A stretch of DNA of 64,000 nucleotides from Gammaproteobacteria bacterium (ex Lamellibrachia satsuma) (GTDB lineage Bacteria > Pseudomonadota > Gammaproteobacteria > Chromatiales > Chromatiaceae). Below, one piece after another: positions 1 to 64,000 of the stretch. The stretch is from the NCBI GenBank assembly GCA_019623805.1, contig CP053680.1, positions 1,240,001 through 1,304,000 on the forward strand, written 5' to 3'. The number at the start of each line of letters is the position of its first letter. Within the stretch, counting starts at the first letter, position 1. A program made the position numbers and the translations under genes. The notes beneath the pieces were generated by a model that worked only from the letters and a program-made list of their open reading frames with translations, did not search any database and was not told the DNA's origin.

Positions 1-86
1 ACCCCCGCACTAATGATCTTATCCATCATCTTAGGGTCGTCGGTTGCCGGCCCCAGGGTTGCAACAATCTTAGTTCGTCTTGGCAT
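1..86 (-). CDS. pyk: Pyruvate kinase, N-terminal fragment cut by the window edge
   Basis: The minus strand from an ATG at 86 reads MPRRTKIVATLGPATDDPK and stays open to the window edge (28 codons seen). RRTKIVATLGPA is the standard start of pyruvate kinase, which converts phosphoenolpyruvate and ADP to pyruvate and ATP in the cytosol. It lies 80 bp downstream of pgk on the same strand, continuing the tkt-gap-pgk-pyk order. Only the N-terminus is visible, so completeness cannot be judged. Confidence 0.9.
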   Translation of the reverse strand, partial: MPRRTKIVATLGPATDDPKMMDKIISAG

Positions 87-166
87 AACGCTCTTTAGCT
101 AAGTTTCAGCGACAGGATCATGATCGGGCGACTGCCCGATGGTGCTTGATTACCGCTTCAACTTTG

Positions 167-1348
167 TTATTCAGTTGCCCTTGCTTCAAGCATGGCAACC
201 GCAGGCAGGGTCTTGCCTTCAAGGTACTCCAAAAAAGCACCGCCGGCAGTGGAGATGTAGGTGACCTTGTCGTAAATATCATATTTCTGGATAGCGGCAA
301 TCGTGTCGCCACCACCGGCCAGGCTGAAACAATCGGAATCGGCAATGGCCATGGAAACCGTCTTGGTGCCCGCGCCGAACTGGTCGAACTCAAATACGCC
401 TACTGGGCCGTTCCAGACAACAGTACCGGCTTTGGCGATTATATCAGCCAACTCCTTGGCGGAGTCAGGACCAATATCGAAGATCATGTCGTCATCTTCC
501 ACATCACCTGCGGCCTTCAGAGTGGCCTCAGCAGTTTCGCTGAACTCTTTACCGCAAACCACATCTGTGGCGATCGGAATATTGGCGCCGCGCTCCTTCA
601 TCTTTTCCACCAGCGCCTTGGCGGTGTCTACCAGATCGTCCTCACAGAGAGATTTACCGACGTTGTTATCCATAGCCTTGAGGAAAGTATTGGCGATACC
701 ACCACCGACCACCAACTGGTCCACCTTCTCGGAGAGCGCCTCCAGTACAGTCAACTTGGTAGAGACTTTTGAGCCACCGACGATGGCTACCATGGGGCGA
801 GCCGGATTGGCCAGCGCCTTGGCCAGGTTGTCCAGTTCACTGGCCAGCAGCAGACCCGCACAAGCAGTGGGCGCAAATTTGCCGGCACCGTGAGTTGAAG
901 CCTGTGCACGATGCGCGGTACCGAAGGCATCCATTACGAACACGTCGCACAGGGCAGCGTATTTCTTTGCCAGGTCTTCGTTGTCCTTTTTCTCACCCGC
1001 ATTGAAACGTACGTTCTCGAACAATACGACTTCACCATCGGCAACCTCTGGAGCGCTGTTCAGGTAGTCCTGGATCAGACGGACGGTGGTTCCGAGCTTG
1101 CTGGACATGTCCTCGGCAATGGGCTGCATGGAATTCTCAGCATCCACCTCACCCTCTGTAGGACGGCCACGATGGGACATGACCTGTACCTTGGCGCCTG
1201 CCTTGACGCAGTGTTCGATGGTCGGCATGGAAGCGGTAATACGAGCGTCGGAGGTAACCTTGCCGTCTTTGACAGGTACGTTCAGGTCGGCGCGGATAAG
1301 GACGCGCTTACCGGCGAGATCGAGATCGGTGAGCTTGATGAAAGACAT
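167..1348 (-). CDS. pgk: Phosphoglycerate kinase
   Basis: Phosphoglycerate kinase transfers phosphate between 1,3-bisphosphoglycerate and ADP in glycolysis and the Calvin cycle. The 393-residue protein starts [26 protein letters not shown], the usual N-terminus. It carries the substrate motif RADLNVPV, the HRGRP segment, the nucleotide-loop GGGDT and the C-terminal STAGGAFLE. An in-frame ATG 39 bp upstream is rejected because the start at 1348 has a GGAG ribosome site about 8 nt before it and matches family N-termini. It sits between gap and pyk in one transcriptional direction, which suggests co-regulated triose-phosphate metabolism. Confidence 0.97.
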
Positions 1349-1427
1349 GGTGGCACTCCGTAAGTTTGATTCAGAGAGATTTGGCAAAGCCGGGGCCTTG
1401 CCGAATACCTCTGGAATTGAAGGACTC

Positions 1428-1477
1428 GGGGCCGAGGGCCAAGGATAAAAACACCTCGCCCCCTCGGCCCTTGGCCC
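1428..1477 (-). other. GC-rich hairpin between gap and pgk
   Basis: The arms at 1428-1444 and 1461-1477 are inverted copies of a CCCTCGGCCCTTGG-type word with two mismatches, which could form a strong RNA stem. It lies just after gap and about 80 bp before pgk. There is no clean U-tract, so an mRNA-stabilising or attenuating hairpin is as likely as a terminator. Confidence 0.45.
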
Positions 1478-1491
1478 TGATTTCTCGGCCC

Positions 1492-2562
<1,071 letters not shown>

Positions 2563-2570
2563 TTACAGAA

Positions 2571-4559
2571 TCAGGCAGATACTTCGTCGATAGCGGCGAC
2601 AACGTTTGCCACGGTGAAGCCAAACTCTTCGAACAGCTGGCCCGCAGGCGCGGACTCGCCAAAACGATCGACACCGATCACCTTGCCGTTCAAACCGACG
2701 TATTTGTACCAACTATCGGTAACAGCGGCCTCAACAGCCACGCGTGCGGTGCAGGCTGCAGGAAGCACGGACTCTTTGTAAGCAGCATCCTGGGCGTCGA
2801 AGGCGTTGGTGCAGGGCATGGAGACCACGCGTACCTTCTTGCCGGACTCGGCAGCGGCTTTGACGGCCAGATCCACTTCGGAACCGGTGGCTATGATAAT
2901 TGCCTCAGGGGTACCGTCGCAGTCGACCAACACATAACCACCCTTGGCTATGTCGGCAATCTGTGCACCGGTACGATCCTGATGCTGCAGACCCTGGCGG
3001 GAGAAGATCAGACAGGAAGGTCCATCCTGCTTCTCTACTGCACACTTCCAAGCCACTGCGGTCTCAACCGCATCAGCAGGACGCCAAGTAGACATGTTAG
3101 GGATCATACGCAGTGTCGGGATCTGCTCGACCGGCTGATGGGTAGGACCGTCCTCACCCAGACCGATAGAGTCATGGGTATAGACGAAGATCGACTGAAT
3201 CTTCATCAGTGCAGCCATACGCAGTGCGTTACGTGCGTACTCAGAGAACATCAGGAAGGTCGCACCGTAGGGTACGAAACCGCCATGCAGTGTGACACCG
3301 TTCATGATGGCGGACATGCCGAACTCACGTACACCGTAAGAGATGTAGTTGCCGTCGGCGTGACCTTCAGTGATTGCCTTGCAGCCGGACCAGGAGGTCA
3401 GGTTGGAAGGGGTCAGATCAGCGGAACCGCCCAGAAATTCGGGCAGCAGCGGACCGTAACCGTTGAGAGCGTTCTGGGAAGCCTTGCGGGTAGCAGGAGA
3501 CTCGGCCTTGGCGTTGACCTCGGAGATGAACTTATTGGCTTCCTTTTCCCAATTTGCGGGCAGATCGCCAGCCATGCGGCGCTTGAACTCGGCAGCCAAT
3601 TCAGGATGCGCGGATTCATAAGCGGTAAACTTGTCATTCCATGCAGACTCGGCGGCAGCACCGGCATTCTTCGCATCCCAACCGGCATAAATGTCTTCAG
3701 GAATCTCGAACGGACCGTGACTCCAGCCCAACTGCTCGCGGGTCAGCTTGATCTCATCATCACCCAGTGGTGCACCGTGGCAGTCGTGGGTACCAGCCAG
3801 ATTCGGGCTACCGAAACCAATGGTTGTCTTGCAGCAGATCAGGGTCGGCTTGTCAGATACCGCCTTGGCCGCTTCGATTGCCGCATTCAGCGCGTCTGCA
3901 TCGTGACCGTCGACGCCGGGAATGACGTGCCAGCCGTAAGATTCGAAACGCTTGGGGGTATCATCGGTGAACCAACCCTCGACGTGACCGTCAATAGTGA
4001 TGCCGTTGTCGTCCCAGAAGGCGACCAACTTGCCCAGGCCCAGAGTACCGGCCAGGGAGCAGGCTTCGTGGGAGATACCTTCCATCATGCAGCCGTCACC
4101 CATGAAGACGTAGGTGTTGTGGTCGACGATATCGTGGCCGTCTCGATTGAACTGGGCTGCCAGGGTCTTCTCGGCCAGGGCCATGCCCACGCCGTTGGTG
4201 ATGCCCTGACCCAGGGGACCAGTGGTGGTCTCGACGCCGGGAGCATAACCATACTCGGGATGACCCGGAGTTCTGGCATGCAGCTGACGGAAGCTCTTCA
4301 GATCATCCATGCTGAGGTCGTAACCGGTCAGATGCAGCAGGGAGTAGATCAGCATGGAGCCGTGGCCGTTGGAGAGGATGAAACGGTCACGATCCGCCCA
4401 GTCTGGATTAGCCGGATTGTGCTTCATGTGGCTGTTCCACAGGGCTTCAGCGATGTCGGCCATACCCATGGGCGCGCCTGGGTGACCTGAATTGGCTTTC
4501 TGCACTGCATCCATGCTCAGGGCACGGATAGCGTTGGCAAGTTCTCTGCGTGAGGACAT
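2571..4559 (-). CDS. tkt: Transketolase
   Basis: Transketolase moves two-carbon units between sugar phosphates in the pentose phosphate pathway and Calvin cycle, using thiamine diphosphate. The 662-residue protein starts [17 protein letters not shown]. It has the active-site GHPGAPMG, the thiamine-diphosphate motif GDGCMMEG and the central pyrimidine-domain residues up to a [15 protein letters not shown]-like C-terminal segment. A start 60 bp further upstream is rejected: the ATG at 4559 follows AGGAGAGG at good spacing and matches the family N-terminus. It is the first gene of the minus-strand tkt-gap-pgk-pyk run. Confidence 0.97.
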
Positions 4560-4859
4560 TGACCCCTCTCCTATTTTGAATGTACGAAATCTCGTCTGTT
4601 TCCACTTGGCGACCAGCAAAGGCTACAAGCCTGATAGTCAGCCACCCGGCCAGGAACACTGTCACCAGCCACTGTTGTTCACGTCGGTGTATGCCGGAAA
4701 CTTCAAAAAAAGAGGTTCCGGGCACCCCACCGCAGGGCAAAAGGTGAGCTATTCTCCCCTAAGCTAAAGCCGTCGGCAATTTAGCTGCCTTTATAGGGGT
4801 AATAAGCTGGCTTGATGGGAAAATTTGAATATCCTGATATTATTACCATCCCAACCAGA
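4560..4859 (-). promoter_or_regulatory. 300-bp leader of the tkt run with an inverted repeat
   Basis: No gene is seen here. The clearest structure is the inverted repeat AGCTAAA (4762-4768) and TTTAGCT (4780-4786) separated by 11 nt, embedded in a second partial palindrome GGCAatttagcTGCC (4775-4789). Promoter-like hexamers are only weak matches. The repeat could be an operator for a LysR-type regulator of carbon fixation, but that is inference from position alone. Confidence 0.3.
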
Positions 4860-5417
4860 TCAGGATTCGAGCCATTTTATTGAACAACCCATGCTCGGGA
4901 TCTGATCTGCGGGGCCGGCGCCGGTTTCGGACACCAGCTTCATCGCCTCGAAAAGGTCACGCCGCACATCCTCCGACGCAGCATCTTTCCGGCTTTCATC
5001 AAGACGCCCCCGATACTGCAGCTGCAGATCTGCGTTGTAGCCGAAGAAATCCGGCGTACATACCGCACCATAGGACTTGGCAATCTCCTGACTCTCATCC
5101 CAGAGGTAGGGGAAGGGAAAATCGAACGCCTCGGCAACCTGCTGCATGTTTTCGAAGGAGTCTTCCTCGTACTCCGCCGGGTCATTGGACATGATAGCCA
5201 CGCAATTGATGCCCAGGGCCTTCAGCTCTCGCTCATCCCGCACAATGCGATCCCTGATCGATTTTACATAGGGACAGTGATTGCAGATGAACATCACCAG
5301 CAGACCCTTCTCCCCTTTGCAGGCGTCGAGTGTCCAGGTTTTACCGTCGACCCCCTGCAGATTAAAGTTTGGTGCAGACCTGCCGAAATCACATACCGGC
5401 GTTTGTAGTGAAACCAC
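4860..5417 (-). CDS. Thioredoxin-fold redoxin (AhpC/TSA-like)
   Basis: A 185-residue protein with a redoxin fold: N-terminal VCDFGRSAPNFNLQGVDGK, then LLVMFICNHCPYVKS with an NHCPYV core that holds the redox-active Cys, and a CTPDFFGY cis-Pro region near residue 120. Family members are uncharacterised thiol peroxidase or reductase-like proteins. The start is taken as GTG at 5417 (MVSLQTPVC) because GAGGG lies about 9 nt upstream and homologues start MVVxLxTPVC; the longer TTG reading at 5432 has no such support. It is divergent from metK and points towards tkt. Confidence 0.82.
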   Translation of the reverse strand: MVSLQTPVCDFGRSAPNFNLQGVDGKTWTLDACKGEKGLLVMFICNHCPYVKSIRDRIVRDERELKALGINCVAIMSNDPAEYEEDSFENMQQVAEAFDFPFPYLWDESQEIAKSYGAVCTPDFFGYNADLQLQYRGRLDESRKDAASEDVRRDLFEAMKLVSETGAGPADQIPSMGCSIKWLES

Positions 5418-5436
5418 TATTGAAACCCTCAAAACT

Positions 5437-5466
5437 TTGAACTGAAATCAGGGTCGGCATTATGCA
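5437..5466 (+). promoter_or_regulatory. Possible metK promoter
   Basis: TTGAAC at 5437-5442 and TATGCA at 5461-5466 are separated by 18 nt in the divergent region before metK. The match to sigma-70 is modest and no other signal supports it. An AGGGATTACGGAAGGAA ribosome-site region follows just before the metK ATG. Confidence 0.25.
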
Positions 5467-5596
5467 AAAACCCCAGCTGGGTGTAAAATCGCCGATCACT
5501 TTTTGACGGCATCGATTTCATAGAGAAAATCATGCCGGTATAAACGCATCTTCAACACCCTTAATCTATAAGGGATTACGGAAGGAACTCATTACA

Positions 5597-6769
5597 ATGG
5601 CGAGCGAATACATATTCACATCGGAATCGGTATCCGAGGGACATCCGGACAAGATGTCGGATCAGGTTTCGGATGCAATCCTTGATGCCATTCTGGCCGA
5701 GGACAAACATGCCCGTGTGGCCTGCGAGACCCTGTTCAAGACCGGCATGGTAATGATCGCCGGTGAAATCACCACTCATGCCAAGCCTGATTACGAAGCC
5801 GTAATGCGCCAAACCATCCGCGAGATCGGCTACACCAGCTCCGAGATGGGATTCGACGCCGATACTTGTGCCGTGATGACCGCCATCGGCATTCAGTCTC
5901 CCGACATCAACCAGGGTGTCGACCGCAGCAACCCCGAAGAGCAGGGCGCCGGCGACCAGGGCCTGATGTTCGGCTACGCCACCAACGAAACCGACGTATT
6001 GATGCCCGCCCCCATCACCTACGCCCACCGTCTGGTACAACGGCAGGCGGAAGTCAGAAAGCAGGGTGAACTCGCCTGGCTGCGCCCCGATGCCAAGAGC
6101 CAGGTCAGCTTCCATTATAAAGACGGCAAACCGATCAGCATCGATGCGGTGGTGCTCTCCACCCAGCACGCGGATACCCTGAGTGAACAGGCGTTGCGCG
6201 ACGCGGTGATGGACACCATCATCAAACCAATACTTGACCCAACCGGACTGATCACCCCGGACACCAAAATTCACATCAACCCCACCGGCAAGTTTGTCAT
6301 CGGCGGCCCCATGGGCGACGCCGGACTGACCGGTCGCAAGATCATCGTCGACACTTACGGCGGTTCCGCCCGTCACGGTGGCGGCGCCTTTTCCGGCAAG
6401 GATCCCTCAAAGGTGGATCGCTCTGCCGCCTATGCCGGTCGTTATGTCGCCAAAAACATTGTTGCCGCCGGACTGGCGGATCGTTGCGAAATCCAGGTTT
6501 CCTATGCCATCGGCGTAGCTGAACCCACCTCGATCATGATCGACACCTTCGGCACAGGAAAGATCACTGACGAACGCATCACCGAACTGGTGCGCACACA
6601 TTTCGACCTGCGACCCTACGGCATCCTCAATATGCTCGACCTGCTGAATAGCGAGCAGATCAAATACCGCAAGACTGCAGCCTACGGTCATTTCGGCCGT
6701 GAAGACGAAGGCTTCACTTGGGAAAAGACCGATAAGGCAGATGCACTCAAGGCCGACGCAGGACTGTAA
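5597..6769 (+). CDS. metK: S-adenosylmethionine synthetase
   Basis: Makes S-adenosylmethionine from methionine and ATP in the cytosol. The 390-residue length is typical. Diagnostic segments are [17 protein letters not shown] near the N-terminus, the ATP-site [12 protein letters not shown] around residue 118, and the P-loop signature [19 protein letters not shown] around residue 262. AGGAA precedes the ATG. It is followed by an SAH riboswitch, ahcY and metF, so one plus-strand block covers synthesis of the methyl donor, recycling of its product, and supply of methyltetrahydrofolate. Confidence 0.98.
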
Positions 6770-6794
6770 AACCAAGCATTTTTATTCCCCCACT

Positions 6795-6866
6795 CCCCGA
6801 GGGGCGCTGCAGCGGAAACACTTCCGTCAGGCTCGGGAAGAGGGCAACTCAAAAAACGGCGCTCAT
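6795..6866 (+). ncRNA. SAH riboswitch upstream of ahcY
   Basis: The 118-bp gap between metK and ahcY contains the conserved SAH-riboswitch words in order: CCCCGAGGGGCGCTGCAGC at 6796-6814, CAGGCTCGGG at 6828-6837 and AACGGCGCTC near 6855-6864. The first CCCGA can pair with TCGGG to form the main stem, and GGCGCT can pair with the later GGCGCTC region as the expected pseudoknot. The class binds S-adenosylhomocysteine and switches on its hydrolase. A CGGAGA ribosome site and the ahcY ATG follow 22 nt later. Confidence 0.9.
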
Positions 6867-6887
6867 TTGTCTCTCGGAGATTGATAA

Positions 6888-8297
6888 ATGAACGCCGAAT
6901 TTACTGACTACAAGGTAGCCGACATCTCTCTTGCCGACTTTGGTCGCAAGGAGATGGCTATCGCTGAAACTGAGATGCCTGGCCTGATGGCCCTGCGCGA
7001 AAAGTATGGCGAGGAGAAACCCCTTGCCGGCGCACGCATCACCGGCTCCCTGCACATGACCATCCAGACCGCCGTGCTGATCGAAACCCTGGTCGCCCTG
7101 GGCGCTCAGGTTCGCTGGTGCTCCTGCAACATCTTCTCCACCCAGGACCATGCCGCCGCCGCCATCGCCGCAGGCGGCATCCCGGTCTACGCCTGGAAAG
7201 GCGAAACCCTGGAGGAGTACTGGTGGTGCACCGAGCAGGTAATCAACTGGCCCGGCGACCAGCAGCCCAACATGATCCTGGACGATGGCGGCGACGCCAC
7301 CCTGCTGGTTCACAAAGGCGTTGAATACAGCGACGCGGGTGCCGTACCGGAGCCAAAAGATGACGACCCGGAGGAGTGGCAGATCATCCTCGGTGTACTC
7401 AAACGCAGTTTGGCGGAAGACAACAAGCGCTATCACAGGATGGCCGATTCCATCAAAGGCGTTACCGAAGAGACCACCACTGGTGTTCATCGCCTCTACG
7501 AGATGTTCAATGAGGGCAAGCTGCTCTTCCCCGCTATGAACGTCAACGATTCGGTTACCAAGTCCAAGTTTGACAACCTTTACGGCTGCCGCGAATCCCT
7601 GGTGGACGGTATCAAGCGCGCCACCGACGTGATGGTGGCAGGCAAGGTCGCCCTGGTCTGCGGATACGGAGATGTCGGCAAGGGTTCTGCCCAGTCCCTG
7701 CGTGGTTTGGGTGCCAATGTCTGGATCACCGAAATAGACCCGATCTGTGCCCTACAGGCAGCGATGGAAGGCTATCGCGTCGTTACCATCGAAGATGCAC
7801 TGCCGGTTGCTGACATCTATGTCACCACCACCGGCAACAAGGACATCATCACCTACGAGCACATGGCCGGCATGAAAGATCAGGCCATCGTCTGCAACAT
7901 TGGGCACTTCGACAACGAGATCCAGGTGGAGAAGCTCAAGCAGCATGAGTGGGTGAATGTGAAACCCCAGGTCGACCAGATCATCTTCCCCGATGGCCAC
8001 CGCATCACACTGCTGGCCGAGGGCCGCCTGGTTAACCTGGGCTGCGCCACTGGCCACCCGAGTTTCGTTATGTCCAACTCCTTTACCAACCAGGTGCTGG
8101 CACAGATCGAGTTTTTCACCAAGACTGAGGACTACCCGGTGGGTGTCTACATTCTGCCGAAGAGACTGGATGAAGAGGTTGCCCGACTGCATCTTGAAAA
8201 GATCGGGGTCAGGTTGACCACCCTGTCACAGGAACAGGCCGATTACATCGGCGTACCGGTGGATGGACCCTACAAAGCTGATCACTATCGCTATTAA
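6888..8297 (+). CDS. ahcY: S-adenosylhomocysteine hydrolase
   Basis: Splits S-adenosylhomocysteine into adenosine and homocysteine, relieving product inhibition of methyltransferases. The 469-residue protein has the substrate region [18 protein letters not shown], the NAD-binding glycine motif [13 protein letters not shown] around residue 260, and the conserved C-terminus ending KADHYRY, which closes the neighbouring active site in the tetramer. The segment near residues 150-190 is the extra insertion found in many bacterial and plant enzymes. It lies directly behind an SAH riboswitch, so its expression should rise with SAH. Confidence 0.98.
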
Positions 8298-8320
8298 TTC
8301 TGCTTTGTCAGGTTATCCTA

Positions 8321-8397
8321 TGTAGAGTGCGCCTCGCGTACAATTGTGGACGCAAACGGAAAAACAACACCGTCTGGTGCGCACAGCGCACCCTACA
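8321..8397. repeat. Palindromic repeat, copy 1
   Basis: A 77-bp unit with ends TGTAGAGTGCGC and GCGCACCCTACA, which are inverted relative to each other. Its centre contains AACGGAAAAACAA. A second copy begins 90 bp later. It resembles the dispersed extragenic TAGGGTGCGC-type palindromes common in proteobacteria. It lies between ahcY and metF and could fold in the mRNA. Confidence 0.75.
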
Positions 8398-8410
8398 GTG
8401 GGTTTTGCCA

Positions 8411-8487
8411 TGTAGGGTGCGCCTCGCGCACCATTGCGGATGTGAACGGAAAAACAATGCCGTTTGCTGCGCACTGCGCACCCTACA
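8411..8487. repeat. Palindromic repeat, copy 2
   Basis: Same length and organisation as the copy at 8321-8397, with outer arms TGTAGGGTGCGC and GCGCACCCTACA and the shared core AACGGAAAAACAA. The two copies make a tandem pair of hairpins just before metF. A third related fragment is at 39501-39523. Confidence 0.75.
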
Positions 8488-8526
8488 AAGTATTTCGGTA
8501 ATTCGTATAAAGCCAAGGACATTCCA

Positions 8527-9366
8527 ATGACAACGAATCGATCCTTCAGTTTCGAGCTCTTCCCCCCCAAAACGGAGAAGGGATTCGAAAATCTGAAGAC
8601 TGCCGTCAACCAGCTCAATGCACTGAATCCCGAGTTCTTTTCGGTCACCTACGGCGCCGGCGGCTCGACCCAGGATCGCACCTTTGCCAGTGTCGACTGG
8701 CTGCGAGAACAGCAGATCGAAACCGCGCCCCATCTCTCCTGCATCGGCTCCAGCCGTGAAGAGATTTTGCAGATACTCGATCGCTACCATGAGCAGAAGA
8801 TTCAGCGGCTTGTGGCGCTCCGGGGAGACCTGCCCTCAGGAGCCGGACTCGGCAGCCTGGGCGAACTCAACTATGCCAATGAACTGGTTGAAATGATCAA
8901 AGAGAGGTATGGCGATCATTTCTACATCGAAGTGGCTGCCTATCCTGAGTTTCACCCACAGGCGAACAGCGCAAAGGCCGATTTGAAAAACTTCAAGCGC
9001 AAAGTAGAAGCCGGTGCGGACGGCGCAATAACCCAATATTTCTATAACCCGGACGCCTATTTCTGCTTCGTGGAAGAGTGCAGCGACATGGGTATAGACA
9101 TCCCAATCGTGCCTGGCATCATGCCGATCACCAACTACGTCCAATTGGCGAGATTTTCAGATGCCTGCGGCGCGGAGATCCCCCGCTGGGTACGCAGACG
9201 CCTGGAAAGTTTGGGAGACGACCTGGAGGGCATCCGGGCATTCGGCGCTGAGGTGGTAACTGAACTCTGCAGGCGACTGCTGGATGGCGGTGCACCGGGT
9301 CTTCATTTCTACACCATGAACCAGGCGACACCTACGCTGAAAATCTGGAATAATCTTGGGCTGTGA
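8527..9366 (+). CDS. metF: Methylenetetrahydrofolate reductase
   Basis: A flavoenzyme that reduces 5,10-methylenetetrahydrofolate to 5-methyltetrahydrofolate, the methyl donor for methionine synthesis. The 279-residue TIM-barrel protein starts MTTNRSFSFELFPPKTEKG, where the Glu of FELFPPK is the catalytic acid. VTYGAGGS and LVALRGDLP are conserved flavin and folate contacts. The earlier in-frame ATG at 8464 lies inside the upstream repeat and is rejected; AAGGA precedes the chosen start. It forms a methyl-cycle block with metK and ahcY. Confidence 0.96.
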   Translation: MTTNRSFSFELFPPKTEKGFENLKTAVNQLNALNPEFFSVTYGAGGSTQDRTFASVDWLREQQIETAPHLSCIGSSREEILQILDRYHEQKIQRLVALRGDLPSGAGLGSLGELNYANELVEMIKERYGDHFYIEVAAYPEFHPQANSAKADLKNFKRKVEAGADGAITQYFYNPDAYFCFVEECSDMGIDIPIVPGIMPITNYVQLARFSDACGAEIPRWVRRRLESLGDDLEGIRAFGAEVVTELCRRLLDGGAPGLHFYTMNQATPTLKIWNNLGL

Positions 9367-9756
9367 CAGGATCTAATGACACGGGTGCTCGGAATCCGTA
9401 GCCACCGTTTCATGGATAAGCTTGGGTAGCCGGGCGACACCTGAAAGCAAGCATCCAACTTGTCGGCATGCGCTCAGATCAGAGTAAGACCTCGTCACTG
9501 AATCGTCCTTTTGGCCAGATTTTTTTGGGAAATACCGATAGGTTCCAAAGGGGCTTATGCCCGGCAAATAATTCTTTGCCTTCTCTTGGAGATTGCCGGG
9601 TTTAATACTGTTGGCTACAACTGCGTTGATGTGTAGCTGGTAACCCGATTGAATATGAAAGATACGCTAATCGCAGATGCAGTCGAAACAGCGCAGGTTC
9701 ATCGTAAATCTCTCGCCGCGTCCTCCTCCACAACCACTGTAGCAATCAACCCACAG
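9367..9756. other. 390-bp intergenic region with a weak hairpin
   Basis: No convincing gene. CCCGGCAA at 9560-9567 and TTGCCGGG at 9593-9600 form an inverted repeat with a 25-nt loop followed by TTTAAT. This may end metF transcription, although it sits about 190 bp past the stop. A 35-codon plus-strand reading frame at 9655-9762 has no ribosome site and was not accepted. Confidence 0.3.
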
Positions 9757-10005
9757 CTATGATTTTTGTAATTTTTTAAGCGCCTTCAAACCCTTTTTTC
9801 GTTGCAGGTAGATGATATCCAACGCTTTCTCAATGCGTTTACGCTCTTTCTCGTTCTTCTCTTTACCCAGTTTATCCTTGAGTGCGCGCTGTTGCTTCTT
9901 GAGCTTCTGCAGAACTTCTTTCATACAGTCCTTACGCTTACACTGCTTTAACTTATCAGCGTCAACGTACTCTTGAACCCTTTTAAGTAATTTTGGTATC
10001 TTCAT
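9757..10005 (-). CDS. Small basic coiled-coil-like protein
   Basis: An 82-residue protein starting MKIPKLLKRVQEYVDADKL. Almost a third of its residues are Lys or Arg, and the central stretch is a heptad-like run rich in Lys, Glu and Leu (LQKLKKQQRALKDKLGKEK), so a helical or coiled-coil protein is likely. It has a Cys pair in KQCKRKDCMKE. GGAGGA lies 7 nt before the start, and the stop of the Na/Pi cotransporter is only 13 bp upstream, so the two are almost certainly co-expressed. The family is not recognised; a regulatory role on the transporter is only inference. Confidence 0.7.
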   Translation of the reverse strand: MKIPKLLKRVQEYVDADKLKQCKRKDCMKEVLQKLKKQQRALKDKLGKEKNEKERKRIEKALDIIYLQRKKGLKALKKLQKS

Positions 10006-10018
10006 GGCATTCCTCCAA

Positions 10019-11866
10019 CTACAGCGGGTTATTTTCCCGTTCCAGTACTTCAGCGATGTCGTCGTCATCCAGGGCAATTAAACGTTCTGCGTCTTTCATC
10101 GACTGCATACCCGTGGCAAAAAGGACCTCCCCCATCTGCACCAGGTTCTTGGTCACATCATAAGCGTAGGTAGCATCATTCATCAAGGAGGTGGCCATAT
10201 GCGGCGTAATGCTCTCCTCGCGAATAAGGGATTCAAGCGTACCGTTCACCGTCGTATCGTTCTCTTCCATCTCCACCTTCATGATGTCGAGTGAGAGGAC
10301 ACTGGTCGGGTCGTCCCCCTCCTGTTGCACCACACCCAAGCGGCGCAACACTGAACCCAGGTAGCTACGGATCCTGTTGTATTCAGCACGGATATGATCG
10401 TTGTCCGAGACGATGTACTGGGACAGGTTCTTATGCATGTGCTTGGTATCTTTAATCGCCTCGACAATATCACGTCCGGCGGCACGCAGGGCAAAAAGTT
10501 CGTCCGCCTGCTCCGGTTCCATGGTTGACTGTGCGCGGCTGATGAAATTGACTATTTCGCTGTAGAGACCTTTGACGTTCTGCTCGTATTCGGCATCTAT
10601 ATCGATCGGCATGACTTTGGTGGATTCGGCAGCCACGTCATCCAGGTCTTTGTCCGAAAGTATGTCGTGCCGATGCAGACTGAGTCCATGGGCAAGAATC
10701 GCAAAGGCATTATCATAGAGATGCAGTGTCTCTTTCCGCACCGCTTCGATGGCAGTGTCAGGCAACTCGATAACCGAATCGTTCAAATACTTGGGCTCCG
10801 CCACAGAGAGCACCTTCTCAGGCATCCGCTGCATCAGGAAATTCACCAGAGTATTGATGAACGGAAGCATTGCCAAAATCCCGATAATATTGAAAATTGA
10901 GTGAAACACCGCAAGTTTCAGGGTGTAGTCATCCGCCGCAATACCAACGGCACTACTGACCCAATCCACCCCGTCCGCAATCTGGTAGAGGAAGATGATC
11001 GCAATGATCGCAGTCACCATATTGAAAATGAGATGGGCGCCAGCCAGACGCTTGCCCTGCACGTTCGAACTCATGGAACCGAGGATCGCTGTTATTGTCG
11101 TACCGATATTGGCGCCGATCGCCAGCGCGAGGGCGTTCTCGTAGGTGATCTGTTGCGCTGCCAACGCGGTGATAATGATAACCAGGGTGGCGTGGCTTGA
11201 TTGCATCACCACCGTGGCAAAGACGCCGATAAGGGTGAACAGGAGGATACCGGGGTAACCCGCCACCGCAAATGCCGTCAGATCAATGGTGTCACGGAAG
11301 GCCTCGAAACCCTCCTTCATATGATGGATACCGAGGAAGAGGAACCCGAGTCCGGCCAGGATATAACCGAACCCTTTCAGATTCTTAGATTTCTGGAATA
11401 CCAAAATAATGCCGAACACCAGCATCGGCATTGCATAGGCGGAGATCTTTACCTTTAGGCCAAACCCGGCAATCAGCCAGGCACCTGTTGTGGTGCCCAG
11501 GTTGGCGCCGAAGATGATACCGATACCAGCCGCCAGACCGATCAGTCCAGCACCCAGGAAGGAGATGGTGATGACCGATACCAGCGAACTGGATTGCATG
11601 ATCGTGGTGCTGACGACACCAAAACTGATTGCCTTCCAGGTGCCGTCAGTGGTTTTGCGAAGCAGGCGTTCCAGCAGCCCGCCTGTGAACGCCTTGAAAC
11701 CCTCTTCAAGGAAAAGCATGCCGAACAGGAAAATAGAGACACCGGCGGCAATCTCTTTGAAATTGGGGCTGATCCAGAATCCATACGCAAGCATGAACAG
11801 AATGGTAGGTAGGACGATTTTCCGGATCATTCTGGCAATTTCCCCAAAAAAATAAAAAAAGGGCAC
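10019..11866 (-). CDS. Na/Pi cotransporter with C-terminal PhoU-like domain
   Basis: A 615-residue inner-membrane protein of the NptA/PNaS family that imports phosphate with sodium. The N-terminal half has the two inverted membrane repeats with their QSSS-type signatures (TTIMQSSSLVSVIT near residue 90 and TVVMQSSHATLVIII near residue 215), plus GANLGTTTGAWL and GANIGTTITA. The C-terminal 250 residues are helical and PhoU-like. Start choice: an ATG at 11881 overlaps a perfect AGGAGGTG, whereas GTG at 11866 follows that sequence at 5-6 nt, so GTG is preferred. The promoter region carries Pho-box-like repeats. Confidence 0.9.
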   Translation of the reverse strand: MPFFYFFGEIARMIRKIVLPTILFMLAYGFWISPNFKEIAAGVSIFLFGMLFLEEGFKAFTGGLLERLLRKTTDGTWKAISFGVVSTTIMQSSSLVSVITISFLGAGLIGLAAGIGIIFGANLGTTTGAWLIAGFGLKVKISAYAMPMLVFGIILVFQKSKNLKGFGYILAGLGFLFLGIHHMKEGFEAFRDTIDLTAFAVAGYPGILLFTLIGVFATVVMQSSHATLVIIITALAAQQITYENALALAIGANIGTTITAILGSMSSNVQGKRLAGAHLIFNMVTAIIAIIFLYQIADGVDWVSSAVGIAADDYTLKLAVFHSIFNIIGILAMLPFINTLVNFLMQRMPEKVLSVAEPKYLNDSVIELPDTAIEAVRKETLHLYDNAFAILAHGLSLHRHDILSDKDLDDVAAESTKVMPIDIDAEYEQNVKGLYSEIVNFISRAQSTMEPEQADELFALRAAGRDIVEAIKDTKHMHKNLSQYIVSDNDHIRAEYNRIRSYLGSVLRRLGVVQQEGDDPTSVLSLDIMKVEMEENDTTVNGTLESLIREESITPHMATSLMNDATYAYDVTKNLVQMGEVLFATGMQSMKDAERLIALDDDDIAEVLERENNPL

Positions 11867-12040
11867 CGTGCACCTCCTCATTGGAGGCGCTTCGAATGCA
11901 TTGCGTAACAGACTTCTTTGCTAAGTGGGCAAGCAGCGCAAGTCAGAAGATAGTTGCACTATCCCCGCTCCATTTGAGAACGTTAGCTGGCGCTTGCAGG
12001 GGCTATATCCAAAAAGAACTTATTGGCCCCATAGAAACCA

Positions 12041-12069
12041 AGTATAATTGTTTTGGGCTATGTCATCAA
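12041..12069 (-). promoter_or_regulatory. Sigma-70 promoter for the Na/Pi cotransporter
   Basis: On the minus strand TTGATG (12069-12064) and TATACT (12046-12041) are separated by exactly 17 nt. They point at the cotransporter start about 175 bp downstream. The -35 box overlaps the first of three Pho-box-like repeats. Confidence 0.55.
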
Positions 12070-12089
12070 ACTGTAATAAAACTGTAACA
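12061..12089 (+). promoter_or_regulatory. Triple Pho-box-like direct repeat
   Basis: Three TGTMAT-type 7-mers (TGTCATC, TGTAATA, TGTAACA) repeat with an 11-bp period and AAAC spacers. Period and sequence match PhoB boxes (CTGTCAT with 4-nt AT-rich spacers). It overlaps the -35 of the cotransporter promoter, but the repeats read on the plus strand, opposite to that gene. Read on the plus strand, TTTAAT lies 11 nt beyond the last repeat. Confidence 0.6.
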
Positions 12090-12135
12090 ATAGCCTGATT
12101 TTAATCCTCTCAGCCGAAAAACACCCTCGAAGGTC

Positions 12136-13590
12136 TCAGTTTTCGATCGCGTTGATCAGCGGAATCAAATGCTCGACGGGGTAGTGAAACGGATAAACCC
12201 GGCTACCCACCTGTGCCATAACACCGACCCATTGGTCATTACTGGCATAGATCACATAGTGATTATCGATGTCACCCACATTTTCCCAAAGGGTGTCATC
12301 ACTGGTCATCGGCGTATGACCGACAATGACCGGGGTATCTGGAGCCAGATCGAAATATTTGCGGAATTTTTTCACTTCCCTTCTAAAATACCCGGAGGGG
12401 GAGTTGGGGCGCCGAATGCGATTTTGGGTCACTTCCCGGATCAATTTCGGATGTTGGCGAATGTTGACCAATTCTTGACGCGAGGTGGAACGGGTAGGCG
12501 GCCCGGCATGGCAGGCGATGAAATTCTTTGAATAGGCGATATAGGGAAGCTGCTCATAGAACCGTGCCATCTCGTTCCTGTACGCCTTGCCCCTGATCTT
12601 TACCAACGCCTTTTCCCACAGCATCCCCTGCGGCACACCCTGCTTTCCGATCTCCTCAGAAAAACTGTCGTGATTGCCCCGCAAATAGAACACCTGCCGT
12701 GGAAAACGCAGCTTCAATTTGAAGATCAGATCCATAATCAGTATTGAGCTCTCCATCCGCTCAAGTTTCCCGGCGTCTTCACAATGCACAGCATCACCCA
12801 GAATCACCAAAGCGGCATTGCCTTTCTTCAGCTCCTTGAGAAAACCACTCTGACTCAAAATTACCAGCAGATTATCCGCCTTGGTATGCAGATCCCCGAG
12901 AAGAATCGGTGTCGTTCCAGAGGGGAGCTCCACCACACCCCCAGGTTGCCCACTGTCATCCTCTTCCCGGTATGCCTCCTTCTCCATCACCTTGTTGACA
13001 CGCCGTATCATCGACAGTGCATCATCAGCAGGCAGCATTTTGACAGGGCCACCGAAAATGGAACGGAGCCGTTTTAGCTTGGCCAGCCTCCATTTCTTGA
13101 TGCGGTGGAGCTGTTTATCCTTCAACAGGGGTGAAATACATGCGTGATGCTTCGCATCTAAATTCTTGAATACCAAACTGCCATTATCATTGACGATGCT
13201 GAGATGGCGCTCCGCAATATTCTGCGGAAGGTTGAGCAGGTCCTTTTGCGCTGCATTGCCTTTTCCCAGGATAATTTTCTTACCCTCATTGATTGGGAGA
13301 AAACCGGACACTCCCTTGTAATAGCTCTTGGGGTCAAACATGATATAGCGTCCCGTCTGAAACCCCTTCTGCGAGTGATTCATCGGCCGTTCCGGATAGA
13401 TATGCAGGGTCTTTCCGTCGGGGCCGACATTGAGCTGTACCGGATAATTCTCCATCTGCAGGCGAACCTTTTTGTCTTCCAGGAGGTAAGCCTTCTTGAG
13501 ATCCAGTTCTTTGCATTGCGCCAGCCCGGAAAAACTCTCCTTAAGCCGTTTCATCAATCCCTTTTGCTGCTTGGAACTTTGTGTAGCCAT
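12136..13590 (-). CDS. Metallophosphoesterase with FHA-like N-terminal region
   Basis: A 484-residue cytosolic protein. The C-terminal half is a calcineurin/PPP-type phosphoesterase with all metal motifs in order: GDLH (232-235), GDAVHCED (265-272), GNHD (305-308), CHAG (about 385) and GHTP (about 438). The N-terminal half includes an FHA-like stretch around 95-155 (ILGKGN, then ERHLSIV and LVFKNLD), which in FHA domains binds phosphothreonine. It lies 3 bp downstream of a P-loop kinase-like gene, so the pair probably acts together as a kinase/phosphatase couple. The substrate is unknown; the position between phosphate transporters hints at phosphate or polyphosphate signalling but proves nothing. 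Confidence 0.78.
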   Translation of the reverse strand: MATQSSKQQKGLMKRLKESFSGLAQCKELDLKKAYLLEDKKVRLQMENYPVQLNVGPDGKTLHIYPERPMNHSQKGFQTGRYIMFDPKSYYKGVSGFLPINEGKKIILGKGNAAQKDLLNLPQNIAERHLSIVNDNGSLVFKNLDAKHHACISPLLKDKQLHRIKKWRLAKLKRLRSIFGGPVKMLPADDALSMIRRVNKVMEKEAYREEDDSGQPGGVVELPSGTTPILLGDLHTKADNLLVILSQSGFLKELKKGNAALVILGDAVHCEDAGKLERMESSILIMDLIFKLKLRFPRQVFYLRGNHDSFSEEIGKQGVPQGMLWEKALVKIRGKAYRNEMARFYEQLPYIAYSKNFIACHAGPPTRSTSRQELVNIRQHPKLIREVTQNRIRRPNSPSGYFRREVKKFRKYFDLAPDTPVIVGHTPMTSDDTLWENVGDIDNHYVIYASNDQWVGVMAQVGSRVYPFHYPVEHLIPLINAIEN

Positions 13591-13593
13591 CGA

Positions 13594-14211
13594 TTATTGC
13601 TCAGGGTAAATGATTTGCAGGGGAACGTCGTCGGTATCTTCTCTCAGATAGACATTGAGACCACTCTGGTGCAAATAGAGGGCTGCGTGCCGGTATACCT
13701 GAATCTGCGATTCTATGGTCTTCAGTTCGAGGCCCACATCCACATGATGCGTACCCCGCTTGCTCCTCTCCAGCCGACGCTCCAACAAGAGGGGTGCAGG
13801 AGGCAACAGGAACTCAAACACATAACGCCAACGCCAGTTGACGGAGAAAAAAAAGCGTTTTTCCGGCGGTAGTCTTATCCGCTCAAGATCGATCACCGGC
13901 CTGGCATCAGCTTCCAACCACTCTTTGTCGAAGAGGGCCAGTGACGGCTCAAAGCCAACGAAGGGAAAACCAAGATGAATCTCGCGCGGGCGCAGGGAGA
14001 GACTTTGCGCCGCCCACCACTTGTTCAGCGTCAGATCGATATAACCCTCTTCCGACCAGCCGCCGAGCTTACGAATCAGGCTGCTCTTTCCTGCACCGGG
14101 CGGTCCGGTGATCAACAACTGTCGAAAAGTGATATGCCCGGGGAAGGTAACGCCCTTTATGATCTGTACATCGTCAAGCGGAGCAGTTTCAAACGGCATC
14201 GTTATCGTCAT
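13594..14211 (-). CDS. P-loop kinase-like ATP-binding protein
   Basis: A 205-residue protein with a clear Walker A motif GPPGAGKSS at 36-44 and a later Arg-rich LLLERRLERSKRG segment like the lid of small-molecule or nucleotide kinases. The rest is not family-diagnostic to me. The start at 14211 lacks a good ribosome site; an ATG four codons later is an alternative. It is separated by 3 bp from the FHA-like phosphoesterase, with translation probably coupled. The target of phosphorylation is unknown. Confidence 0.7.
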   Translation of the reverse strand: MTITMPFETAPLDDVQIIKGVTFPGHITFRQLLITGPPGAGKSSLIRKLGGWSEEGYIDLTLNKWWAAQSLSLRPREIHLGFPFVGFEPSLALFDKEWLEADARPVIDLERIRLPPEKRFFFSVNWRWRYVFEFLLPPAPLLLERRLERSKRGTHHVDVGLELKTIESQIQVYRHAALYLHQSGLNVYLREDTDDVPLQIIYPEQ

Positions 14212-14260
14212 ACTGTGGCAGTGGCCGGATACCGGCTGAATTTACCTGCCGAATAATAGC

Positions 14261-14291
14261 AAAAAGCAGGGCTCCGTAGAGGGAGCCCTGC
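14261..14291 (-). terminator. Rho-independent terminator of the Pit operon
   Basis: On the minus strand GCAGGGCTCC and GGAGCCCTGC form a perfect 10-bp stem with a 6-nt loop followed directly by TTTTT. It starts 15 bp after the Pit transporter stop. Confidence 0.93.
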
Positions 14292-14305
14292 CGTCCGCGT
14301 ATTAT

Positions 14306-15571
14306 TTAGCTGAAGATGCCCTTGAACAGGAAGAAGAAGGCCGCTGCCAAGATGCCACCTGCGGGCAGGGTTATAAACCAGGACAGCACAATATTACCGA
14401 CCACGCGAAGGTCAATCGCTCCAACACCCCGCGCCAGGCCCACACCCATTACCGCACCAACGGCAATCTGGGTGGTGGAAACCGGCAGACCGGTTTTGGA
14501 GGCAAGTACCACAGTGGTCGCCGCCGCCAAGGTGGCGCAGTAGCCACGGGTCGGCGTCAACTCGGTTATCTTGGTGCCGATAGTCTGCATTACCTTGTAG
14601 CCCATGGTAGCCAGGCCGAGCACTATACCAACACCGCCAAGCACCAGAATCCAGAGAGGAAGACCCGCCTTCTGACCAATGTCACCAGTGTTCTGGACAA
14701 CGGAGACTACTGCCGCCATGGGGCCGATGCCGTTGGCCACATCATTGGAGCCATGAGCGAAGGCCATGGCGCATGCGGTAAAAATCATCATGGGGGTGAA
14801 GGCCTTCTCCACGCTGGCATAGTGGTAATCTTTGTCTGCGCTTTCATCAACCTGGATGCGGTTGATCAGTACCTTGCCGATAATGGCAACAAAAATGCCG
14901 AAAATCGTAGCCGCCACAAAGCTCTCTACTGCAGTAAACTCAAGTTTGAGGTGCTTAAGCCCTTTGAACATGGTGACCAGGGAGACTATCCAGCCCACCA
15001 GGAAGATATAGACAGGCCCCCAGGTCTTCGCCTTATCAAAGGGGTTTTCGGTGTTGAGGATCAGTTTTCGGATACTGAGCATCAGCAATAACGCGATAAC
15101 CCCGCCGATCAGAGGCGATACGAGCCAGCTGGCGACGATGCTGCCGATCTTACCCCAGTTAACCGCATCCACACCGATGCCTGCCACGGCAAAACCGACA
15201 ATAGCGCCAACAATGGAGTGCGTGGTGGAGACGGGCCAGCCCCTGGTTGAGGCGATCATCAGCCAGATGCCTGCAGCAAGCAGCGCTGCCAACATTCCGT
15301 ACACCAACAGTTCAGGCGAGCCACTGATACTGCTGGGATCGATGATGCCTTTGCGGATGGTTTTGGTCACAGTACCACCCGCGATGAAGGCCCCCGCAAA
15401 CTCGAAGATAGCGGCGATGATAATAGCCTGTTTGACCGTGATGGCCCCGGAGCCTACCGGCATACCCATGGCATTGGCGACATCATTGGCGCCAATGCCC
15501 CAACTCATATAAAGACCGAAGACGACGGCCATACCGATAAACAAAAAACCCCATTCGGAGATAATTTCCAT
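14306..15571 (-). CDS. pit: Pit-family inorganic phosphate transporter
   Basis: A 421-residue inner-membrane protein with about ten hydrophobic segments. Both PiT signature repeats are present: SWGIGANDVANAMG near residue 30 and FAHGSNDVANGIGP near residue 265. The family moves metal-phosphate or phosphate with protons at low affinity. The longer start at 15619 is rejected: the ATG at 15571 has AAGGGG upstream and gives the usual short periplasmic N-terminus. The DUF47 regulator lies 115 bp upstream on the same strand and a strong terminator lies downstream. Confidence 0.93.
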   Translation of the reverse strand: MEIISEWGFLFIGMAVVFGLYMSWGIGANDVANAMGMPVGSGAITVKQAIIIAAIFEFAGAFIAGGTVTKTIRKGIIDPSSISGSPELLVYGMLAALLAAGIWLMIASTRGWPVSTTHSIVGAIVGFAVAGIGVDAVNWGKIGSIVASWLVSPLIGGVIALLLMLSIRKLILNTENPFDKAKTWGPVYIFLVGWIVSLVTMFKGLKHLKLEFTAVESFVAATIFGIFVAIIGKVLINRIQVDESADKDYHYASVEKAFTPMMIFTACAMAFAHGSNDVANGIGPMAAVVSVVQNTGDIGQKAGLPLWILVLGGVGIVLGLATMGYKVMQTIGTKITELTPTRGYCATLAAATTVVLASKTGLPVSTTQIAVGAVMGVGLARGVGAIDLRVVGNIVLSWFITLPAGGILAAAFFFLFKGIFS

Positions 15572-15686
15572 TGCTGGACCCCTTAGTATACCCGTGGCAG
15601 GAGGCAACAAGTCCCCCACACGCCGGGCGTATAGAACAAAAAATCGATAGCAGCCTTACAACCTTAAGCTGAAGGCGATGTTGCAA

Positions 15687-16367
15687 TCAGCGAGCAATCA
15701 AAAGAAGCATACGGTCACCAACCTTCTCACCGTAATCCGCCAGGTCTCCAATCCACTGCAGCATCTGGTACCAGAACATGACAGAGACGGGTTTAAGATC
15801 ATCTTCCATCGCGAACAGGCTTTGAGCGAGCGCAATTCCCATGTCGTCGGTCTCATCTTCCAGCTTGCTGAGCGCTTCGACCATCTCCTGTACCCTGGAG
15901 GCATCGCGCCCCCGGAAGCCGCTTTCGATCAGCTCATCCAGCTCTTCGATGATGGTTGCGGCGTGATTGCAGGTATCGATACAGCGCAGCACAAAGGCGG
16001 CCAATGGCTCGGCCATGCCCTCCGGCACCGACATATCACGCTCCGTCATCAAGCCGGCGATATCCTGTGCTACATTGGCAATGGTGTCCTGCAGGTCCAG
16101 TAACTCCAGCAGGTCACGGCGATCGACCGGCATGAACAGGCTTTTTGGCAAGTGAGCCCTCAAATCGTGCTTGAGGGTGTCTGCTTCGCCTTCTTTCGCA
16201 AAAATCTTGTCTTTCTGCTCGACAAGTGCCGTGTTGTCTCCCGCCACCAGGGCATCAAACAGGGCAGGAACCTCAGTAACGCACTCATTAACGATGCGCA
16301 TATGGGCCTGCAGAGGCTTGAACGGGCTGCTTCCCAACAGGGAAGCAATAGGGTTGGTAGTCCGCAT
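15687..16367 (-). CDS. DUF47/TIGR00153 PhoU-like protein
   Basis: A 226-residue all-helical protein with DUF47 hallmarks, including KDKIFAKEGEADTLKHDLR and LQDTIANVAQDIAGL, the PhoU-like acidic helices that bind metal clusters. Members are almost always encoded beside Pit transporters and are thought to modulate them. CGGAGA precedes the ATG at 16367. A weak promoter (TTCACG, 18 nt, TAAATA) lies directly upstream. Confidence 0.9.
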   Translation of the reverse strand: MRTTNPIASLLGSSPFKPLQAHMRIVNECVTEVPALFDALVAGDNTALVEQKDKIFAKEGEADTLKHDLRAHLPKSLFMPVDRRDLLELLDLQDTIANVAQDIAGLMTERDMSVPEGMAEPLAAFVLRCIDTCNHAATIIEELDELIESGFRGRDASRVQEMVEALSKLEDETDDMGIALAQSLFAMEDDLKPVSVMFWYQMLQWIGDLADYGEKVGDRMLLLIAR

Positions 16368-17098
16368 GTATGTCTCCGTATTACTTTGTATTTAACATCG
16401 ATAAATCAGTAGCGTGAACCCAAACATCTGCGTGCAAGGTGAAGGCAGTCACCGCCATGCAGGCGACCCTTCCCTTTGCCGCAAGCAAAAGGCGACGCAC
16501 AGAAGCCCAATCAGTGGATCTTCTTCATCCTTCAAAATCAGACAAAAATTTCGTATCTCAAAAGGCTCCCCCCTTTTTTCATTGGACGTCACTGCTGCCG
16601 CGTAATGCGACAAGCAGTTTTAATACTTGTTCAGCTTCATTGTGTTAAGACACGCCTGATGATTGGTATCCAAGCGGAGATCGTCCAAGGAGCAGGGATG
16701 GTGCGGACAGGTCGTCTCTCTATGTTGCAGTGTTTAGTTGTTCCGCCATATTTGCTCCTCATGAAGCCAAAACAACCCGCCTCATGAGCATTTATCTCAC
16801 GCTTTTTGAAATAGTTATTTTTCATGCACATATTACCCCTGTTAGTGCATTTCCGCATCAGGCAATGTAATAAAACCGTAATATAACCGACATATTATTG
16901 AGCTGGGTCAATTAGCCAAGGAGGGGGTTTCAAACTTGCAATGAGATCCGGCCATTACTCTGTCGATGGCGGCTTAATACCAGCATGCTGGATTGTAAGC
17001 AGAGAGGATTTTTTCAGAAATGATACCTCCTAGTTGACAGTAGGGTTGGGGGGTGGCGAGAATGGCCCCCTGCTTAAAAAGCGCGATGATAAAGAACA
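16368..17098. other. 731-bp region without an accepted gene
   Basis: This contains the putative promoter for the DUF47-Pit operon near 16390-16425 and a Pho-box-like triple repeat at 16866-16894. A 73-codon minus-strand frame (16637-16858) and several plus-strand frames exist but have no recognisable homology or strong ribosome sites. The stretch 16800-16900 is AT-rich compared with its surroundings. Confidence 0.4.
16866..16894 (+). promoter_or_regulatory. Second triple Pho-box-like repeat
   Basis: TGTAATA, CGTAATA and CGACATA repeat with an 11-bp period and AAAC/TAAC spacers, the same format as the repeat at 12061-12089. It reads on the plus strand, with TATTAT near the -10 distance. The phosphate operon starts 500 bp away on the minus strand; the next plus-strand gene starts at 17099. 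The target gene is therefore unclear. Confidence 0.45.
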
Positions 17099-18337
17099 AT
17101 GAAATGGAACCAAAGCCAAGCAATGGACCTTGCGGCTGATTCTATCTCCCATCGCAATGGGCAACTTCCTATCTCTCTAGATATTAAAGTGAATTTCGTG
17201 ACTGCCAAAGATTTATCTCTGGAAACAAAAATAATCACCCTCTGGTCCGACTTCGACCCGCTTGCTAAGGAGTGGAACGTTCTTTTACAGCGGTCATGTT
17301 CCAACACGATATTCCTCACCTGGGAGTGGCTGCAGACTTGGCGCGAGGTCACACAAGAGGCCGCTAAGCCGTTTGTCGTCACCGTGCGCGATGAAAATGG
17401 ACGACTGGTTGGAGCGGCGCCATTTTATGTCTCGGAACTGCGTCTGCTAAAAGTGCTCCGATTCCGCACACTGCGCATGATGGCGGACTACGCTACCGGC
17501 TCTGAGTACGCTGACTGGATCGTTGATCCGAATATGGATAAGGCGGTCCTGTCTGCCATTGCAGATGCCCTCCTGGCTGCAAAGTCGGATTGGGATACCA
17601 TCTGGATGCCCCGCATTGCGGGCTGGACCGGGGCCATGGAGAGAATCAAGGCAGCCTGCAAAGAAAAAGGGCTGTTGCACCACTCGCGTACCACCATCTT
17701 CAGCTACTTCGATCTCCCTGTCTCGATGAAGCTTTATGAAGAGAGTTTCTCCCCCAAGCACCGACAGCAGATGCGCCGCAAGCGCCGCAAATTACTCAAT
17801 ACAGAAGGTGTCGAGGTGGTGCTCTGTGAAAAACCAGAGGATCTTCCCCGATTCATCGAGACCCTGTTTGAATTACACTACCGACGCTGGCAGCTCGAGG
17901 GCCAGGAAGGCACCTTCCGCCGCAAACCCTACGAGGCTGAATTCTATCGTCAGTTTTCCCGCATCGCCCTGAAGAACGACTGGCTGTGGCTGATGGCACT
18001 CACTGACCACGGGGAGATCAAATCGATCCAGATCGGCTACGTCTACGACGGTGTCTTTCTGCAGCTGCAGGAGGGCTTTGACCCCGACTATGCACAAGGC
18101 TCAGGCAATGTGTTGCGTACTGAAGTGATTGAGCGGTGCATCGACGCAGGTCTCTCCGGTTACGACTTTCTCGGGGGCGGAAGCGAGCATAAACGGCGAT
18201 GGGGGGCGCAAGAACGGGATGGTTATGATCTGTCTATCGGGCACCCGTCCAAGCTGAAGACCAAACTACTCTTCTTATATGAAATCTGGCCCTCTGGCCG
18301 TTTTTTCGAAGAGATCGGCCTGCTGGGTGGCGTCTGA
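17099..18337 (+). CDS. FemAB/CelD-type GNAT acyltransferase
   Basis: A 412-residue protein of the BioF2-like (Acetyltransf_6) group of GNAT acyltransferases, related to CelD and FemAB. Typical segments are the first-fold TIFLTWEWLQTWREV, the basic HRQQMRRKRRKL linker around residue 225, and the second-fold YVYDGVFLQLQEGFDPDYAQGSGNVL with a YDFLGGGSEHKRRWG ending. Such proteins attach amino acids or acyl groups to envelope glycans or lipids. No good ribosome site precedes the ATG at 17099, and later starts around residues 9-31 are possible. A FemAB-like protein is also a usual partner in exosortase A loci, matching the hydrolases nearby. Confidence 0.75.
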   Translation: MKWNQSQAMDLAADSISHRNGQLPISLDIKVNFVTAKDLSLETKIITLWSDFDPLAKEWNVLLQRSCSNTIFLTWEWLQTWREVTQEAAKPFVVTVRDENGRLVGAAPFYVSELRLLKVLRFRTLRMMADYATGSEYADWIVDPNMDKAVLSAIADALLAAKSDWDTIWMPRIAGWTGAMERIKAACKEKGLLHHSRTTIFSYFDLPVSMKLYEESFSPKHRQQMRRKRRKLLNTEGVEVVLCEKPEDLPRFIETLFELHYRRWQLEGQEGTFRRKPYEAEFYRQFSRIALKNDWLWLMALTDHGEIKSIQIGYVYDGVFLQLQEGFDPDYAQGSGNVLRTEVIERCIDAGLSGYDFLGGGSEHKRRWGAQERDGYDLSIGHPSKLKTKLLFLYEIWPSGRFFEEIGLLGGV

Positions 18338-18611
18338 GAACACCATACAGAGGCGCTTATTATGGAAGAATTTGATGCCCACCCGAACATTAAGTCAAAG
18401 AAAAGTTGATAGAAAATATTAATTTATCATGAGGATGCTTCGCCTATTCAGGATTCCGGGCGTTTTTTCCGAACAGCGTAAAGGCATCAATAACCTCTTT
18501 CCGAACGTATATTCGGATCTTTACAGCAAGAAAGCAGAATACAAATAAATTGGCTGTGTACTCTACCCTTGGAACCAATTGTCTTGAACAGCCAGTGAGT
18601 GCTGAGTCGCA

Positions 18612-18619
18612 TTATACTA
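18612..18619. repeat. Target-site duplication of the IS1595-type element, left
   Basis: TTATACTA flanks the left inverted repeat and is repeated exactly at 19671-19678. Eight bp is the usual duplication length for the IS1595 family. Confidence 0.92.
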
Positions 18620-19670
18620 CTTGATTAGAACTAATGTTCAGCCAGCCGAAGCCACGCCTCAGATCGCGGCACTGTCGTAGCAGCGGCCCGAATCAGGCGG
18701 GGTAGCATGGCTTTCAGATCGAATCTGCGATTGAATCGATATTGGTATTCGGCCAAGTAACGATGAGCATATTTGCGAAATCCAAACGCATGATAGGTGC
18801 CCGTAATCGCCGTTTTCAGATTGCCCAGCAGGATATTGATCCATGCGAAGCAAGGCATATCGGTACTGCGCCTATGCGTTCCAACCACCTCTCGCTGATG
18901 GGTCATACCAGCCTGCTCAACAGCGGTAAAACAATTCAGCCCATCACTGAGTACGTGGCTTGAGGCGACCAAATACCGTTCGGCCCAGTTCTGGATATCG
19001 ATCTGCTTGAATCCAGGCACTGGATCAAAGCGAACAACCTGCGGGTGACCGTCCTCATCCAACTGAACCGCCGCCACGAAAGGAACTTTGTTCTCTGATC
19101 CCCGTCCTGCCTTGCCTTGGTGTCCACCGCCAAGATAGGCATCATCCACCACCACGATATCACCCTGCAAGGTGCGTCTTTCCTCGCGTTCGTCCATAAC
19201 CTGCATGATCTTGTGTTTGACCCGCCACGCGCTCGGATAGGACACACCGATATGACGCTTCAACTCCAATGCAGATATGTTGTTCTTCGACTGGCTGATC
19301 AGGAACATCGCCTGAAACCATTTGCGCAGTGGCAACTTCGAACCATGGAAAATCGTGCCCGAACGCAAACTCGTCTGGTGGCGGCAGGCGCTACATTGCC
19401 AGTATGTGTGTTGTCCTTCATGAAATCGGCTATGGGTCGTGCCACCACAATGTGCGCAAACAAAACCTTGGGGCCAGCGTGCAGTTTCCAGTGCCGCCTC
19501 GCATTGTTCTTCGGCGCCATAATGTTCAAACAACTCGTTCAAACTCATACCGGCCTGAAACTGAATCGGGTTCATCGCCATGATCGGACTCCTCTTGCTG
19601 ATCTTGGTGATATTATGTGGTCACTGGTGGCTCAATCCGTGAGCCTGGCTGAACATTAGTTCTAATCAAG
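18620..19670. mobile_element. Complete IS1595-family insertion sequence
   Basis: A 1051-bp element bounded by 26-bp perfect inverted repeats (18620-18645 and 19645-19670, outer end CTTGATTAGAACTAATG) and flanked by a perfect 8-bp duplication TTATACTA. It carries one intact transposase on the minus strand and no passenger gene. The duplication's last base is the A of the phosphopantetheinyl transferase ATG, so insertion separated that gene from its original upstream sequence. Perfect repeats and duplication suggest a recent event. Confidence 0.95.
18631..19581 (-). CDS. IS1595-family transposase
   Basis: A 316-residue transposase. The N-terminus has a zinc-ribbon pair, CAHCGG near residue 42 and CSACRHQTS near residue 64, which likely helps bind the ends. 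This is followed by the SGTIFHGSKLPLRKWF region typical of ISXO2-like enzymes. Catalytic segments are VVVDDAYLGG (about residue 145), VLSDG (about residue 210) and the later NLKTAITGTYHAF with conserved His and Asn. The final codons lie inside the left inverted repeat. Full length, no frameshift. Confidence 0.93.
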   Translation of the reverse strand: MAMNPIQFQAGMSLNELFEHYGAEEQCEAALETARWPQGFVCAHCGGTTHSRFHEGQHTYWQCSACRHQTSLRSGTIFHGSKLPLRKWFQAMFLISQSKNNISALELKRHIGVSYPSAWRVKHKIMQVMDEREERRTLQGDIVVVDDAYLGGGHQGKAGRGSENKVPFVAAVQLDEDGHPQVVRFDPVPGFKQIDIQNWAERYLVASSHVLSDGLNCFTAVEQAGMTHQREVVGTHRRSTDMPCFAWINILLGNLKTAITGTYHAFGFRKYAHRYLAEYQYRFNRRFDLKAMLPRLIRAAATTVPRSEAWLRLAEH

Positions 19671-19678
19671 TTATACTA
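19671..19678. repeat. Target-site duplication of the IS1595-type element, right
   Basis: Exact copy of TTATACTA at 18612-18619. Base 19678 is also the first base of the phosphopantetheinyl transferase start codon. Confidence 0.92.
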
Positions 19679-20331
19679 TGTCCCATCACTCCAACCCCGC
19701 CAGCCTCTTCCCCAGAGCCATTGTGACCATCACCGCTACACCGGAGATGTGGGAGACACCCGTCTTAGAGAAGGAGGAGGCGCTGATCGCCGGGTCGGTG
19801 CATAAACGGCGAAGAGAGTTCCGTGCCGGTCGCCACTGTGCCCACCAGGCACTGAAGTGTCTGGGACTGGAGGTTACACCCTTGCTGCGGGGAGAGCGAC
19901 GGGAGCCAATATGGCCACAGGGCTATCTGGGCAGCATCAGCCACTGCGACGGCTACGCACTGGCTGCCTGCGCTTTACAGGGGGATATCGTCGGAATCGG
20001 TATCGACGTAGAACCGTTAAGCCCACTCAAACGCGACGTGGAGCAGTTGATTCATACTGAAAGAGAGCGCCGGTTCATGCAGGCCAATCCGGAAATTCCA
20101 GAGCGTCTGATCTTCAGCGCAAAAGAGAGTCTCTACAAATGCTACTACCCACTAGTGAAGCAATTCTTTGACTTTCAAGAGGTGGAGTTGGCGATTGATC
20201 TTACAACACGCTGTTTCTCCTTTTCTTCCCAACCGGAGGCCGGGATATCTTTTCCTGCCTACGCCAAGTTCCACGGCAGTTTCTTGAACACCGGCAGCCA
20301 CTTGATAACGGGTTGTTATCTGACCCGATGA
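19678..20331 (+). CDS. Sfp/EntD-type 4'-phosphopantetheinyl transferase
   Basis: A 217-residue enzyme that attaches the coenzyme A phosphopantetheine arm to carrier-protein serines. It shows the magnesium motif GIDVEP with D110 and E112, the second motif FSAKESLYKCYYP with E150 and K154, and the EntD-like N-terminal LFPRAIV. It should activate the two carrier domains of the nearby NRPS. An IS element ends at its first base. The present upstream sequence is IS DNA without a ribosome site, and an in-frame stop lies just upstream. The original start may have been a GTG seven codons earlier, now stranded on the far side of the element. Confidence 0.9.
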   Translation: MSHHSNPASLFPRAIVTITATPEMWETPVLEKEEALIAGSVHKRRREFRAGRHCAHQALKCLGLEVTPLLRGERREPIWPQGYLGSISHCDGYALAACALQGDIVGIGIDVEPLSPLKRDVEQLIHTERERRFMQANPEIPERLIFSAKESLYKCYYPLVKQFFDFQEVELAIDLTTRCFSFSSQPEAGISFPAYAKFHGSFLNTGSHLITGCYLTR

Positions 20332-20347
20332 GCAGCGATGCTGCTCA
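20329..20347. terminator. Palindrome holding both convergent stop codons
   Basis: TGAGCAGC and GCTGCTCA form an 8-bp stem with a 3-nt loop. The left arm begins with the TGA of the phosphopantetheinyl transferase and the right arm ends with the reverse complement of the hydrolase TGA. It may serve as a shared transcript end, but there is no U-tract. Confidence 0.45.
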
Positions 20348-21172
20348 GTAGCGAATACTTTGTTCAATCCAGGCACCAATCAGGTTGACCAGATTCTCCC
20401 GGTCACTGCCTAGAGAAAAATTGTGGTCCCCTTTTGCAAAGTATTCAACCTGCAGGCGATCGCTGAACTCCAGACCTGGAAAGGATTCACAAAACTGCGT
20501 GGGGTAGTTGTATTGGCTGTTACTCCCCGCGAAGACCATCATCAAAGAGACATCCCTGCTGATCAGCGTCTTTAAATCCTTCTCTACCTGCTCCTTAGAC
20601 GGCAAAATCCAGTGGTAACTGACGTCACCATAAGTACCTTCATCCTCAGCCCGCCCAGCAGTTTTAAGACTTCGAGCAATCTTTCCTTGCCAGAAAGATG
20701 AGGAGATCAGTTTGGGCAGATAGCGGTTTAAATAGTAGCGTCGGGTCGGGTAGGCATACCCTTCAAGCAGCACCGCGCCACAGACCCGTTCATCAGCCAC
20801 CGCCGCGCGGAATGCATTGTCGGCCCCGGTACAAAGACCGTAAAGCACGAAACGGTTGATACCTCTTCGCTGCTGCAGAAAATCCATCGCTTCCCGTATC
20901 TCATCGATACTGCGTTCCTGAATAGGCTTGGCGGTCTTACGGGTAACACTGTCACCTACACCGGAAATATCGAAGCGGAAAGTAAACCACCCCAACTCAC
21001 CCAGAGCCCGGGCCAAAGTAACACTCAAACGATTCTGCCCCACATGGTGCAAGAGTCCGGCGTTTAGCAATAGTACCGCCGGTCTGTCGGCGTCTAGGGT
21101 GGAAGGTTCCGTACTCACCCCAACAAGACCGCCATCACTGCCAAAAAGGTAGACACGCTCTCTCATGTTCAT
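20345..21172 (-). CDS. Alpha/beta hydrolase, exosortase A-associated hydrolase 1-like
   Basis: A 275-residue alpha/beta hydrolase. The nucleophile elbow reads GLCTGA (about residue 112), with Cys where Ser is usual, and the C-terminal KGDHNFSLG supplies the His. The GLCxGA form and the N-terminal LLLNAGLLHHVGQNRL resemble hydrolase 1 of exosortase A loci, whose substrate is unknown. Its start overlaps the stop of the second hydrolase by ATGA, so translation is coupled. It is the third minus-strand gene after the NRPS and may process or release its product. Confidence 0.82.
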   Translation of the reverse strand: MNMRERVYLFGSDGGLVGVSTEPSTLDADRPAVLLLNAGLLHHVGQNRLSVTLARALGELGWFTFRFDISGVGDSVTRKTAKPIQERSIDEIREAMDFLQQRRGINRFVLYGLCTGADNAFRAAVADERVCGAVLLEGYAYPTRRYYLNRYLPKLISSSFWQGKIARSLKTAGRAEDEGTYGDVSYHWILPSKEQVEKDLKTLISRDVSLMMVFAGSNSQYNYPTQFCESFPGLEFSDRLQVEYFAKGDHNFSLGSDRENLVNLIGAWIEQSIRY

Positions 21173-21963
21173 CGCGCCGCCAACTTTGCTAGAATCCGTT
21201 TCGAGACACCATGCATCATCATCGCTTCACCAAGCTTGTCCAGACTTTCCCAACCCGTCTGCTCCTCAACTGCATGATAGGTTGTTGGAACTTCGATACG
21301 GGTTAAATGGGCCTGCAGCTCTCGATACTCCAACCGCTCATCACTGGAGATCAGTTCCGCTTGACGAGCCCGGACTCTTTTCAGCCGCATCAGATCACAG
21401 TTACCCAGTGAGTCCCGCAGCGACTGGGGCCATCGATAGCCAATCAGATCATCAGCCCCTGCATCGATCGCCTGCAAACGTGAGACTGGAAATCGATCAA
21501 GGTCAGCATAATAGGAACGGCTGAAACCGATCTGAAAATCAACATAAGCGGCGCCACTGACCACCGGATCCCACAAAATAAGGTCTTCAACCGCCATCTC
21601 GACTGCAGCTAACGTGGCTAAGGCGGCACCTACCCTCACACCAACCAGCGAAACCTTGTCCAGGCCAGCCAGATCCTTCAACTCCTGGGCCGCCACCTTT
21701 ACATCCTCGACCCACTGTTCCAGACTGCCCTCCCCATCATCGCCGGAAGAGCCCCCGGTGGCGAAGTAGTCGAAACGCAGCACATGAAAACCCTCCCGCG
21801 CCAGCTGTTCGGCGAGCCGCACCAAGCCCCGGTGAGTGCGCATGTACTCGCGTCCCAGACTGTGACAGATCAGCACCGCTGCATCGCGATGCTTCCCTGA
21901 GGTTGGTGTGTGGTGCACACCGTAAAGAGGACGCTGCCCATCCCCAAAAATAAACGCGCTCAT
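21169..21963 (-). CDS. Alpha/beta hydrolase, exosortase A-associated hydrolase 2-like
   Basis: A 264-residue alpha/beta hydrolase-fold protein with the HSLGREYMRTHRGLVRLAEQLA and FDYFATGGSSGDDGEGS segments typical of hydrolase 2 in exosortase A loci. Its elbow reads GVRVGA (about residue 105), so the nucleophilic Ser is replaced by Arg; the family commonly has GLRLGA here. Catalysis by the usual triad is therefore unlikely. AGGA lies 8 nt before the ATG. It is 162 bp downstream of the NRPS and overlaps hydrolase 1 by 4 bp. Confidence 0.82.
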   Translation of the reverse strand: MSAFIFGDGQRPLYGVHHTPTSGKHRDAAVLICHSLGREYMRTHRGLVRLAEQLAREGFHVLRFDYFATGGSSGDDGEGSLEQWVEDVKVAAQELKDLAGLDKVSLVGVRVGAALATLAAVEMAVEDLILWDPVVSGAAYVDFQIGFSRSYYADLDRFPVSRLQAIDAGADDLIGYRWPQSLRDSLGNCDLMRLKRVRARQAELISSDERLEYRELQAHLTRIEVPTTYHAVEEQTGWESLDKLGEAMMMHGVSKRILAKLAAR

Positions 21964-22038
21964 ATGGCAATCCTGTACTGCACTCCCTTTTAATCAATAG
22001 GGAATTCTGTAATATATTGATAACTGGCAGTGTCAAAG

Positions 22039-22059
22039 CCCCCCAATGGGACAGGGGGG
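22039..22059 (-). other. C6/G6 hairpin between NRPS and hydrolases
   Basis: Six Cs at 22039-22044 and six Gs at 22054-22059 can form a stem with a 9-nt loop in the 162-bp gap after the NRPS stop. No U-tract follows on the minus strand, so it may attenuate or protect the mRNA rather than stop transcription fully. Confidence 0.35.
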
Positions 22060-22125
22060 AGAAGACGACCCCTCCATGATAAATCATGTCCAGTCAGTAA
22101 AGACACTTGCCGTGGAAACCTTGAC

Positions 22126-25100
22126 TCAATCCTTGAATAGCTTTGACTTAATGCGACCCAGCACCCCTCTCTCAGCTCTATTGTCCCTCCCTGCGAAGGA
22201 TACGCTCTCCTCTGAAGGCTCTTCACTCTTCTGCACTTCCTCCGGCCCGCCAGTAAGCACTGGTTCCAGACCCGCCGAAATCTGCGACAGGGAGTCGGAG
22301 ACCAGTGATCGCAACGACAACTTGGTACCAAGCTGCTCCTGCGCCTTTGCCACAACCTGCATGGCCAGCAGAGAGTGCCCACCAAGGTCAAAGAAATTAT
22401 CATGCAAACCAACTTGGTCGATGCCGATAACTTCCTGCCAGATAGCCGCCAGCCCTTGTTCAAGAGCGGTTTTCGGTGCCTCGAACGTCTCTTCTATTGC
22501 AGCGCTGGCAAAGGGCGCTGGCAGGGCCTTGCGATCCACCTTACCATTGGGTGTCAGTGGCAGTTCGTCAAGCTCCACAAAGTGCTGTGGAATCATGTAG
22601 TCGGGCAGTTCGGCCCGAAGATGTTTACGCAGTTCGGTGGGCGTGGTGTGGGTCCCCGCTTCAAGCTCATAGTAAGCTGCCAGGCGCCGGTCTCCGAGGC
22701 GAACTTCCCGGACATCCACAACGCTGCGTTTAACCTTGCCATATTCCGCAAGAACTGATTCTATCTCCCCTAATTCGATGCGGAATCCCCTCACCTTCAC
22801 CTGGTTATCGAGACGGTTTAGGTACTCCAGCTCGCCATCCACTCTATAACGCACCAAGTCACCAGTGCGGTACATCATCGTCCCGTCTCCGGAAAATGGA
22901 TCTTCCACAAAACGCTCTTCGGTAAGTTCCGGCCGTCCCAGATACCCCCGAGTGACACCCAGTCCACCGATGTACAGCTCCCCGTGAACACCGACCGGCA
23001 CCAGCTGCTGGTATTGATCAAGCACATAGAGCCTCGTATTATCGATGGGACGGCCAATCCTGATGGGCTCTTCCTCGCTGGTGATGTGGAAACAGGTGGA
23101 CCAGACCGTGGTCTCTGTAGGTCCATACATGTTCCACACCCCTCCAGTGAGGCGAACCAGATCCCGCGCCAAACCCTGAGACAAGGCCTCACCACCACAG
23201 AGAACCTTTAAGCCGGCATCTCCCTGCCAACCTGAATCCACAAGCAATCGCCAGGTTGCCGGTGTCGCCTGCATCAGGCTAACCCCATGGTCCTGCATAA
23301 GATCCTTCAGATCGCGGCCATCCAATGCCTGTTCCCGGCTGGCAATCACCACCTTGGCGCCAACGATCAATGGCAGGTAGAGTTCCAGCACGGCGATATC
23401 AAAAGAGAGAGTGGTCAATGCCAGCACAACATCGTTCACGTCAATCCCGGGACACTTCGCCATGCTGGTGAGAAAGTTGCTCACCGCTTGATGCTGAACC
23501 TGAACCCCTTTGGGACGACCTGTCGAACCCGATGTATAGATGACGTAGGCCAGGTTATCCGCTGTTTCCAGTGGCTCTGGCGTATCTGCACCCAGCTTCC
23601 GGATCAGGTCTTTCTCCGCATCGATAGCCAGTACGTTTGCCTTGCAGGCAGGCAGCTTCTCCAACAGAGAACGATGGGTGAGCAGCAGAGCCACGTCCGC
23701 ATCGTCCAGTATGTATCCGATGCGATCAGCGGGATAGTCGGGATCGAGGGGCAGATAAGCGCCACCGGCCTTGAGCACCCCGAGCAGCGCAACCAGCATA
23801 TCGACGGAACGTTCCAGGCAGAGCCCCACCAACACATCGGGACCTACTTTCAGGGTTCGTAGATAGTGGGCCAGCTGATTTGAACGAACATTGAGTTCCC
23901 GGTAAGTCAGTTGGCTCTCACCAAAGATCACTGCCACCTCGTCAGGCGCCTGTGCCACTTGTTGCTCAAATAGATGATGGAAGCCTGCGGAACCGGCCAG
24001 CTCCACATCTGTCTCGTTCCAGTCATCCACCAGCCGCGTCTTCTCTTCCGGCGAAAGCATCGGCAACGCAGGAATCGCAACGGTTGGATCGGTAACCACA
24101 GCCTCCAGCAAGCAATGTAAGTGAGTGGACATGGCCTGGATAGTGACCTCGTCGAACAGGTCTGGGTTGTATTCGAAATAACCAGCGACTCCATCCGCAC
24201 CCTCCGCCAGCTCCAAGGTCAGGTCGAAACGGGACATGCCGGCATCCAGGGTGCGCCGGTTGACTGCCAACCCTTCCATGTCGATCTCCGGCATTGGCGT
24301 ATTATGGAAATCAAACATCACCTGAAACAGCGGCGTGTGACTCATATCCACCGGCAGATGGAGCGCCTGCACCAGTTTTTCAAATGGGAGCTCTGCATGG
24401 GCATAGGCTCCGGTCGCGGTCTCCTTTACCCGCGACAACAGGACGTTAAAATCGGGGGTGCCACTGAGGTCGGTGCGCAACACAATATTGTTGACAAACA
24501 TACCCAACAACGACTCCAACTGTGGATGATCGCGGTTGGCGATAGGCGAACCGACGATAATGTCATCCATTCTGGAATAGCGGGAAAGCAGGACCTTGAA
24601 TCCAGCCAGCAACGTCATATAGAGGGTGCATCCCTGAGTCTGACCCAGTACCGCCAGGCTTTCCGTCAACTCCTGTGACAGTGTTACCGGTATACGTGCG
24701 CCCCGGAAAGTCTGATTAGCCAGGCGGGGACGATCCTGTGGGAGATCTAGAACCGGCAGCTCGCCGGCAAGTCGCTCCTGCCAATAGGTGAGTGAATCAA
24801 CCAGCGTCTCATCACTGAGGCGCTCCCGCTGCCACTCGGCAAAATCTGCATATTGTAGTGAAGGCGGCGACAAAACGTCTTCCCGTCCCTGACGGTAACC
24901 ATTGTAGAGTGCGTTCAACTCGCTCATGAAAACACCCAGCGACCAGGAATCGTTGGCACCTTGATGAATGATGAGCAAAAACAGATGGTGCTGCGCATCG
25001 AGCTTGAACAGCAGGGTGCGCAATACCGGCCCCAACGCCAAATCCAACGGCATGCAGATCTGCTGCGCTGTCTGCTTCTGTAGAGAACTCTCCTGATCAG

Positions 25101-28100
25101 TCCCAACCTGGTCGGACAGATCATGCTGTTCCAGCGGCAGCTGCAACTCTTCAGCTATTACCTGATAAGGACGCCCTTCTTCAGATGCAAAGACTGTGCG
25201 CAGCACATCATGCCGCCGCACCAGATCGTTTAGACTCCGTTCCAGCGCCTCAGCATCAAGTTCTCCGGTCAGCTCCAGGGCGAAATAGTCATTGTAGTGA
25301 GCTCCTGGCTCCAGCTGATCGATAAACCACATGCGTTGCTGTGAGAAGGAGAGCCTGGGTTGTTCGGCATCTGTCCGTGGTATGTCGGAGAAATCCAACA
25401 ACTGATGGCCTTCGCTCCCCTGAACCAGCCCCAGCAGTGCTTCACACTGGGCGGCACGTTCATCCGCGTCAGCGGCGGCAACAACCACTGCCTCCTGATC
25501 GCCGGATTGGCGGAGTTGTTGCTGTAGCGCCGTTGCCAACTCCTCGTTTGACATTGAATAGATACGTTGCACCCAACCGGCAATTTCCTGCACCTGACCT
25601 GGATGCGTCTCATCTGCGACCAGTCGCTCCGCCACCTGCTCTATGGTAGGTGCCTCGAACATGGTGCGCAGCGGTAACTGCACGCCAAATATGGCACGCA
25701 GCCGGGCAATCAGTTGGGCTGCGGTAAGTGAGTGACCGCCATGCTCGAAGAAGTTGTCGTTGATTCCAATACGGTCCAGAAGCAATACTTCCTGCCAGAT
25801 ATCTGCCACCGCCTCCTCCAGCGCATCACGCGGCGCCACATACTCTGCTCCTGAGGCAACCTGCGCACTATCGGGATCGGGCAATGCCTTGCGATCAATC
25901 TTTCCATTCGGCGTCTTCGGCAGCACAACGAGAAAAACAAAAAGGGAGGGCAGCATGAAACTCGGCAGCTTCTCGGCAAGAAAACGCTTCAGTACTTCAG
26001 GTTCCGGCGGATTGGCATGGGCAGACTGCAAGTAAGCTACCAGCATCCGAGAGCCACTGGCGTCTTCCCGGTCCACTACCGCACACTCCACAACCTCTGG
26101 ATGAAGTCCGAGGTGGGCATCGATCTCACCCAGTTCGATGCGATGGCCACGAATCTTGACCTGATGATCGACACGGCCGAGGAAGTCCAGAATGCCATCC
26201 TTCCGATAGCAGGCGAGATCACCGGTACGATAGATGCGCGCACCCTCCTGCCCGGAAAAAGGATCGGGCAGAAACCGCTCAGCGGTCAGCTCCGGCTGTC
26301 CCAGATAACCTCGCACCACACCATCTCCACCGATATAGAGTTCGCCAGGAACACTCGCCGGGGTTGGCTGCAGTTGCTCATCCAACAGATAGATACGCGT
26401 GTTGGAGATAGGACGGCCGATGGGCACCTGCTCCAACTCACCGTCAAGCTGGTGGGTAGTCGACCAGATAGTGGTCTCGGTAGGACCGTACATATTTATG
26501 ACCTTGCCGGAAACCAGCTGGTGCAGTTCCGCCGCCACCGATGGCGGAAATGCCTCGCCCCCAACCATCATACGGTCGAGGCCCGCCAACGCTGCCCGGG
26601 CATCAATATCATTCAACAGCATAGTGGCCATGGAGGGGGTACACTGAAAATGGCTCACCTGATTGCGACGAATGAGACCAGCAATAGAATAGTCCACAGT
26701 CTCATCATTGCTCCGGCCAGCTGCTTCCTTTACTTTGTTGAGGAAGGGCAGGTGATCAAGCACAACTTCAGATTCGACGCCGTAATCAACCAGGCAGCCG
26801 ATCTCATCAACGCCAATCTCTTTTAACTGGTCGACCATCTCCAGCGCACGTTCGGGCGTACCGAAGAGGCCGCTTGTGCGGTAGTAGCGTTCAAAAGCGA
26901 AGTCAAGCAGATCATCGAAATCCTCGGCGGAGATGTTGTCGACAAACTCGTCGATGGTCTGCACGCCGCGGGTCGAGAGATCCTTGAAAGTGGGAAAATG
27001 CCAGGCCGCCGCCTTAACCAGCGTTGCAGCACTGGTCAGGTAGCTCTTCATGGGGCCACGAGCGGCCTGTTTGACCGCCTCCTCGTCCTCGCCAATCAAG
27101 GTATGCAGCATAATCACCACATGCCCCTCGCCTGGGTGCCCAGCTGACTTCCACGCATCCCGATAGAGCTGGATACTCTTGCTCACGTCTTCTACGGACT
27201 GCCCCAACAGATGAGTCAGGATGCCACAACCCGCTTCACCCGCCATGCGGAAGGTTTCTGGATTGCCCGCCGCCGTAAGCCAGACAGGCAGCTCATCCTG
27301 CACCGGCCGTGGCTGGGTCGTCACTTCCACGTCACCTTTGGGGCCAGGAAAGACCACCGTCTCCCCACGCCAAAGCTGCCGTACCTGCTCCAGGGAGTCC
27401 ATCATCACCTGTTTGGCATTAGCGTGATTTTCCGGCTTGATGGCGAAATCGTTAGGTTGCCAACCTGCTGCGATAGCAATGCCAACACGGCCGTCGGAGA
27501 GATTGTCCACCACCGACCAGTCCTCCGCCACGCGGATGGGACTGTGCAGGGGCAGTACCACACTGCCGGAACGCAGCTGGATATTGTTGGTGACCGCAGC
27601 CAAGGCAGCACTGATTACGGCTGGGTTAGGAAATAGCCCGCCGAATGAGTGAAAATGGCGCTCAGGCGTCCAGGCAGCAGTAAAACCATTGCCATCACCA
27701 AATTTAACCGCCTCCATCAATAGATGGTATTTGCTGTGAGTTTGGATATCCTCGTTGCTGGAGTAGTTCCAGAAGAAGAGGCTGAAATCGATCGACTTGT
27801 CAGGATATCGGCTGCTCAATGCCTCTGTGGGCAGATGGTCCTCATCTCCCCCGTAGAGCACCACCTTGAAACCACGGCAGAGCGTCCAGAAGAGCTCCAA
27901 TACCGAAATATCGAAGGAAATACTGGTTACTGCCAGCCAGGTACCCACATCAGCACCTATGCGGTCATCCATACCAGTGAAAAAGTTGACCACATTGCGA
28001 TGCTCCACCATAACCCCTTTGGGTTTCCCTGTGGATCCGGATGTATATATGATATACGCCAGATTTGATGAGCGGACTCCGGTCTGCGGCGCATCGCCAG

Positions 28101-30198
28101 GGAACCTCGCTATATTCGGCCACTCTGCGACCGGATCAAGCAGTTCCACTTCCAAGCCACCGAAGACCCCCAGGTGCTCCTTCCCGCAGAGGATCAGAGA
28201 GAGGCCGGCATCCTGAACCATGTAGCGCAGCCGCTCCTTAGGGTAGTGAGGATCCATCGGCACATAGGCTCCTCCCGCCTTGAGCACCCCCAGCAAGGCC
28301 ACTACCATCTCCGGAGAACGTTCCAGGGAGATGCCCACCGGCACATCCGGACCCACCCCTTGCCTGATCAAATATTGAGCAAGACGATTGGCCCGAAGAT
28401 CAAGCTCCTGATAGCTGAGAAGCTGATCCTGGAACACCAGGGCGGTGGATTCCCGAGCCTGCGCGGCCTGTTGGGCAAAGAGCTGATGGATGCAGTCATC
28501 GGCGGCATACGTCTTTGAGGTGTCGTTCCAATCTTGCAGCAGTTGCTTCCGTTCCTCCTGTGAAAGGATGGAATAGGTTCCCACTGCTCGCTCTTCGTTG
28601 CCACCAATCTGGCGTACCAACTCTTCAAACTGGGCCTGCATCCGGGTGATGATTTCACTACTGTAGACGGTGGTGTCGTAATGCCATTCCAGGGCACCAT
28701 CCTGACCAGGCACCACCAGCGCCAGCGGCAACCCATCGGTCAGCAACGCTTCCGCTTCGCCCCCCCGGATCACGGTGACCGGTAGCGGTGGTAAACCAGC
28801 TGCGTTCAACCTGCCTTCCAACCCCTTGACGCGAAGAGCCAGATCCCGAGAAAAGCCGTTGTGCTCACGCAACACCACCAGGGAGGACTCCAGCTGCTCG
28901 CAGAGCATACGCACGGACTCCACCTCGCGCAGATCTATCCGCCAAGGCACCAAGGGCGAGATAAGCCCCGCAGCTTTCCGCGCTTGAACCTGCAGGCGTT
29001 GATCGCTATACCCCAGATCGAACCGTTCATGGCCGGTGAGACGTGCGATATAGTGGGCGAACAGTGCTGCCAGGCGGTCGCCGCCGGGTGCTCCTGAGAG
29101 GGTCTGGGAACTGCTTTCATGCGTACTCCCACCTCGTTCTGCCGGTTTATGCCGGGCATAGGGGATGGCTGCCAGCTCCAACTGCTGCAGTTTACGCCGC
29201 CAGAAACGCTCGTCACGACAGACTGCCTCATCAACCTGCGTCACATCCTCGCGCAAGGAGTGGGAGAGAAAGGGCAATCGGTTCCCAACGCTCAAACCAG
29301 CCGCTTGTACCACTTCCAAAGGATTGCGGTTCTGATCCGCATAATCACGCAGTCCGGAGATTCGTACATCCCAGGATGCGGTGCTGATGCTGAGGCCTTG
29401 TTCTCCGATCTCCAGCAGAGTTCCCCCCGGCTGCTCCGAGGTACTCTGCAGCAGTTCAATATTCTCGGCCGCTAACGCCCATTCCCCCAGCCAGAGCTTG
29501 GGTAACGCCAGGGGGTTGTCATAGGCGCCAAAGTCGAGGGCACGGAAAATAGCCTCCAAAGCCTCGGCTTCAAGCTCGAAATCCAGTACCGCCGCCGCCT
29601 CAGGCCGCTTGCAGTAACCAAAATAGGATCGATGGCTCAGGTCCTGGGGTATTGGCTGCAGATTTTCTTCCAACACCGCCTGCACCAGCTCCTGAAAGCT
29701 ATCCAGCCCCGACTCGTAACACTTGGCATTCAGGGAGAGAGAGGTTTCAGTCACACTGATCGGAAATATGCGCTGAGTGAGAATATCTCCCTCGTCTACG
29801 CCCCCTGCAATCTGATGCCAGGTAACGCCGTGCTGCGACTCACGATTAAGGAGTGCCCAAGCCGGGGTATTGAGCCCCGCATAGCGGGGCAGCGGCCCGT
29901 CGTGGAAGTTGATCGCCATGCGCTGCGCGGACTCCACTGCAGCTTCGGGCAGTACGGACAGGTTGACGATACTGAAAAGGAAGTCGAAGGGCTTGTGGCG
30001 CAGGCGTTCCACCATGCTGCTATCGTTGTTGAAGCAGGGAATCTCCTGTTCCTCGCCCCAGGCTCTGACATCCGGGTCGCTGCTAAAAATACCGTATACA
30101 TCAAACCCCTGCTGTAAAAGATGTTCGACACAGCGAATTAGGAAGGATTCACCACCAATCACATAGCAACTTGAACGTCCTGCTACTTTCGCAGACAT
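22126..30198 (-). CDS. Hybrid NRPS with formyltransferase and monooxygenase-interrupted adenylation domain
   Basis: A 2690-residue non-ribosomal peptide synthetase. Rough domain order: formyltransferase 1-240 with the N97, H99, D138 triad (INFHDGPLPR, VDEGDIL); a condensation C-terminal half only, 325-540; adenylation 1, 555-1440, with YTSGSTGKPKG at 718, an inserted TIGR04020/MupA-Atu3671 luciferase-like monooxygenase at about 800-1150, then NMYGPTETT at 1235; carrier 1 with S1490; condensation 1610-2050 whose active site reads HQGANDS (H1745, Q1746, D1750) rather than HHxxxDG; adenylation 2, 2070-2560; carrier 2 with S2609. A short basic tail follows, with no thioesterase or reductase. Both pockets read D-I-L-Q-(M/L)-G-M-(I/V)-W, close to glycine codes by eye. 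AGGGGATA precedes the ATG. Confidence 0.93.
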   Translation of the reverse strand: MSAKVAGRSSCYVIGGESFLIRCVEHLLQQGFDVYGIFSSDPDVRAWGEEQEIPCFNNDSSMVERLRHKPFDFLFSIVNLSVLPEAAVESAQRMAINFHDGPLPRYAGLNTPAWALLNRESQHGVTWHQIAGGVDEGDILTQRIFPISVTETSLSLNAKCYESGLDSFQELVQAVLEENLQPIPQDLSHRSYFGYCKRPEAAAVLDFELEAEALEAIFRALDFGAYDNPLALPKLWLGEWALAAENIELLQSTSEQPGGTLLEIGEQGLSISTASWDVRISGLRDYADQNRNPLEVVQAAGLSVGNRLPFLSHSLREDVTQVDEAVCRDERFWRRKLQQLELAAIPYARHKPAERGGSTHESSSQTLSGAPGGDRLAALFAHYIARLTGHERFDLGYSDQRLQVQARKAAGLISPLVPWRIDLREVESVRMLCEQLESSLVVLREHNGFSRDLALRVKGLEGRLNAAGLPPLPVTVIRGGEAEALLTDGLPLALVVPGQDGALEWHYDTTVYSSEIITRMQAQFEELVRQIGGNEERAVGTYSILSQEERKQLLQDWNDTSKTYAADDCIHQLFAQQAAQARESTALVFQDQLLSYQELDLRANRLAQYLIRQGVGPDVPVGISLERSPEMVVALLGVLKAGGAYVPMDPHYPKERLRYMVQDAGLSLILCGKEHLGVFGGLEVELLDPVAEWPNIARFPGDAPQTGVRSSNLAYIIYTSGSTGKPKGVMVEHRNVVNFFTGMDDRIGADVGTWLAVTSISFDISVLELFWTLCRGFKVVLYGGDEDHLPTEALSSRYPDKSIDFSLFFWNYSSNEDIQTHSKYHLLMEAVKFGDGNGFTAAWTPERHFHSFGGLFPNPAVISAALAAVTNNIQLRSGSVVLPLHSPIRVAEDWSVVDNLSDGRVGIAIAAGWQPNDFAIKPENHANAKQVMMDSLEQVRQLWRGETVVFPGPKGDVEVTTQPRPVQDELPVWLTAAGNPETFRMAGEAGCGILTHLLGQSVEDVSKSIQLYRDAWKSAGHPGEGHVVIMLHTLIGEDEEAVKQAARGPMKSYLTSAATLVKAAAWHFPTFKDLSTRGVQTIDEFVDNISAEDFDDLLDFAFERYYRTSGLFGTPERALEMVDQLKEIGVDEIGCLVDYGVESEVVLDHLPFLNKVKEAAGRSNDETVDYSIAGLIRRNQVSHFQCTPSMATMLLNDIDARAALAGLDRMMVGGEAFPPSVAAELHQLVSGKVINMYGPTETTIWSTTHQLDGELEQVPIGRPISNTRIYLLDEQLQPTPASVPGELYIGGDGVVRGYLGQPELTAERFLPDPFSGQEGARIYRTGDLACYRKDGILDFLGRVDHQVKIRGHRIELGEIDAHLGLHPEVVECAVVDREDASGSRMLVAYLQSAHANPPEPEVLKRFLAEKLPSFMLPSLFVFLVVLPKTPNGKIDRKALPDPDSAQVASGAEYVAPRDALEEAVADIWQEVLLLDRIGINDNFFEHGGHSLTAAQLIARLRAIFGVQLPLRTMFEAPTIEQVAERLVADETHPGQVQEIAGWVQRIYSMSNEELATALQQQLRQSGDQEAVVVAAADADERAAQCEALLGLVQGSEGHQLLDFSDIPRTDAEQPRLSFSQQRMWFIDQLEPGAHYNDYFALELTGELDAEALERSLNDLVRRHDVLRTVFASEEGRPYQVIAEELQLPLEQHDLSDQVGTDQESSLQKQTAQQICMPLDLALGPVLRTLLFKLDAQHHLFLLIIHQGANDSWSLGVFMSELNALYNGYRQGREDVLSPPSLQYADFAEWQRERLSDETLVDSLTYWQERLAGELPVLDLPQDRPRLANQTFRGARIPVTLSQELTESLAVLGQTQGCTLYMTLLAGFKVLLSRYSRMDDIIVGSPIANRDHPQLESLLGMFVNNIVLRTDLSGTPDFNVLLSRVKETATGAYAHAELPFEKLVQALHLPVDMSHTPLFQVMFDFHNTPMPEIDMEGLAVNRRTLDAGMSRFDLTLELAEGADGVAGYFEYNPDLFDEVTIQAMSTHLHCLLEAVVTDPTVAIPALPMLSPEEKTRLVDDWNETDVELAGSAGFHHLFEQQVAQAPDEVAVIFGESQLTYRELNVRSNQLAHYLRTLKVGPDVLVGLCLERSVDMLVALLGVLKAGGAYLPLDPDYPADRIGYILDDADVALLLTHRSLLEKLPACKANVLAIDAEKDLIRKLGADTPEPLETADNLAYVIYTSGSTGRPKGVQVQHQAVSNFLTSMAKCPGIDVNDVVLALTTLSFDIAVLELYLPLIVGAKVVIASREQALDGRDLKDLMQDHGVSLMQATPATWRLLVDSGWQGDAGLKVLCGGEALSQGLARDLVRLTGGVWNMYGPTETTVWSTCFHITSEEEPIRIGRPIDNTRLYVLDQYQQLVPVGVHGELYIGGLGVTRGYLGRPELTEERFVEDPFSGDGTMMYRTGDLVRYRVDGELEYLNRLDNQVKVRGFRIELGEIESVLAEYGKVKRSVVDVREVRLGDRRLAAYYELEAGTHTTPTELRKHLRAELPDYMIPQHFVELDELPLTPNGKVDRKALPAPFASAAIEETFEAPKTALEQGLAAIWQEVIGIDQVGLHDNFFDLGGHSLLAMQVVAKAQEQLGTKLSLRSLVSDSLSQISAGLEPVLTGGPEEVQKSEEPSEESVSFAGRDNRAERGVLGRIKSKLFKD

Positions 30199-30351
30199 GT
30201 CTATCCCCTTTTTTTCTTATAATTAATGGCTATTGAGGTTAACCAAAGCTAAAAACCAATACAAGCAAGACGAATCTGTCCTAACCAGCCTAGGCCCTGA
30301 AGTTACCAGTAAATGAGCTATCTTTCATACGCAGATAGTCAAACTTGCGAC

Positions 30352-31713
30352 CTATGGCGTCGTTTCTTCACCATCCCAAAGAATCAGCTCCTCGATCCGC
30401 TGCGTCATTCGCGCGATCTGAGGCCAGTTGTGCGCGACGATATCCTGGGAGTGGGCCAGGTTGTTACGCAGTGACTCCAACTCCTTGACCACATTCTTGG
30501 CCGTGCGGCGACTGTCGAATCCAAGGGATTGCAGTTGACTGTCATCGGTGATCAGGATCTTGGCCTTGTCGGAAAATTGCAGACAGTCCAGAAGACGGCC
30601 GGACTGGCCTCTGCGGGTGCGCTCCTGCTGCATCTTAAGCGCCTTCGCTAGGCGTGACTCGCTCAACTGCTCACGCCAAAGATCATCCGGAAAGATTCTC
30701 TCGATCCTTTCCACCAGATTCATCTCTATGATGGTGACCATGCCAAACAACCACATGCGCACGATCGGTTTCTGTATATGCTCCCGCAAAATAATGCCGG
30801 AAACGCCGCCCACCATGGAGACGAAGCAGCTCTCATGCCGGGTCAGGACATGTATCACATCGGAAAGTGATGCATTCTCACGCAGCACCTGTCCCCGGGC
30901 AAATGAGCGGTGGTGATCCCTGCAAAAGCCGGAGAGCAGATCCACTTCATGAATATATCCGCTGACTAATCCGTCATCCCGCAGCCCGGCTACTGACCAG
31001 CCATTTTTCTGCAATATCTTGCGCACAGATTTTGCCGACGTTTCCGCATCGAATGAAGCCAGGGGCTCGGCAATATCCCGCGCAGAGAACGACTTGGTAA
31101 ACAGCCGCAAGGCACGTCCCTGTTCAAAATTCTGACCAAAACCGGTACGTATAGGCGCCGCTATTGAGTTTGACACTGCGGCGGGGTCGTGGCCGATCTT
31201 CTCTTGACAGCGCACCCAGACTTTACGGGCCTGCTTTTTCAACCGCTCATCGCCTTCTTCAAGAACATCGAGCAGCGCCGCCATCTCCGCCAGGTAGACA
31301 CGTCCAAAGCGGAGATCATGCTTGCAGATATCCCGGCAGTTGTCGGTAAGATCTGCCAATTTGATGGTCTTCGCCCGAACCGATGCCTTTGCCGTATGGT
31401 CCCGATCGATCGCCTTACGCACCGCCCGGTTGCCGTCACTGGCACGACTGATGTCCGTCAGATCGGATACCAGGGCCGCCACATCCGGACCAAAGGCCGT
31501 TTCAATATCGCGCACCGTGGCAGTGGTGTCCTCTACCGTGTCATGCAGCCAGGCCGCTGCAATCATGTGCTCATCATCGGTGACCTCAGACACGATCTCA
31601 GCCACCGCCCGCAGATGGACATCGTAGGGTTGGTTGGAATATTTACGCCGCTGATCGATACGCGCATGGGCCTGGGTGGCATAGAGTGCCGCCCGTTCAA
31701 CCAGGTCACTCAT
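30352..31713 (-). CDS. SpoT-type HD hydrolase with CBS-like region
   Basis: A 453-residue cytosolic protein. The N-terminal 190 residues form a RelA/SpoT-like HD domain: HLRAVAEIV, AAWLHDTVEDT with the HDxxED metal motif, and KLADLTDN. The middle (about 240-350) looks like a CBS pair (SVAGLRDDGLVSGYIHEVDLL), and the C-terminus is helical. No synthetase domain is present, so it may hydrolyse (p)ppGpp or another nucleotide. The start is set at 31713, 5 bp after the stop of the sensor kinase; an ATG further upstream would run back into that gene. Co-expression with the kinase is likely. Confidence 0.8.
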   Translation of the reverse strand: MSDLVERAALYATQAHARIDQRRKYSNQPYDVHLRAVAEIVSEVTDDEHMIAAAWLHDTVEDTTATVRDIETAFGPDVAALVSDLTDISRASDGNRAVRKAIDRDHTAKASVRAKTIKLADLTDNCRDICKHDLRFGRVYLAEMAALLDVLEEGDERLKKQARKVWVRCQEKIGHDPAAVSNSIAAPIRTGFGQNFEQGRALRLFTKSFSARDIAEPLASFDAETSAKSVRKILQKNGWSVAGLRDDGLVSGYIHEVDLLSGFCRDHHRSFARGQVLRENASLSDVIHVLTRHESCFVSMVGGVSGIILREHIQKPIVRMWLFGMVTIIEMNLVERIERIFPDDLWREQLSESRLAKALKMQQERTRRGQSGRLLDCLQFSDKAKILITDDSQLQSLGFDSRRTAKNVVKELESLRNNLAHSQDIVAHNWPQIARMTQRIEELILWDGEETTP

Positions 31714-31718
31714 AACAT

Positions 31719-33794
31719 CTACCCATATTCCTGCGTCTGCACATATCTGGAGATCACCAAATCCAACTGTTCCGGCTCTACCGGTTTGTTGATAAAGCCA
31801 TCCATCCCGACCTCGTGACACTGTTCTATAACATCCTCTGCGGCATTGGCAGTGAGCGCCAAAATCGGCATGTGCAGTCCCTCGGGCTCCTGCTCACGGT
31901 AGAGACGGGTGAAATCAAAGCCATCCAGATGCGGCATACGAAGATCGATAAAGGCCAGATGAAATTCGTTACCCGTCGCCGCCTCCAGCGCCTGTCTTCC
32001 ATCAATGGCATGAATCACCCGGTGCCCCTTCTGAACCAATAGCGTCGTCAGCACCTTCGCAGCAATCGAATTATCTTCCGCCAACAGAATATTTACGCCG
32101 CTGTCTTCAGCACGCTGGCCTCCACGTTTGGGAAATGCCGCCTCATCCTCACCGCTCGCACTCTCCCCTCGCAGCGCCCGCACTGCGGCTTGCGCAAGCT
32201 GATCGACAAGAAAAGGCTTCAGTAATACCGGGATCGCCCGTGTCGGCAGATTCACCTTGCGCCCTCGATAGCCGGCAAACAGCACCGGAGGTTGTCCGGT
32301 CACGTAATCATCGAGCTGGTTCAGCACGCTCTCCGGATCTATACCATTGACCGAATCACAGAGCAGGATCAGCTCCCAGGCCTGCTTTGGCATCTGCTTC
32401 AGTGAATCTACGCTGGAGACCGCTGTTACCTCCATGCCCAACTCCGTCACCACCTCGCTGTATACGGCCCTCCCCTTATCGCTGGCTTCAAGCAGTAGAC
32501 AGCGGCGGCCGGACAATACAGGGGGATTAACCCCAACTTTGCTGCCATCCTTCGGCAGCAGGGGGAGTTTTACCCAAAAACAGGTTCCCACACCCAGTCG
32601 ACTTCTGACCCCGATATCCCCCCCCATCAAGCGCGTCAGGTCGCGAGCCACCGTGGTTCCAAGGCCTGTACCACCGAAGCGACGGCTGGTCGACACATCC
32701 GCCTGCCAGAATATCTCGAATATATTCTCCAGCTTCTCAGCCGGGATGCCGATCCCGGTGTCCTCCACCTCAAGCCGAACATGCGGCACCGTTACCTTCT
32801 CGTCACCCGTCGCCAGCAAGACACGCAGGATCACCTCTCCCTCATCCGTGAACTTGATCGCATTACCCACTAGATTGAAGAGAATCTGAGAGAGCCGCAG
32901 TTCATCTCCCAATAACTCTCTGGGTAGCCGCGCATCCACCTGACAGATCAACTCAACCTGCTTCTCCTGCGCCTCTGTTGCCAGGGTTGAAGTGACACCA
33001 CGCAGCAGATCCCGGACTTCAAAGGCACTGCTTTCCAGCTCCAGCTTGTTGGCATCGATCTTGGAAAAATCGAGGATATCCCCAATCAATGCCCGCAACA
33101 GATGAGCAGAGGCCTTGATTGAGTGCAGATACTCCTGCTGTTCTGAATCCAGGCGGGTGGATTGCATCAACCGCGACATACCAATCACCCCAATCAAAGG
33201 GGTACGCAGTTCATGGGTCATGGTGGCAAGAAAATCCCCCCGTGCCTTGTTTGCCTGTTCCGCCTCCTGCCGCGCCTCATGCAGCTTGCGCAGCAGGGAG
33301 TATTGGTACATCGGCAGCACCACCAGCAGCAGCAGGAAAAAAAAGGCCTCGAAGGTGTGCTGCTGCCACTCATCCAGGGCGACCAACACAACATTGTAGG
33401 CGAAGACGCTAAGGATGGAAGCGACCTTCAACAGCCGCTTGCCATAGCGGGTTCCGTAGGAGACGAAGATCCAGATGTAGAGCAGATAGAAGGGGCTGAT
33501 TGCCTCGTTGGTGAGAAATATTGCCAGACTGACGGCTACGATATCGGAAACAACTGTGACGTAGCGACGCGCCGGCATCTCCGGCACATAGTAGATACTG
33601 ACCAGCAGGCCCAGAAAGACCAGCATGAAGAAACCGAAAAAGAGATAGTACTGCCCGACATCGACCACATAGTAGTCGGTCCAGGCGCCAAGCCCGATAT
33701 AACCGACACTGAAGCCCCAGATCGCCAGCCTCACCCAGGCCGACTGGTACTCCGAATTGCGCAGCAACTCCCTGGAAAAAAGGCGAGACAACAT
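31719..33794 (-). CDS. RpfC-like hybrid sensor histidine kinase
   Basis: A 691-residue inner-membrane kinase. The N-terminal 165 residues hold five or more hydrophobic segments resembling the sensor of RpfC. The phosphorylated His is H194 in ATMTHELRTPL; the ATPase boxes are NLVGNAIKFTDEG, VEDTGIGIP and FGGTGLGTTV. A degenerate receiver-like region spans about 425-560, and a complete receiver lies at the end with the phosphate-accepting D617 in AFIDLRMPHLDG. Unlike RpfC there is no C-terminal HPt domain, so phosphate must pass to a separate protein. The HD protein follows 5 bp downstream. Confidence 0.9.
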   Translation of the reverse strand: MLSRLFSRELLRNSEYQSAWVRLAIWGFSVGYIGLGAWTDYYVVDVGQYYLFFGFFMLVFLGLLVSIYYVPEMPARRYVTVVSDIVAVSLAIFLTNEAISPFYLLYIWIFVSYGTRYGKRLLKVASILSVFAYNVVLVALDEWQQHTFEAFFFLLLLVVLPMYQYSLLRKLHEARQEAEQANKARGDFLATMTHELRTPLIGVIGMSRLMQSTRLDSEQQEYLHSIKASAHLLRALIGDILDFSKIDANKLELESSAFEVRDLLRGVTSTLATEAQEKQVELICQVDARLPRELLGDELRLSQILFNLVGNAIKFTDEGEVILRVLLATGDEKVTVPHVRLEVEDTGIGIPAEKLENIFEIFWQADVSTSRRFGGTGLGTTVARDLTRLMGGDIGVRSRLGVGTCFWVKLPLLPKDGSKVGVNPPVLSGRRCLLLEASDKGRAVYSEVVTELGMEVTAVSSVDSLKQMPKQAWELILLCDSVNGIDPESVLNQLDDYVTGQPPVLFAGYRGRKVNLPTRAIPVLLKPFLVDQLAQAAVRALRGESASGEDEAAFPKRGGQRAEDSGVNILLAEDNSIAAKVLTTLLVQKGHRVIHAIDGRQALEAATGNEFHLAFIDLRMPHLDGFDFTRLYREQEPEGLHMPILALTANAAEDVIEQCHEVGMDGFINKPVEPEQLDLVISRYVQTQEYG

Positions 33795-33959
33795 CTATTT
33801 TATTCCCTATTCATTCTCAATAAAGAGATGTTTTTCTTTCAGATTGATCAAGAAAAACCTCCATCTGCCGAAAGCTAACATAGATTGCTGCTGCTGTCCG
33901 TCCAATGCGGGAAACAGACAGCAGCCAGTCCAGGATCAGGCAAGGAGCAGTAAATCAGT

Positions 33960-34352
33960 ATGTATATCAAGAAACCCTTTCAACACGATAACGACGGACA
34001 AAAGACAGAGGATGACCGCCGCCAGATCAAACGGCGCCACCTCATCTACTATCTGCGTGTCTGGGATACCGATTACGAGCAGCTGCTTGGGCATGTTGTC
34101 GACATATCGAGCGAGGGATTGATGCTGCTCAGTGACCAGAAAATCCCCAAAGACAAAGAGTTTTCGATGGAGATCCGGCTGCCGGATATCGAAGGTAACC
34201 CGCAAAAGATTGATTTCCGGGCAGCCTGCCGCTGGAGTAGCAACGACATCAACCGGTCATTCTATGATTCTGGTTTTAGCTTCCTGAACAGCGCCCCTGA
34301 GGCGATCGATACCGTACGGCAGTTGATCAAGGAGTATGGTTTCAAGGACTGA
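33960..34352 (+). CDS. PilZ-domain protein
   Basis: A 130-residue single-domain protein. The cyclic-di-GMP binding residues are present: RRQIKRRHLIYYL (the RxxxR motif near residue 21) and VVDISSEGLML (the DxSxxG motif near residue 48). It probably couples cyclic-di-GMP to motility, pili or surface behaviour. AAGGAG lies 12 nt before the ATG. It is divergent from the sensor kinase and converges on the Nudix gene with 13 bp between stops. Confidence 0.9.
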   Translation: MYIKKPFQHDNDGQKTEDDRRQIKRRHLIYYLRVWDTDYEQLLGHVVDISSEGLMLLSDQKIPKDKEFSMEIRLPDIEGNPQKIDFRAACRWSSNDINRSFYDSGFSFLNSAPEAIDTVRQLIKEYGFKD

Positions 34353-34365
34353 GACCCAGGACTTT

Positions 34366-35310
34366 TCAGTTTTCCGGCCACAATCCACCGATAGCCGCAA
34401 TACCTTGGGCACCACGCCGCCTTGCCTCAACCATCGCTTCCAACCGCATCCCCCCCAGCGCATAGACTGGAAGATTCGCTTGATCAACCCACGCCTCAAA
34501 CTGATCCCACCCCAAAGGCTCCGCATCAGGATGGCTGGCCGTCGGCAGCACGGGTGACAGTAGCGCGTAGTCCAGTCCCAGGTCGACAGCGCGGGCAAGT
34601 TCCTCCGGATCATGACAGGAAGCCCCCACCAGGCCTGCGTTCACTGGACGTCGTTGTTGTGACATCAATGCATGTCGATTGAGATGCAGACCATCTGCCA
34701 GCCCGGCCCAGTCCAGGACGCTGTCCGGGCGATTCAGAATGAGGCGGGCACCCACATTTCCAGTAGTTTTCCTGGCTGCATCGACCAGCTCCCGGTAATC
34801 CTGATCGGATAGTTCATGGGCGCGCAACTGGACGATACGCACGCCCTGTTGCAAAACATGCTCAAGACGCCGCAGAAACTGTTCCGGCCGTGATGAATCT
34901 GCGCCGGTGATGAGGTAACGGGAAGGCAGCTGAAGCGCCGTAATTACAGGGCGATCCGCCGCAGGAAATACCTCAGGGCGCATCTCCTGGGGTCTGCACC
35001 AACGAAGCGGCTGACCCTCGACACCCCGGGGCGTTCCCTCAAAGGCACTCACACGGTGGACATCAAGGAGCACGGAACGATTTTCATAGTGATGGGTGAT
35101 GCGGATCAGTGGTTCAGAGCGCAGCGGCCGGACGTCGAGCTCCTCCAGCAGCTCCCGTTCCAGCGCCTGCAGCGGAGACTCACCCGCTTCCAGTTTGCCG
35201 CCGGGGAACTCCCAGAGCCCGCCCTGATGCACCTGTTCCGGACGCCGGGCGATCAAAATGCGGCCCTGGTCATCCTCGATAGCTGCGGCGGCGACGTGGA
35301 TCAGCATCAA
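34366..35310 (-). CDS. Nudix hydrolase fused to a ThiE-like domain
   Basis: A 314-residue two-domain protein. Residues 1-130 are a MutT-type Nudix domain with the complete box GGKLEAGESPLQALERELLEEL, which hydrolyses oxidised or modified nucleoside triphosphates. Residues 132-314 are a thiamine-phosphate-synthase barrel (IVQLRAHEL, GLHLNRHAL, SPVLPTASHP). In this barrel the Lys of the QLRxK motif appears as His and the usual Asp pair is altered, so ThiE activity is doubtful. The fusion is common in gammaproteobacteria next to argJ and secA, as here. Confidence 0.9.
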   Translation of the reverse strand: MMLIHVAAAAIEDDQGRILIARRPEQVHQGGLWEFPGGKLEAGESPLQALERELLEELDVRPLRSEPLIRITHHYENRSVLLDVHRVSAFEGTPRGVEGQPLRWCRPQEMRPEVFPAADRPVITALQLPSRYLITGADSSRPEQFLRRLEHVLQQGVRIVQLRAHELSDQDYRELVDAARKTTGNVGARLILNRPDSVLDWAGLADGLHLNRHALMSQQRRPVNAGLVGASCHDPEELARAVDLGLDYALLSPVLPTASHPDAEPLGWDQFEAWVDQANLPVYALGGMRLEAMVEARRRGAQGIAAIGGLWPEN

Positions 35311-35314
35311 TCCA

Positions 35315-36517
35315 TCAGGTTCTGTATTCAGCGTTGATCTTGACGTAGTCGTAGGAGAGATCGCAGGTCAGAATCCGTGCTGCGGCTTGACCACGGCCCA
35401 GTTTCACGCCGATGGTGAATTCGGCGCGATCCATCACCTGCTGTCCCGCCGCTTCGGTATAGTCTGTGGCACGTCCTCCGTCCCGAACGATACATAGGTC
35501 GTCGAGCCAGATCTCCACCTGATCAATGACCAAATCTTCCAGGCCAGCCCGCCCTACTGCGGCGAGAATACGCCCCCAGTTGGGGTCGGAGGCAAAAAGC
35601 GCCGTCTTGACCAAGGGGGAGTGAGCAATGGTATAGGCAACCGATCTCGCCTCCCGCTCACTGGTCGCGGATTCCACCAGCACTTCGACCAGTTTGGTTG
35701 CGCCCTCGCCGTCCCGCACTATCTCCCGCGCGAGAGACATGCAGACCTCGGTGACCGTCTGACTCAGTTTCCGGTATGCCTCAGAGTCGGCATCAGACAC
35801 TAATTCAACCCCGGCCTTGCCACTGGCCAACAGCATACAAGCGTCATTGGTGGAGGTATCCCCATCCACGGAAATGCTATTGAAGGAGGGCTGGACCGCA
35901 TCACGCAGGCACTGCTGCAGTAGCGAAACATCCACTGCGAGATCCGTTGCCAGATAGGCCAACATGGTGGCCATATCGGGCCGAATCATGCCGGAGCCCT
36001 TGGCAATACCGGTCACGGTGATGCTCTCCCCCGCCAGGTCGAACTGTCGGGATACTACTTTTGGGCGGGTGTCGGTGGTCATAATCGCCGCCGCGGCCAC
36101 TTCCCACGACGCCTCATCCAAAGACTCAATCGCTTTCGGCAGCACCTGTTCAATGCAATCGACCGGCAGATTCTCACCAATCACACCGGTGGAGAAGGGC
36201 AGAACCTGGGCAGCCTCACAGCCGGTAACCTCAGCCAGCGCCGCACAGGAGCGTTGCGCATCCAACAAACCCTGGTCGCCGGTGCCGGCATTGGCATTTC
36301 CGGAATTGATCAGCAGATAACGGGGGGTTTCTACCCCCATATGCTGTTTGGCCACATGCACCGGGGCTGCACAAAACGCGTTACGAGTGAAGACGCCTGC
36401 ACAGCCCCCGCCTTCCGGCAACTCTATAACGAGCAGATCATTCCTGTCGGGATACTTGATGCCCGCTGCCGCCACCCCCAGGCGAATGCCGGGGACAGAA
36501 TAGACATCATCCCTCAT
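35315..36517 (-). CDS. argJ: Bifunctional ornithine acetyltransferase / N-acetylglutamate synthase
   Basis: Transfers acetyl from N-acetylornithine to glutamate in the cyclic arginine pathway. The 400-residue protein has the self-cleavage site KGSGMIRPDMATMLAY, with Thr184 as the nucleophile exposed after cleavage. It also has DGDTSTNDACMLLASG and the C-terminal GKLGRGQA-like and TCDLSYDYVKINAEYRT segments. The ATG at 36517, 2 bp after the secA stop, is preferred to the GTG at 36541 inside secA because homologues begin shortly before VPGIRLGVA. Neither has a clear ribosome site. Confidence 0.95.
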   Translation of the reverse strand: MRDDVYSVPGIRLGVAAAGIKYPDRNDLLVIELPEGGGCAGVFTRNAFCAAPVHVAKQHMGVETPRYLLINSGNANAGTGDQGLLDAQRSCAALAEVTGCEAAQVLPFSTGVIGENLPVDCIEQVLPKAIESLDEASWEVAAAAIMTTDTRPKVVSRQFDLAGESITVTGIAKGSGMIRPDMATMLAYLATDLAVDVSLLQQCLRDAVQPSFNSISVDGDTSTNDACMLLASGKAGVELVSDADSEAYRKLSQTVTEVCMSLAREIVRDGEGATKLVEVLVESATSEREARSVAYTIAHSPLVKTALFASDPNWGRILAAVGRAGLEDLVIDQVEIWLDDLCIVRDGGRATDYTEAAGQQVMDRAEFTIGVKLGRGQAAARILTCDLSYDYVKINAEYRT

Positions 36518-36519
36518 GA

Positions 36520-39336
36520 TCAGGCGATGCGCCCATGACACTGCTTGTATTTCTTACCGGAACCACATGGACAGGGTTCATTGCGCCCGATCTTGCGTCC
36601 TTCACGCACAAACGGCTGATGCTCTTCCTCTGCAGCAGCTGCCTGTTGCGGTGCAGCCTGTTCCTCTTCGGTCAGGCCATGAAACTCTTCATGCTTGAAC
36701 TCAAAGTCGCTGCCCTGCTGAGAGTGGTCCTGCAGCGCCATCTCTTCCGGCATCTGTACCTGTACCTTTGAGAGAACGCCCACGACTTCGGTTTTGATGC
36801 CGTCCAGCATGTTGGAAAACATCTCGAAGGCTTCGCGTTTGTACTCCTGCTTGGGGTTTTTCTGCGCATAACCCCGCAGGTGAATACCCTGACGCAGATA
36901 GTCCATCGCGGCCAGATGCTCTTTCCAGATACCGTCGAGGGTCTGTAGCATCACGCCCTTCTCAAACTGACGCATCCCCTCGGCACCGACGAAACCCTCC
37001 TTCTTCTGATACTCAACTTCGAGCGTCTCCTCAATACGTGCGAGGAGCGTCTCTTCGTGCAGATCATGGTCATCATCCAGCCACTGCTGGACCGGCCACT
37101 CTCCACTAAACGCATCAGCCAATGCCTGACTCAGCCCCGACACATCCCACTGCTCTTCAAGACTCTCACGGGGGATATACTGGTGCATGACATCATCCAC
37201 CACGTCGGCACGCAGACTGGTAATGGTCTCGGAGATATCCTCCGTCTCCATCAGTTCGTTACGCTGCTGATAGACCACCTTACGCTGGTCATTGGCCACA
37301 TCATCATATTCGAGCAGCTGTTTGCGGATATCGAAGTTGCGTCCCTCAACCTTGCGCTGCGCATTCTCGATCGCCTTGGTTACCCAGGGATGCTCGATCG
37401 CCTCGCCCTTCTCCATGCCCAGCTTTTTCATGATGCCGCCTACCTTGTCTGAGGCAAATATGCGCATCAGGCTGTCATCCAGCGAAAGATAGAAGCGACT
37501 GGAGCCAGGATCACCCTGACGGCCGGAGCGGCCCCGCAGCTGGTTGTCGATACGGCGGGACTCATGGCGTTCGGTACCCACCACGTGCAGACCACCGGCT
37601 TCCAGGACCTGTTTGTGTACCAACCCCCACGCCTCGGACATCTCATCGACTTTTGCCTGGTTCGGGTCCTCTCCCAACACGGCCAACTGAGTCTCAAGAT
37701 TGCCGCCCAACACGATATCTGTACCTCGGCCCGCCATGTTGGTGGCGATGGTAACCGCACCCGGCACACCGGCCTGAGCCACAATCTCGGCCTCCTGCTC
37801 GTGGTGCTTGGCATTCAGAACCTTATGCTCGACCTTGGCCTGGTTCAGCAAATTGGAAACCAGTTCCGAGGTCTCGATGGAAGCGGTACCCACCAGCACC
37901 GGCTGACCCCGTTTCACGCAATCCTGCACGTCGTCGAGGATTGCCTGATACTTCTCATCCGGCGTAAGAAAGATCAGGTCACCCTTGTCATCGCGAACCA
38001 TGGGCATGTTGGTGGGGATAACCACGACCTCCAATCCATAGATCTGCTGAAACTCGAAGGCCTCGGTATCGGCCGTACCCGTCATACCCGACAGTTTCTC
38101 GTAAAGCCGGAAATAGTTCTGGAAGGTGATTGAGGCAAGCGTCTGATTCTCGTGCTGAATCTCCACCCCCTCTTTGGCCTCGACTGCCTGGTGCAGCCCA
38201 TCTGACCAGCGGCGGCCATGCATGGTACGACCGGTAAATTCGTCAACAATAACGATCTGCCCATCCTTGACTATGTACTCCACATCTTTCTGGAACAGGG
38301 CATGGGCGCGCAGCGCCGCATTCACATGGTGCATCAACATGATATTGGCTGAATCGTAGAGGCTTGCGCCCTCTTCCAGCAGCCCGGCCTCAGTCAGCAT
38401 ATCCTCCACATGCTGATGCCCCTCTTCGCTGAGATAAGTCTGGCGCGCCTTCTCATCCACCGAAAAGTCGCCGGGACCAAAATCCGGCTGCCCCTCGTCG
38501 TTGGTGATGGGGTCCTGCCGTGTCAGCCGAGGAATGATCTTATCGATCGCCTGGTAAAGGTCGGAACTGTCGTCGGTGGGACCGGAGATAATCAGCGGTG
38601 TTCGCGCCTCATCAATAAGGATGGAATCCACCTCGTCCACGATGGCATAGAAAGGCGGACGCTGTACCCTTTGCTCTCCGCTGAACGCCATATTGTCGCG
38701 CAGATAGTCGAAACCGAATTCATTGTTGGTGCCGTAGGTCACATCGGCGGCATAAGCCGCTTTACGCTCAACGGGGCGCAAGTGCAGGAAACCATCCGTG
38801 GAACCAGAGTGTTCGGGATCATAGAGGTAGGACGCGCTATCGGGCCCCCCTCCGCCGGAGGAGTTGATGACACCCGTACTCAGCCCCAGAAAGTGGTAGA
38901 TCCTGGCCATCCAGGCCGCGTCGCGGCGGGCCAGATAGTCGTTCACCGTCACCACGTGCACGCCCTTGGCAGGCAAGGCATTGAGATAGACTGCCAGGGT
39001 GGCGACCAAGGTCTTGCCTTCACCGGTCCGCATCTCGGCGATCTTGCCCTGGTTAAGCACCATGCCGCCAATCAGCTGCACATCGAAGTGGCGCATCTGC
39101 ATCACCCGGCGCCCAGCCTCACGCACAACGGCAAAGGCCTCACTCAGGAGTGAGTCGAGAGACTCCCCCTTCTCCAGGCGTTCGCGAAACTCCGGGGTTT
39201 TGGCACTCAGCGCTTCGTCCGAAAGCGCCTCCATATCCGCTTCCAGCGCACTAATCTTGGTGACATCCTTGCTCATCCGCTTGACCAGACGATCATTACG
39301 GCTGCCGAAGACCTTCTTGAATATGTTGGTGACCAT
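36520..39336 (-). CDS. secA: Preprotein translocase ATPase SecA
   Basis: The motor that pushes unfolded preproteins through SecYEG. The 938-residue protein starts [16 protein letters not shown]. It has Walker [12 protein letters not shown], the DEAD-like box [20 protein letters not shown], the second ATPase half with GTDIVLGGN and [12 protein letters not shown], and the C-terminal zinc motif [14 protein letters not shown] that binds SecB and phospholipid. The 13-codon longer reading is rejected because MVTNI is the family start. argJ follows 2 bp downstream. Confidence 0.97.
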
Positions 39337-39500
39337 GTAGTTATTGGTGTCCGTGAAAAATGCGAAATCGGGCAATCATACCCCATGCCATCGGTTTCAT
39401 GAAGCAAGAGGGGAAGTGATGGGGGTGGGGCACGGCTTTAGTGCCGAATCAGACCCCACAACACCGGATATGTGGGTAAATCTGCGGAATTCAAGCTGCC

Positions 39501-39523
39501 TGGTGCGCATGGCGCACCCTACA
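39501..39523. repeat. Fragment of the palindromic repeat
   Basis: TGGTGCGCATGGCGCACCC followed by TACA matches the right arm of the two repeats at 8321-8487. It lies in the 242-bp gap between secA and the M23 peptidase, where no gene was found. A short hairpin CGGCtttaGCCG is nearby at about 39433. Confidence 0.55.
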
Positions 39524-39578
39524 TTAAGCGCACGGTGCTGCCTACGTTAAGATCATCGGCGGTTGGGGGGCGCAGGAA

Positions 39579-40517
39579 TCAGGCCCGGGCTTCTGTGCGT
39601 TTGGTGCGGATATATTTGGTGGGATTGACGGTTTTACCATTACGCAGCACCTCAAAATGAACGTGAGGGCCTGTGGAACGGCCGGTTGAACCCATGCTGC
39701 CGATGGTCTGGCCCTGCTGCACCCGGTCACCGATTTTGACGTTGATCTTCGAGTTGTGGCCATAGCGGGTGACATAACCCTTGCCGTGATTGATCTCAAT
39801 CAGGTAACCATAACCGCTCTGCTCGCCCGCCTTGGTCACCACGCCTGCCGCTACCGCAACGACATCCGAGTCTTTCTTTCCGGCGAAGTCCATCCCCTTG
39901 TGCATGGTGCGCTTGCCGGTAAACGGGTCGTTGCGCATGCCATAATATGAAGAGATCCACCCCTTGGCCACGGGACGACCGGCCGGGTGTACGGATTTCT
40001 CCAACTCCGAGTTCATAATCAGATCTTCCAGCAACATCAATTGCTGTTCCCTGTTCGCGATAAGCACTTCCAGGCTGTCCATGTCCTTCAGGATCTCCGG
40101 CAGCACCGACTGGGATTTCACCACTTCATCCACTAGCGGACCACCCACAGCTGACGGCGCCTCGAAACTGAACTCACCCTTATCCAGGCTGCCGATATCC
40201 ACCAGGCGTTGACCAAGGGCATCCAGCCTCAGCAAATTAGCCTGCAACTGCCCCAGCCGCATGGCCAGGCCGTCGATGCGCTCTTGGGCATCGGTCCTGG
40301 TATCTTCCAGTACACGACGCTCCTGGGTGAAGGTATCTCTCAGCGAACGCACCAGCTGGTGCTCAGGAAAAGTCACGTCCTGCACACCCATTCTGTAACC
40401 GGTCCAAAGCATGCCTGCGCCAAAGACGCAAAGCAGTCCAAGCAGGGTGATTGCCGATAGACAACGTCCTGTGGTACTACAGCTTTTTCCGATGCCACGC
40501 AAGTAGATGATCTTCAT
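39579..40517 (-). CDS. M23-family membrane-anchored peptidase
   Basis: A 312-residue protein with an N-terminal membrane anchor (about residues 19-40), a coiled-coil-like region (55-165), and a C-terminal LytM/M23 domain. The zinc ligands are present: H206 and D210 in MHKGMDFAG, and H285/H287 in GPHVHFE. It is therefore probably an active peptidoglycan endopeptidase in the periplasm. It lies upstream of secA and is divergent from dciA, the usual arrangement around lpxC and secA. Confidence 0.92.
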   Translation of the reverse strand: MKIIYLRGIGKSCSTTGRCLSAITLLGLLCVFGAGMLWTGYRMGVQDVTFPEHQLVRSLRDTFTQERRVLEDTRTDAQERIDGLAMRLGQLQANLLRLDALGQRLVDIGSLDKGEFSFEAPSAVGGPLVDEVVKSQSVLPEILKDMDSLEVLIANREQQLMLLEDLIMNSELEKSVHPAGRPVAKGWISSYYGMRNDPFTGKRTMHKGMDFAGKKDSDVVAVAAGVVTKAGEQSGYGYLIEINHGKGYVTRYGHNSKINVKIGDRVQQGQTIGSMGSTGRSTGPHVHFEVLRNGKTVNPTKYIRTKRTEARA

Positions 40518-40644
40518 TTATCCAGTTCTATCCGGGATTTTCAGGGGGAACTACGGCATTTATCGACCGCTTAAGCCGAAACCTTTAGGCCTTTCTCTGC
40601 CAATAGCCATGGCATACAGCCACGCATTCTCCTATGATTTGCCC

Positions 40645-41088
40645 ATGCAAATCAAGATGAAGTCACTGGGAGAGCTGTTTGGCTCCCGGGAATCGATCAA
40701 AACCCTGAACAAAAAACTGGCGCAACATGCGGCGCTACTGGCCAGAATTCGCCTGCTGCTGCCAGAACCCCTGGGTGACCATTGCATCGGAGCCGTACCG
40801 CATGAAACCCGGCTGGTGCTGTTTGTTGACTCACCCGCCTGGGCCAGCCGCTTCCGTTACCTGGGGCGTGACCTGCGGGAGAAACTCAAAGCCGAGGGGG
40901 TGGCGCTGGAGAGTATCAGAATCAAGGTTTTTCTACCCCAATCCGCACCCGCCGAACGGCACCACCCAGCGGAACCGCTGACTCTTTCTAAAGAGAGCGC
41001 CGCGATGATTCGAAGTACCGCAGAGTGCACCGAATCGACCGAATTGCGGGAGGCACTACTGCGTCTGAGCAGACACGCAGAGAAATAG
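40645..41088 (+). CDS. dciA: DciA-like protein (DUF721)
   Basis: A 147-residue protein of the DUF721/DciA family, the ancestral loader of the replicative helicase DnaB in bacteria lacking DnaC. The N-terminus MKSLGELFGS is typical, followed by the KH-like core with RLVLFVDSPAWASRFRYLGRDLREKL and a disordered tail. The true start is near 40645 or the ATG at 40657; longer frames run into the peptidase promoter. It is divergent from the peptidase and convergent with lpxC. Confidence 0.85.
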   Translation: MQIKMKSLGELFGSRESIKTLNKKLAQHAALLARIRLLLPEPLGDHCIGAVPHETRLVLFVDSPAWASRFRYLGRDLREKLKAEGVALESIRIKVFLPQSAPAERHHPAEPLTLSKESAAMIRSTAECTESTELREALLRLSRHAEK

Positions 41089-41123
41089 ACCTCGCTTTCT
41101 TTGCGGGAATTTATTGCTTAGTA

Positions 41124-41164
41124 AAAATAAAAAAAGACGCATCCTGTGTGGGTGCGGCTTTTTC
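41124..41164. terminator. Bidirectional terminator between dciA and lpxC
   Basis: CGCATCC and GGGTGCG form a 7-bp stem with a 5-nt loop at 41138-41156. It is flanked by an A-rich run on the left and TTTTT on the right, so it can stop transcripts from both convergent genes. Confidence 0.8.
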
Positions 41165-41186
41165 ATTTCAGGGAAGCTAAATCAGC

Positions 41187-42098
41187 TCAGGTCACCTGAA
41201 CAGGCTTCATATAGGAGATAGGCGCCTTTTCGGTCTCGTCGAAGGTGACTTCTTCCCAGGCCTCCGTGTCCTGCATCAGCTCCCGCAACAGGCGGTTGTT
41301 GAGGGCATGTCCCGATTTGTGACCGCTGAAGGCGCCGATCAGGCTGTGGCCGAGCAGGTAGAGATCGCCGATGGCGTCGAGGATTTTGTGTTTGACGAAC
41401 TCGTCTTCGTAACGCAGGCCATCTTCGTTCAGCACCCGGTAGTCATCCACGACCACCGCGTTGTCCATGCTGCCACCGAGGGCAAGTTCCCGCTGGCGCA
41501 ACATCTCGATATCACGCAGGAAACCGAAGGTCCGGGCGCGGCTCACCTCTCTGACGAATGAAGTGGAGGAGAAGTCGACGCTGGCATACTGAGCCCGCTG
41601 CACAAACGCCGGATGGTCGAAATCGATGGCAAAGCTTACCTTGAATCCGTCAAAAGGCTCAAAACTGGCGCGCTTGTCTCCATCTTCCACCACGACTTTG
41701 CGCTTGATTTTGATAAAGCGTTTGGCCGCGTTCTGTTCCTCCACTCCGGCAGACTGGAGGAGGAACACGAAAGGTCCGGCACTGCCGTCCATGATCGGCA
41801 CTTCGGGGGCACTGACATCGACATAGGCATTATCGATACCGAGTCCGGCCAAGGCCGAAAGCAGATGTTCCACCGTCGAGATCCTGACCCCATGCTGCAT
41901 CAGGGTCGTAGAGAGACGAGTGTCACCGACATTTTCCGGACAGGCACGGATCTCGACTGCCGGATCCAGGTCAACCCGGCGAAACACGATACCTGTATCC
42001 GGCACAGCAGGCCTTAGGGTCAGATAGACCTTTTGACCTGTATGCAATCCGACGCCAGTGGCGCGAATCACATTTTTCAGTGTGCGTTGCCGAATCAT
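41187..42098 (-). CDS. lpxC: UDP-3-O-acyl-N-acetylglucosamine deacetylase
   Basis: The committed zinc-dependent step of lipid A synthesis. The 303-residue protein starts [21 protein letters not shown]. It has the first zinc His in [10 protein letters not shown] (about residue 78), the second motif [10 protein letters not shown] with zinc His and Asp, and the catalytic His in [12 protein letters not shown]. It is at the usual end of the dcw cluster, 190 bp after ftsZ. Its presence shows a lipopolysaccharide-bearing outer membrane. Confidence 0.97.
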
Positions 42099-42285
42099 TG
42101 CCGTTTTCGCTCCCTTGAGAAATTGATATTTATGAGCGCGGGAATGTTATCACATGTCAAATTATCCGACAAAAAGGCCGTCGCATTCTTTGAATATGAG
42201 GGATCGGAGCCAAATGTGATTCCGATCCCGGCACGCTGCACCACCCTGAAACTCCAACACTCTGAACACGGTTATTCCACAAAGT

Positions 42286-43461
42286 TCAATCGGCCTGACG
42301 ACGCAGGAATGCCGGGATATCGAGGTAGTCGAGACTGGTCTTTGCCGGCGCTTCGGCGGCAGGTTTGGCCGCCAAGCCCTTGCGAACCACCGTCGGACGA
42401 TCCAGATCTCTATAGTCATTCGGGCCTGGAGTGACGATATCCGAAGCCACCAGTTCCAGCCCCGCATCGGCCTGTCGAGCCGGTTTCGGTAATTCGGCTA
42501 CTGACAGATCACCCAATCCGGTAGCGACCACGGTCACCCGCATCTCTTCCTGCATATCGCCGTCGATAACCGTTCCCACTACCACGGTGGCGTCTTCGTC
42601 AGCGAACTCCCGCACGGTATTGCCCACCTCATCGAACTCACCGATGGAAAGGTTGAGACCCGCAGTGATATTGACCAGAATACCTTTTGCGCCTGACAGG
42701 TTGATGTCTTCCAGCAGCGGGCTGCGAATCGCCTTCTCCGCCGCCTCACGCGCCCGGTTCTCGCCCGATGCCTCGCCTGAACCCATCATTGCCGCGCCCA
42801 TCTCCGACATCACGGTCTTCACGTCGGCGAAGTCCACATTGATCAGGCCGGGACGGGTAATCAGCTCCGCAATGCCCTGCACAGCGTTCAGCAACACATC
42901 GTTTGCCGCCTTGAAGGCATTCAGCAGACTCATCTCCTTGCCCAGCACCGCCAACAGTTTCTCATTGGGAATGGTGATCAGGGAGTCGACGCTCTTCGAC
43001 AGTTCGGCCATGCCCGCTTCGGCAATCTTCATGCGCTTGCCGCCTTCGAAGCCAAAGGGTTTGGTGACTACTGCCACCGTCAGAATGCCCAGCTCCTTGG
43101 CCACCTGGGCAACCACCGGCGCTGCACCGGTACCTGTGCCGCCACCCATGCCGGCGGTGATAAAGACCATATCGGCCCCGTCCAGCACCTCGTGGATCCG
43201 GTCGTGATCCTCATGGGCAGCCTGTCTGCCTACCTCAGGATCTGCGCCTGCACCAAGACCTTTGGTGATGTCGGAACCCAGTTGCAGCAGTGTACGCACT
43301 TCACTGTTGCGCAGTGCCTGTGAATCGGTATTGGCACAGATGAAGTCAACGCCCTCGATCTCGCCTGTAAGCATGTGGTTCACTGCGTTGCCGCCGCCTC
43401 CGCCTACGCCTACCACTTTGATCACAGCGTTTTGACTGTGTGTATCCATTAATTCAAACAT
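42286..43461 (-). CDS. ftsZ: Cell division GTPase FtsZ
   Basis: The tubulin-like protein that builds the division ring. The 391-residue protein has the N-terminal [14 protein letters not shown], the tubulin signature [11 protein letters not shown] near residue 107, and the T7 loop [11 protein letters not shown]. The C-terminal peptide [13 protein letters not shown], which binds FtsA and ZipA, is intact. AGGAGAT precedes the ATG, and ftsA ends 57 bp upstream. Confidence 0.98.
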
Positions 43462-43518
43462 TGCCTATCTCCTCTTTTGTCCGCCCGTCTGTCTGCCAAC
43501 AGCCTGCACTACATAAAG

Positions 43519-44754
43519 TTAAAAATTACCTTGAAACCAATTCTTCATCCGTTCCCAGATCGCTTTCATTCCCCCATCATGAGAGAGATCCGCCACACCG
43601 CGACTCCGGTTCGTGTTACCGAACAGCAGCAACCCGACGCCGGTGGAGTAGATCGGGTTGCGCACCACGTCGGCCAGCCCGGTGACGTATTGCGGCACCC
43701 CGAGTCTGACCGGCATGTGAAACACCTCTTCCGCCAACTCGATCACCCCTTCCATCTTGGAACTTCCGCCGGTCAGCACCACGCCGCCCGCAATCACATC
43801 CTCAAAACCGCTACGTCGCAGTTCCGCCTGAATCAGCGTCATCAACTCCTCGTAACGGGGTTCAACCACCTCCGCCAGGGTCTGACGCGAAAGCCTGCGC
43901 GGTGGCCGGTCACCGATGCTGGGCACCTCGATGGTCTCATCGTTGGTGGCCAACTGGGTCAGGGCGCAGGCATATTTGATCTTGATCTCTTCCGCGTGCT
44001 GGGTCGGTGTGCGTAACGCCACCGCAATATCATTGGTCACCTGATCCCCGGCAATGGGGATCACTGCGGTGTGGCGAATCGCCCCACCGGTGAAGACAGC
44101 GATATCGGTGGTGCCGCCGCCGATATCCACCAGGCAGACCCCAAGTTCCTTTTCGTCCTCGCTCAGAACCGAGTAACTCGATGCCAATTGCTCCAGGATC
44201 AAGTCATCGACCTCCAGACCGCAGCGGCGCACACATTTGATGATGTTCTGCGCCGCGCTGACGGCACCGGTGACCATGTGAACCCGTGATTCGAGGCGCA
44301 CACCCGACATACCGATGGGATCGCGGATCCCCTCCTGCTCATCGATGATGAACTCCTGGGGCAGGATATGCAGGATCTTCTGATCCGCCGGGATCGCCAC
44401 CGCCCTGGCCGCATCGATCACCCGTTCCACATCACTCTGGGTCACCTCTTTGTCACGGATCGCCACGATGCCGTGAGAGTTGAGGCTGCTGATGTGGCTG
44501 CCGGCAATGCCGGCAAAGACCGAGTGGATCTCGCAGCCCGCCATCAACTCAGCCTCTTCCACCGCCCGCTGAATCGACTGGACCGTGGACTCGATATTCA
44601 CCACGACCCCCTTCTTCAACCCGCGTGAGGGGTGGGAGCCGATGCCGATGATCTCTATCTCATCACCGGTCTTGACCTCTCCCACGATAGCCACCACCTT
44701 GGAGGTGCCGATATCCAGGCCAATAATCAGATTCTTTTCACTTTTCTTGGTCAT
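43519..44754 (-). CDS. ftsA: Cell division protein FtsA
   Basis: An actin-like ATPase that anchors FtsZ to the membrane. The 411-residue protein starts with the phosphate-1 loop LIIGLDIGTSKVVAIVGE, has the VDIGGGTTDIAVF phosphate-2 segment around residue 205 and VLTGGSSKMEGV in the adenosine motif. The C-terminal amphipathic helix MKAIWERMKNWFQGNF is intact and should bind the inner membrane. It directly abuts ftsQ. Confidence 0.97.
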   Translation of the reverse strand: MTKKSEKNLIIGLDIGTSKVVAIVGEVKTGDEIEIIGIGSHPSRGLKKGVVVNIESTVQSIQRAVEEAELMAGCEIHSVFAGIAGSHISSLNSHGIVAIRDKEVTQSDVERVIDAARAVAIPADQKILHILPQEFIIDEQEGIRDPIGMSGVRLESRVHMVTGAVSAAQNIIKCVRRCGLEVDDLILEQLASSYSVLSEDEKELGVCLVDIGGGTTDIAVFTGGAIRHTAVIPIAGDQVTNDIAVALRTPTQHAEEIKIKYACALTQLATNDETIEVPSIGDRPPRRLSRQTLAEVVEPRYEELMTLIQAELRRSGFEDVIAGGVVLTGGSSKMEGVIELAEEVFHMPVRLGVPQYVTGLADVVRNPIYSTGVGLLLFGNTNRSRGVADLSHDGGMKAIWERMKNWFQGNF

Positions 44755-45567
44755 TCAGAGTCCTGCAATCCGGTTTTTCCCGCTCTGCCGAGCCGGATTG
44801 TCTGTTGATAATTCCTGCTTCGGCAACGCCTTCCAGCGTGCCGTAAATCCATTGGTATAACGCAGATCCACCGCTTCCAACTGCCCCTCATTACCATCTC
44901 CCAAGCCGGGATAGAGGCGTACAAAACGTGCCAGTCGTGAGGCGATGTCAGATCGTCCCAAATTCAATGTCAGGCCCCGGCGGGTCTTCAGCCGCCACGC
45001 CTGTCGGGCATCGACCAAAACATGTTTCAGATCCAGCTCTACGGTCTTCAGCAGCGCCTCAAAACGCAGAAAATCGCGACTGATGGCAACAGCGCTGCTC
45101 TCCGGCCCTTCCAAAGTCACCAGTTCAGGCAGTTTTAGCCGCTGCTGGGGACGAAAGATCTCTCCCCGCCGGTTGACCAATGCCCCCTTACCCCAGCGTG
45201 CCAGTGCCACCTGCTCCACCACATCAACCCGCAGGGTATCGGGCCAGACCCGCCGCACACTTGCACTTGCCACCCAGGGCAATCCTTCCACTTCGGTACG
45301 GATCAACTCGAGGTCGACACTGAAGAAGCTGCCGCGAATGGCTTTTACCACTGTCTGTTTCAGCAGTTTCGGATCGAGATGTGATATCTCTCCATCGATC
45401 CCAATCACGCGCAGCGGCATCACTTTTGGATCCTGCAGCTGGGCAACCCCCCAGGCTGCGCCAACTCCACCCAGTACGGACAACAGGAGTGCAAACCCCC
45501 ACACCTGCAGAAAAGCCAGCCCATTATTCCACCGGCTGAGCGGCGCTTTTTTCTGCTGCCGCTTCAC
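44755..45567 (-). CDS. ftsQ: Cell division protein FtsQ
   Basis: A bitopic divisome protein. The 270-residue protein has a basic cytoplasmic tail, one membrane segment (about residues 22-44), a POTRA domain beginning at MPLRVIGIDGEISHLDP, and the FtsQ beta domain with WPDTLRVDVVEQVALARWG. It links FtsB/FtsL to the early ring. The start overlaps the murB stop by 4 bp; ddlB, which usually sits between these two genes, is absent. Confidence 0.95.
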   Translation of the reverse strand: MKRQQKKAPLSRWNNGLAFLQVWGFALLLSVLGGVGAAWGVAQLQDPKVMPLRVIGIDGEISHLDPKLLKQTVVKAIRGSFFSVDLELIRTEVEGLPWVASASVRRVWPDTLRVDVVEQVALARWGKGALVNRRGEIFRPQQRLKLPELVTLEGPESSAVAISRDFLRFEALLKTVELDLKHVLVDARQAWRLKTRRGLTLNLGRSDIASRLARFVRLYPGLGDGNEGQLEAVDLRYTNGFTARWKALPKQELSTDNPARQSGKNRIAGL

Positions 45568-46463
45568 CGCGCCTCTCCAACCCGGTGGACTTCCGGCAGC
45601 AACAACACACCGCTGTGCAGTTCAACCTCGGATTGCACCTTATTTATCAAGGCCTCGATATCCGCCGCTGTGGCATCGCCGGTGTTGATGATGAAATTAG
45701 CGTGCTTTTCAGAGACCTGTGCACCGCCAATCCGCGTCCCCTTGAGACCCGCTGACTCAATCAGTTTTGCCGCATGGTTGCCCGTCGGATTTCTGAATAC
45801 GGAGCCACAACTCGGCAGGCTCGTGGGCTGAGTCGCCGCACGCCGCTCCAACAGCGTCCGAATCACCTGTTGAGACGCGTTCACATCCCCTGACTGCAGC
45901 TGCAGTTCGGCGGAGAGGAACCACTCCCCTGCAGTACCCTTTACGCTGCGATAACCGATATCGAAGTCATCTGGAGTGCGTTTCCGTACCTCCCCGTAAC
46001 GGTCCAGGGTCTCCACCTGTTTCACCTGATCCCAGACCTCACCACCAAAGGCACCGGCATTCATCGCCAGGGCACCGCCGAGTGTGCCGGGGATACCCGC
46101 CAGAAACTCGACCCCGCAAAGACCCGCCCGCGCAGCAGTGCGCGCCACCTTGGCGCAGGAGACACCCGCCTCCGCATTGAGCCGTGTCCCGTCCTGCCAT
46201 TCCAGCCTGTTGAGTCGACCCTGAGTGGCAATCACCGTGCCGGGAAAACCACCGTCACGCACCAGCAGGTTGCTGCCCAGCCCCAGCCAGAGCAGCGGTT
46301 CATCCGCCTCCAACTGCAGTAGAAACTGCACCAGATCCGCGCTATCCGCAGGACGGTAGAAACGACGCGCCGGACCGCCTACCCGCCAAGTCGTATGGCC
46401 GGACAGGGGCTCGTTGAACAGCAGCTCACCCCGCAGCGATTTTTCATCCAGCGCAGGCATCAT
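45564..46463 (-). CDS. murB: UDP-N-acetylenolpyruvoylglucosamine reductase
   Basis: FAD enzyme that makes UDP-N-acetylmuramic acid. The protein is 299 residues with the FAD-binding region HTTWRVGGPARRFYRP, LGLGSNLLVRDGGFPG, the GIPGTLGGALAMNAGAFGGE loop, and the catalytic Ser in PSCGSVFRNP. The start is set at 46463, where GGAGA precedes ATGATG at about 7 nt; the longer reading to 46484 lacks support. Unlike its neighbours it is separated from murC, by 187 bp. Confidence 0.95.
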   Translation of the reverse strand: MMPALDEKSLRGELLFNEPLSGHTTWRVGGPARRFYRPADSADLVQFLLQLEADEPLLWLGLGSNLLVRDGGFPGTVIATQGRLNRLEWQDGTRLNAEAGVSCAKVARTAARAGLCGVEFLAGIPGTLGGALAMNAGAFGGEVWDQVKQVETLDRYGEVRKRTPDDFDIGYRSVKGTAGEWFLSAELQLQSGDVNASQQVIRTLLERRAATQPTSLPSCGSVFRNPTGNHAAKLIESAGLKGTRIGGAQVSEKHANFIINTGDATAADIEALINKVQSEVELHSGVLLLPEVHRVGEAR

Positions 46464-46650
46464 TTCCGGGTCTCCCCTCCACATCTTTGGTCATCGGGTC
46501 GATGTGCCGAAAGCAGATTTCGATTCCGCCCGGTCTGCTGCAGCCCATCTTTCTCATTGTCTTGCGACGAGCCGAAACACAGCTGGAGGTGGGCGGAATT
46601 CAAGGCCTCCCCACAACCCTGATGGAACCGACTCATATCGAACAATTTAT
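46464..46650 (-). other. 187-bp gap between murC and murB
   Basis: This is an exception in a cluster where nearly all genes touch or overlap. A 64-codon minus-strand frame (46460-46654) begins with ATG overlapping the murC TGA and ends inside murB, but its sequence has no recognisable features. It could be a remnant, a small coupled protein, or chance. Confidence 0.25.
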
Positions 46651-48090
46651 TCATCCGACAACCCCCTCACACAGTCTTTTCGGCAAATCCGCAGCGATGG
46701 CTCCAATGCTGCCCGCGCCGAGGGTAAGGACTATGTCTCCCTCCTGCAGCAGACCTGCCAGGACCTCCGGCAACTCCGCCAGCGGCTCGACAAATACCGG
46801 ATCAACCTGCCCACGTGCACGCACGGCGCGGCTCAACGCACGCCCGTCCGCACCTTGAATAGGCACTTCCCCTGCGGCATAGACCTCGGTAAGCAGCAGC
46901 ACGTCGGTCTGCGAGAGCACCTGCACGAAATCCTCGAACTGCTCCTGGGTGCGGGTGTAGCGATGGGGCTGAAAGGACAACACCAGACGCCGTTCCGGCC
47001 AACCGGCCCTCACTGCCGCCAGAGTGGCGGCTATCTCGCTGGGGTGGTGTGCATAGTCATCGACGAACATTACCCGTCGATTGCCCACCAGACAGTCGCC
47101 GCTGGTCTGAAAGCGTCTGCCGATCCCCTGAAAATTCTGTAACGCCCGCTGGATACTGGCCTCTTCAACACCCAGCTCCAGCGCCACGGTAATCGCGGCA
47201 AGTGCGTTCAACACATTGTGGCGTCCCGGCATATTGAGGGTGACCCGCAGGTCCTGATTCCAGCCCTCGCACTCCAATCCGAAACTGGTGATCGCCCCCT
47301 CTTGGGTGACCTTCACCGCCCGTACATCAGCATCTTCGGAGAATCCGTAGGTACGCACCCGCCGGGTGATCTCAGGCAACAGACCCCGGACTTCGGCGTC
47401 ATCGATACAGAGCACCGCCAGACCATAGAAAGGCAGGTGGTGAAGAAACTCCAGAAAGGCCCCGCGCAGACGATCGAATTCACCACCGTAGGTGCTCATA
47501 TGATCGGCATCGATATTGGTCACCACCGCAAGCATGGGCTGCAGATAGAGGAATGATGCATCACTCTCATCCGCCTCCGCCACCAGGTAGTCTCCCTCTC
47601 CCAGCTGTGCATTGGCGCCGGCGCTGTTGAGGCGTCCACCAATCACGAAAGTGGGGTCCAACCCCGCCTCGCCCAGCACACTGGCCACCAGGCTGGTGGT
47701 GGTGGTCTTGCCGTGGGTGCCTGCCACCGCGATGCCATAGTGGAAACGCATGATCTCCGCCAGCATCTCCGCTCGCGGTACCACCGGGATACGCCACTCT
47801 CTGGCGGCCTGCACTTCCGGGTTGTCTGCTTTCACGGCGCTGGAGATCACTACGGCATCACAATCCCTGACCTGCTCTGCAGCATGACCGATGAATATCT
47901 GCGCGCCCAATCCGGCCAAGCGCCGGGTCACCGCGCTTTCACGCTGATCGGATCCGGAAACCGCATAATCCAGATTCACCATCACCTCGGCGATACCACT
48001 CATACCGGCACCGCCGATACCCACAAAATGGATGCGGCGCATGCGGCCCATGCTGTCGGGGGCGTGGCGGCGGCGATTCTTGTCACTCAT
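46651..48090 (-). CDS. murC: UDP-N-acetylmuramate--L-alanine ligase
   Basis: Adds the first amino acid to the peptidoglycan precursor. The 479-residue protein has the UDP-binding start [18 protein letters not shown], the ATP loop [14 protein letters not shown] near residue 120, and [15 protein letters not shown] in the C-terminal domain. The start overlaps the murG stop by ATGA. Full length. Confidence 0.97.
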
Positions 48091-49166
48091 CGTTCAATCA
48101 TCTCCAGGCAGGCACGGCCAACCACTTCAGCAGAATCGGGGCGTGCCAGGCGGCGCGCGGCGATAGCCATCTTCAATAACGTTTTCCGATCAACCAGCAG
48201 GGCTTTCAGCCTGGCCGCAAGGGACGCCGCATCCAGGGATGCCTGGGGGACCAGCAGGGCAGCACCTGCATCCACCAGATAAGCCGCATTGCGGGTCTGA
48301 TGATCGTCGACCGCATGGGGAAAGGGGACCAGAATCGCACCCAACCCGGTTACCGCCAGCTCCGAAACGGTAAGCGCGCCGGCCCGGCAGATCACCAGGT
48401 CGGCCCAACCATAGGCACCCGCCATGTCGTGCTCAAAGGCGCTGATATCAGCCTCTACTCCATGCTTTTCATAAGCAGAGACCGCAGTGTCATAGCTCCG
48501 TTCGCCCGCCTGATGGCGCACCTCAGGCCGTTGTCCAACCGGCAGACGAGCCAGTGCGTCCGGCACCGTCTCATTCAATGCCTGGGCACCCAGGGAACCA
48601 CCCAGTACCAGAAGATGTAGCGGCCCGCCCCGGCCCTCGAACCGCGTTGCAGGTTCCGGCAGTGCAGCGATCTCCGGACGCACCGGGTTGCCCGACTCAA
48701 CCGCTCCCCTGGTCGCGTCAAAACTACCGGGGAACGCTTCAAATACTCGAGTCGCAAAGCGGGAGAGAAGACGGTTGGTAAAACCCGGGATTGCATTCTG
48801 CTCCTGAATCACCAGTGGAATACCCAACAAGCGTGCCATCAGGCCACCCGGGCCGGAGACAAACCCCCCCATGCCCAGCACCAGGCTCGGGCGGTTTCTG
48901 CGCAGTACCCGCAACGCCTGCCAGAGTGCCTTCAAAATCACAAAAGGCGCTGCCAACCGGCGCAGCAGACCGGTACCGCGAACGCCACGGACCTCGATCC
49001 ACTCCATCGGAATGCCCCGCTGCGGGATCAGTTTCGCCTCCATTCCCCGCCGCGTACCCAACCAGAAGACATCAATACCCTCAGCCATCAACCAGTCAGC
49101 CACCGCCAGTGCCGGAAAGACATGTCCACCTGTGCCACCTGCCATCACCATCACACGCGGCTCCAT
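48087..49166 (-). CDS. murG: Lipid II synthase MurG
   Basis: A membrane-associated glycosyltransferase adding GlcNAc to lipid I to make lipid II. The 359-residue protein has both glycine loops, [18 protein letters not shown] and [13 protein letters not shown], and [15 protein letters not shown]. The sugar-nucleotide region ends with [15 protein letters not shown]. Its start lies 16 bp inside the end of ftsW. Confidence 0.97.
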
Positions 49167-50350
49167 GATCGACCTCCCGACTTTACACCGTCACTCTGAA
49201 GCCGCAGTTCATGGTCGATGCGCAGCAGCACGGCGATCACCAGACAGGTGACAATAATGCTGTTGCCGCCGTAGCTTATAAAAGGCAGGGTCAAACCCTT
49301 GGTGGGCAGCAAACCCACGTTCACACCGATATTGATGAACGACTGAAGCCCGATCCAAATACCGAAGCCGTAGGCGACATAAGCGGAAAAACGTCTCTCC
49401 CGGGCCATCGCCCGGGTACCAATCTGAAAGGCGCGCCAGGTAATGAAGGCAAACAGGAAAATCACCGCCAGGGTCCCGATCAGACCGAACTCCTCCCCGA
49501 TCACCGCCATAATAAAGTCGGTATGCGCCTCTGGCAGATAGAACTGTTTCTGTATGCCGTTGCCGAGACCTACACCGGTGACTTCACCACGCCCGAAGGC
49601 GATCAACGCCTGTACCAGTTGGTAATCGCTATCCCGTTGGTCATCCCAGGGATTGATGAAAGCGGTGATCCGCCGCCAACGGTAGTCTGAAAAGTAGATC
49701 AGTGCGCCACCAGCCAGGGCAGAGGATGTCAGCAGAATAGTGAACTGCCATAGCACGACCCCTCCCAGAAAGAGCATGCCCAAGACCGTGGCGAAGAGCA
49801 CCACCGTGGTGCCGAAATCGGGTTCCAGCATGATCAGCAGACTGGTCAGGAGCACCAGCATCATCGGCTTGGCAAAACCCCACAGCGAACTGGTAACCTC
49901 ACTCTGACGACGCACCAGATAACCGGCGATATAGATCACCATGAACAGCTTCACGAACTCAGAGCTCTGCAGGTTGAAGACACCCAAGGGGATCCAGCGC
50001 CGCGCATGGTTCGCCTCTTTACCGATATTCGGTATCAGTACCAAAACCAACATCACCAAACCGACAAACACCAGTACCGGCCCGGCCTTCTCCCAGGATG
50101 AGACAGGTACGCGGAACAGCGCCATGGCACCGGCAAGACCGATACAGAGCGCAATGATGTGGCGGATCACAAAGAAGAAGGGCGATCCGGCGATACGCTC
50201 ACCGGCGTACATGGAAGAGGAGGCAACCATCACCAGACCAAACATGAGCAGAATCAGTGCGGCCCCCATCAGCCAGTAGTCGATGGCTGGTGGCGAGATA
50301 CCGCCTTCTTTACCACCCATGCTCGCCTGAGACCTTGCCATCGTATTCAT
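49151..50350 (-). CDS. ftsW: Septal peptidoglycan polymerase FtsW
   Basis: A SEDS-family inner-membrane glycosyltransferase that polymerises lipid II at the septum with FtsI. The 399-residue protein has about ten membrane segments, the conserved YIAGYLVRR and LLEPDFGTTVVLFA with the catalytic Asp, and the C-terminal LPTKGLTLPFISYGGNS signature. It overlaps murD by 4 bp. Confidence 0.96.
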   Translation of the reverse strand: MNTMARSQASMGGKEGGISPPAIDYWLMGAALILLMFGLVMVASSSMYAGERIAGSPFFFVIRHIIALCIGLAGAMALFRVPVSSWEKAGPVLVFVGLVMLVLVLIPNIGKEANHARRWIPLGVFNLQSSEFVKLFMVIYIAGYLVRRQSEVTSSLWGFAKPMMLVLLTSLLIMLEPDFGTTVVLFATVLGMLFLGGVVLWQFTILLTSSALAGGALIYFSDYRWRRITAFINPWDDQRDSDYQLVQALIAFGRGEVTGVGLGNGIQKQFYLPEAHTDFIMAVIGEEFGLIGTLAVIFLFAFITWRAFQIGTRAMARERRFSAYVAYGFGIWIGLQSFINIGVNVGLLPTKGLTLPFISYGGNSIIVTCLVIAVLLRIDHELRLQSDGVKSGGRSWSRV

Positions 50351-51714
50351 GACATCAGCCCCTCAACCGCCTGAATGAAGGCTTCACCACGGGCTTCAAA
50401 ATTGCGGAACATATCGAAACTGGCGCACGCCGGTGAGAGCAGCACCCGGTCTCCAGGTTTTGCCAATTCTCTTGCCTGGCTCACTGCCGCTTCAAGGCTC
50501 TCCGCACACTCCACAACAATCCTGCCGGAAAGAACCTGTTCGATAACCTGGGCATCCCGTCCGATCAGGATCACTGCCCGGGCGGTGCGTTCAACTACCG
50601 GCGCCAACTCGGTGAAATCCGCCCCTTTGCAGTCGCCACCGGCGATCAGCACGCTACGGCTCTCTCCGCTCAGGGGGTGTAGACCCTCCAGTGCGGCGAT
50701 GGTCGCACCGACATTGGTACCTTTGGAGTCGTTGTACCAGCGTACCCCCCCTTTTTCCGCGACAAACTGAGTACGGTGAGGCAGGCCGGAAAATCCCCGC
50801 AGGGCAGCCAACATCGGCTGCAAAGGCAGATCCGCCGCCACACCCAGCGCCAAGGCAGCCAGCGCATTTGCCTGGTTGTGCAAACCCGGGATCTTCAGTT
50901 CGCTCACAGGTAACAGGGGGGTGGTTCCACGGCACAACCAGCGGGCCTCTGCGTTCTCGCAAATGCCGAAATCGTCTTCCTGTGGCACCTCAAGGGTAAA
51001 TCCCGACTCAGCGCCGGCAGCACCGCTCATGGAAACGACCTGCGAGTCATCCCGATTGACCAAGCTAACCCTGGCGCCCCGGTAAACCACCGCCTTAGTC
51101 TTCGCGTACTCATCGAGTGAGGCGTAACGATCCATATGGTCTGCGGAGATATTCAGCACCACTGCCACATCGGCCTTCAGGGACTGGGTTGTCTCCAACT
51201 GAAAACTCGACAGTTCAAGAATATAGAGATCCACTGTTTCATCCAGCAGATCCAACGCCGGCTCTCCAATATTGCCGCCAACGGCAACTTTCAACCCTGC
51301 GGCACGGGCCATCTCACCCAGCAGCGTGGTGACCGTGCTCTTACCATTCGAGCCGGTAATGGCAACGATAGGGGCTTGTGCCGCTCTGCAGAAAAGTTCG
51401 ATGTCACCGACGATTTCAACGCCCCGCCGCTGAGCTTCCTGGATCAGAGGTTCCTGCAACGACAGGCCGGGACTGACCACCAGCTGCTCCGCGGCCAGAA
51501 ATACCTCAGGCTGAAAACTGCCGAGAAACAGCGCCACATCCGGCATCTCATCGGTCAGATCCTGCAACCCGGGCGGATGTTCACGGCTATCGGTCACTGC
51601 AACAGGCACGCCCTGCCGCATAAGATAACGGGCGCAGGAGAGTCCGGTCTTGCCCAGACCGACAATCAGGATTTTACCTGCCTGCTGCGCCATGACCTGC
51701 ATCCCGTCCCTCAT
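50347..51714 (-). CDS. murD: UDP-N-acetylmuramoylalanine--D-glutamate ligase
   Basis: Adds D-glutamate to UDP-MurNAc-L-Ala. The 455-residue protein has the N-terminal [14 protein letters not shown], the ATP loop [27 protein letters not shown], and a C-terminal [19 protein letters not shown] signature. The start at 51714 overlaps the mraY stop by ATGA; ATGs at codons 5 and 8 are alternatives. Confidence 0.96.
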
Positions 51715-52793
51715 CTGATCTTCAGACTCGCCAATCCGACCAACACCAGGATGACGGTGATGATCCAGAAACGCACAATGACCCGGGGTTCGGGCCAGCC
51801 CTTCAATTCAAAATGGTGGTGCAATGGCGCCATCATGAAGATACGCCGCCCGGTAAGTTTGAACGAGGCGACCTGCAGCACCACTGAAATCGTCTCCATG
51901 ACGAAGACACCACCCATGATGAACAGCACCAGCTCCTGGCGTACCGCAACCGCAACCACTCCCAGCGCAGCGCCGAGGGCCAATGCGCCCACATCTCCCA
52001 TAAAGACCTGCGCCGGATAGGTGTTGAACCAGAGAAATCCCAGTCCGGCGCCAACCAGGGCGCCGCAGAAAATGATCAGTTCGCCCAACCCCGGGATATA
52101 GGGGATTTTCAGATAGGCGGCAAAGTCAACGTGCCCGGTAAGGTAGGCAAACAGACCCAGCGCCCCACCCACCATCACCGTCGGCAGTATTGCCAGACCA
52201 TCCAGTCCATCGGTGAGATTCACAGCATTTGATGAACCAACAATGACCAGATAGGTCAGCAGGATGTACCAGGGGCCGATATCCAGCGCCACATTCTTTA
52301 GATAGGGGATCAGCAGTTGTGTCTCCACCGGACTCTGCGCGCTAAAGTAGAGAACGCTGGCGGCCCCGAGGCCCACCACCGACTGCCAGAAATATTTCCA
52401 GCGGGAGGCGAGTCCGCGTGGATCCTGAAGTACCAGTTTCTTGTAGTCATCCACCAGGCCGATGACACCAAACAGCAACGTCACCGACAGCACGATCCAG
52501 ACATAGCGATTGCCCAGGTCAGACCAAAGCAGGGTGGCCACGGCTATCCCTACCAGAATCAGTGCTCCACCCATGGTGGGCGTACCGGCCTTGGAAAAGT
52601 GAGTCTCCGGACCATCGTCCCGTACGGTCTGTCCGATCTGATGGAAACTGAGCCGGCGGATCATCACCGGACCGACCAACAGCGAGATCAGCAGCGCGGT
52701 GAGCACCCCGAGAATGGTGCGCAGGGTCAGATACTGAAAGACATTGAATGCCGTGTCATATTGCGAAAGCCAATCGGTCAGATAGAGCAGCAT
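51711..52793 (-). CDS. mraY: Phospho-MurNAc-pentapeptide transferase MraY
   Basis: Integral membrane enzyme that transfers phospho-MurNAc-pentapeptide to undecaprenyl phosphate, forming lipid I. The 360-residue protein has about ten membrane segments, the catalytic [12 protein letters not shown] aspartates near residue 115, [10 protein letters not shown] around residue 193, and [12 protein letters not shown] near the C-terminus. The murE stop is 2 bp upstream; murF is missing from between them. Confidence 0.97.
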
Positions 52794-52795
52794 CG

Positions 52796-54337
52796 TCAGT
52801 TACCCCCATCCTGCCAATCGTCCAGCGCCTGGATAACCTGTTCCCGGTCACTGAACGGCAGCTTCCGATCCCCTATCTGCTGATAGGTCTCATGGCCCTT
52901 GCCGGCCACCAGCACCAGATCCTCCGCCCCGGCACCGAGCACTGCCAGACGGATCGCCTCTGCCCGATTAGCCTCGACCCTGGCCTGCTCGGGATGCTCC
53001 ATCCCGGCCAGTATCTGATCGATGATGGCGCGACTCTCCTCACCACGAGGATTATCGTCAGTAACAATAATGCTATCCGCATACTGCTCAGCAATGCGTC
53101 CCATCTGCGGTCGTTTGCCTCTATCACGATCCCCACCACAGCCAAAAACGATAGTCATGCGGCTGGCGCAGTGACTGCGTACCGCAAGCAGAACATTTTC
53201 CAGGGCATCCGGAGTATGAGCGAAATCCACCACCACACAGGGGCGATCATCATTGCCGAAGCGCTCCAGGCGGCCCTCTACTGTTGTAGCCTTTGAGAGT
53301 TTTGCCAAAGCCTGCTCCAGCGTCCAGCCTTTGTAGAGCAGTACCGAGAGAGCGGCGAGCAGATTACTGGCATTGAACCGGCCCATCAGGGAAGTATGCA
53401 ACACGCCCCTGCCCCACTGACTGGAGAAGTGAATCTCCATGCCGTCGGCTGTGGGCAGGATGACCTCCGCCCTGATCCAGCCACTGATACCATCCGGTGG
53501 ACAGGCCTCCGGACTCACCGAATAGACCACCGCATCCACATCAGCCGCCAGAGAATCGAGCAGTTCAGGACCGAAGGGGTCATCGAGATTGATCACCGCG
53601 CAACACAGGTCAGACATATGGAACAGCCGCTGCTTGGCGGCAAAGTAGTTCGACATGGTGCCGTGGAAATCGAAGTGGTCCCGGCTGATGTTGGTAAATA
53701 CGGCGATATCAAAATGGATCGCAGCTGCCCGGTCCTGGGCCAGCGCGTGGGAGGAGACCTCCATCACCAACGCTTTTGCCCCTTCGGTTTTCAGCTGCGC
53801 CAGCAGTGACTGCAGCGTTACTGCATCAGGAGTGGTAAAGCCGGTATCAATCAACGCGCCGGCAAAACCCGCCCCCAGGGTGCCTATTATGCCGGTGGGT
53901 GTTTCCGGTTCCAGCGCCTGCGCCAGCAGATGGCTGACACTGGTCTTGCCATTGGTGCCGGTAATCCCGATCACCGTCATGGAACGACTGGGATAACCAT
54001 AAAAGCGTGCCGCCAACAGGCTTGCCTGACGCGCTAGATTCTCAACCCGCAAAAGTGGAATATCCACCTCTGCCGCCAGCCTCTCCGCTTTTCGCTCGTT
54101 CACCACACCGTCCGGTTCCCAAACGATGGCGGCTGCACCCTGCCCTATCGCCTGATCGGCAAAATCGAGACCATGGACACTACCCCCCAAACAGGCAAGA
54201 AAGAGCCCGCCTTCCTCTATAAAACGACTGTCCAGGCTGATATTTGTGACCACCCCGTCCTCTTTCGGGGTCACGTTCACAAACCCGCCAAGCAGCTCGG
54301 ATAGCAGTATGCCCTGTGCGTTCACATGTGCGGTCAT
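52796..54337 (-). CDS. murE: UDP-MurNAc-tripeptide synthetase (meso-diaminopimelate-adding)
   Basis: Adds the third stem residue. The 513-residue protein has the ATP loop [16 protein letters not shown] near residue 123 and the substrate motif [13 protein letters not shown] around residue 415, whose DNPR identifies meso-diaminopimelate as substrate. It ends normally and is not fused to MurF. The start overlaps the ftsI stop by one base. Confidence 0.97.
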
Positions 54338-56070
54338 CAGTGCCGTCCCTCTGAATCCGCCAGCAAAGGCGTCACCACCAGCGGTGCATCGGGTGGGATA
54401 TTGAGCAGCCGCAATGCACCGCTCATCACCTTAGCGAATACCGGTGCGGCCACCTTGCCGCCATAGTAATCCTTACCCCTCGGTTCATTAATCATCACCG
54501 CCATCACCAGACGTGGATCACTCGCCGGTGCCATGCCGACAAACAGGGAGAGATATTTGTCTTCCGCATACCCTCCGGCAACCGACTTCTTGGCGGTGCC
54601 GGTCTTGCCAGCCACGCGGTAGCCGGGGATAGCCGCCAAGGGTGCAGTACCGCCTTTGGCCACCACAGCTTCCATCATGTGAACCACTGATCGCGCGGTG
54701 GAGCGACGTACAACCCGTTCACCTTTGGACAGCTCACTCACCTTCAACAGGGAAACAGGTAATTTCACCCCGTCATTGGCCAGCACGGCGTAGGCACCGG
54801 CAAGTTGCAGTGGTGTGACTGAAAGTCCGTAACCAAAGGAGAGGGTGGCCTGCTCAAACTCGCTCCAATCCGAAAAATGGGGCAGGCGACCTGATGATTC
54901 ACCGGGAAACATGCTTTCGGCCGAACTGCCGAATCCGACCTGGGAATAGAGCTTCCACATGACCTCCGGCTTCAGCGCAAGGGCGATCTTGCTGGCGCCC
55001 ACATTGCTCGATTTGCTCAACACTGTTGCCACGTCGATGCGGCCGTAGTCGTGCGAGTCCTTGACCAGATGACGTCCAACGCGCAGCAGTCCGGACCTCA
55101 CATCGATCGGCGTGTCCGGCTTGAAACGTCCCTGCTCCAATGCAGCGGCCACCACAAAAGGCTTCACCGTGGACCCCGGCTCAAACACATCGGTCACTGC
55201 GCGATTGCGGAAGCTGCCCCGGCGATTACTGCGGCGGCCGTTCGGGTTATAGGCGGGACGATTGACCATTGCCAGCACTTCACCACTCTTGGCATCCAGA
55301 ATTACCGCTGAGCCGGAAACCGCTTTGTGCGCCTTCACCGCCTTCTTGAGTTCCCGATAAGCGAGAAACTGCAGGCGCCGGTCGAGACTCAATACCAGAT
55401 CGTTACCCGAGCGGGGAGACTGGATATTCTCCACCTCTTTGATCACCCGGCGGCGACCATCCATGATGACCCGCTTGGCACCATTCACTCCGGAAAGCCA
55501 CTCGTTGTAGGCCAGCTCCATCCCCTCCAGTCCCTGATCGTCAATGCCCGTCAGCCCGACCATATGGGCCATCACCTCGCCACTGGGATAGAAGCGCCGG
55601 TGCTCCGACTCCAGGCCAATCCCTTCCAGATCCAACGCCTTCACCTGCTGTGCCACATCCGGATTGACACGCCGCTTGAGATAGACAAACCTCCGGTCAC
55701 TGGCCAGCAGACGCCGTACCCTGTCAGGATTCAAATCCAGGATAGAAGCAATCGCACCAATCGTTTTACTGTCGGCCTTGAGTTTGCGTGGGTTAGCGAA
55801 AATGCTTTTCACTGGGGTACTGATCGCCAGCGGTTCGCCATTCCGGTCGGTTATCATGCCGCGGCTCGCCCGCACTTTCATCGGTTTCAGATAACGCTTC
55901 TCCCCCTGCTGCTGCAGGAAGGCCGTCTCGAATACCTGCCGATCAACCGAACGCCAGATCAGAGAACCGAAGGCAAAAGCCAGCACAGCAAGCAGAAAAA
56001 GGCGACGAGCTTTGTAGCTCGGCACCTTGATCTTCTCAGCATGTCCCCGTTTTTTCTTCGATCCCGCCAT
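54337..56070 (-). CDS. ftsI: Septal transpeptidase FtsI (PBP3)
   Basis: A class B penicillin-binding protein that crosslinks septal peptidoglycan. The 577-residue protein has one N-terminal membrane segment (about 25-43), the dimer-domain RGMITDRNGEPLA, and transpeptidase motifs with the nucleophile in GSTVKPFVVA near residue 305, SSN in KSSNVGASK, and AGKTGTAKK. It is encoded 2 bp downstream of ftsL. Confidence 0.97.
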   Translation of the reverse strand: MAGSKKKRGHAEKIKVPSYKARRLFLLAVLAFAFGSLIWRSVDRQVFETAFLQQQGEKRYLKPMKVRASRGMITDRNGEPLAISTPVKSIFANPRKLKADSKTIGAIASILDLNPDRVRRLLASDRRFVYLKRRVNPDVAQQVKALDLEGIGLESEHRRFYPSGEVMAHMVGLTGIDDQGLEGMELAYNEWLSGVNGAKRVIMDGRRRVIKEVENIQSPRSGNDLVLSLDRRLQFLAYRELKKAVKAHKAVSGSAVILDAKSGEVLAMVNRPAYNPNGRRSNRRGSFRNRAVTDVFEPGSTVKPFVVAAALEQGRFKPDTPIDVRSGLLRVGRHLVKDSHDYGRIDVATVLSKSSNVGASKIALALKPEVMWKLYSQVGFGSSAESMFPGESSGRLPHFSDWSEFEQATLSFGYGLSVTPLQLAGAYAVLANDGVKLPVSLLKVSELSKGERVVRRSTARSVVHMMEAVVAKGGTAPLAAIPGYRVAGKTGTAKKSVAGGYAEDKYLSLFVGMAPASDPRLVMAVMINEPRGKDYYGGKVAAPVFAKVMSGALRLLNIPPDAPLVVTPLLADSEGRH

Positions 56071-56072
56071 CT

Positions 56073-56345
56073 TCAGCGCCTGATCACCACAACATCACCC
56101 CATCGCGGCCGGTGCATTTTCAACTCCCGGTCCGCGGCCTTTTCAACTTTTGCATGGGTCGCCAGCGTGCTCTCCTCCAACTGCAGACGCCCCCACTCGA
56201 CGTCGATCTGCCGCCTCTCGGCATGCAGTACCTGCAGCTCCACAAACGCCTTGCGGCTCAAATACTTGGCATAAACGACACTGACGCCGGAAAGCACTAC
56301 CGCCAACATCAATCCAGCCAGTGGGAGGAATTTGAAGTAGCTCAT
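56073..56345 (-). CDS. ftsL: Cell division protein FtsL
   Basis: A 90-residue bitopic protein with one membrane helix (about 8-26) followed by a coiled coil ([26 protein letters not shown]) and a [13 protein letters not shown]-like tail. FtsL links FtsQ and FtsB to FtsWI activation. The start overlaps the rsmH stop by 4 bp. Identified by size, layout and position, since the sequence is poorly conserved. Confidence 0.9.
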
Positions 56346-57280
56346 GAGAGCCGCTCCGCCACCCGCATCACCGCACTGCGGGACCGGGGGTTTTCCTCTA
56401 ACTCTCCCTTGCCGGCCCGGATGGCCTTGCCCAGCAGTCGTAACTTTGGATTCAGCTGGGCCTGGGTCACAGGCACGCCTGGCGGAAAACGATCACCCTT
56501 CGCCTGATCGCGCATGAAACGCTTTATCATTCTGTCCTCAAGGGAGTGAAAACTGATCACTGCCAACCGCCCGCCCGGTGCCAGCACGTCCAGTACCTGG
56601 TCCAGAAAACGCTCCAGATCCTCAAGCTCCCGGTTGATAAAGATCCGGATGCCCTGAAAACAACGGGTGGCCGGATGTTTACCCTTCTCCCAGGCGGGAT
56701 TGGCCGCACTGACGATCTCGGACAACTGGCGTGTGGTCCTGATCGGCTGCTCCTGACGGGCTGCCACAATCGCACGGGCAATGCGCCGCGCATGACGCTC
56801 TTCGCCAAAGGTTTTAAGCACATCCGCAATCTCCTTCGCCTCCGCACCCATCAGCCACTCGGCGGCGCTAAACCCCGTCTCCGGATCCATGCGCATATCG
56901 AGTGGACCCTCCTGCAGAAAACTGAAACCCCGCTCCGCCTGATCCAACTGCGGAGAGGAGACACCCAGGTCGAGTAAAATTCCATCGACCTTACCGGTCA
57001 CTCCCTGCTGTTCTGCAATCTCCGCCAACATAGCGAAGCTACCTCTCTCAATAACAAACCGGCCATCTCCACCAAATACAGCCTGGGCATGGGTTATGGC
57101 CTCCGGATCCTTGTCGATACCGATCAAACGGCCTGCCTCACCCAAGCCATTCAGAATCTGGCCGCTATGGCCACCACGCCCGAACGTTCCATCGATGTAG
57201 ACGCCATCAGGGCGAATGGCCAGTGCCGCCACCGATTCGTCCAGAAGTACCGGTCGGTGCGCTCTCGATGCTTCATTCAT
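56342..57280 (-). CDS. rsmH: 16S rRNA (cytosine-1402-N4)-methyltransferase
   Basis: Methylates C1402 of 16S rRNA. The 312-residue protein has [13 protein letters not shown] at the start, the SAM-binding [14 protein letters not shown] near residue 32, [19 protein letters not shown], and the late [18 protein letters not shown] signature. It overlaps the mraZ stop by one base. Confidence 0.97.
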
Positions 57281-57735
57281 CAGAGTGAGATCGATTCCAG
57301 CTGAGCTGTCAGTTCCAGCCCTTCCTCATCGATCTTGTCGAGCCAGTCATCACGTTGCCGACTCCAAGCCGACTCATCCCAAAGTTCGAATTTTTTCCCC
57401 TGCCCCACCAACGCAACCTTTTTTTCCAGACCGGCAAACTCCCTGAGTTCCGGCGGCAGAAGAATACGTCCCTGGCCATCCATATCGATTTCGTGAGCGT
57501 GTCCGATATAGAGTCGCTGCAGGTTCCGAGCGGATCCACCGAAGGCAGAGAGATCATTAAGCTTCTCTTCAAACACCAGCCAAACCGGTTTAGGATAGAT
57601 CAGCAGGCAGCGATCTTTATCAACCGTAATCACTAATTGCGAGGCACAGATCTCCACGAGGCTGTCGCGATACCTGGTCGGTATCGCCATACGGCCTTTA
57701 GCATCCAGATTGAGCTTGGAGACACCACGGAACAA
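57280..57735 (-). CDS. mraZ: Transcriptional regulator MraZ
   Basis: A SpoVT/AbrB-type DNA-binding repressor at the head of the dcw cluster. The 151-residue protein has two repeats with the DxKGR motif ([12 protein letters not shown] and [12 protein letters not shown]). The start is taken as TTG at 57735 (read [11 protein letters not shown]), because GGGGGGAG lies 5 nt upstream and MFRG is the family start; the TTG at 57759 would add eight residues. It likely represses its own promoter through the repeats just upstream. Confidence 0.93.
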
Positions 57736-57762
57736 AAAACTCTCCCCCCTTGGGTGCAATTT

Positions 57763-57790
57763 CCCTTTTTACCCACTTTATCCCACTTTT
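57763..57790 (-). promoter_or_regulatory. MraZ-box-like operator
   Basis: On the minus strand TGGGA and TGGGT are spaced with an exact 10-bp period, followed by a GGGAA and preceded by a TGGAT that are each off by one base. This is the TGGGN direct-repeat format bound by MraZ and it lies between the promoter and the mraZ start. Confidence 0.6.
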
Positions 57791-57795
57791 CATCC

Positions 57796-57825
57796 ATCTT
57801 AGGAGTCGGCACCCGGACCTGTCAA
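57796..57825 (-). promoter_or_regulatory. Promoter of the dcw cluster
   Basis: TTGACA (57825-57820) and TAAGAT (57801-57796) with an 18-nt spacer on the minus strand. Transcription should begin near 57789, inside the MraZ-box-like repeats. Confidence 0.65.
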
Positions 57826-57993
57826 GGTCAATTAAGGAAAAAGTCTTTTGTGTTCAGGGGGTTACAAGAGGAAGTTACACCGCAATAAGCGGTAGATTTC
57901 CACTGAAAATACAGTAGATTAAAGCTCAAACCTAAAGTGGAATATCAAGAAAACCGGAGGAAATCCGGACCAACGAGAAGAGAGGGGAAAAAA

Positions 57994-58349
57994 GTGGGAG
58001 CCGGCCTGTAAGCCGGGTTCTGTCGAGAACAGTCATTCATCTGGGATGCGCGTCGCCGCACACCTCAAGCAACCTACCCGGGAACAGTGCGGGCCGCACC
58101 AATGTTCCCCTATTTGGTCTTGCTCCGGGTGGGGTTTACCTTGCCACTATCGTTACCGACAGCGCGGTGCGCTCTTACCGTCACCATTTCACCCTTACCG
58201 GCCTCCGAAGAGGCTTAGGCGGTATATTTTCTGCGGCACTTTCCGTAGGCTTTCGCCTCCCAGGCGTTACCTGGCACCCTGCCCTATGGAGCCCGGACTT
58301 TCCTCCGCTTCACCGAGGTAAAACAGCGACTGTCCGGCCGACTCCCACA
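57994..58349 (-). ncRNA. rnpB: RNase P RNA, bacterial type A
   Basis: The catalytic RNA that matures tRNA 5' ends. Minus-strand landmarks in order: a 5' GTGGGAGTCGGCC, the nearly universal GAGGAAAGTCCGGGCTCC (about 58306-58288), CAGAAAATATACCGCC with the conserved CAGAAA, and the 3' GAACCCGGCTTACAGGCCGG. The 5' and 3' ends pair as P1 (GTGGGAG with CTCCCAC). TTTTTT follows immediately and should terminate the transcript. About 356 nt long. Confidence 0.97.
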
Positions 58350-58352
58350 TGC

Positions 58353-58381
58353 AAGCTAATACGCTTCCCAACGAATTGCAA
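58353..58381 (-). promoter_or_regulatory. rnpB promoter
   Basis: TTGCAA (58381-58376) and TAGCTT (58358-58353) with a 17-nt spacer on the minus strand. The predicted start falls at the GTGGGAG that begins rnpB. Confidence 0.6.
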
Positions 58382-58437
58382 ATGTATTCCAACAAGAGAA
58401 ACCTTAATCCTGCCGAAATCCTGCCGAAAGAATAACT

Positions 58438-59898
58438 ATGATATACAAACCCATGCAGGAAAAAGTCTCCGCAATGACAATAATACGCACTTCCGGTGCT
58501 GAGATTATCTCAGCACCATTGGCTATTTTTTTTGCGTTTGCGCTAAATGGCCGGCTCACCAAACTATTCCTCTCGGGATACAACCTCTACGACACCAAAC
58601 GCATTCTGGAAATTCTATTGCTTGTGGGAATAGGCCTGATGCTGCTCTTGTCCAACAAGGAGCGTCACTCGTGGCTTGGCACCTTCTCCAGGCTGACTCT
58701 TCAAACCAAGCTGCTGATTGCCGGTGTTTTCATTTTAGGTACAATCTCTTCCGTTGCATCACCCATCCCACGAGACGCCTTTCTCTCCCTTAGCCATGTC
58801 GGCCTGCTTTTCATCTTTGCCCTGTTTATTGCTGCTCAACGTCGCCGTTTTGGCGACTCATACGACAAGATATTGCTCCTCATCATTGTGCTCTCCGTCA
58901 TCATCTATGAGGGTGAATTTATCAGAATATTTATCAGTTACATTGTTCAGGAGAGGGTATTCTATTTTCACCCGATTTTTGAAAACACCCGCTTTCTCTG
59001 CCAATTCCAAACTTGGACTCTGCCACTGATAACCCTGCCGATACTGCTTACGCAGGAGAGCACTCCGGGCAGGCGCAAACTGATCTTTTTGTCCATCCTG
59101 CTAATCGCAGGTATCTGGTGGGGCATCACCATTGCCAATGGGTCCAAAGGGAGCCTGCTGGGCCAACTTGTTGGGTGGGCAGGGATTGCAATCATCTTTC
59201 GCGGCAGAAGCAAAAAGTGGCTTCTCATACAGCTTTACGCACTACTGGCCGGACTCTTTATCTACTTCACTTTCTTTATACCGGAGCTCCGCTACGACAA
59301 CTTTTCCGCTTTTGCCCAGAGTCTCCTCAGCCGGATGGAATTGTGGGAGCAAGCACTACAGCTTATCAAGGACAATCCGCTTATGGGCGCTGGCCCCTTG
59401 CACTACGCATATTTCCGTAATCCTTATGCAGCACACCCGCATAACAGCATTCTGCAAATCGCCTCTGAATGGGGAATTCCGGTACTGCTGATGATCTCAC
59501 TTCTTGCCGTCACCAACTTCACCACATGGATAAAAAGAATTTCAGAAAATCCGATCCATATTTCGCTGACAGCATCACTGCTTGCCGCAGCATTTCACTC
59601 ACTATTCAGCGGTATACTTACTATGCCACTGAGCCAGATAATGATGTGTGTGGTTATTGGCTGGATGTATGGTATCCAGCAAACCTTGCAGATCAGATCA
59701 AACAGTTCGCCCGACACCTCGACGGGACGTGTTTTAATACCAATTGTTCTGCTCTGCATCGGAGGTGTGGTGCTGGGGATATTCCCTGAGGTTTTTTCTC
59801 TGACAGAGCTTGGGGAAGAGTGGCTAAACAGCCATGAGCGTTTCGAGGGACATGCGGCCTACAATCCTCGTTTCTGGCTCCAGGGTTGGTTACGCTAA
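58438..59898 (+). CDS. O-antigen ligase-like membrane protein
   Basis: A 486-residue inner-membrane protein with about twelve hydrophobic segments and the Wzy_C signature: a large periplasmic loop near residues 275-340 containing RMELWEQALQLIKDNPLMGAGP and AHPHNSILQIASEWG. The family includes WaaL ligases, Wzy polymerases and protein O-oligosaccharyltransferases; these cannot be told apart from sequence alone. The N-terminus is uncertain, since ATGs at codons 1, 6 and 13 are all without a clear ribosome site. It is divergent from rnpB. Confidence 0.85.
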   Translation: MIYKPMQEKVSAMTIIRTSGAEIISAPLAIFFAFALNGRLTKLFLSGYNLYDTKRILEILLLVGIGLMLLLSNKERHSWLGTFSRLTLQTKLLIAGVFILGTISSVASPIPRDAFLSLSHVGLLFIFALFIAAQRRRFGDSYDKILLLIIVLSVIIYEGEFIRIFISYIVQERVFYFHPIFENTRFLCQFQTWTLPLITLPILLTQESTPGRRKLIFLSILLIAGIWWGITIANGSKGSLLGQLVGWAGIAIIFRGRSKKWLLIQLYALLAGLFIYFTFFIPELRYDNFSAFAQSLLSRMELWEQALQLIKDNPLMGAGPLHYAYFRNPYAAHPHNSILQIASEWGIPVLLMISLLAVTNFTTWIKRISENPIHISLTASLLAAAFHSLFSGILTMPLSQIMMCVVIGWMYGIQQTLQIRSNSSPDTSTGRVLIPIVLLCIGGVVLGIFPEVFSLTELGEEWLNSHERFEGHAAYNPRFWLQGWLR

Positions 59899-59932
59899 CA
59901 CTTAATTCTACAGCAACAACCATTATCGACTC

Positions 59933-62062
59933 ATGCAAACCGCGCCAGACGTCTTCTCCCATCGCCCCTATTGGGCCAAACGCTTTGGCATCGCGCCGGT
60001 ACTACCCATGTCCCGGGAGGAGATGGACGACCTGGGCTGGGACAGTTGCGACATTATCATCGTCACCGGCGATGCCTACGTGGACCATCCCAGTTTCGGC
60101 ATGGCGCTGGTGGGCAGACTGCTGGAGGCCCAGGGTTTTCGTGTCGGCATCATCTCCCAACCGGATTGGCGCAGCAGCGAAGACTTCCTGAGATTGGGGC
60201 GGCCCAACCTCTTTTTCGGCATTACCGCCGGAAACATGGATTCGATGGTCAACCGCTACACTTCAGACCGGCGCATCCGCAGCGACGACGCCTACACACC
60301 GGATGGCGAGGGCGGCAAACGCCCGGATCGTTCCGTGATCGTCTACGCCCAGCGTGCCCGTGAGGCGCTCAAGGGCGTGCCGATCATCATCGGTGGCATC
60401 GAAGCCAGTCTGCGCCGCATCGCACACTACGACTATTGGTCGGATAAGGTACGCCGATCCATTCTGCCCGACTCCAAGGCAGACCTGCTCATCTACGGCA
60501 ATGCGGAACGGGCGCTGGTGGAGGTGGCTCACAGACTGGCAGCAGGGGAAAAAATCAGCGAGATCACGGATATCCGCGGCACCGGATTCATGTCGCAACA
60601 GATTCCGGCTGACCGGACGGTCATCGACTCAACTGAACTCGACACACCCGGTCCCAAAGCCTTCCATCCCGATCCTTATCAGGCTACACCTGACTGCCCA
60701 CAACCTCAGGTAGTCATAGCCCACAATCGTCCCCGCAAGCTCGATCGGGAGAAGACCCTGGTGCGGCTCCCCTCCTACGATCAGGTTATCGAGGATGAAG
60801 TAATCTATGCCCACGCCTCCCGTGTATTCCACCTGGAGACCAACCCCGGCAACGCCAGAGCCCTGGTGCAACGACACGGCAAACGGGATGTCTGGCTCAA
60901 TCCGCCGCCGATCCCGCTAACCACCGCAGAACTCGACCGGATCTACGAACTCCCCTACACCCGCAAACCCCACCCTGCCTACGGGGTGGCAAAGAACCCC
61001 GCCTGGGAGATGATCCGTTTCTCCATCAACATCATGCGCGGCTGTTTCGGCGGCTGCACCTTCTGTTCAATCACCGAGCACGAGGGACGCATAATCCAGA
61101 GCCGCTCGGAGGACTCCATCATCCGAGAGGTGGAGACGATTCGCGACCAGGTTCCCGGTTTTACCGGCAACATCTCCGACCTGGGCGGACCCACCACCAA
61201 CATGTACCGGCTCAGTTGCAGAGACGAAAAGATCGAAGCTGCCTGCCGACGCCTCTCCTGCGTCTACCCGGACATTTGTCCAAACATGGGCACCGACCAC
61301 CGGCCACTGCTCAAACTCTACCGGCGCGCCCGCAAACTGCCCGGCATCAAACGGGTATTCGTCGCATCCGGCCTACGTTACGACCTGGCTGTGCGCTCAC
61401 CGGAGTACGTCAAGGAACTCGTAACTCACCATGTCGGCGGGTATCTGAAGATCGCCCCGGAACACACTGAATCCGGCCCGCTGGAACACATGATGAAACC
61501 AGGGATCGGCAGCTACGACAAATTCAAAAAGCTGTTCGACAAATACTCTGCCGAGGCGGGAAAGGAGCAATACCTGATCCCCTATTTCATCGCCGCGCAC
61601 CCAGGCACATCCGACAAGGATATGCTCAACCTCGCACTCTGGCTGAAACAGAACGGATTTCGGCCGGATCAGGTGCAGGCCTTCCTGCCGACCCCTCTGG
61701 CCATTGCCTCTGCCATGTACCATACCGGCCGAAATCCACTGAAGAAGGTTCGCCGGAATTCTCCCCACGTCCCTGTCGCCACAGGCCTGAAACAGCGCCG
61801 TCTGCACAAAGCCTTTCTACGCTACCACGATCCAAAAAACTGGCCACTACTGCGGGAAACGCTGAAAAGCATGGGACGGGCAGACCTGATCGGCAACGGC
61901 AAACGGCACCTGGTGCCCAGCTGGCAGCCGAAAGGTGGGGAGAGAGACGAAAACAGCAAAGGCAGGAGTGGTAAACGTCCTAACGTCGGATCGGGCCAGC
62001 CACAAAAAACAGGCCGCTCTCAGCGCGGAAACAAAACGAAAAATATTCGCCGAAAACGCTAG
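59933..62062 (+). CDS. ygiQ: YgiQ-family radical SAM protein
   Basis: A 709-residue protein of the UPF0313/YgiQ family. The N-terminal domain includes [25 protein letters not shown], the radical SAM cluster is C371xxxC375xxC378 in [11 protein letters not shown], and [10 protein letters not shown] and [12 protein letters not shown] follow. The last 60 residues are Lys/Arg/Gly-rich and probably disordered. The biological substrate is unknown. The start follows the O-antigen ligase-like gene by 34 bp. Confidence 0.93.
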
Positions 62063-62167
62063 CTGGATCAGACTGAGAAAACATTTTGGCAGCCAATTTT
62101 CTTATTAATAATTTTTCATTTTAAGTATAGAATGAGTACCTTCTCATTTAACTTTTGGTTATTTGAC

Positions 62168-62380
62168 ATGGAAAAATGTTACGAGTTTTTATGTTGCGAA
62201 GAGATGGATTGTGTTAGACGCACAATTGATGACCTACAATGCTGGGAAATTGAGGGTACTTCATGTTATGACCATAGTGATATTTTTATACAATATCGAG
62301 CATTAGTTGAAGGCAAGATAGATGCTTGTACCAAATGCGATTATTACAAGATCTATAATAATGAAGCCAAAGAAACATAG
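62168..62380 (+). CDS. Small Cys-rich protein resembling two-CW proteins
   Basis: A 70-residue protein starting MEKCYEFLCCEEMDC with eight cysteines at 4, 9, 10, 15, 25, 33, 54 and 57. CYEF, CWEIEGTSC and CTKCDYYK match the layout of two-CW domain proteins, small putative metal-binding proteins of unknown role. An ATG 12 codons upstream gives a hydrophobic, AT-rich extension that looks untranslated. No ribosome site is evident for either start. GC is clearly lower than in neighbouring genes, suggesting transfer. Confidence 0.65.
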   Translation: MEKCYEFLCCEEMDCVRRTIDDLQCWEIEGTSCYDHSDIFIQYRALVEGKIDACTKCDYYKIYNNEAKET

Positions 62381-62569
62381 GGTGAGAACCGCTAAATAAT
62401 CCTCGTTAATTTGCCTTGGAGTATTTTAGTTAGTATGCGGTTATTATGCCAAGCCTGTTGGCTATGCTCTCCTGACGTATCCAACACGCCAAGCTCTTGG
62501 TGCAGGTTTTAGGGTTATTCTACAGCCTCAACGCCAGCCATAGCTGGACGCAAAAAGCAGAGCGAAGCG
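62381..62569. other. 189-bp AT-rich spacer before the IS3 element
   Basis: No gene seen. It includes a small hairpin CCAGCcataGCTGG near 62534. The base composition differs from the chromosome to the left. Confidence 0.3.
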
Positions 62570-62599
62570 TGACGTGGTCAAGGATTTTGTTACACCCAG

Positions 62600-63475
62600 T
62601 TAAGCCGCTTTTTTCTGCGCCATCATTTGCTGCTCAAAATCATTCGGACTCATATAATCCAGGTATGAATGCAGCCGCGTACTATTATAAAACATGGAAA
62701 TATATTCCAATATGTCCTGCTGGGCTTCGTAACGTGTCTGGTAGCTTCTCCAATGCACCCGTTCCTGCTTGAGGCTGCCAAAGAAGCTTTCCACTACAGC
62801 ATTATCCCAGCAGTCACCCTTCCTGCTCATACTGCCATTGATATCATGGGCTTTGAGTAACCGCCGAAAAGCCTTGCTGGCATATTGAGAACCACGATCT
62901 GAGTGGTGAATCAATCCGCCCTTCGGTCGACGTCGCCAGATCGCCATTTGCAATGCATCACAGACCAGCTTTGCCTTCATCCGGGAACTCATGCTCCAGC
63001 CGACCACTTTACGTGAATACAGGTCTATCACTACCGCCAGGTATAACCAGCCTTCCTGGGTCCATACATAAGTCACGTCCGCCGCATAGACATGATCGGG
63101 CTGGGCCACAGCAAACTCTCGCTTGAGCAGGTTGTTAAAAACCGACTGCTGGTGGTTACTGTTTGTCGTAACCTTATATTTCCTGCGCTGACGCGCCTGT
63201 ACATTGGCTTCACGCATTAACTTCCTTGCCTTATTCCGACTCACCGGATAGCCCAGGACATTCAAGGCTTTTTTCATTCTGCGACTGCCATAAGTGTAGT
63301 CTGAACTCTTGGCGATATCCTCAACCCACTCCAGCATCTCCTGATGTATTCGGTCTGGCCTGTTACCCAAGCCCCTTTGATACTGGTAGTAACCATTACG
63401 ACTCACACCCAAAACCTGACATTGCAAGCTGATTGGATAGGCATTCTTATGCTGGGTGATGAACGAATATTTCAC
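62600..63475 (-). CDS. IS3-family transposase OrfB
   Basis: A 291-residue DDE integrase. Catalytic residues lie in [10 protein letters not shown] (first Asp), [12 protein letters not shown] (second Asp) and [15 protein letters not shown] (Glu, about residue 235). The N-terminal HTH_21-like region includes [14 protein letters not shown]. The start overlaps the orfA stop by ATGA. The functional enzyme is probably an OrfAB fusion made by a -1 frameshift. Confidence 0.95.
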
Positions 63476-63765
63476 TTCGTTTCTGCTGCAAAGAATACCG
63501 TTGCTTTTTTTAAGATTTCTTTCTCCATCTCAAGGCGTTTAACCTGAGCCTTGAGCTTCCTGATTTCTTCCTGTTCAGAACTCAACTTGCCATTGCCTCG
63601 AAATGCCTGCCCATCTTCTGCCTGATGTTCTTTCACCAAGCGCCCCAGCATTTGGGCATTGATGCCCAGACTGTTTGCTGCTTCCCTTCGAGTATATTCC
63701 TGCTCAAGAACCAGACTGACCGCGTCTAGCTTGAATTCCTTCGAATATTTCTTTCGTTCTTTCAT
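63472..63765 (-). CDS. IS3-family transposase OrfA
   Basis: A 97-residue DNA-binding protein with a helix-turn-helix ([27 protein letters not shown]) and a leucine-zipper-like C-terminus ([19 protein letters not shown]). Seven As on the minus strand at 63506-63512, within the KKA codons about 35 nt before the stop, form a plausible slippery site for programmed frameshifting into orfB. Confidence 0.93.
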
Positions 63766-63893
63766 TTTTCTACCTCAGTTAAGTCAATGATGCTTAACTG
63801 GGGTGTACCTGTCCATTGGACCACGTCAGCGAGTTAGCTCCAATCCATGTTGGTTTGAATTTAATTTCTACTTTTTTGCCTTAGCAATTATCG

Positions 63894-63998
63894 CTAGTTA
63901 CAGGTTAGAACAATATTTGTATCCCCATCCATATCTTCTCCAGTTCGCATTCCATATTTTTTCAAACCGATATAAAAATAATTGTCATCCACCCCCCA
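63894..63998 (-). CDS. Possible C-terminal end of a gene entering from the right
   Basis: The minus strand from the window edge is open for 34 codons and ends at TAG (63896-63894), reading VDDNYFYIGLKKYGMRTGE and ending NIVLTCN. The residue composition looks protein-like, but no family is recognised and the fragment is too short to be sure. GC is low, as in the rest of this tail. Confidence 0.35.
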   Translation of the reverse strand, partial: WGVDDNYFYIGLKKYGMRTGEDMDGDTNIVLTCN

Positions 63999-64000
63999 AT

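Follow-up and report, generated by a model that had tools for sequence, protein, structure and literature searches.

How a nonribosomal peptide synthetase (NRPS) that ends on a carrier domain, with no thioesterase (TE) or reductase behind it, may start, modify and finally let go of its chain is the question raised by the 64,000-nucleotide stretch of DNA analysed here (the window), which belongs to a complete, 4.32-Mb, one-contig genome. From sequence comparison we propose that this TE-less NRPS would start a chain on glycine, oxidise that glycine and pass a very short chain ending in Gly to a pair of release proteins, a proposal for which we see the case as evenly balanced.

Results

A putatively formylating NRPS with two predicted glycine modules

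The NRPS is encoded in a single open frame on the minus strand (30198→22126). A plus-strand reading of 22126-30198 was rejected because the frame is full of stops, and a truncated or chimeric gene is ruled out in the window genome by the single 2690-codon frame in a one-contig genome. Pfam and NCBIfam profile scans, joined by hhalign for the half condensation domain, recover at these coordinates the whole domain string read in the first-pass annotation, with two carrier domains and two copies of AMP-binding, the first split in two and the second whole. The features are as follows.

22126..30198, minus strand: NRPS gene, 2690 aa, FT-C'-A(Gly,LLM)-T-C*-A(Gly)-T
29299..30198, minus strand: formyltransferase domain (FT), residues 1-300, with Formyl_trans_N (Pfam) at 59-163
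28525..29247, minus strand: half condensation domain (C'), C-lobe only, about residues 318-558, from hhalign
27787..28491, minus strand: adenylation domain 1 (A1), N-terminal part, residues 570-804
26728..27786, minus strand: luciferase-like monooxygenase (LLM), TIGR04020, residues 805-1157, inserted between A4 and A5
25849..26727, minus strand: adenylation domain 1, C-terminal part, code DILQMGMIW
25609..25821, minus strand: carrier domain T1, GGHSL at 1487
24019..25368, minus strand: condensation domain C2 (C*), Condensation 1616-2056, HHxxxDG replaced by HQGANDS
22519..23991, minus strand: adenylation domain 2 (A2), code DILQLGMVW
22291..22491, minus strand: carrier domain T2, GGHSL at 2606

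In the FT domain, all ten relatives that were aligned share N97, H99 and D135. The triad had first been read as N97/H99/D138; the asparagine and histidine are indeed conserved, but the acid is D135, while D138 varies. These intact N/H/D residues support the idea that formylation may initiate the chain. Among solved structures the closest in sequence to the FT domain are sugar N-formyltransferases, with Fmt, ArnA and others also matched, and LgrA is not among the matches at E 0.001. The F-A-T module of LgrA (linear gramicidin) likewise carries an N-terminal formyltransferase ahead of A-T. However, LgrA has no monooxygenase and its formyltransferase lies directly before A-T, whereas the window NRPS, with an FT nearer to the sugar N-formyltransferases, has a C-lobe remnant between FT and A. 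In hhalign profile-profile comparison with a C-domain alignment, residues ~325-558 of this remnant align with the C-terminal lobe of C domains only (probability 98.9, E 3e-17, template columns 194-456), which confirms the earlier description of a C-terminal half alone; there is no HHxxxDG motif in it.

The LLM segment scores 479 bits against TIGR04020, with a curated cut-off of 244, and lies between motifs A4 (FDIS, 762) and A5 (NMYGPTE, 1235) of adenylation domain 1, so that the insertion is inside the adenylation core, at the MtaG/MelG-type site, as had been claimed. The computed pocket codes, DILQMGMIW for A1 and DILQLGMVW for A2, both match glycine codes and bear out what had been read by eye. 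A published set shows the same association, since every MOX domain in it resides in a Gly-activating A domain, four of them with the common code DILQLGMIWK (PMC12283262). The modules of MtaG (myxothiazol), MelG (melithiazol) and SolF (solanimycin) likewise combine glycine adenylation with an embedded flavin monooxygenase. In MtaG and MelG the monooxygenase is inserted between a4 and a5, as in the window NRPS, and the carbinolamide is then cleaved to an amide and a glyoxyl thioester; in SolF the insert lies between a8 and a9, and the alpha-hydroxyglycine that persists in solanimycin B is attributed to this flavin monooxygenase module (PMC10204066). All three differ from the window module in that they act on a chain built upstream, whereas the window module is the first, with an FT in front. 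A TE domain follows in MtaG and MelG, unlike in the window NRPS. The earlier parallel with MtaG/MelG is therefore sound for the insertion site and the glycine code but not for a primary amide as the outcome, as a first module has no upstream peptide. The solved relative closest to the LLM is the monooxygenase domain of PuwE (PDB 6KET, E 2.6e-106), which has been proposed to help make the 3-amino-2-hydroxy acyl chain of puwainaphycin on the assembly line (PMC4219810). PuwE differs in acting on a beta-amino fatty acyl chain, with a monooxygenase that is not within an A domain.

A condensation domain without its catalytic histidine

The active site of C2 reads HQGANDS instead of HHxxxDG (H1745-Q1746-GAN-D1750-S1751), with the other core motifs intact. 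The catalytic histidine is Gln in both the window and the sister species described below, so this loss predates the split of the two species, while HH is kept in nearly all of ~190 other C domains in the loci that we fetched. Between window and sister, dN/dS is 0.17 for C2, 0.065 for the LLM and 0.18 for the whole aligned NRPS; the T1-C2 linker (1.55) and the C-terminal tail (0.71), both short stretches, show no clear constraint. Since C2 is without its catalytic histidine, peptide-bond formation may fail and a dipeptide product is uncertain.

The first module recurs in other Proteobacteria

Uniqueness of the first module is ruled out, for a protein of ~1,550 aa with the order FT-half-C-A(Gly,LLM)-T is encoded in about 20 loci of Alphaproteobacteria as well as in a second gammaproteobacterium, and novelty of this module is accordingly unsupported. 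Domain order and length are unchanged in the eight loci inspected, and relatives with a readable code also have glycine codes. At E<=1e-80, TIGR04020 is matched by 4 of 369 genomes sampled from the class, 3 of 210 from the order and 19 of 398 from the phylum, and a tblastn search of plasmids with the FT domain returned 272 records, among which FT-type NRPSs of rhizobia are numerous. Annotated copies ('MupA/Atu3671 family FMN-dependent luciferase-like monooxygenase') occur in Ruegeria, Parasedimentitalea, Aminobacter and Aliiroseovarius, and unannotated ones in Rhizobium, Neorhizobium and Methylobacterium. These proteins share with the window NRPS the domain order, the half C domain, the glycine code and the FT triad, often with an adjoining phosphopantetheinyl transferase (PPTase) gene, and their LLM is 52-62% identical to that of the window. 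The usual neighbours in the alphaproteobacterial loci are PKS, glycosyltransferase and PPTase genes. The loci that we fetched from the sample of the phylum mostly show the arrangement PKS - GT2 - FT/LLM protein - PPTase, and the surrounding genes often resemble those for glycosyltransferases and chain-length determinants.

The relatives differ in that they end after T and mostly have a separate type I PKS (KS-AT-KR-DH-ACP-TE in one scanned), often with a GT2, whereas the window NRPS is fused to C-A(Gly)-T and has no PKS gene directly beside it. The window NRPS resembles a variant that has its starter module fused straight onto the terminal glycine module. In the other gammaproteobacterium (genome G101) the FT/LLM protein, with an LLM 62% identical to that of the window, is encoded directly after hydA-hydB, the gene pair described in the next section; downstream follow an A-T-sulfotransferase protein and a KS-AT-ACP-aminotransferase-C-A(Gly)-T protein. 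This locus (L080:4974-15583, L081) is set among surface-polysaccharide-looking genes. The domain order had first been thought to be without precedent. That does not hold for the first module, but a narrower claim survives for the full string, since no second protein combining FT, LLM and C-A-T was found in the collections searched; the direct fusion of the starter to C-A(Gly)-T is the unusual feature here. We found no described product for the FT-C'-A(LLM)-T proteins in the literature searched, and open-access searches on FT with luciferase-like monooxygenase, on Endoriftia with nonribosomal peptide and on exosortase with nonribosomal peptide returned nothing on point.

A hydrolase pair follows the NRPS

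Two genes of the alpha/beta-hydrolase fold lie directly downstream of the NRPS gene, on the same strand and with a mutual overlap of 4 bp.

21169..21963, minus strand: hydA, 264 aa, alpha/beta-hydrolase fold with Arg110 in the nucleophile elbow (G-V-R-V-G), best NCBIfam match TIGR03101
20345..21172, minus strand: hydB, 275 aa, alpha/beta-hydrolase fold with a Cys114 elbow (G-L-C-T-G) and a conserved His250, best NCBIfam match TIGR03100

The first-pass annotation had stated that the NRPS has no thioesterase or reductase. This is correct within the protein, but the conclusion that a release domain is lacking is misleading, because this conserved pair follows in trans. An arginine (once a lysine) replaces the nucleophile in the HydA elbow in all aligned copies, and a cysteine is present in every HydB copy with the elbow covered. 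The AlphaFold models are confident (pLDDT 81 for HydB and 85 for HydA). Foldseek retrieves mostly esterases and lipases for both proteins; the release enzymes DcsB (a thioesterase) and GrgF are also among the fold and sequence-profile matches of HydB, and one myristoyl-ACP thioesterase is among the matches of HydA.

In many bacteria the same pair comes after terminal modules that have no TE. It lies directly behind NRPS genes in Marinobacter, Desulfoluna and several MAGs, and there the code of the final A domain, or of a neighbouring one, is often that of Gly (DILQLGMVW). We also ran the HydB profile over 369 gammaproteobacterial genomes, sampled irrespective of NRPSs, and fetched the surroundings of the matches, which occurred in 18 genomes. 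In six fetched loci HydA is fused behind the last carrier (A-T-HydA, A-T-C-A-T-HydA or C-A-T-HydA), with hydB next. An NRPS precedes hydA and/or hydB in five further loci, a small ACP-like gene precedes hydA-hydB in two, and three encode HydA and HydB as a single fusion protein. A Pfam scan of one of the C-A-T-HydA fusions shows no TE domain. Taken together, the apparently missing release step is probably performed by the HydA and HydB encoded directly after the NRPS, and we infer that HydA takes the position of a TE while HydB performs the covalent chemistry. The three HydA-HydB fusions are 580-614 aa long (L159:5917-13453, L160:6782-8605, L161:6529-8352); FemAB-like genes are seen nearby in L159 and L161, and small acyl-carrier-looking ORFs in L160 and L161. 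L149, L150 and L154 have A-T-HydA together with HydB and no C domain at all. Beside the single-module A-T-HydA gene and its hydB, an aminotransferase gene adjoins in L149:6943-10845 (class III by Pfam) and a similar-looking one in L154:8547-12555; these two loci may possibly be aminoacyl-transfer systems that work without condensation.

A matching pairing of two hydrolases is known in the exosortase-A-associated hydrolases TIGR03101/TIGR03100. For each of the ten HydA homologues scanned, TIGR03101 is the NCBIfam model matched with the best E-value. However, the window proteins score under the curated cut-offs (HydA 95.1 bits against 202.75 for TIGR03101, HydB 75.4 against 168.45 for TIGR03100) and the only exosortase of the genome is elsewhere, at 3.67 Mb, in a locus where no HydA/HydB-like gene was seen; a neighbourhood link to exosortase was thus rejected for this genome. 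Relatives of the NRPS-hydA-hydB trio often sit among surface-polysaccharide-looking genes, and in one Marinobacter locus (L022) a putative exosortase gene, judged from the start of its sequence, lies near the trio. Such surroundings suggest, as a lead only, that the chain may end up on a surface polysaccharide or a lipid instead of being simply hydrolysed. This idea comes from the relatives, as the exosortase of the window genome lies far off and no HydA/HydB-like gene was seen beside it.

The cluster occupies a variable site

Among named relatives the closest is a MAG from the gammaproteobacterial symbiont living in the tubeworm Lamellibrachia anaximandri (L001; genome G020), of the same genus and 96% identical in the best segment. 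The order hydA-hydB-PPTase is kept in this sister genome. The LLM is carried by two of six congeneric genomes. In three of the four congeners without it, an ATP-grasp gene and a metallophosphoesterase gene stand at the NRPS site, between HD-domain and FemAB-like genes (by reading the genes in two and from a nucleotide match in the third); the fourth, G464, is also without the HD flank. The two kinds of site represent a cassette swap.

19671-30361 of the window: NRPS-hydA-hydB-PPTase cassette
L142:6608-8887, L144:3831-6272, L145:12447-14822: ATP-grasp plus metallophosphoesterase cassettes
19678..20331, plus strand: Sfp-type 4'-phosphopantetheinyl transferase, convergent, downstream of the cluster
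17099..18337, plus strand: FemAB-like GNAT protein

The FemAB-like gene is present in the four congeners read at this site, whichever cassette they have, so its product perhaps lies outside the cassette. The HD-domain gene (30352-31821; RelA/SpoT-like, 71 bits against a cut-off of 499) overlaps an upstream hybrid histidine kinase gene and adjoins the variable site in four congeners. An IS1595-family transposase gene (18631-19581) lies next to the PPTase gene within an insertion (18619-19671) that is absent from the sister genome and is apparently flanked by an 8-bp duplication, TTATACTA, by eye.

G020 was rejected as a clean second copy. A high-copy repeat interrupts its NRPS homologue, as assembled, near codons 9 and 764, with contigs ending inside the gene in the repeat, and residues 1-564, including the FT segment, were not found in the assembly (2.2 kb, either deleted or merely unassembled). 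The repeat (L084:1-97, L147:1-116) has 100% identical copies at at least 40 places, mostly contig ends, and only two good copies in the window genome. With the sister gene broken in its assembly and four congeners without LLM, the pathway appears dispensable.

Discussion

The proposed pathway would begin with A1, whose code predicts loading of Gly on T1. The FT, with its N/H/D residues intact, would then formylate the amine of this glycine from formyl-THF, and the embedded FMN-dependent LLM, by analogy with the MtaG, MelG and SolF modules, would hydroxylate the alpha carbon of the T1-bound N-formylglycine. The resulting carbinolamide may persist, as in solanimycin B, or break to formamide and glyoxylyl-S-T1, as in MtaG/MelG; both outcomes are possible. 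A2 would load Gly on T2, and C2 would join the two units despite its missing catalytic histidine, which is the weakest step. HydA, with Arg for Ser and in the place of a TE, would receive the T2-bound chain, and HydB would use its cysteine nucleophile to cleave the chain or transfer it to an acceptor; the pairing and position of the two proteins come from comparison, the chemistry is our inference. The very small product suggested at first is supported as well. In its widest form, our reading is that HydA/HydB may be a previously unrecognised two-protein off-loader of carrier-bound aminoacyl or peptidyl groups, in which an Arg-elbow pseudo-thioesterase would dock the chain or hold it in place and a Cys hydrolase would pass it on, probably to an acceptor at the cell surface, the cargo here being a formylated, alpha-oxidised Gly-Gly or glyoxylyl-Gly from an NRPS with a histidine-less C domain. 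We put this wider reading forward tentatively, as somewhat improbable in its entirety.

Several other explanations have to be weighed against it. The LLM may be a chain breaker, N-formyl-alpha-hydroxyglycyl-S-T1 collapsing to formamide and glyoxylyl-S-T1, so that formylation would serve for activation only and the product would be glyoxylyl-glycine (free acid C4H5NO4, 131.022). Because the window module is the first, MtaG/MelG-type chemistry would here release formamide and leave a glyoxylyl thioester; the a4-a5 insertion site and the class of glycine code are those of the cleaving MtaG and MelG, and there is no upstream peptide to be released as an amide. Solanimycin B argues against collapse in that it keeps an internal alpha-hydroxyglycine, though its insert is of the a8-a9 kind, and on balance we regard this outcome as unlikely, if only a little more so than the off-loader reading. 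A dead C2 is somewhat less probable again. In that case T1 and T2 would be separate aminoacyl donors and HydA/HydB would transfer only glycine, or another group, from T2, with no dipeptide made. Such a loss is favoured by the HQGANDS that both species have in place of HHxxxDG, a change that few other C domains show, and by the existence of A-T-HydA plus HydB systems that lack a C domain. However, the remaining core motifs are intact, the dN/dS of C2 is low, and the second histidine of HHxxxDG is dispensable in some C domains.

That the cluster is a horizontally acquired one, now decaying and without present function, seems distinctly unlikely. It is found in two of six congeneric genomes with another cassette at the same site in three others, its NRPS is broken in the sister assembly and an IS1595 element has inserted next to the PPTase gene, all of which would fit decay, but the 2690-codon frame and every catalytic motif except the C2 histidine are intact, and dN/dS against the sister remains at 0.18. 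We give least credence to the view that HydA and HydB are unrelated tailoring esterases and that the chain is freed spontaneously or by a distant enzyme. Their scores under the TIGR03101/TIGR03100 cut-offs, and closest folds that include ordinary esterases and lipases, would allow it; the near-constant pairing with HydB and, in six loci, the fusion of HydA to the end of the final carrier make it highly improbable.

The HydA/HydB pair is the most interesting part of this locus. Many TE-less NRPSs may be complete after all, as HydA/HydB provides a concrete candidate for their release route, and the pair suggests a role for families whose sole description at present is 'hydrolase 1/2, exosortase A system-associated'. 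As a module, the FT-half-C-A(Gly,LLM)-T starter recurs in Proteobacteria, and the PKS-free, two-module version in the window offers a simple system for what an FT and an LLM make together. If functional, the cluster would represent a specialised-metabolite pathway in a tubeworm-symbiont lineage.
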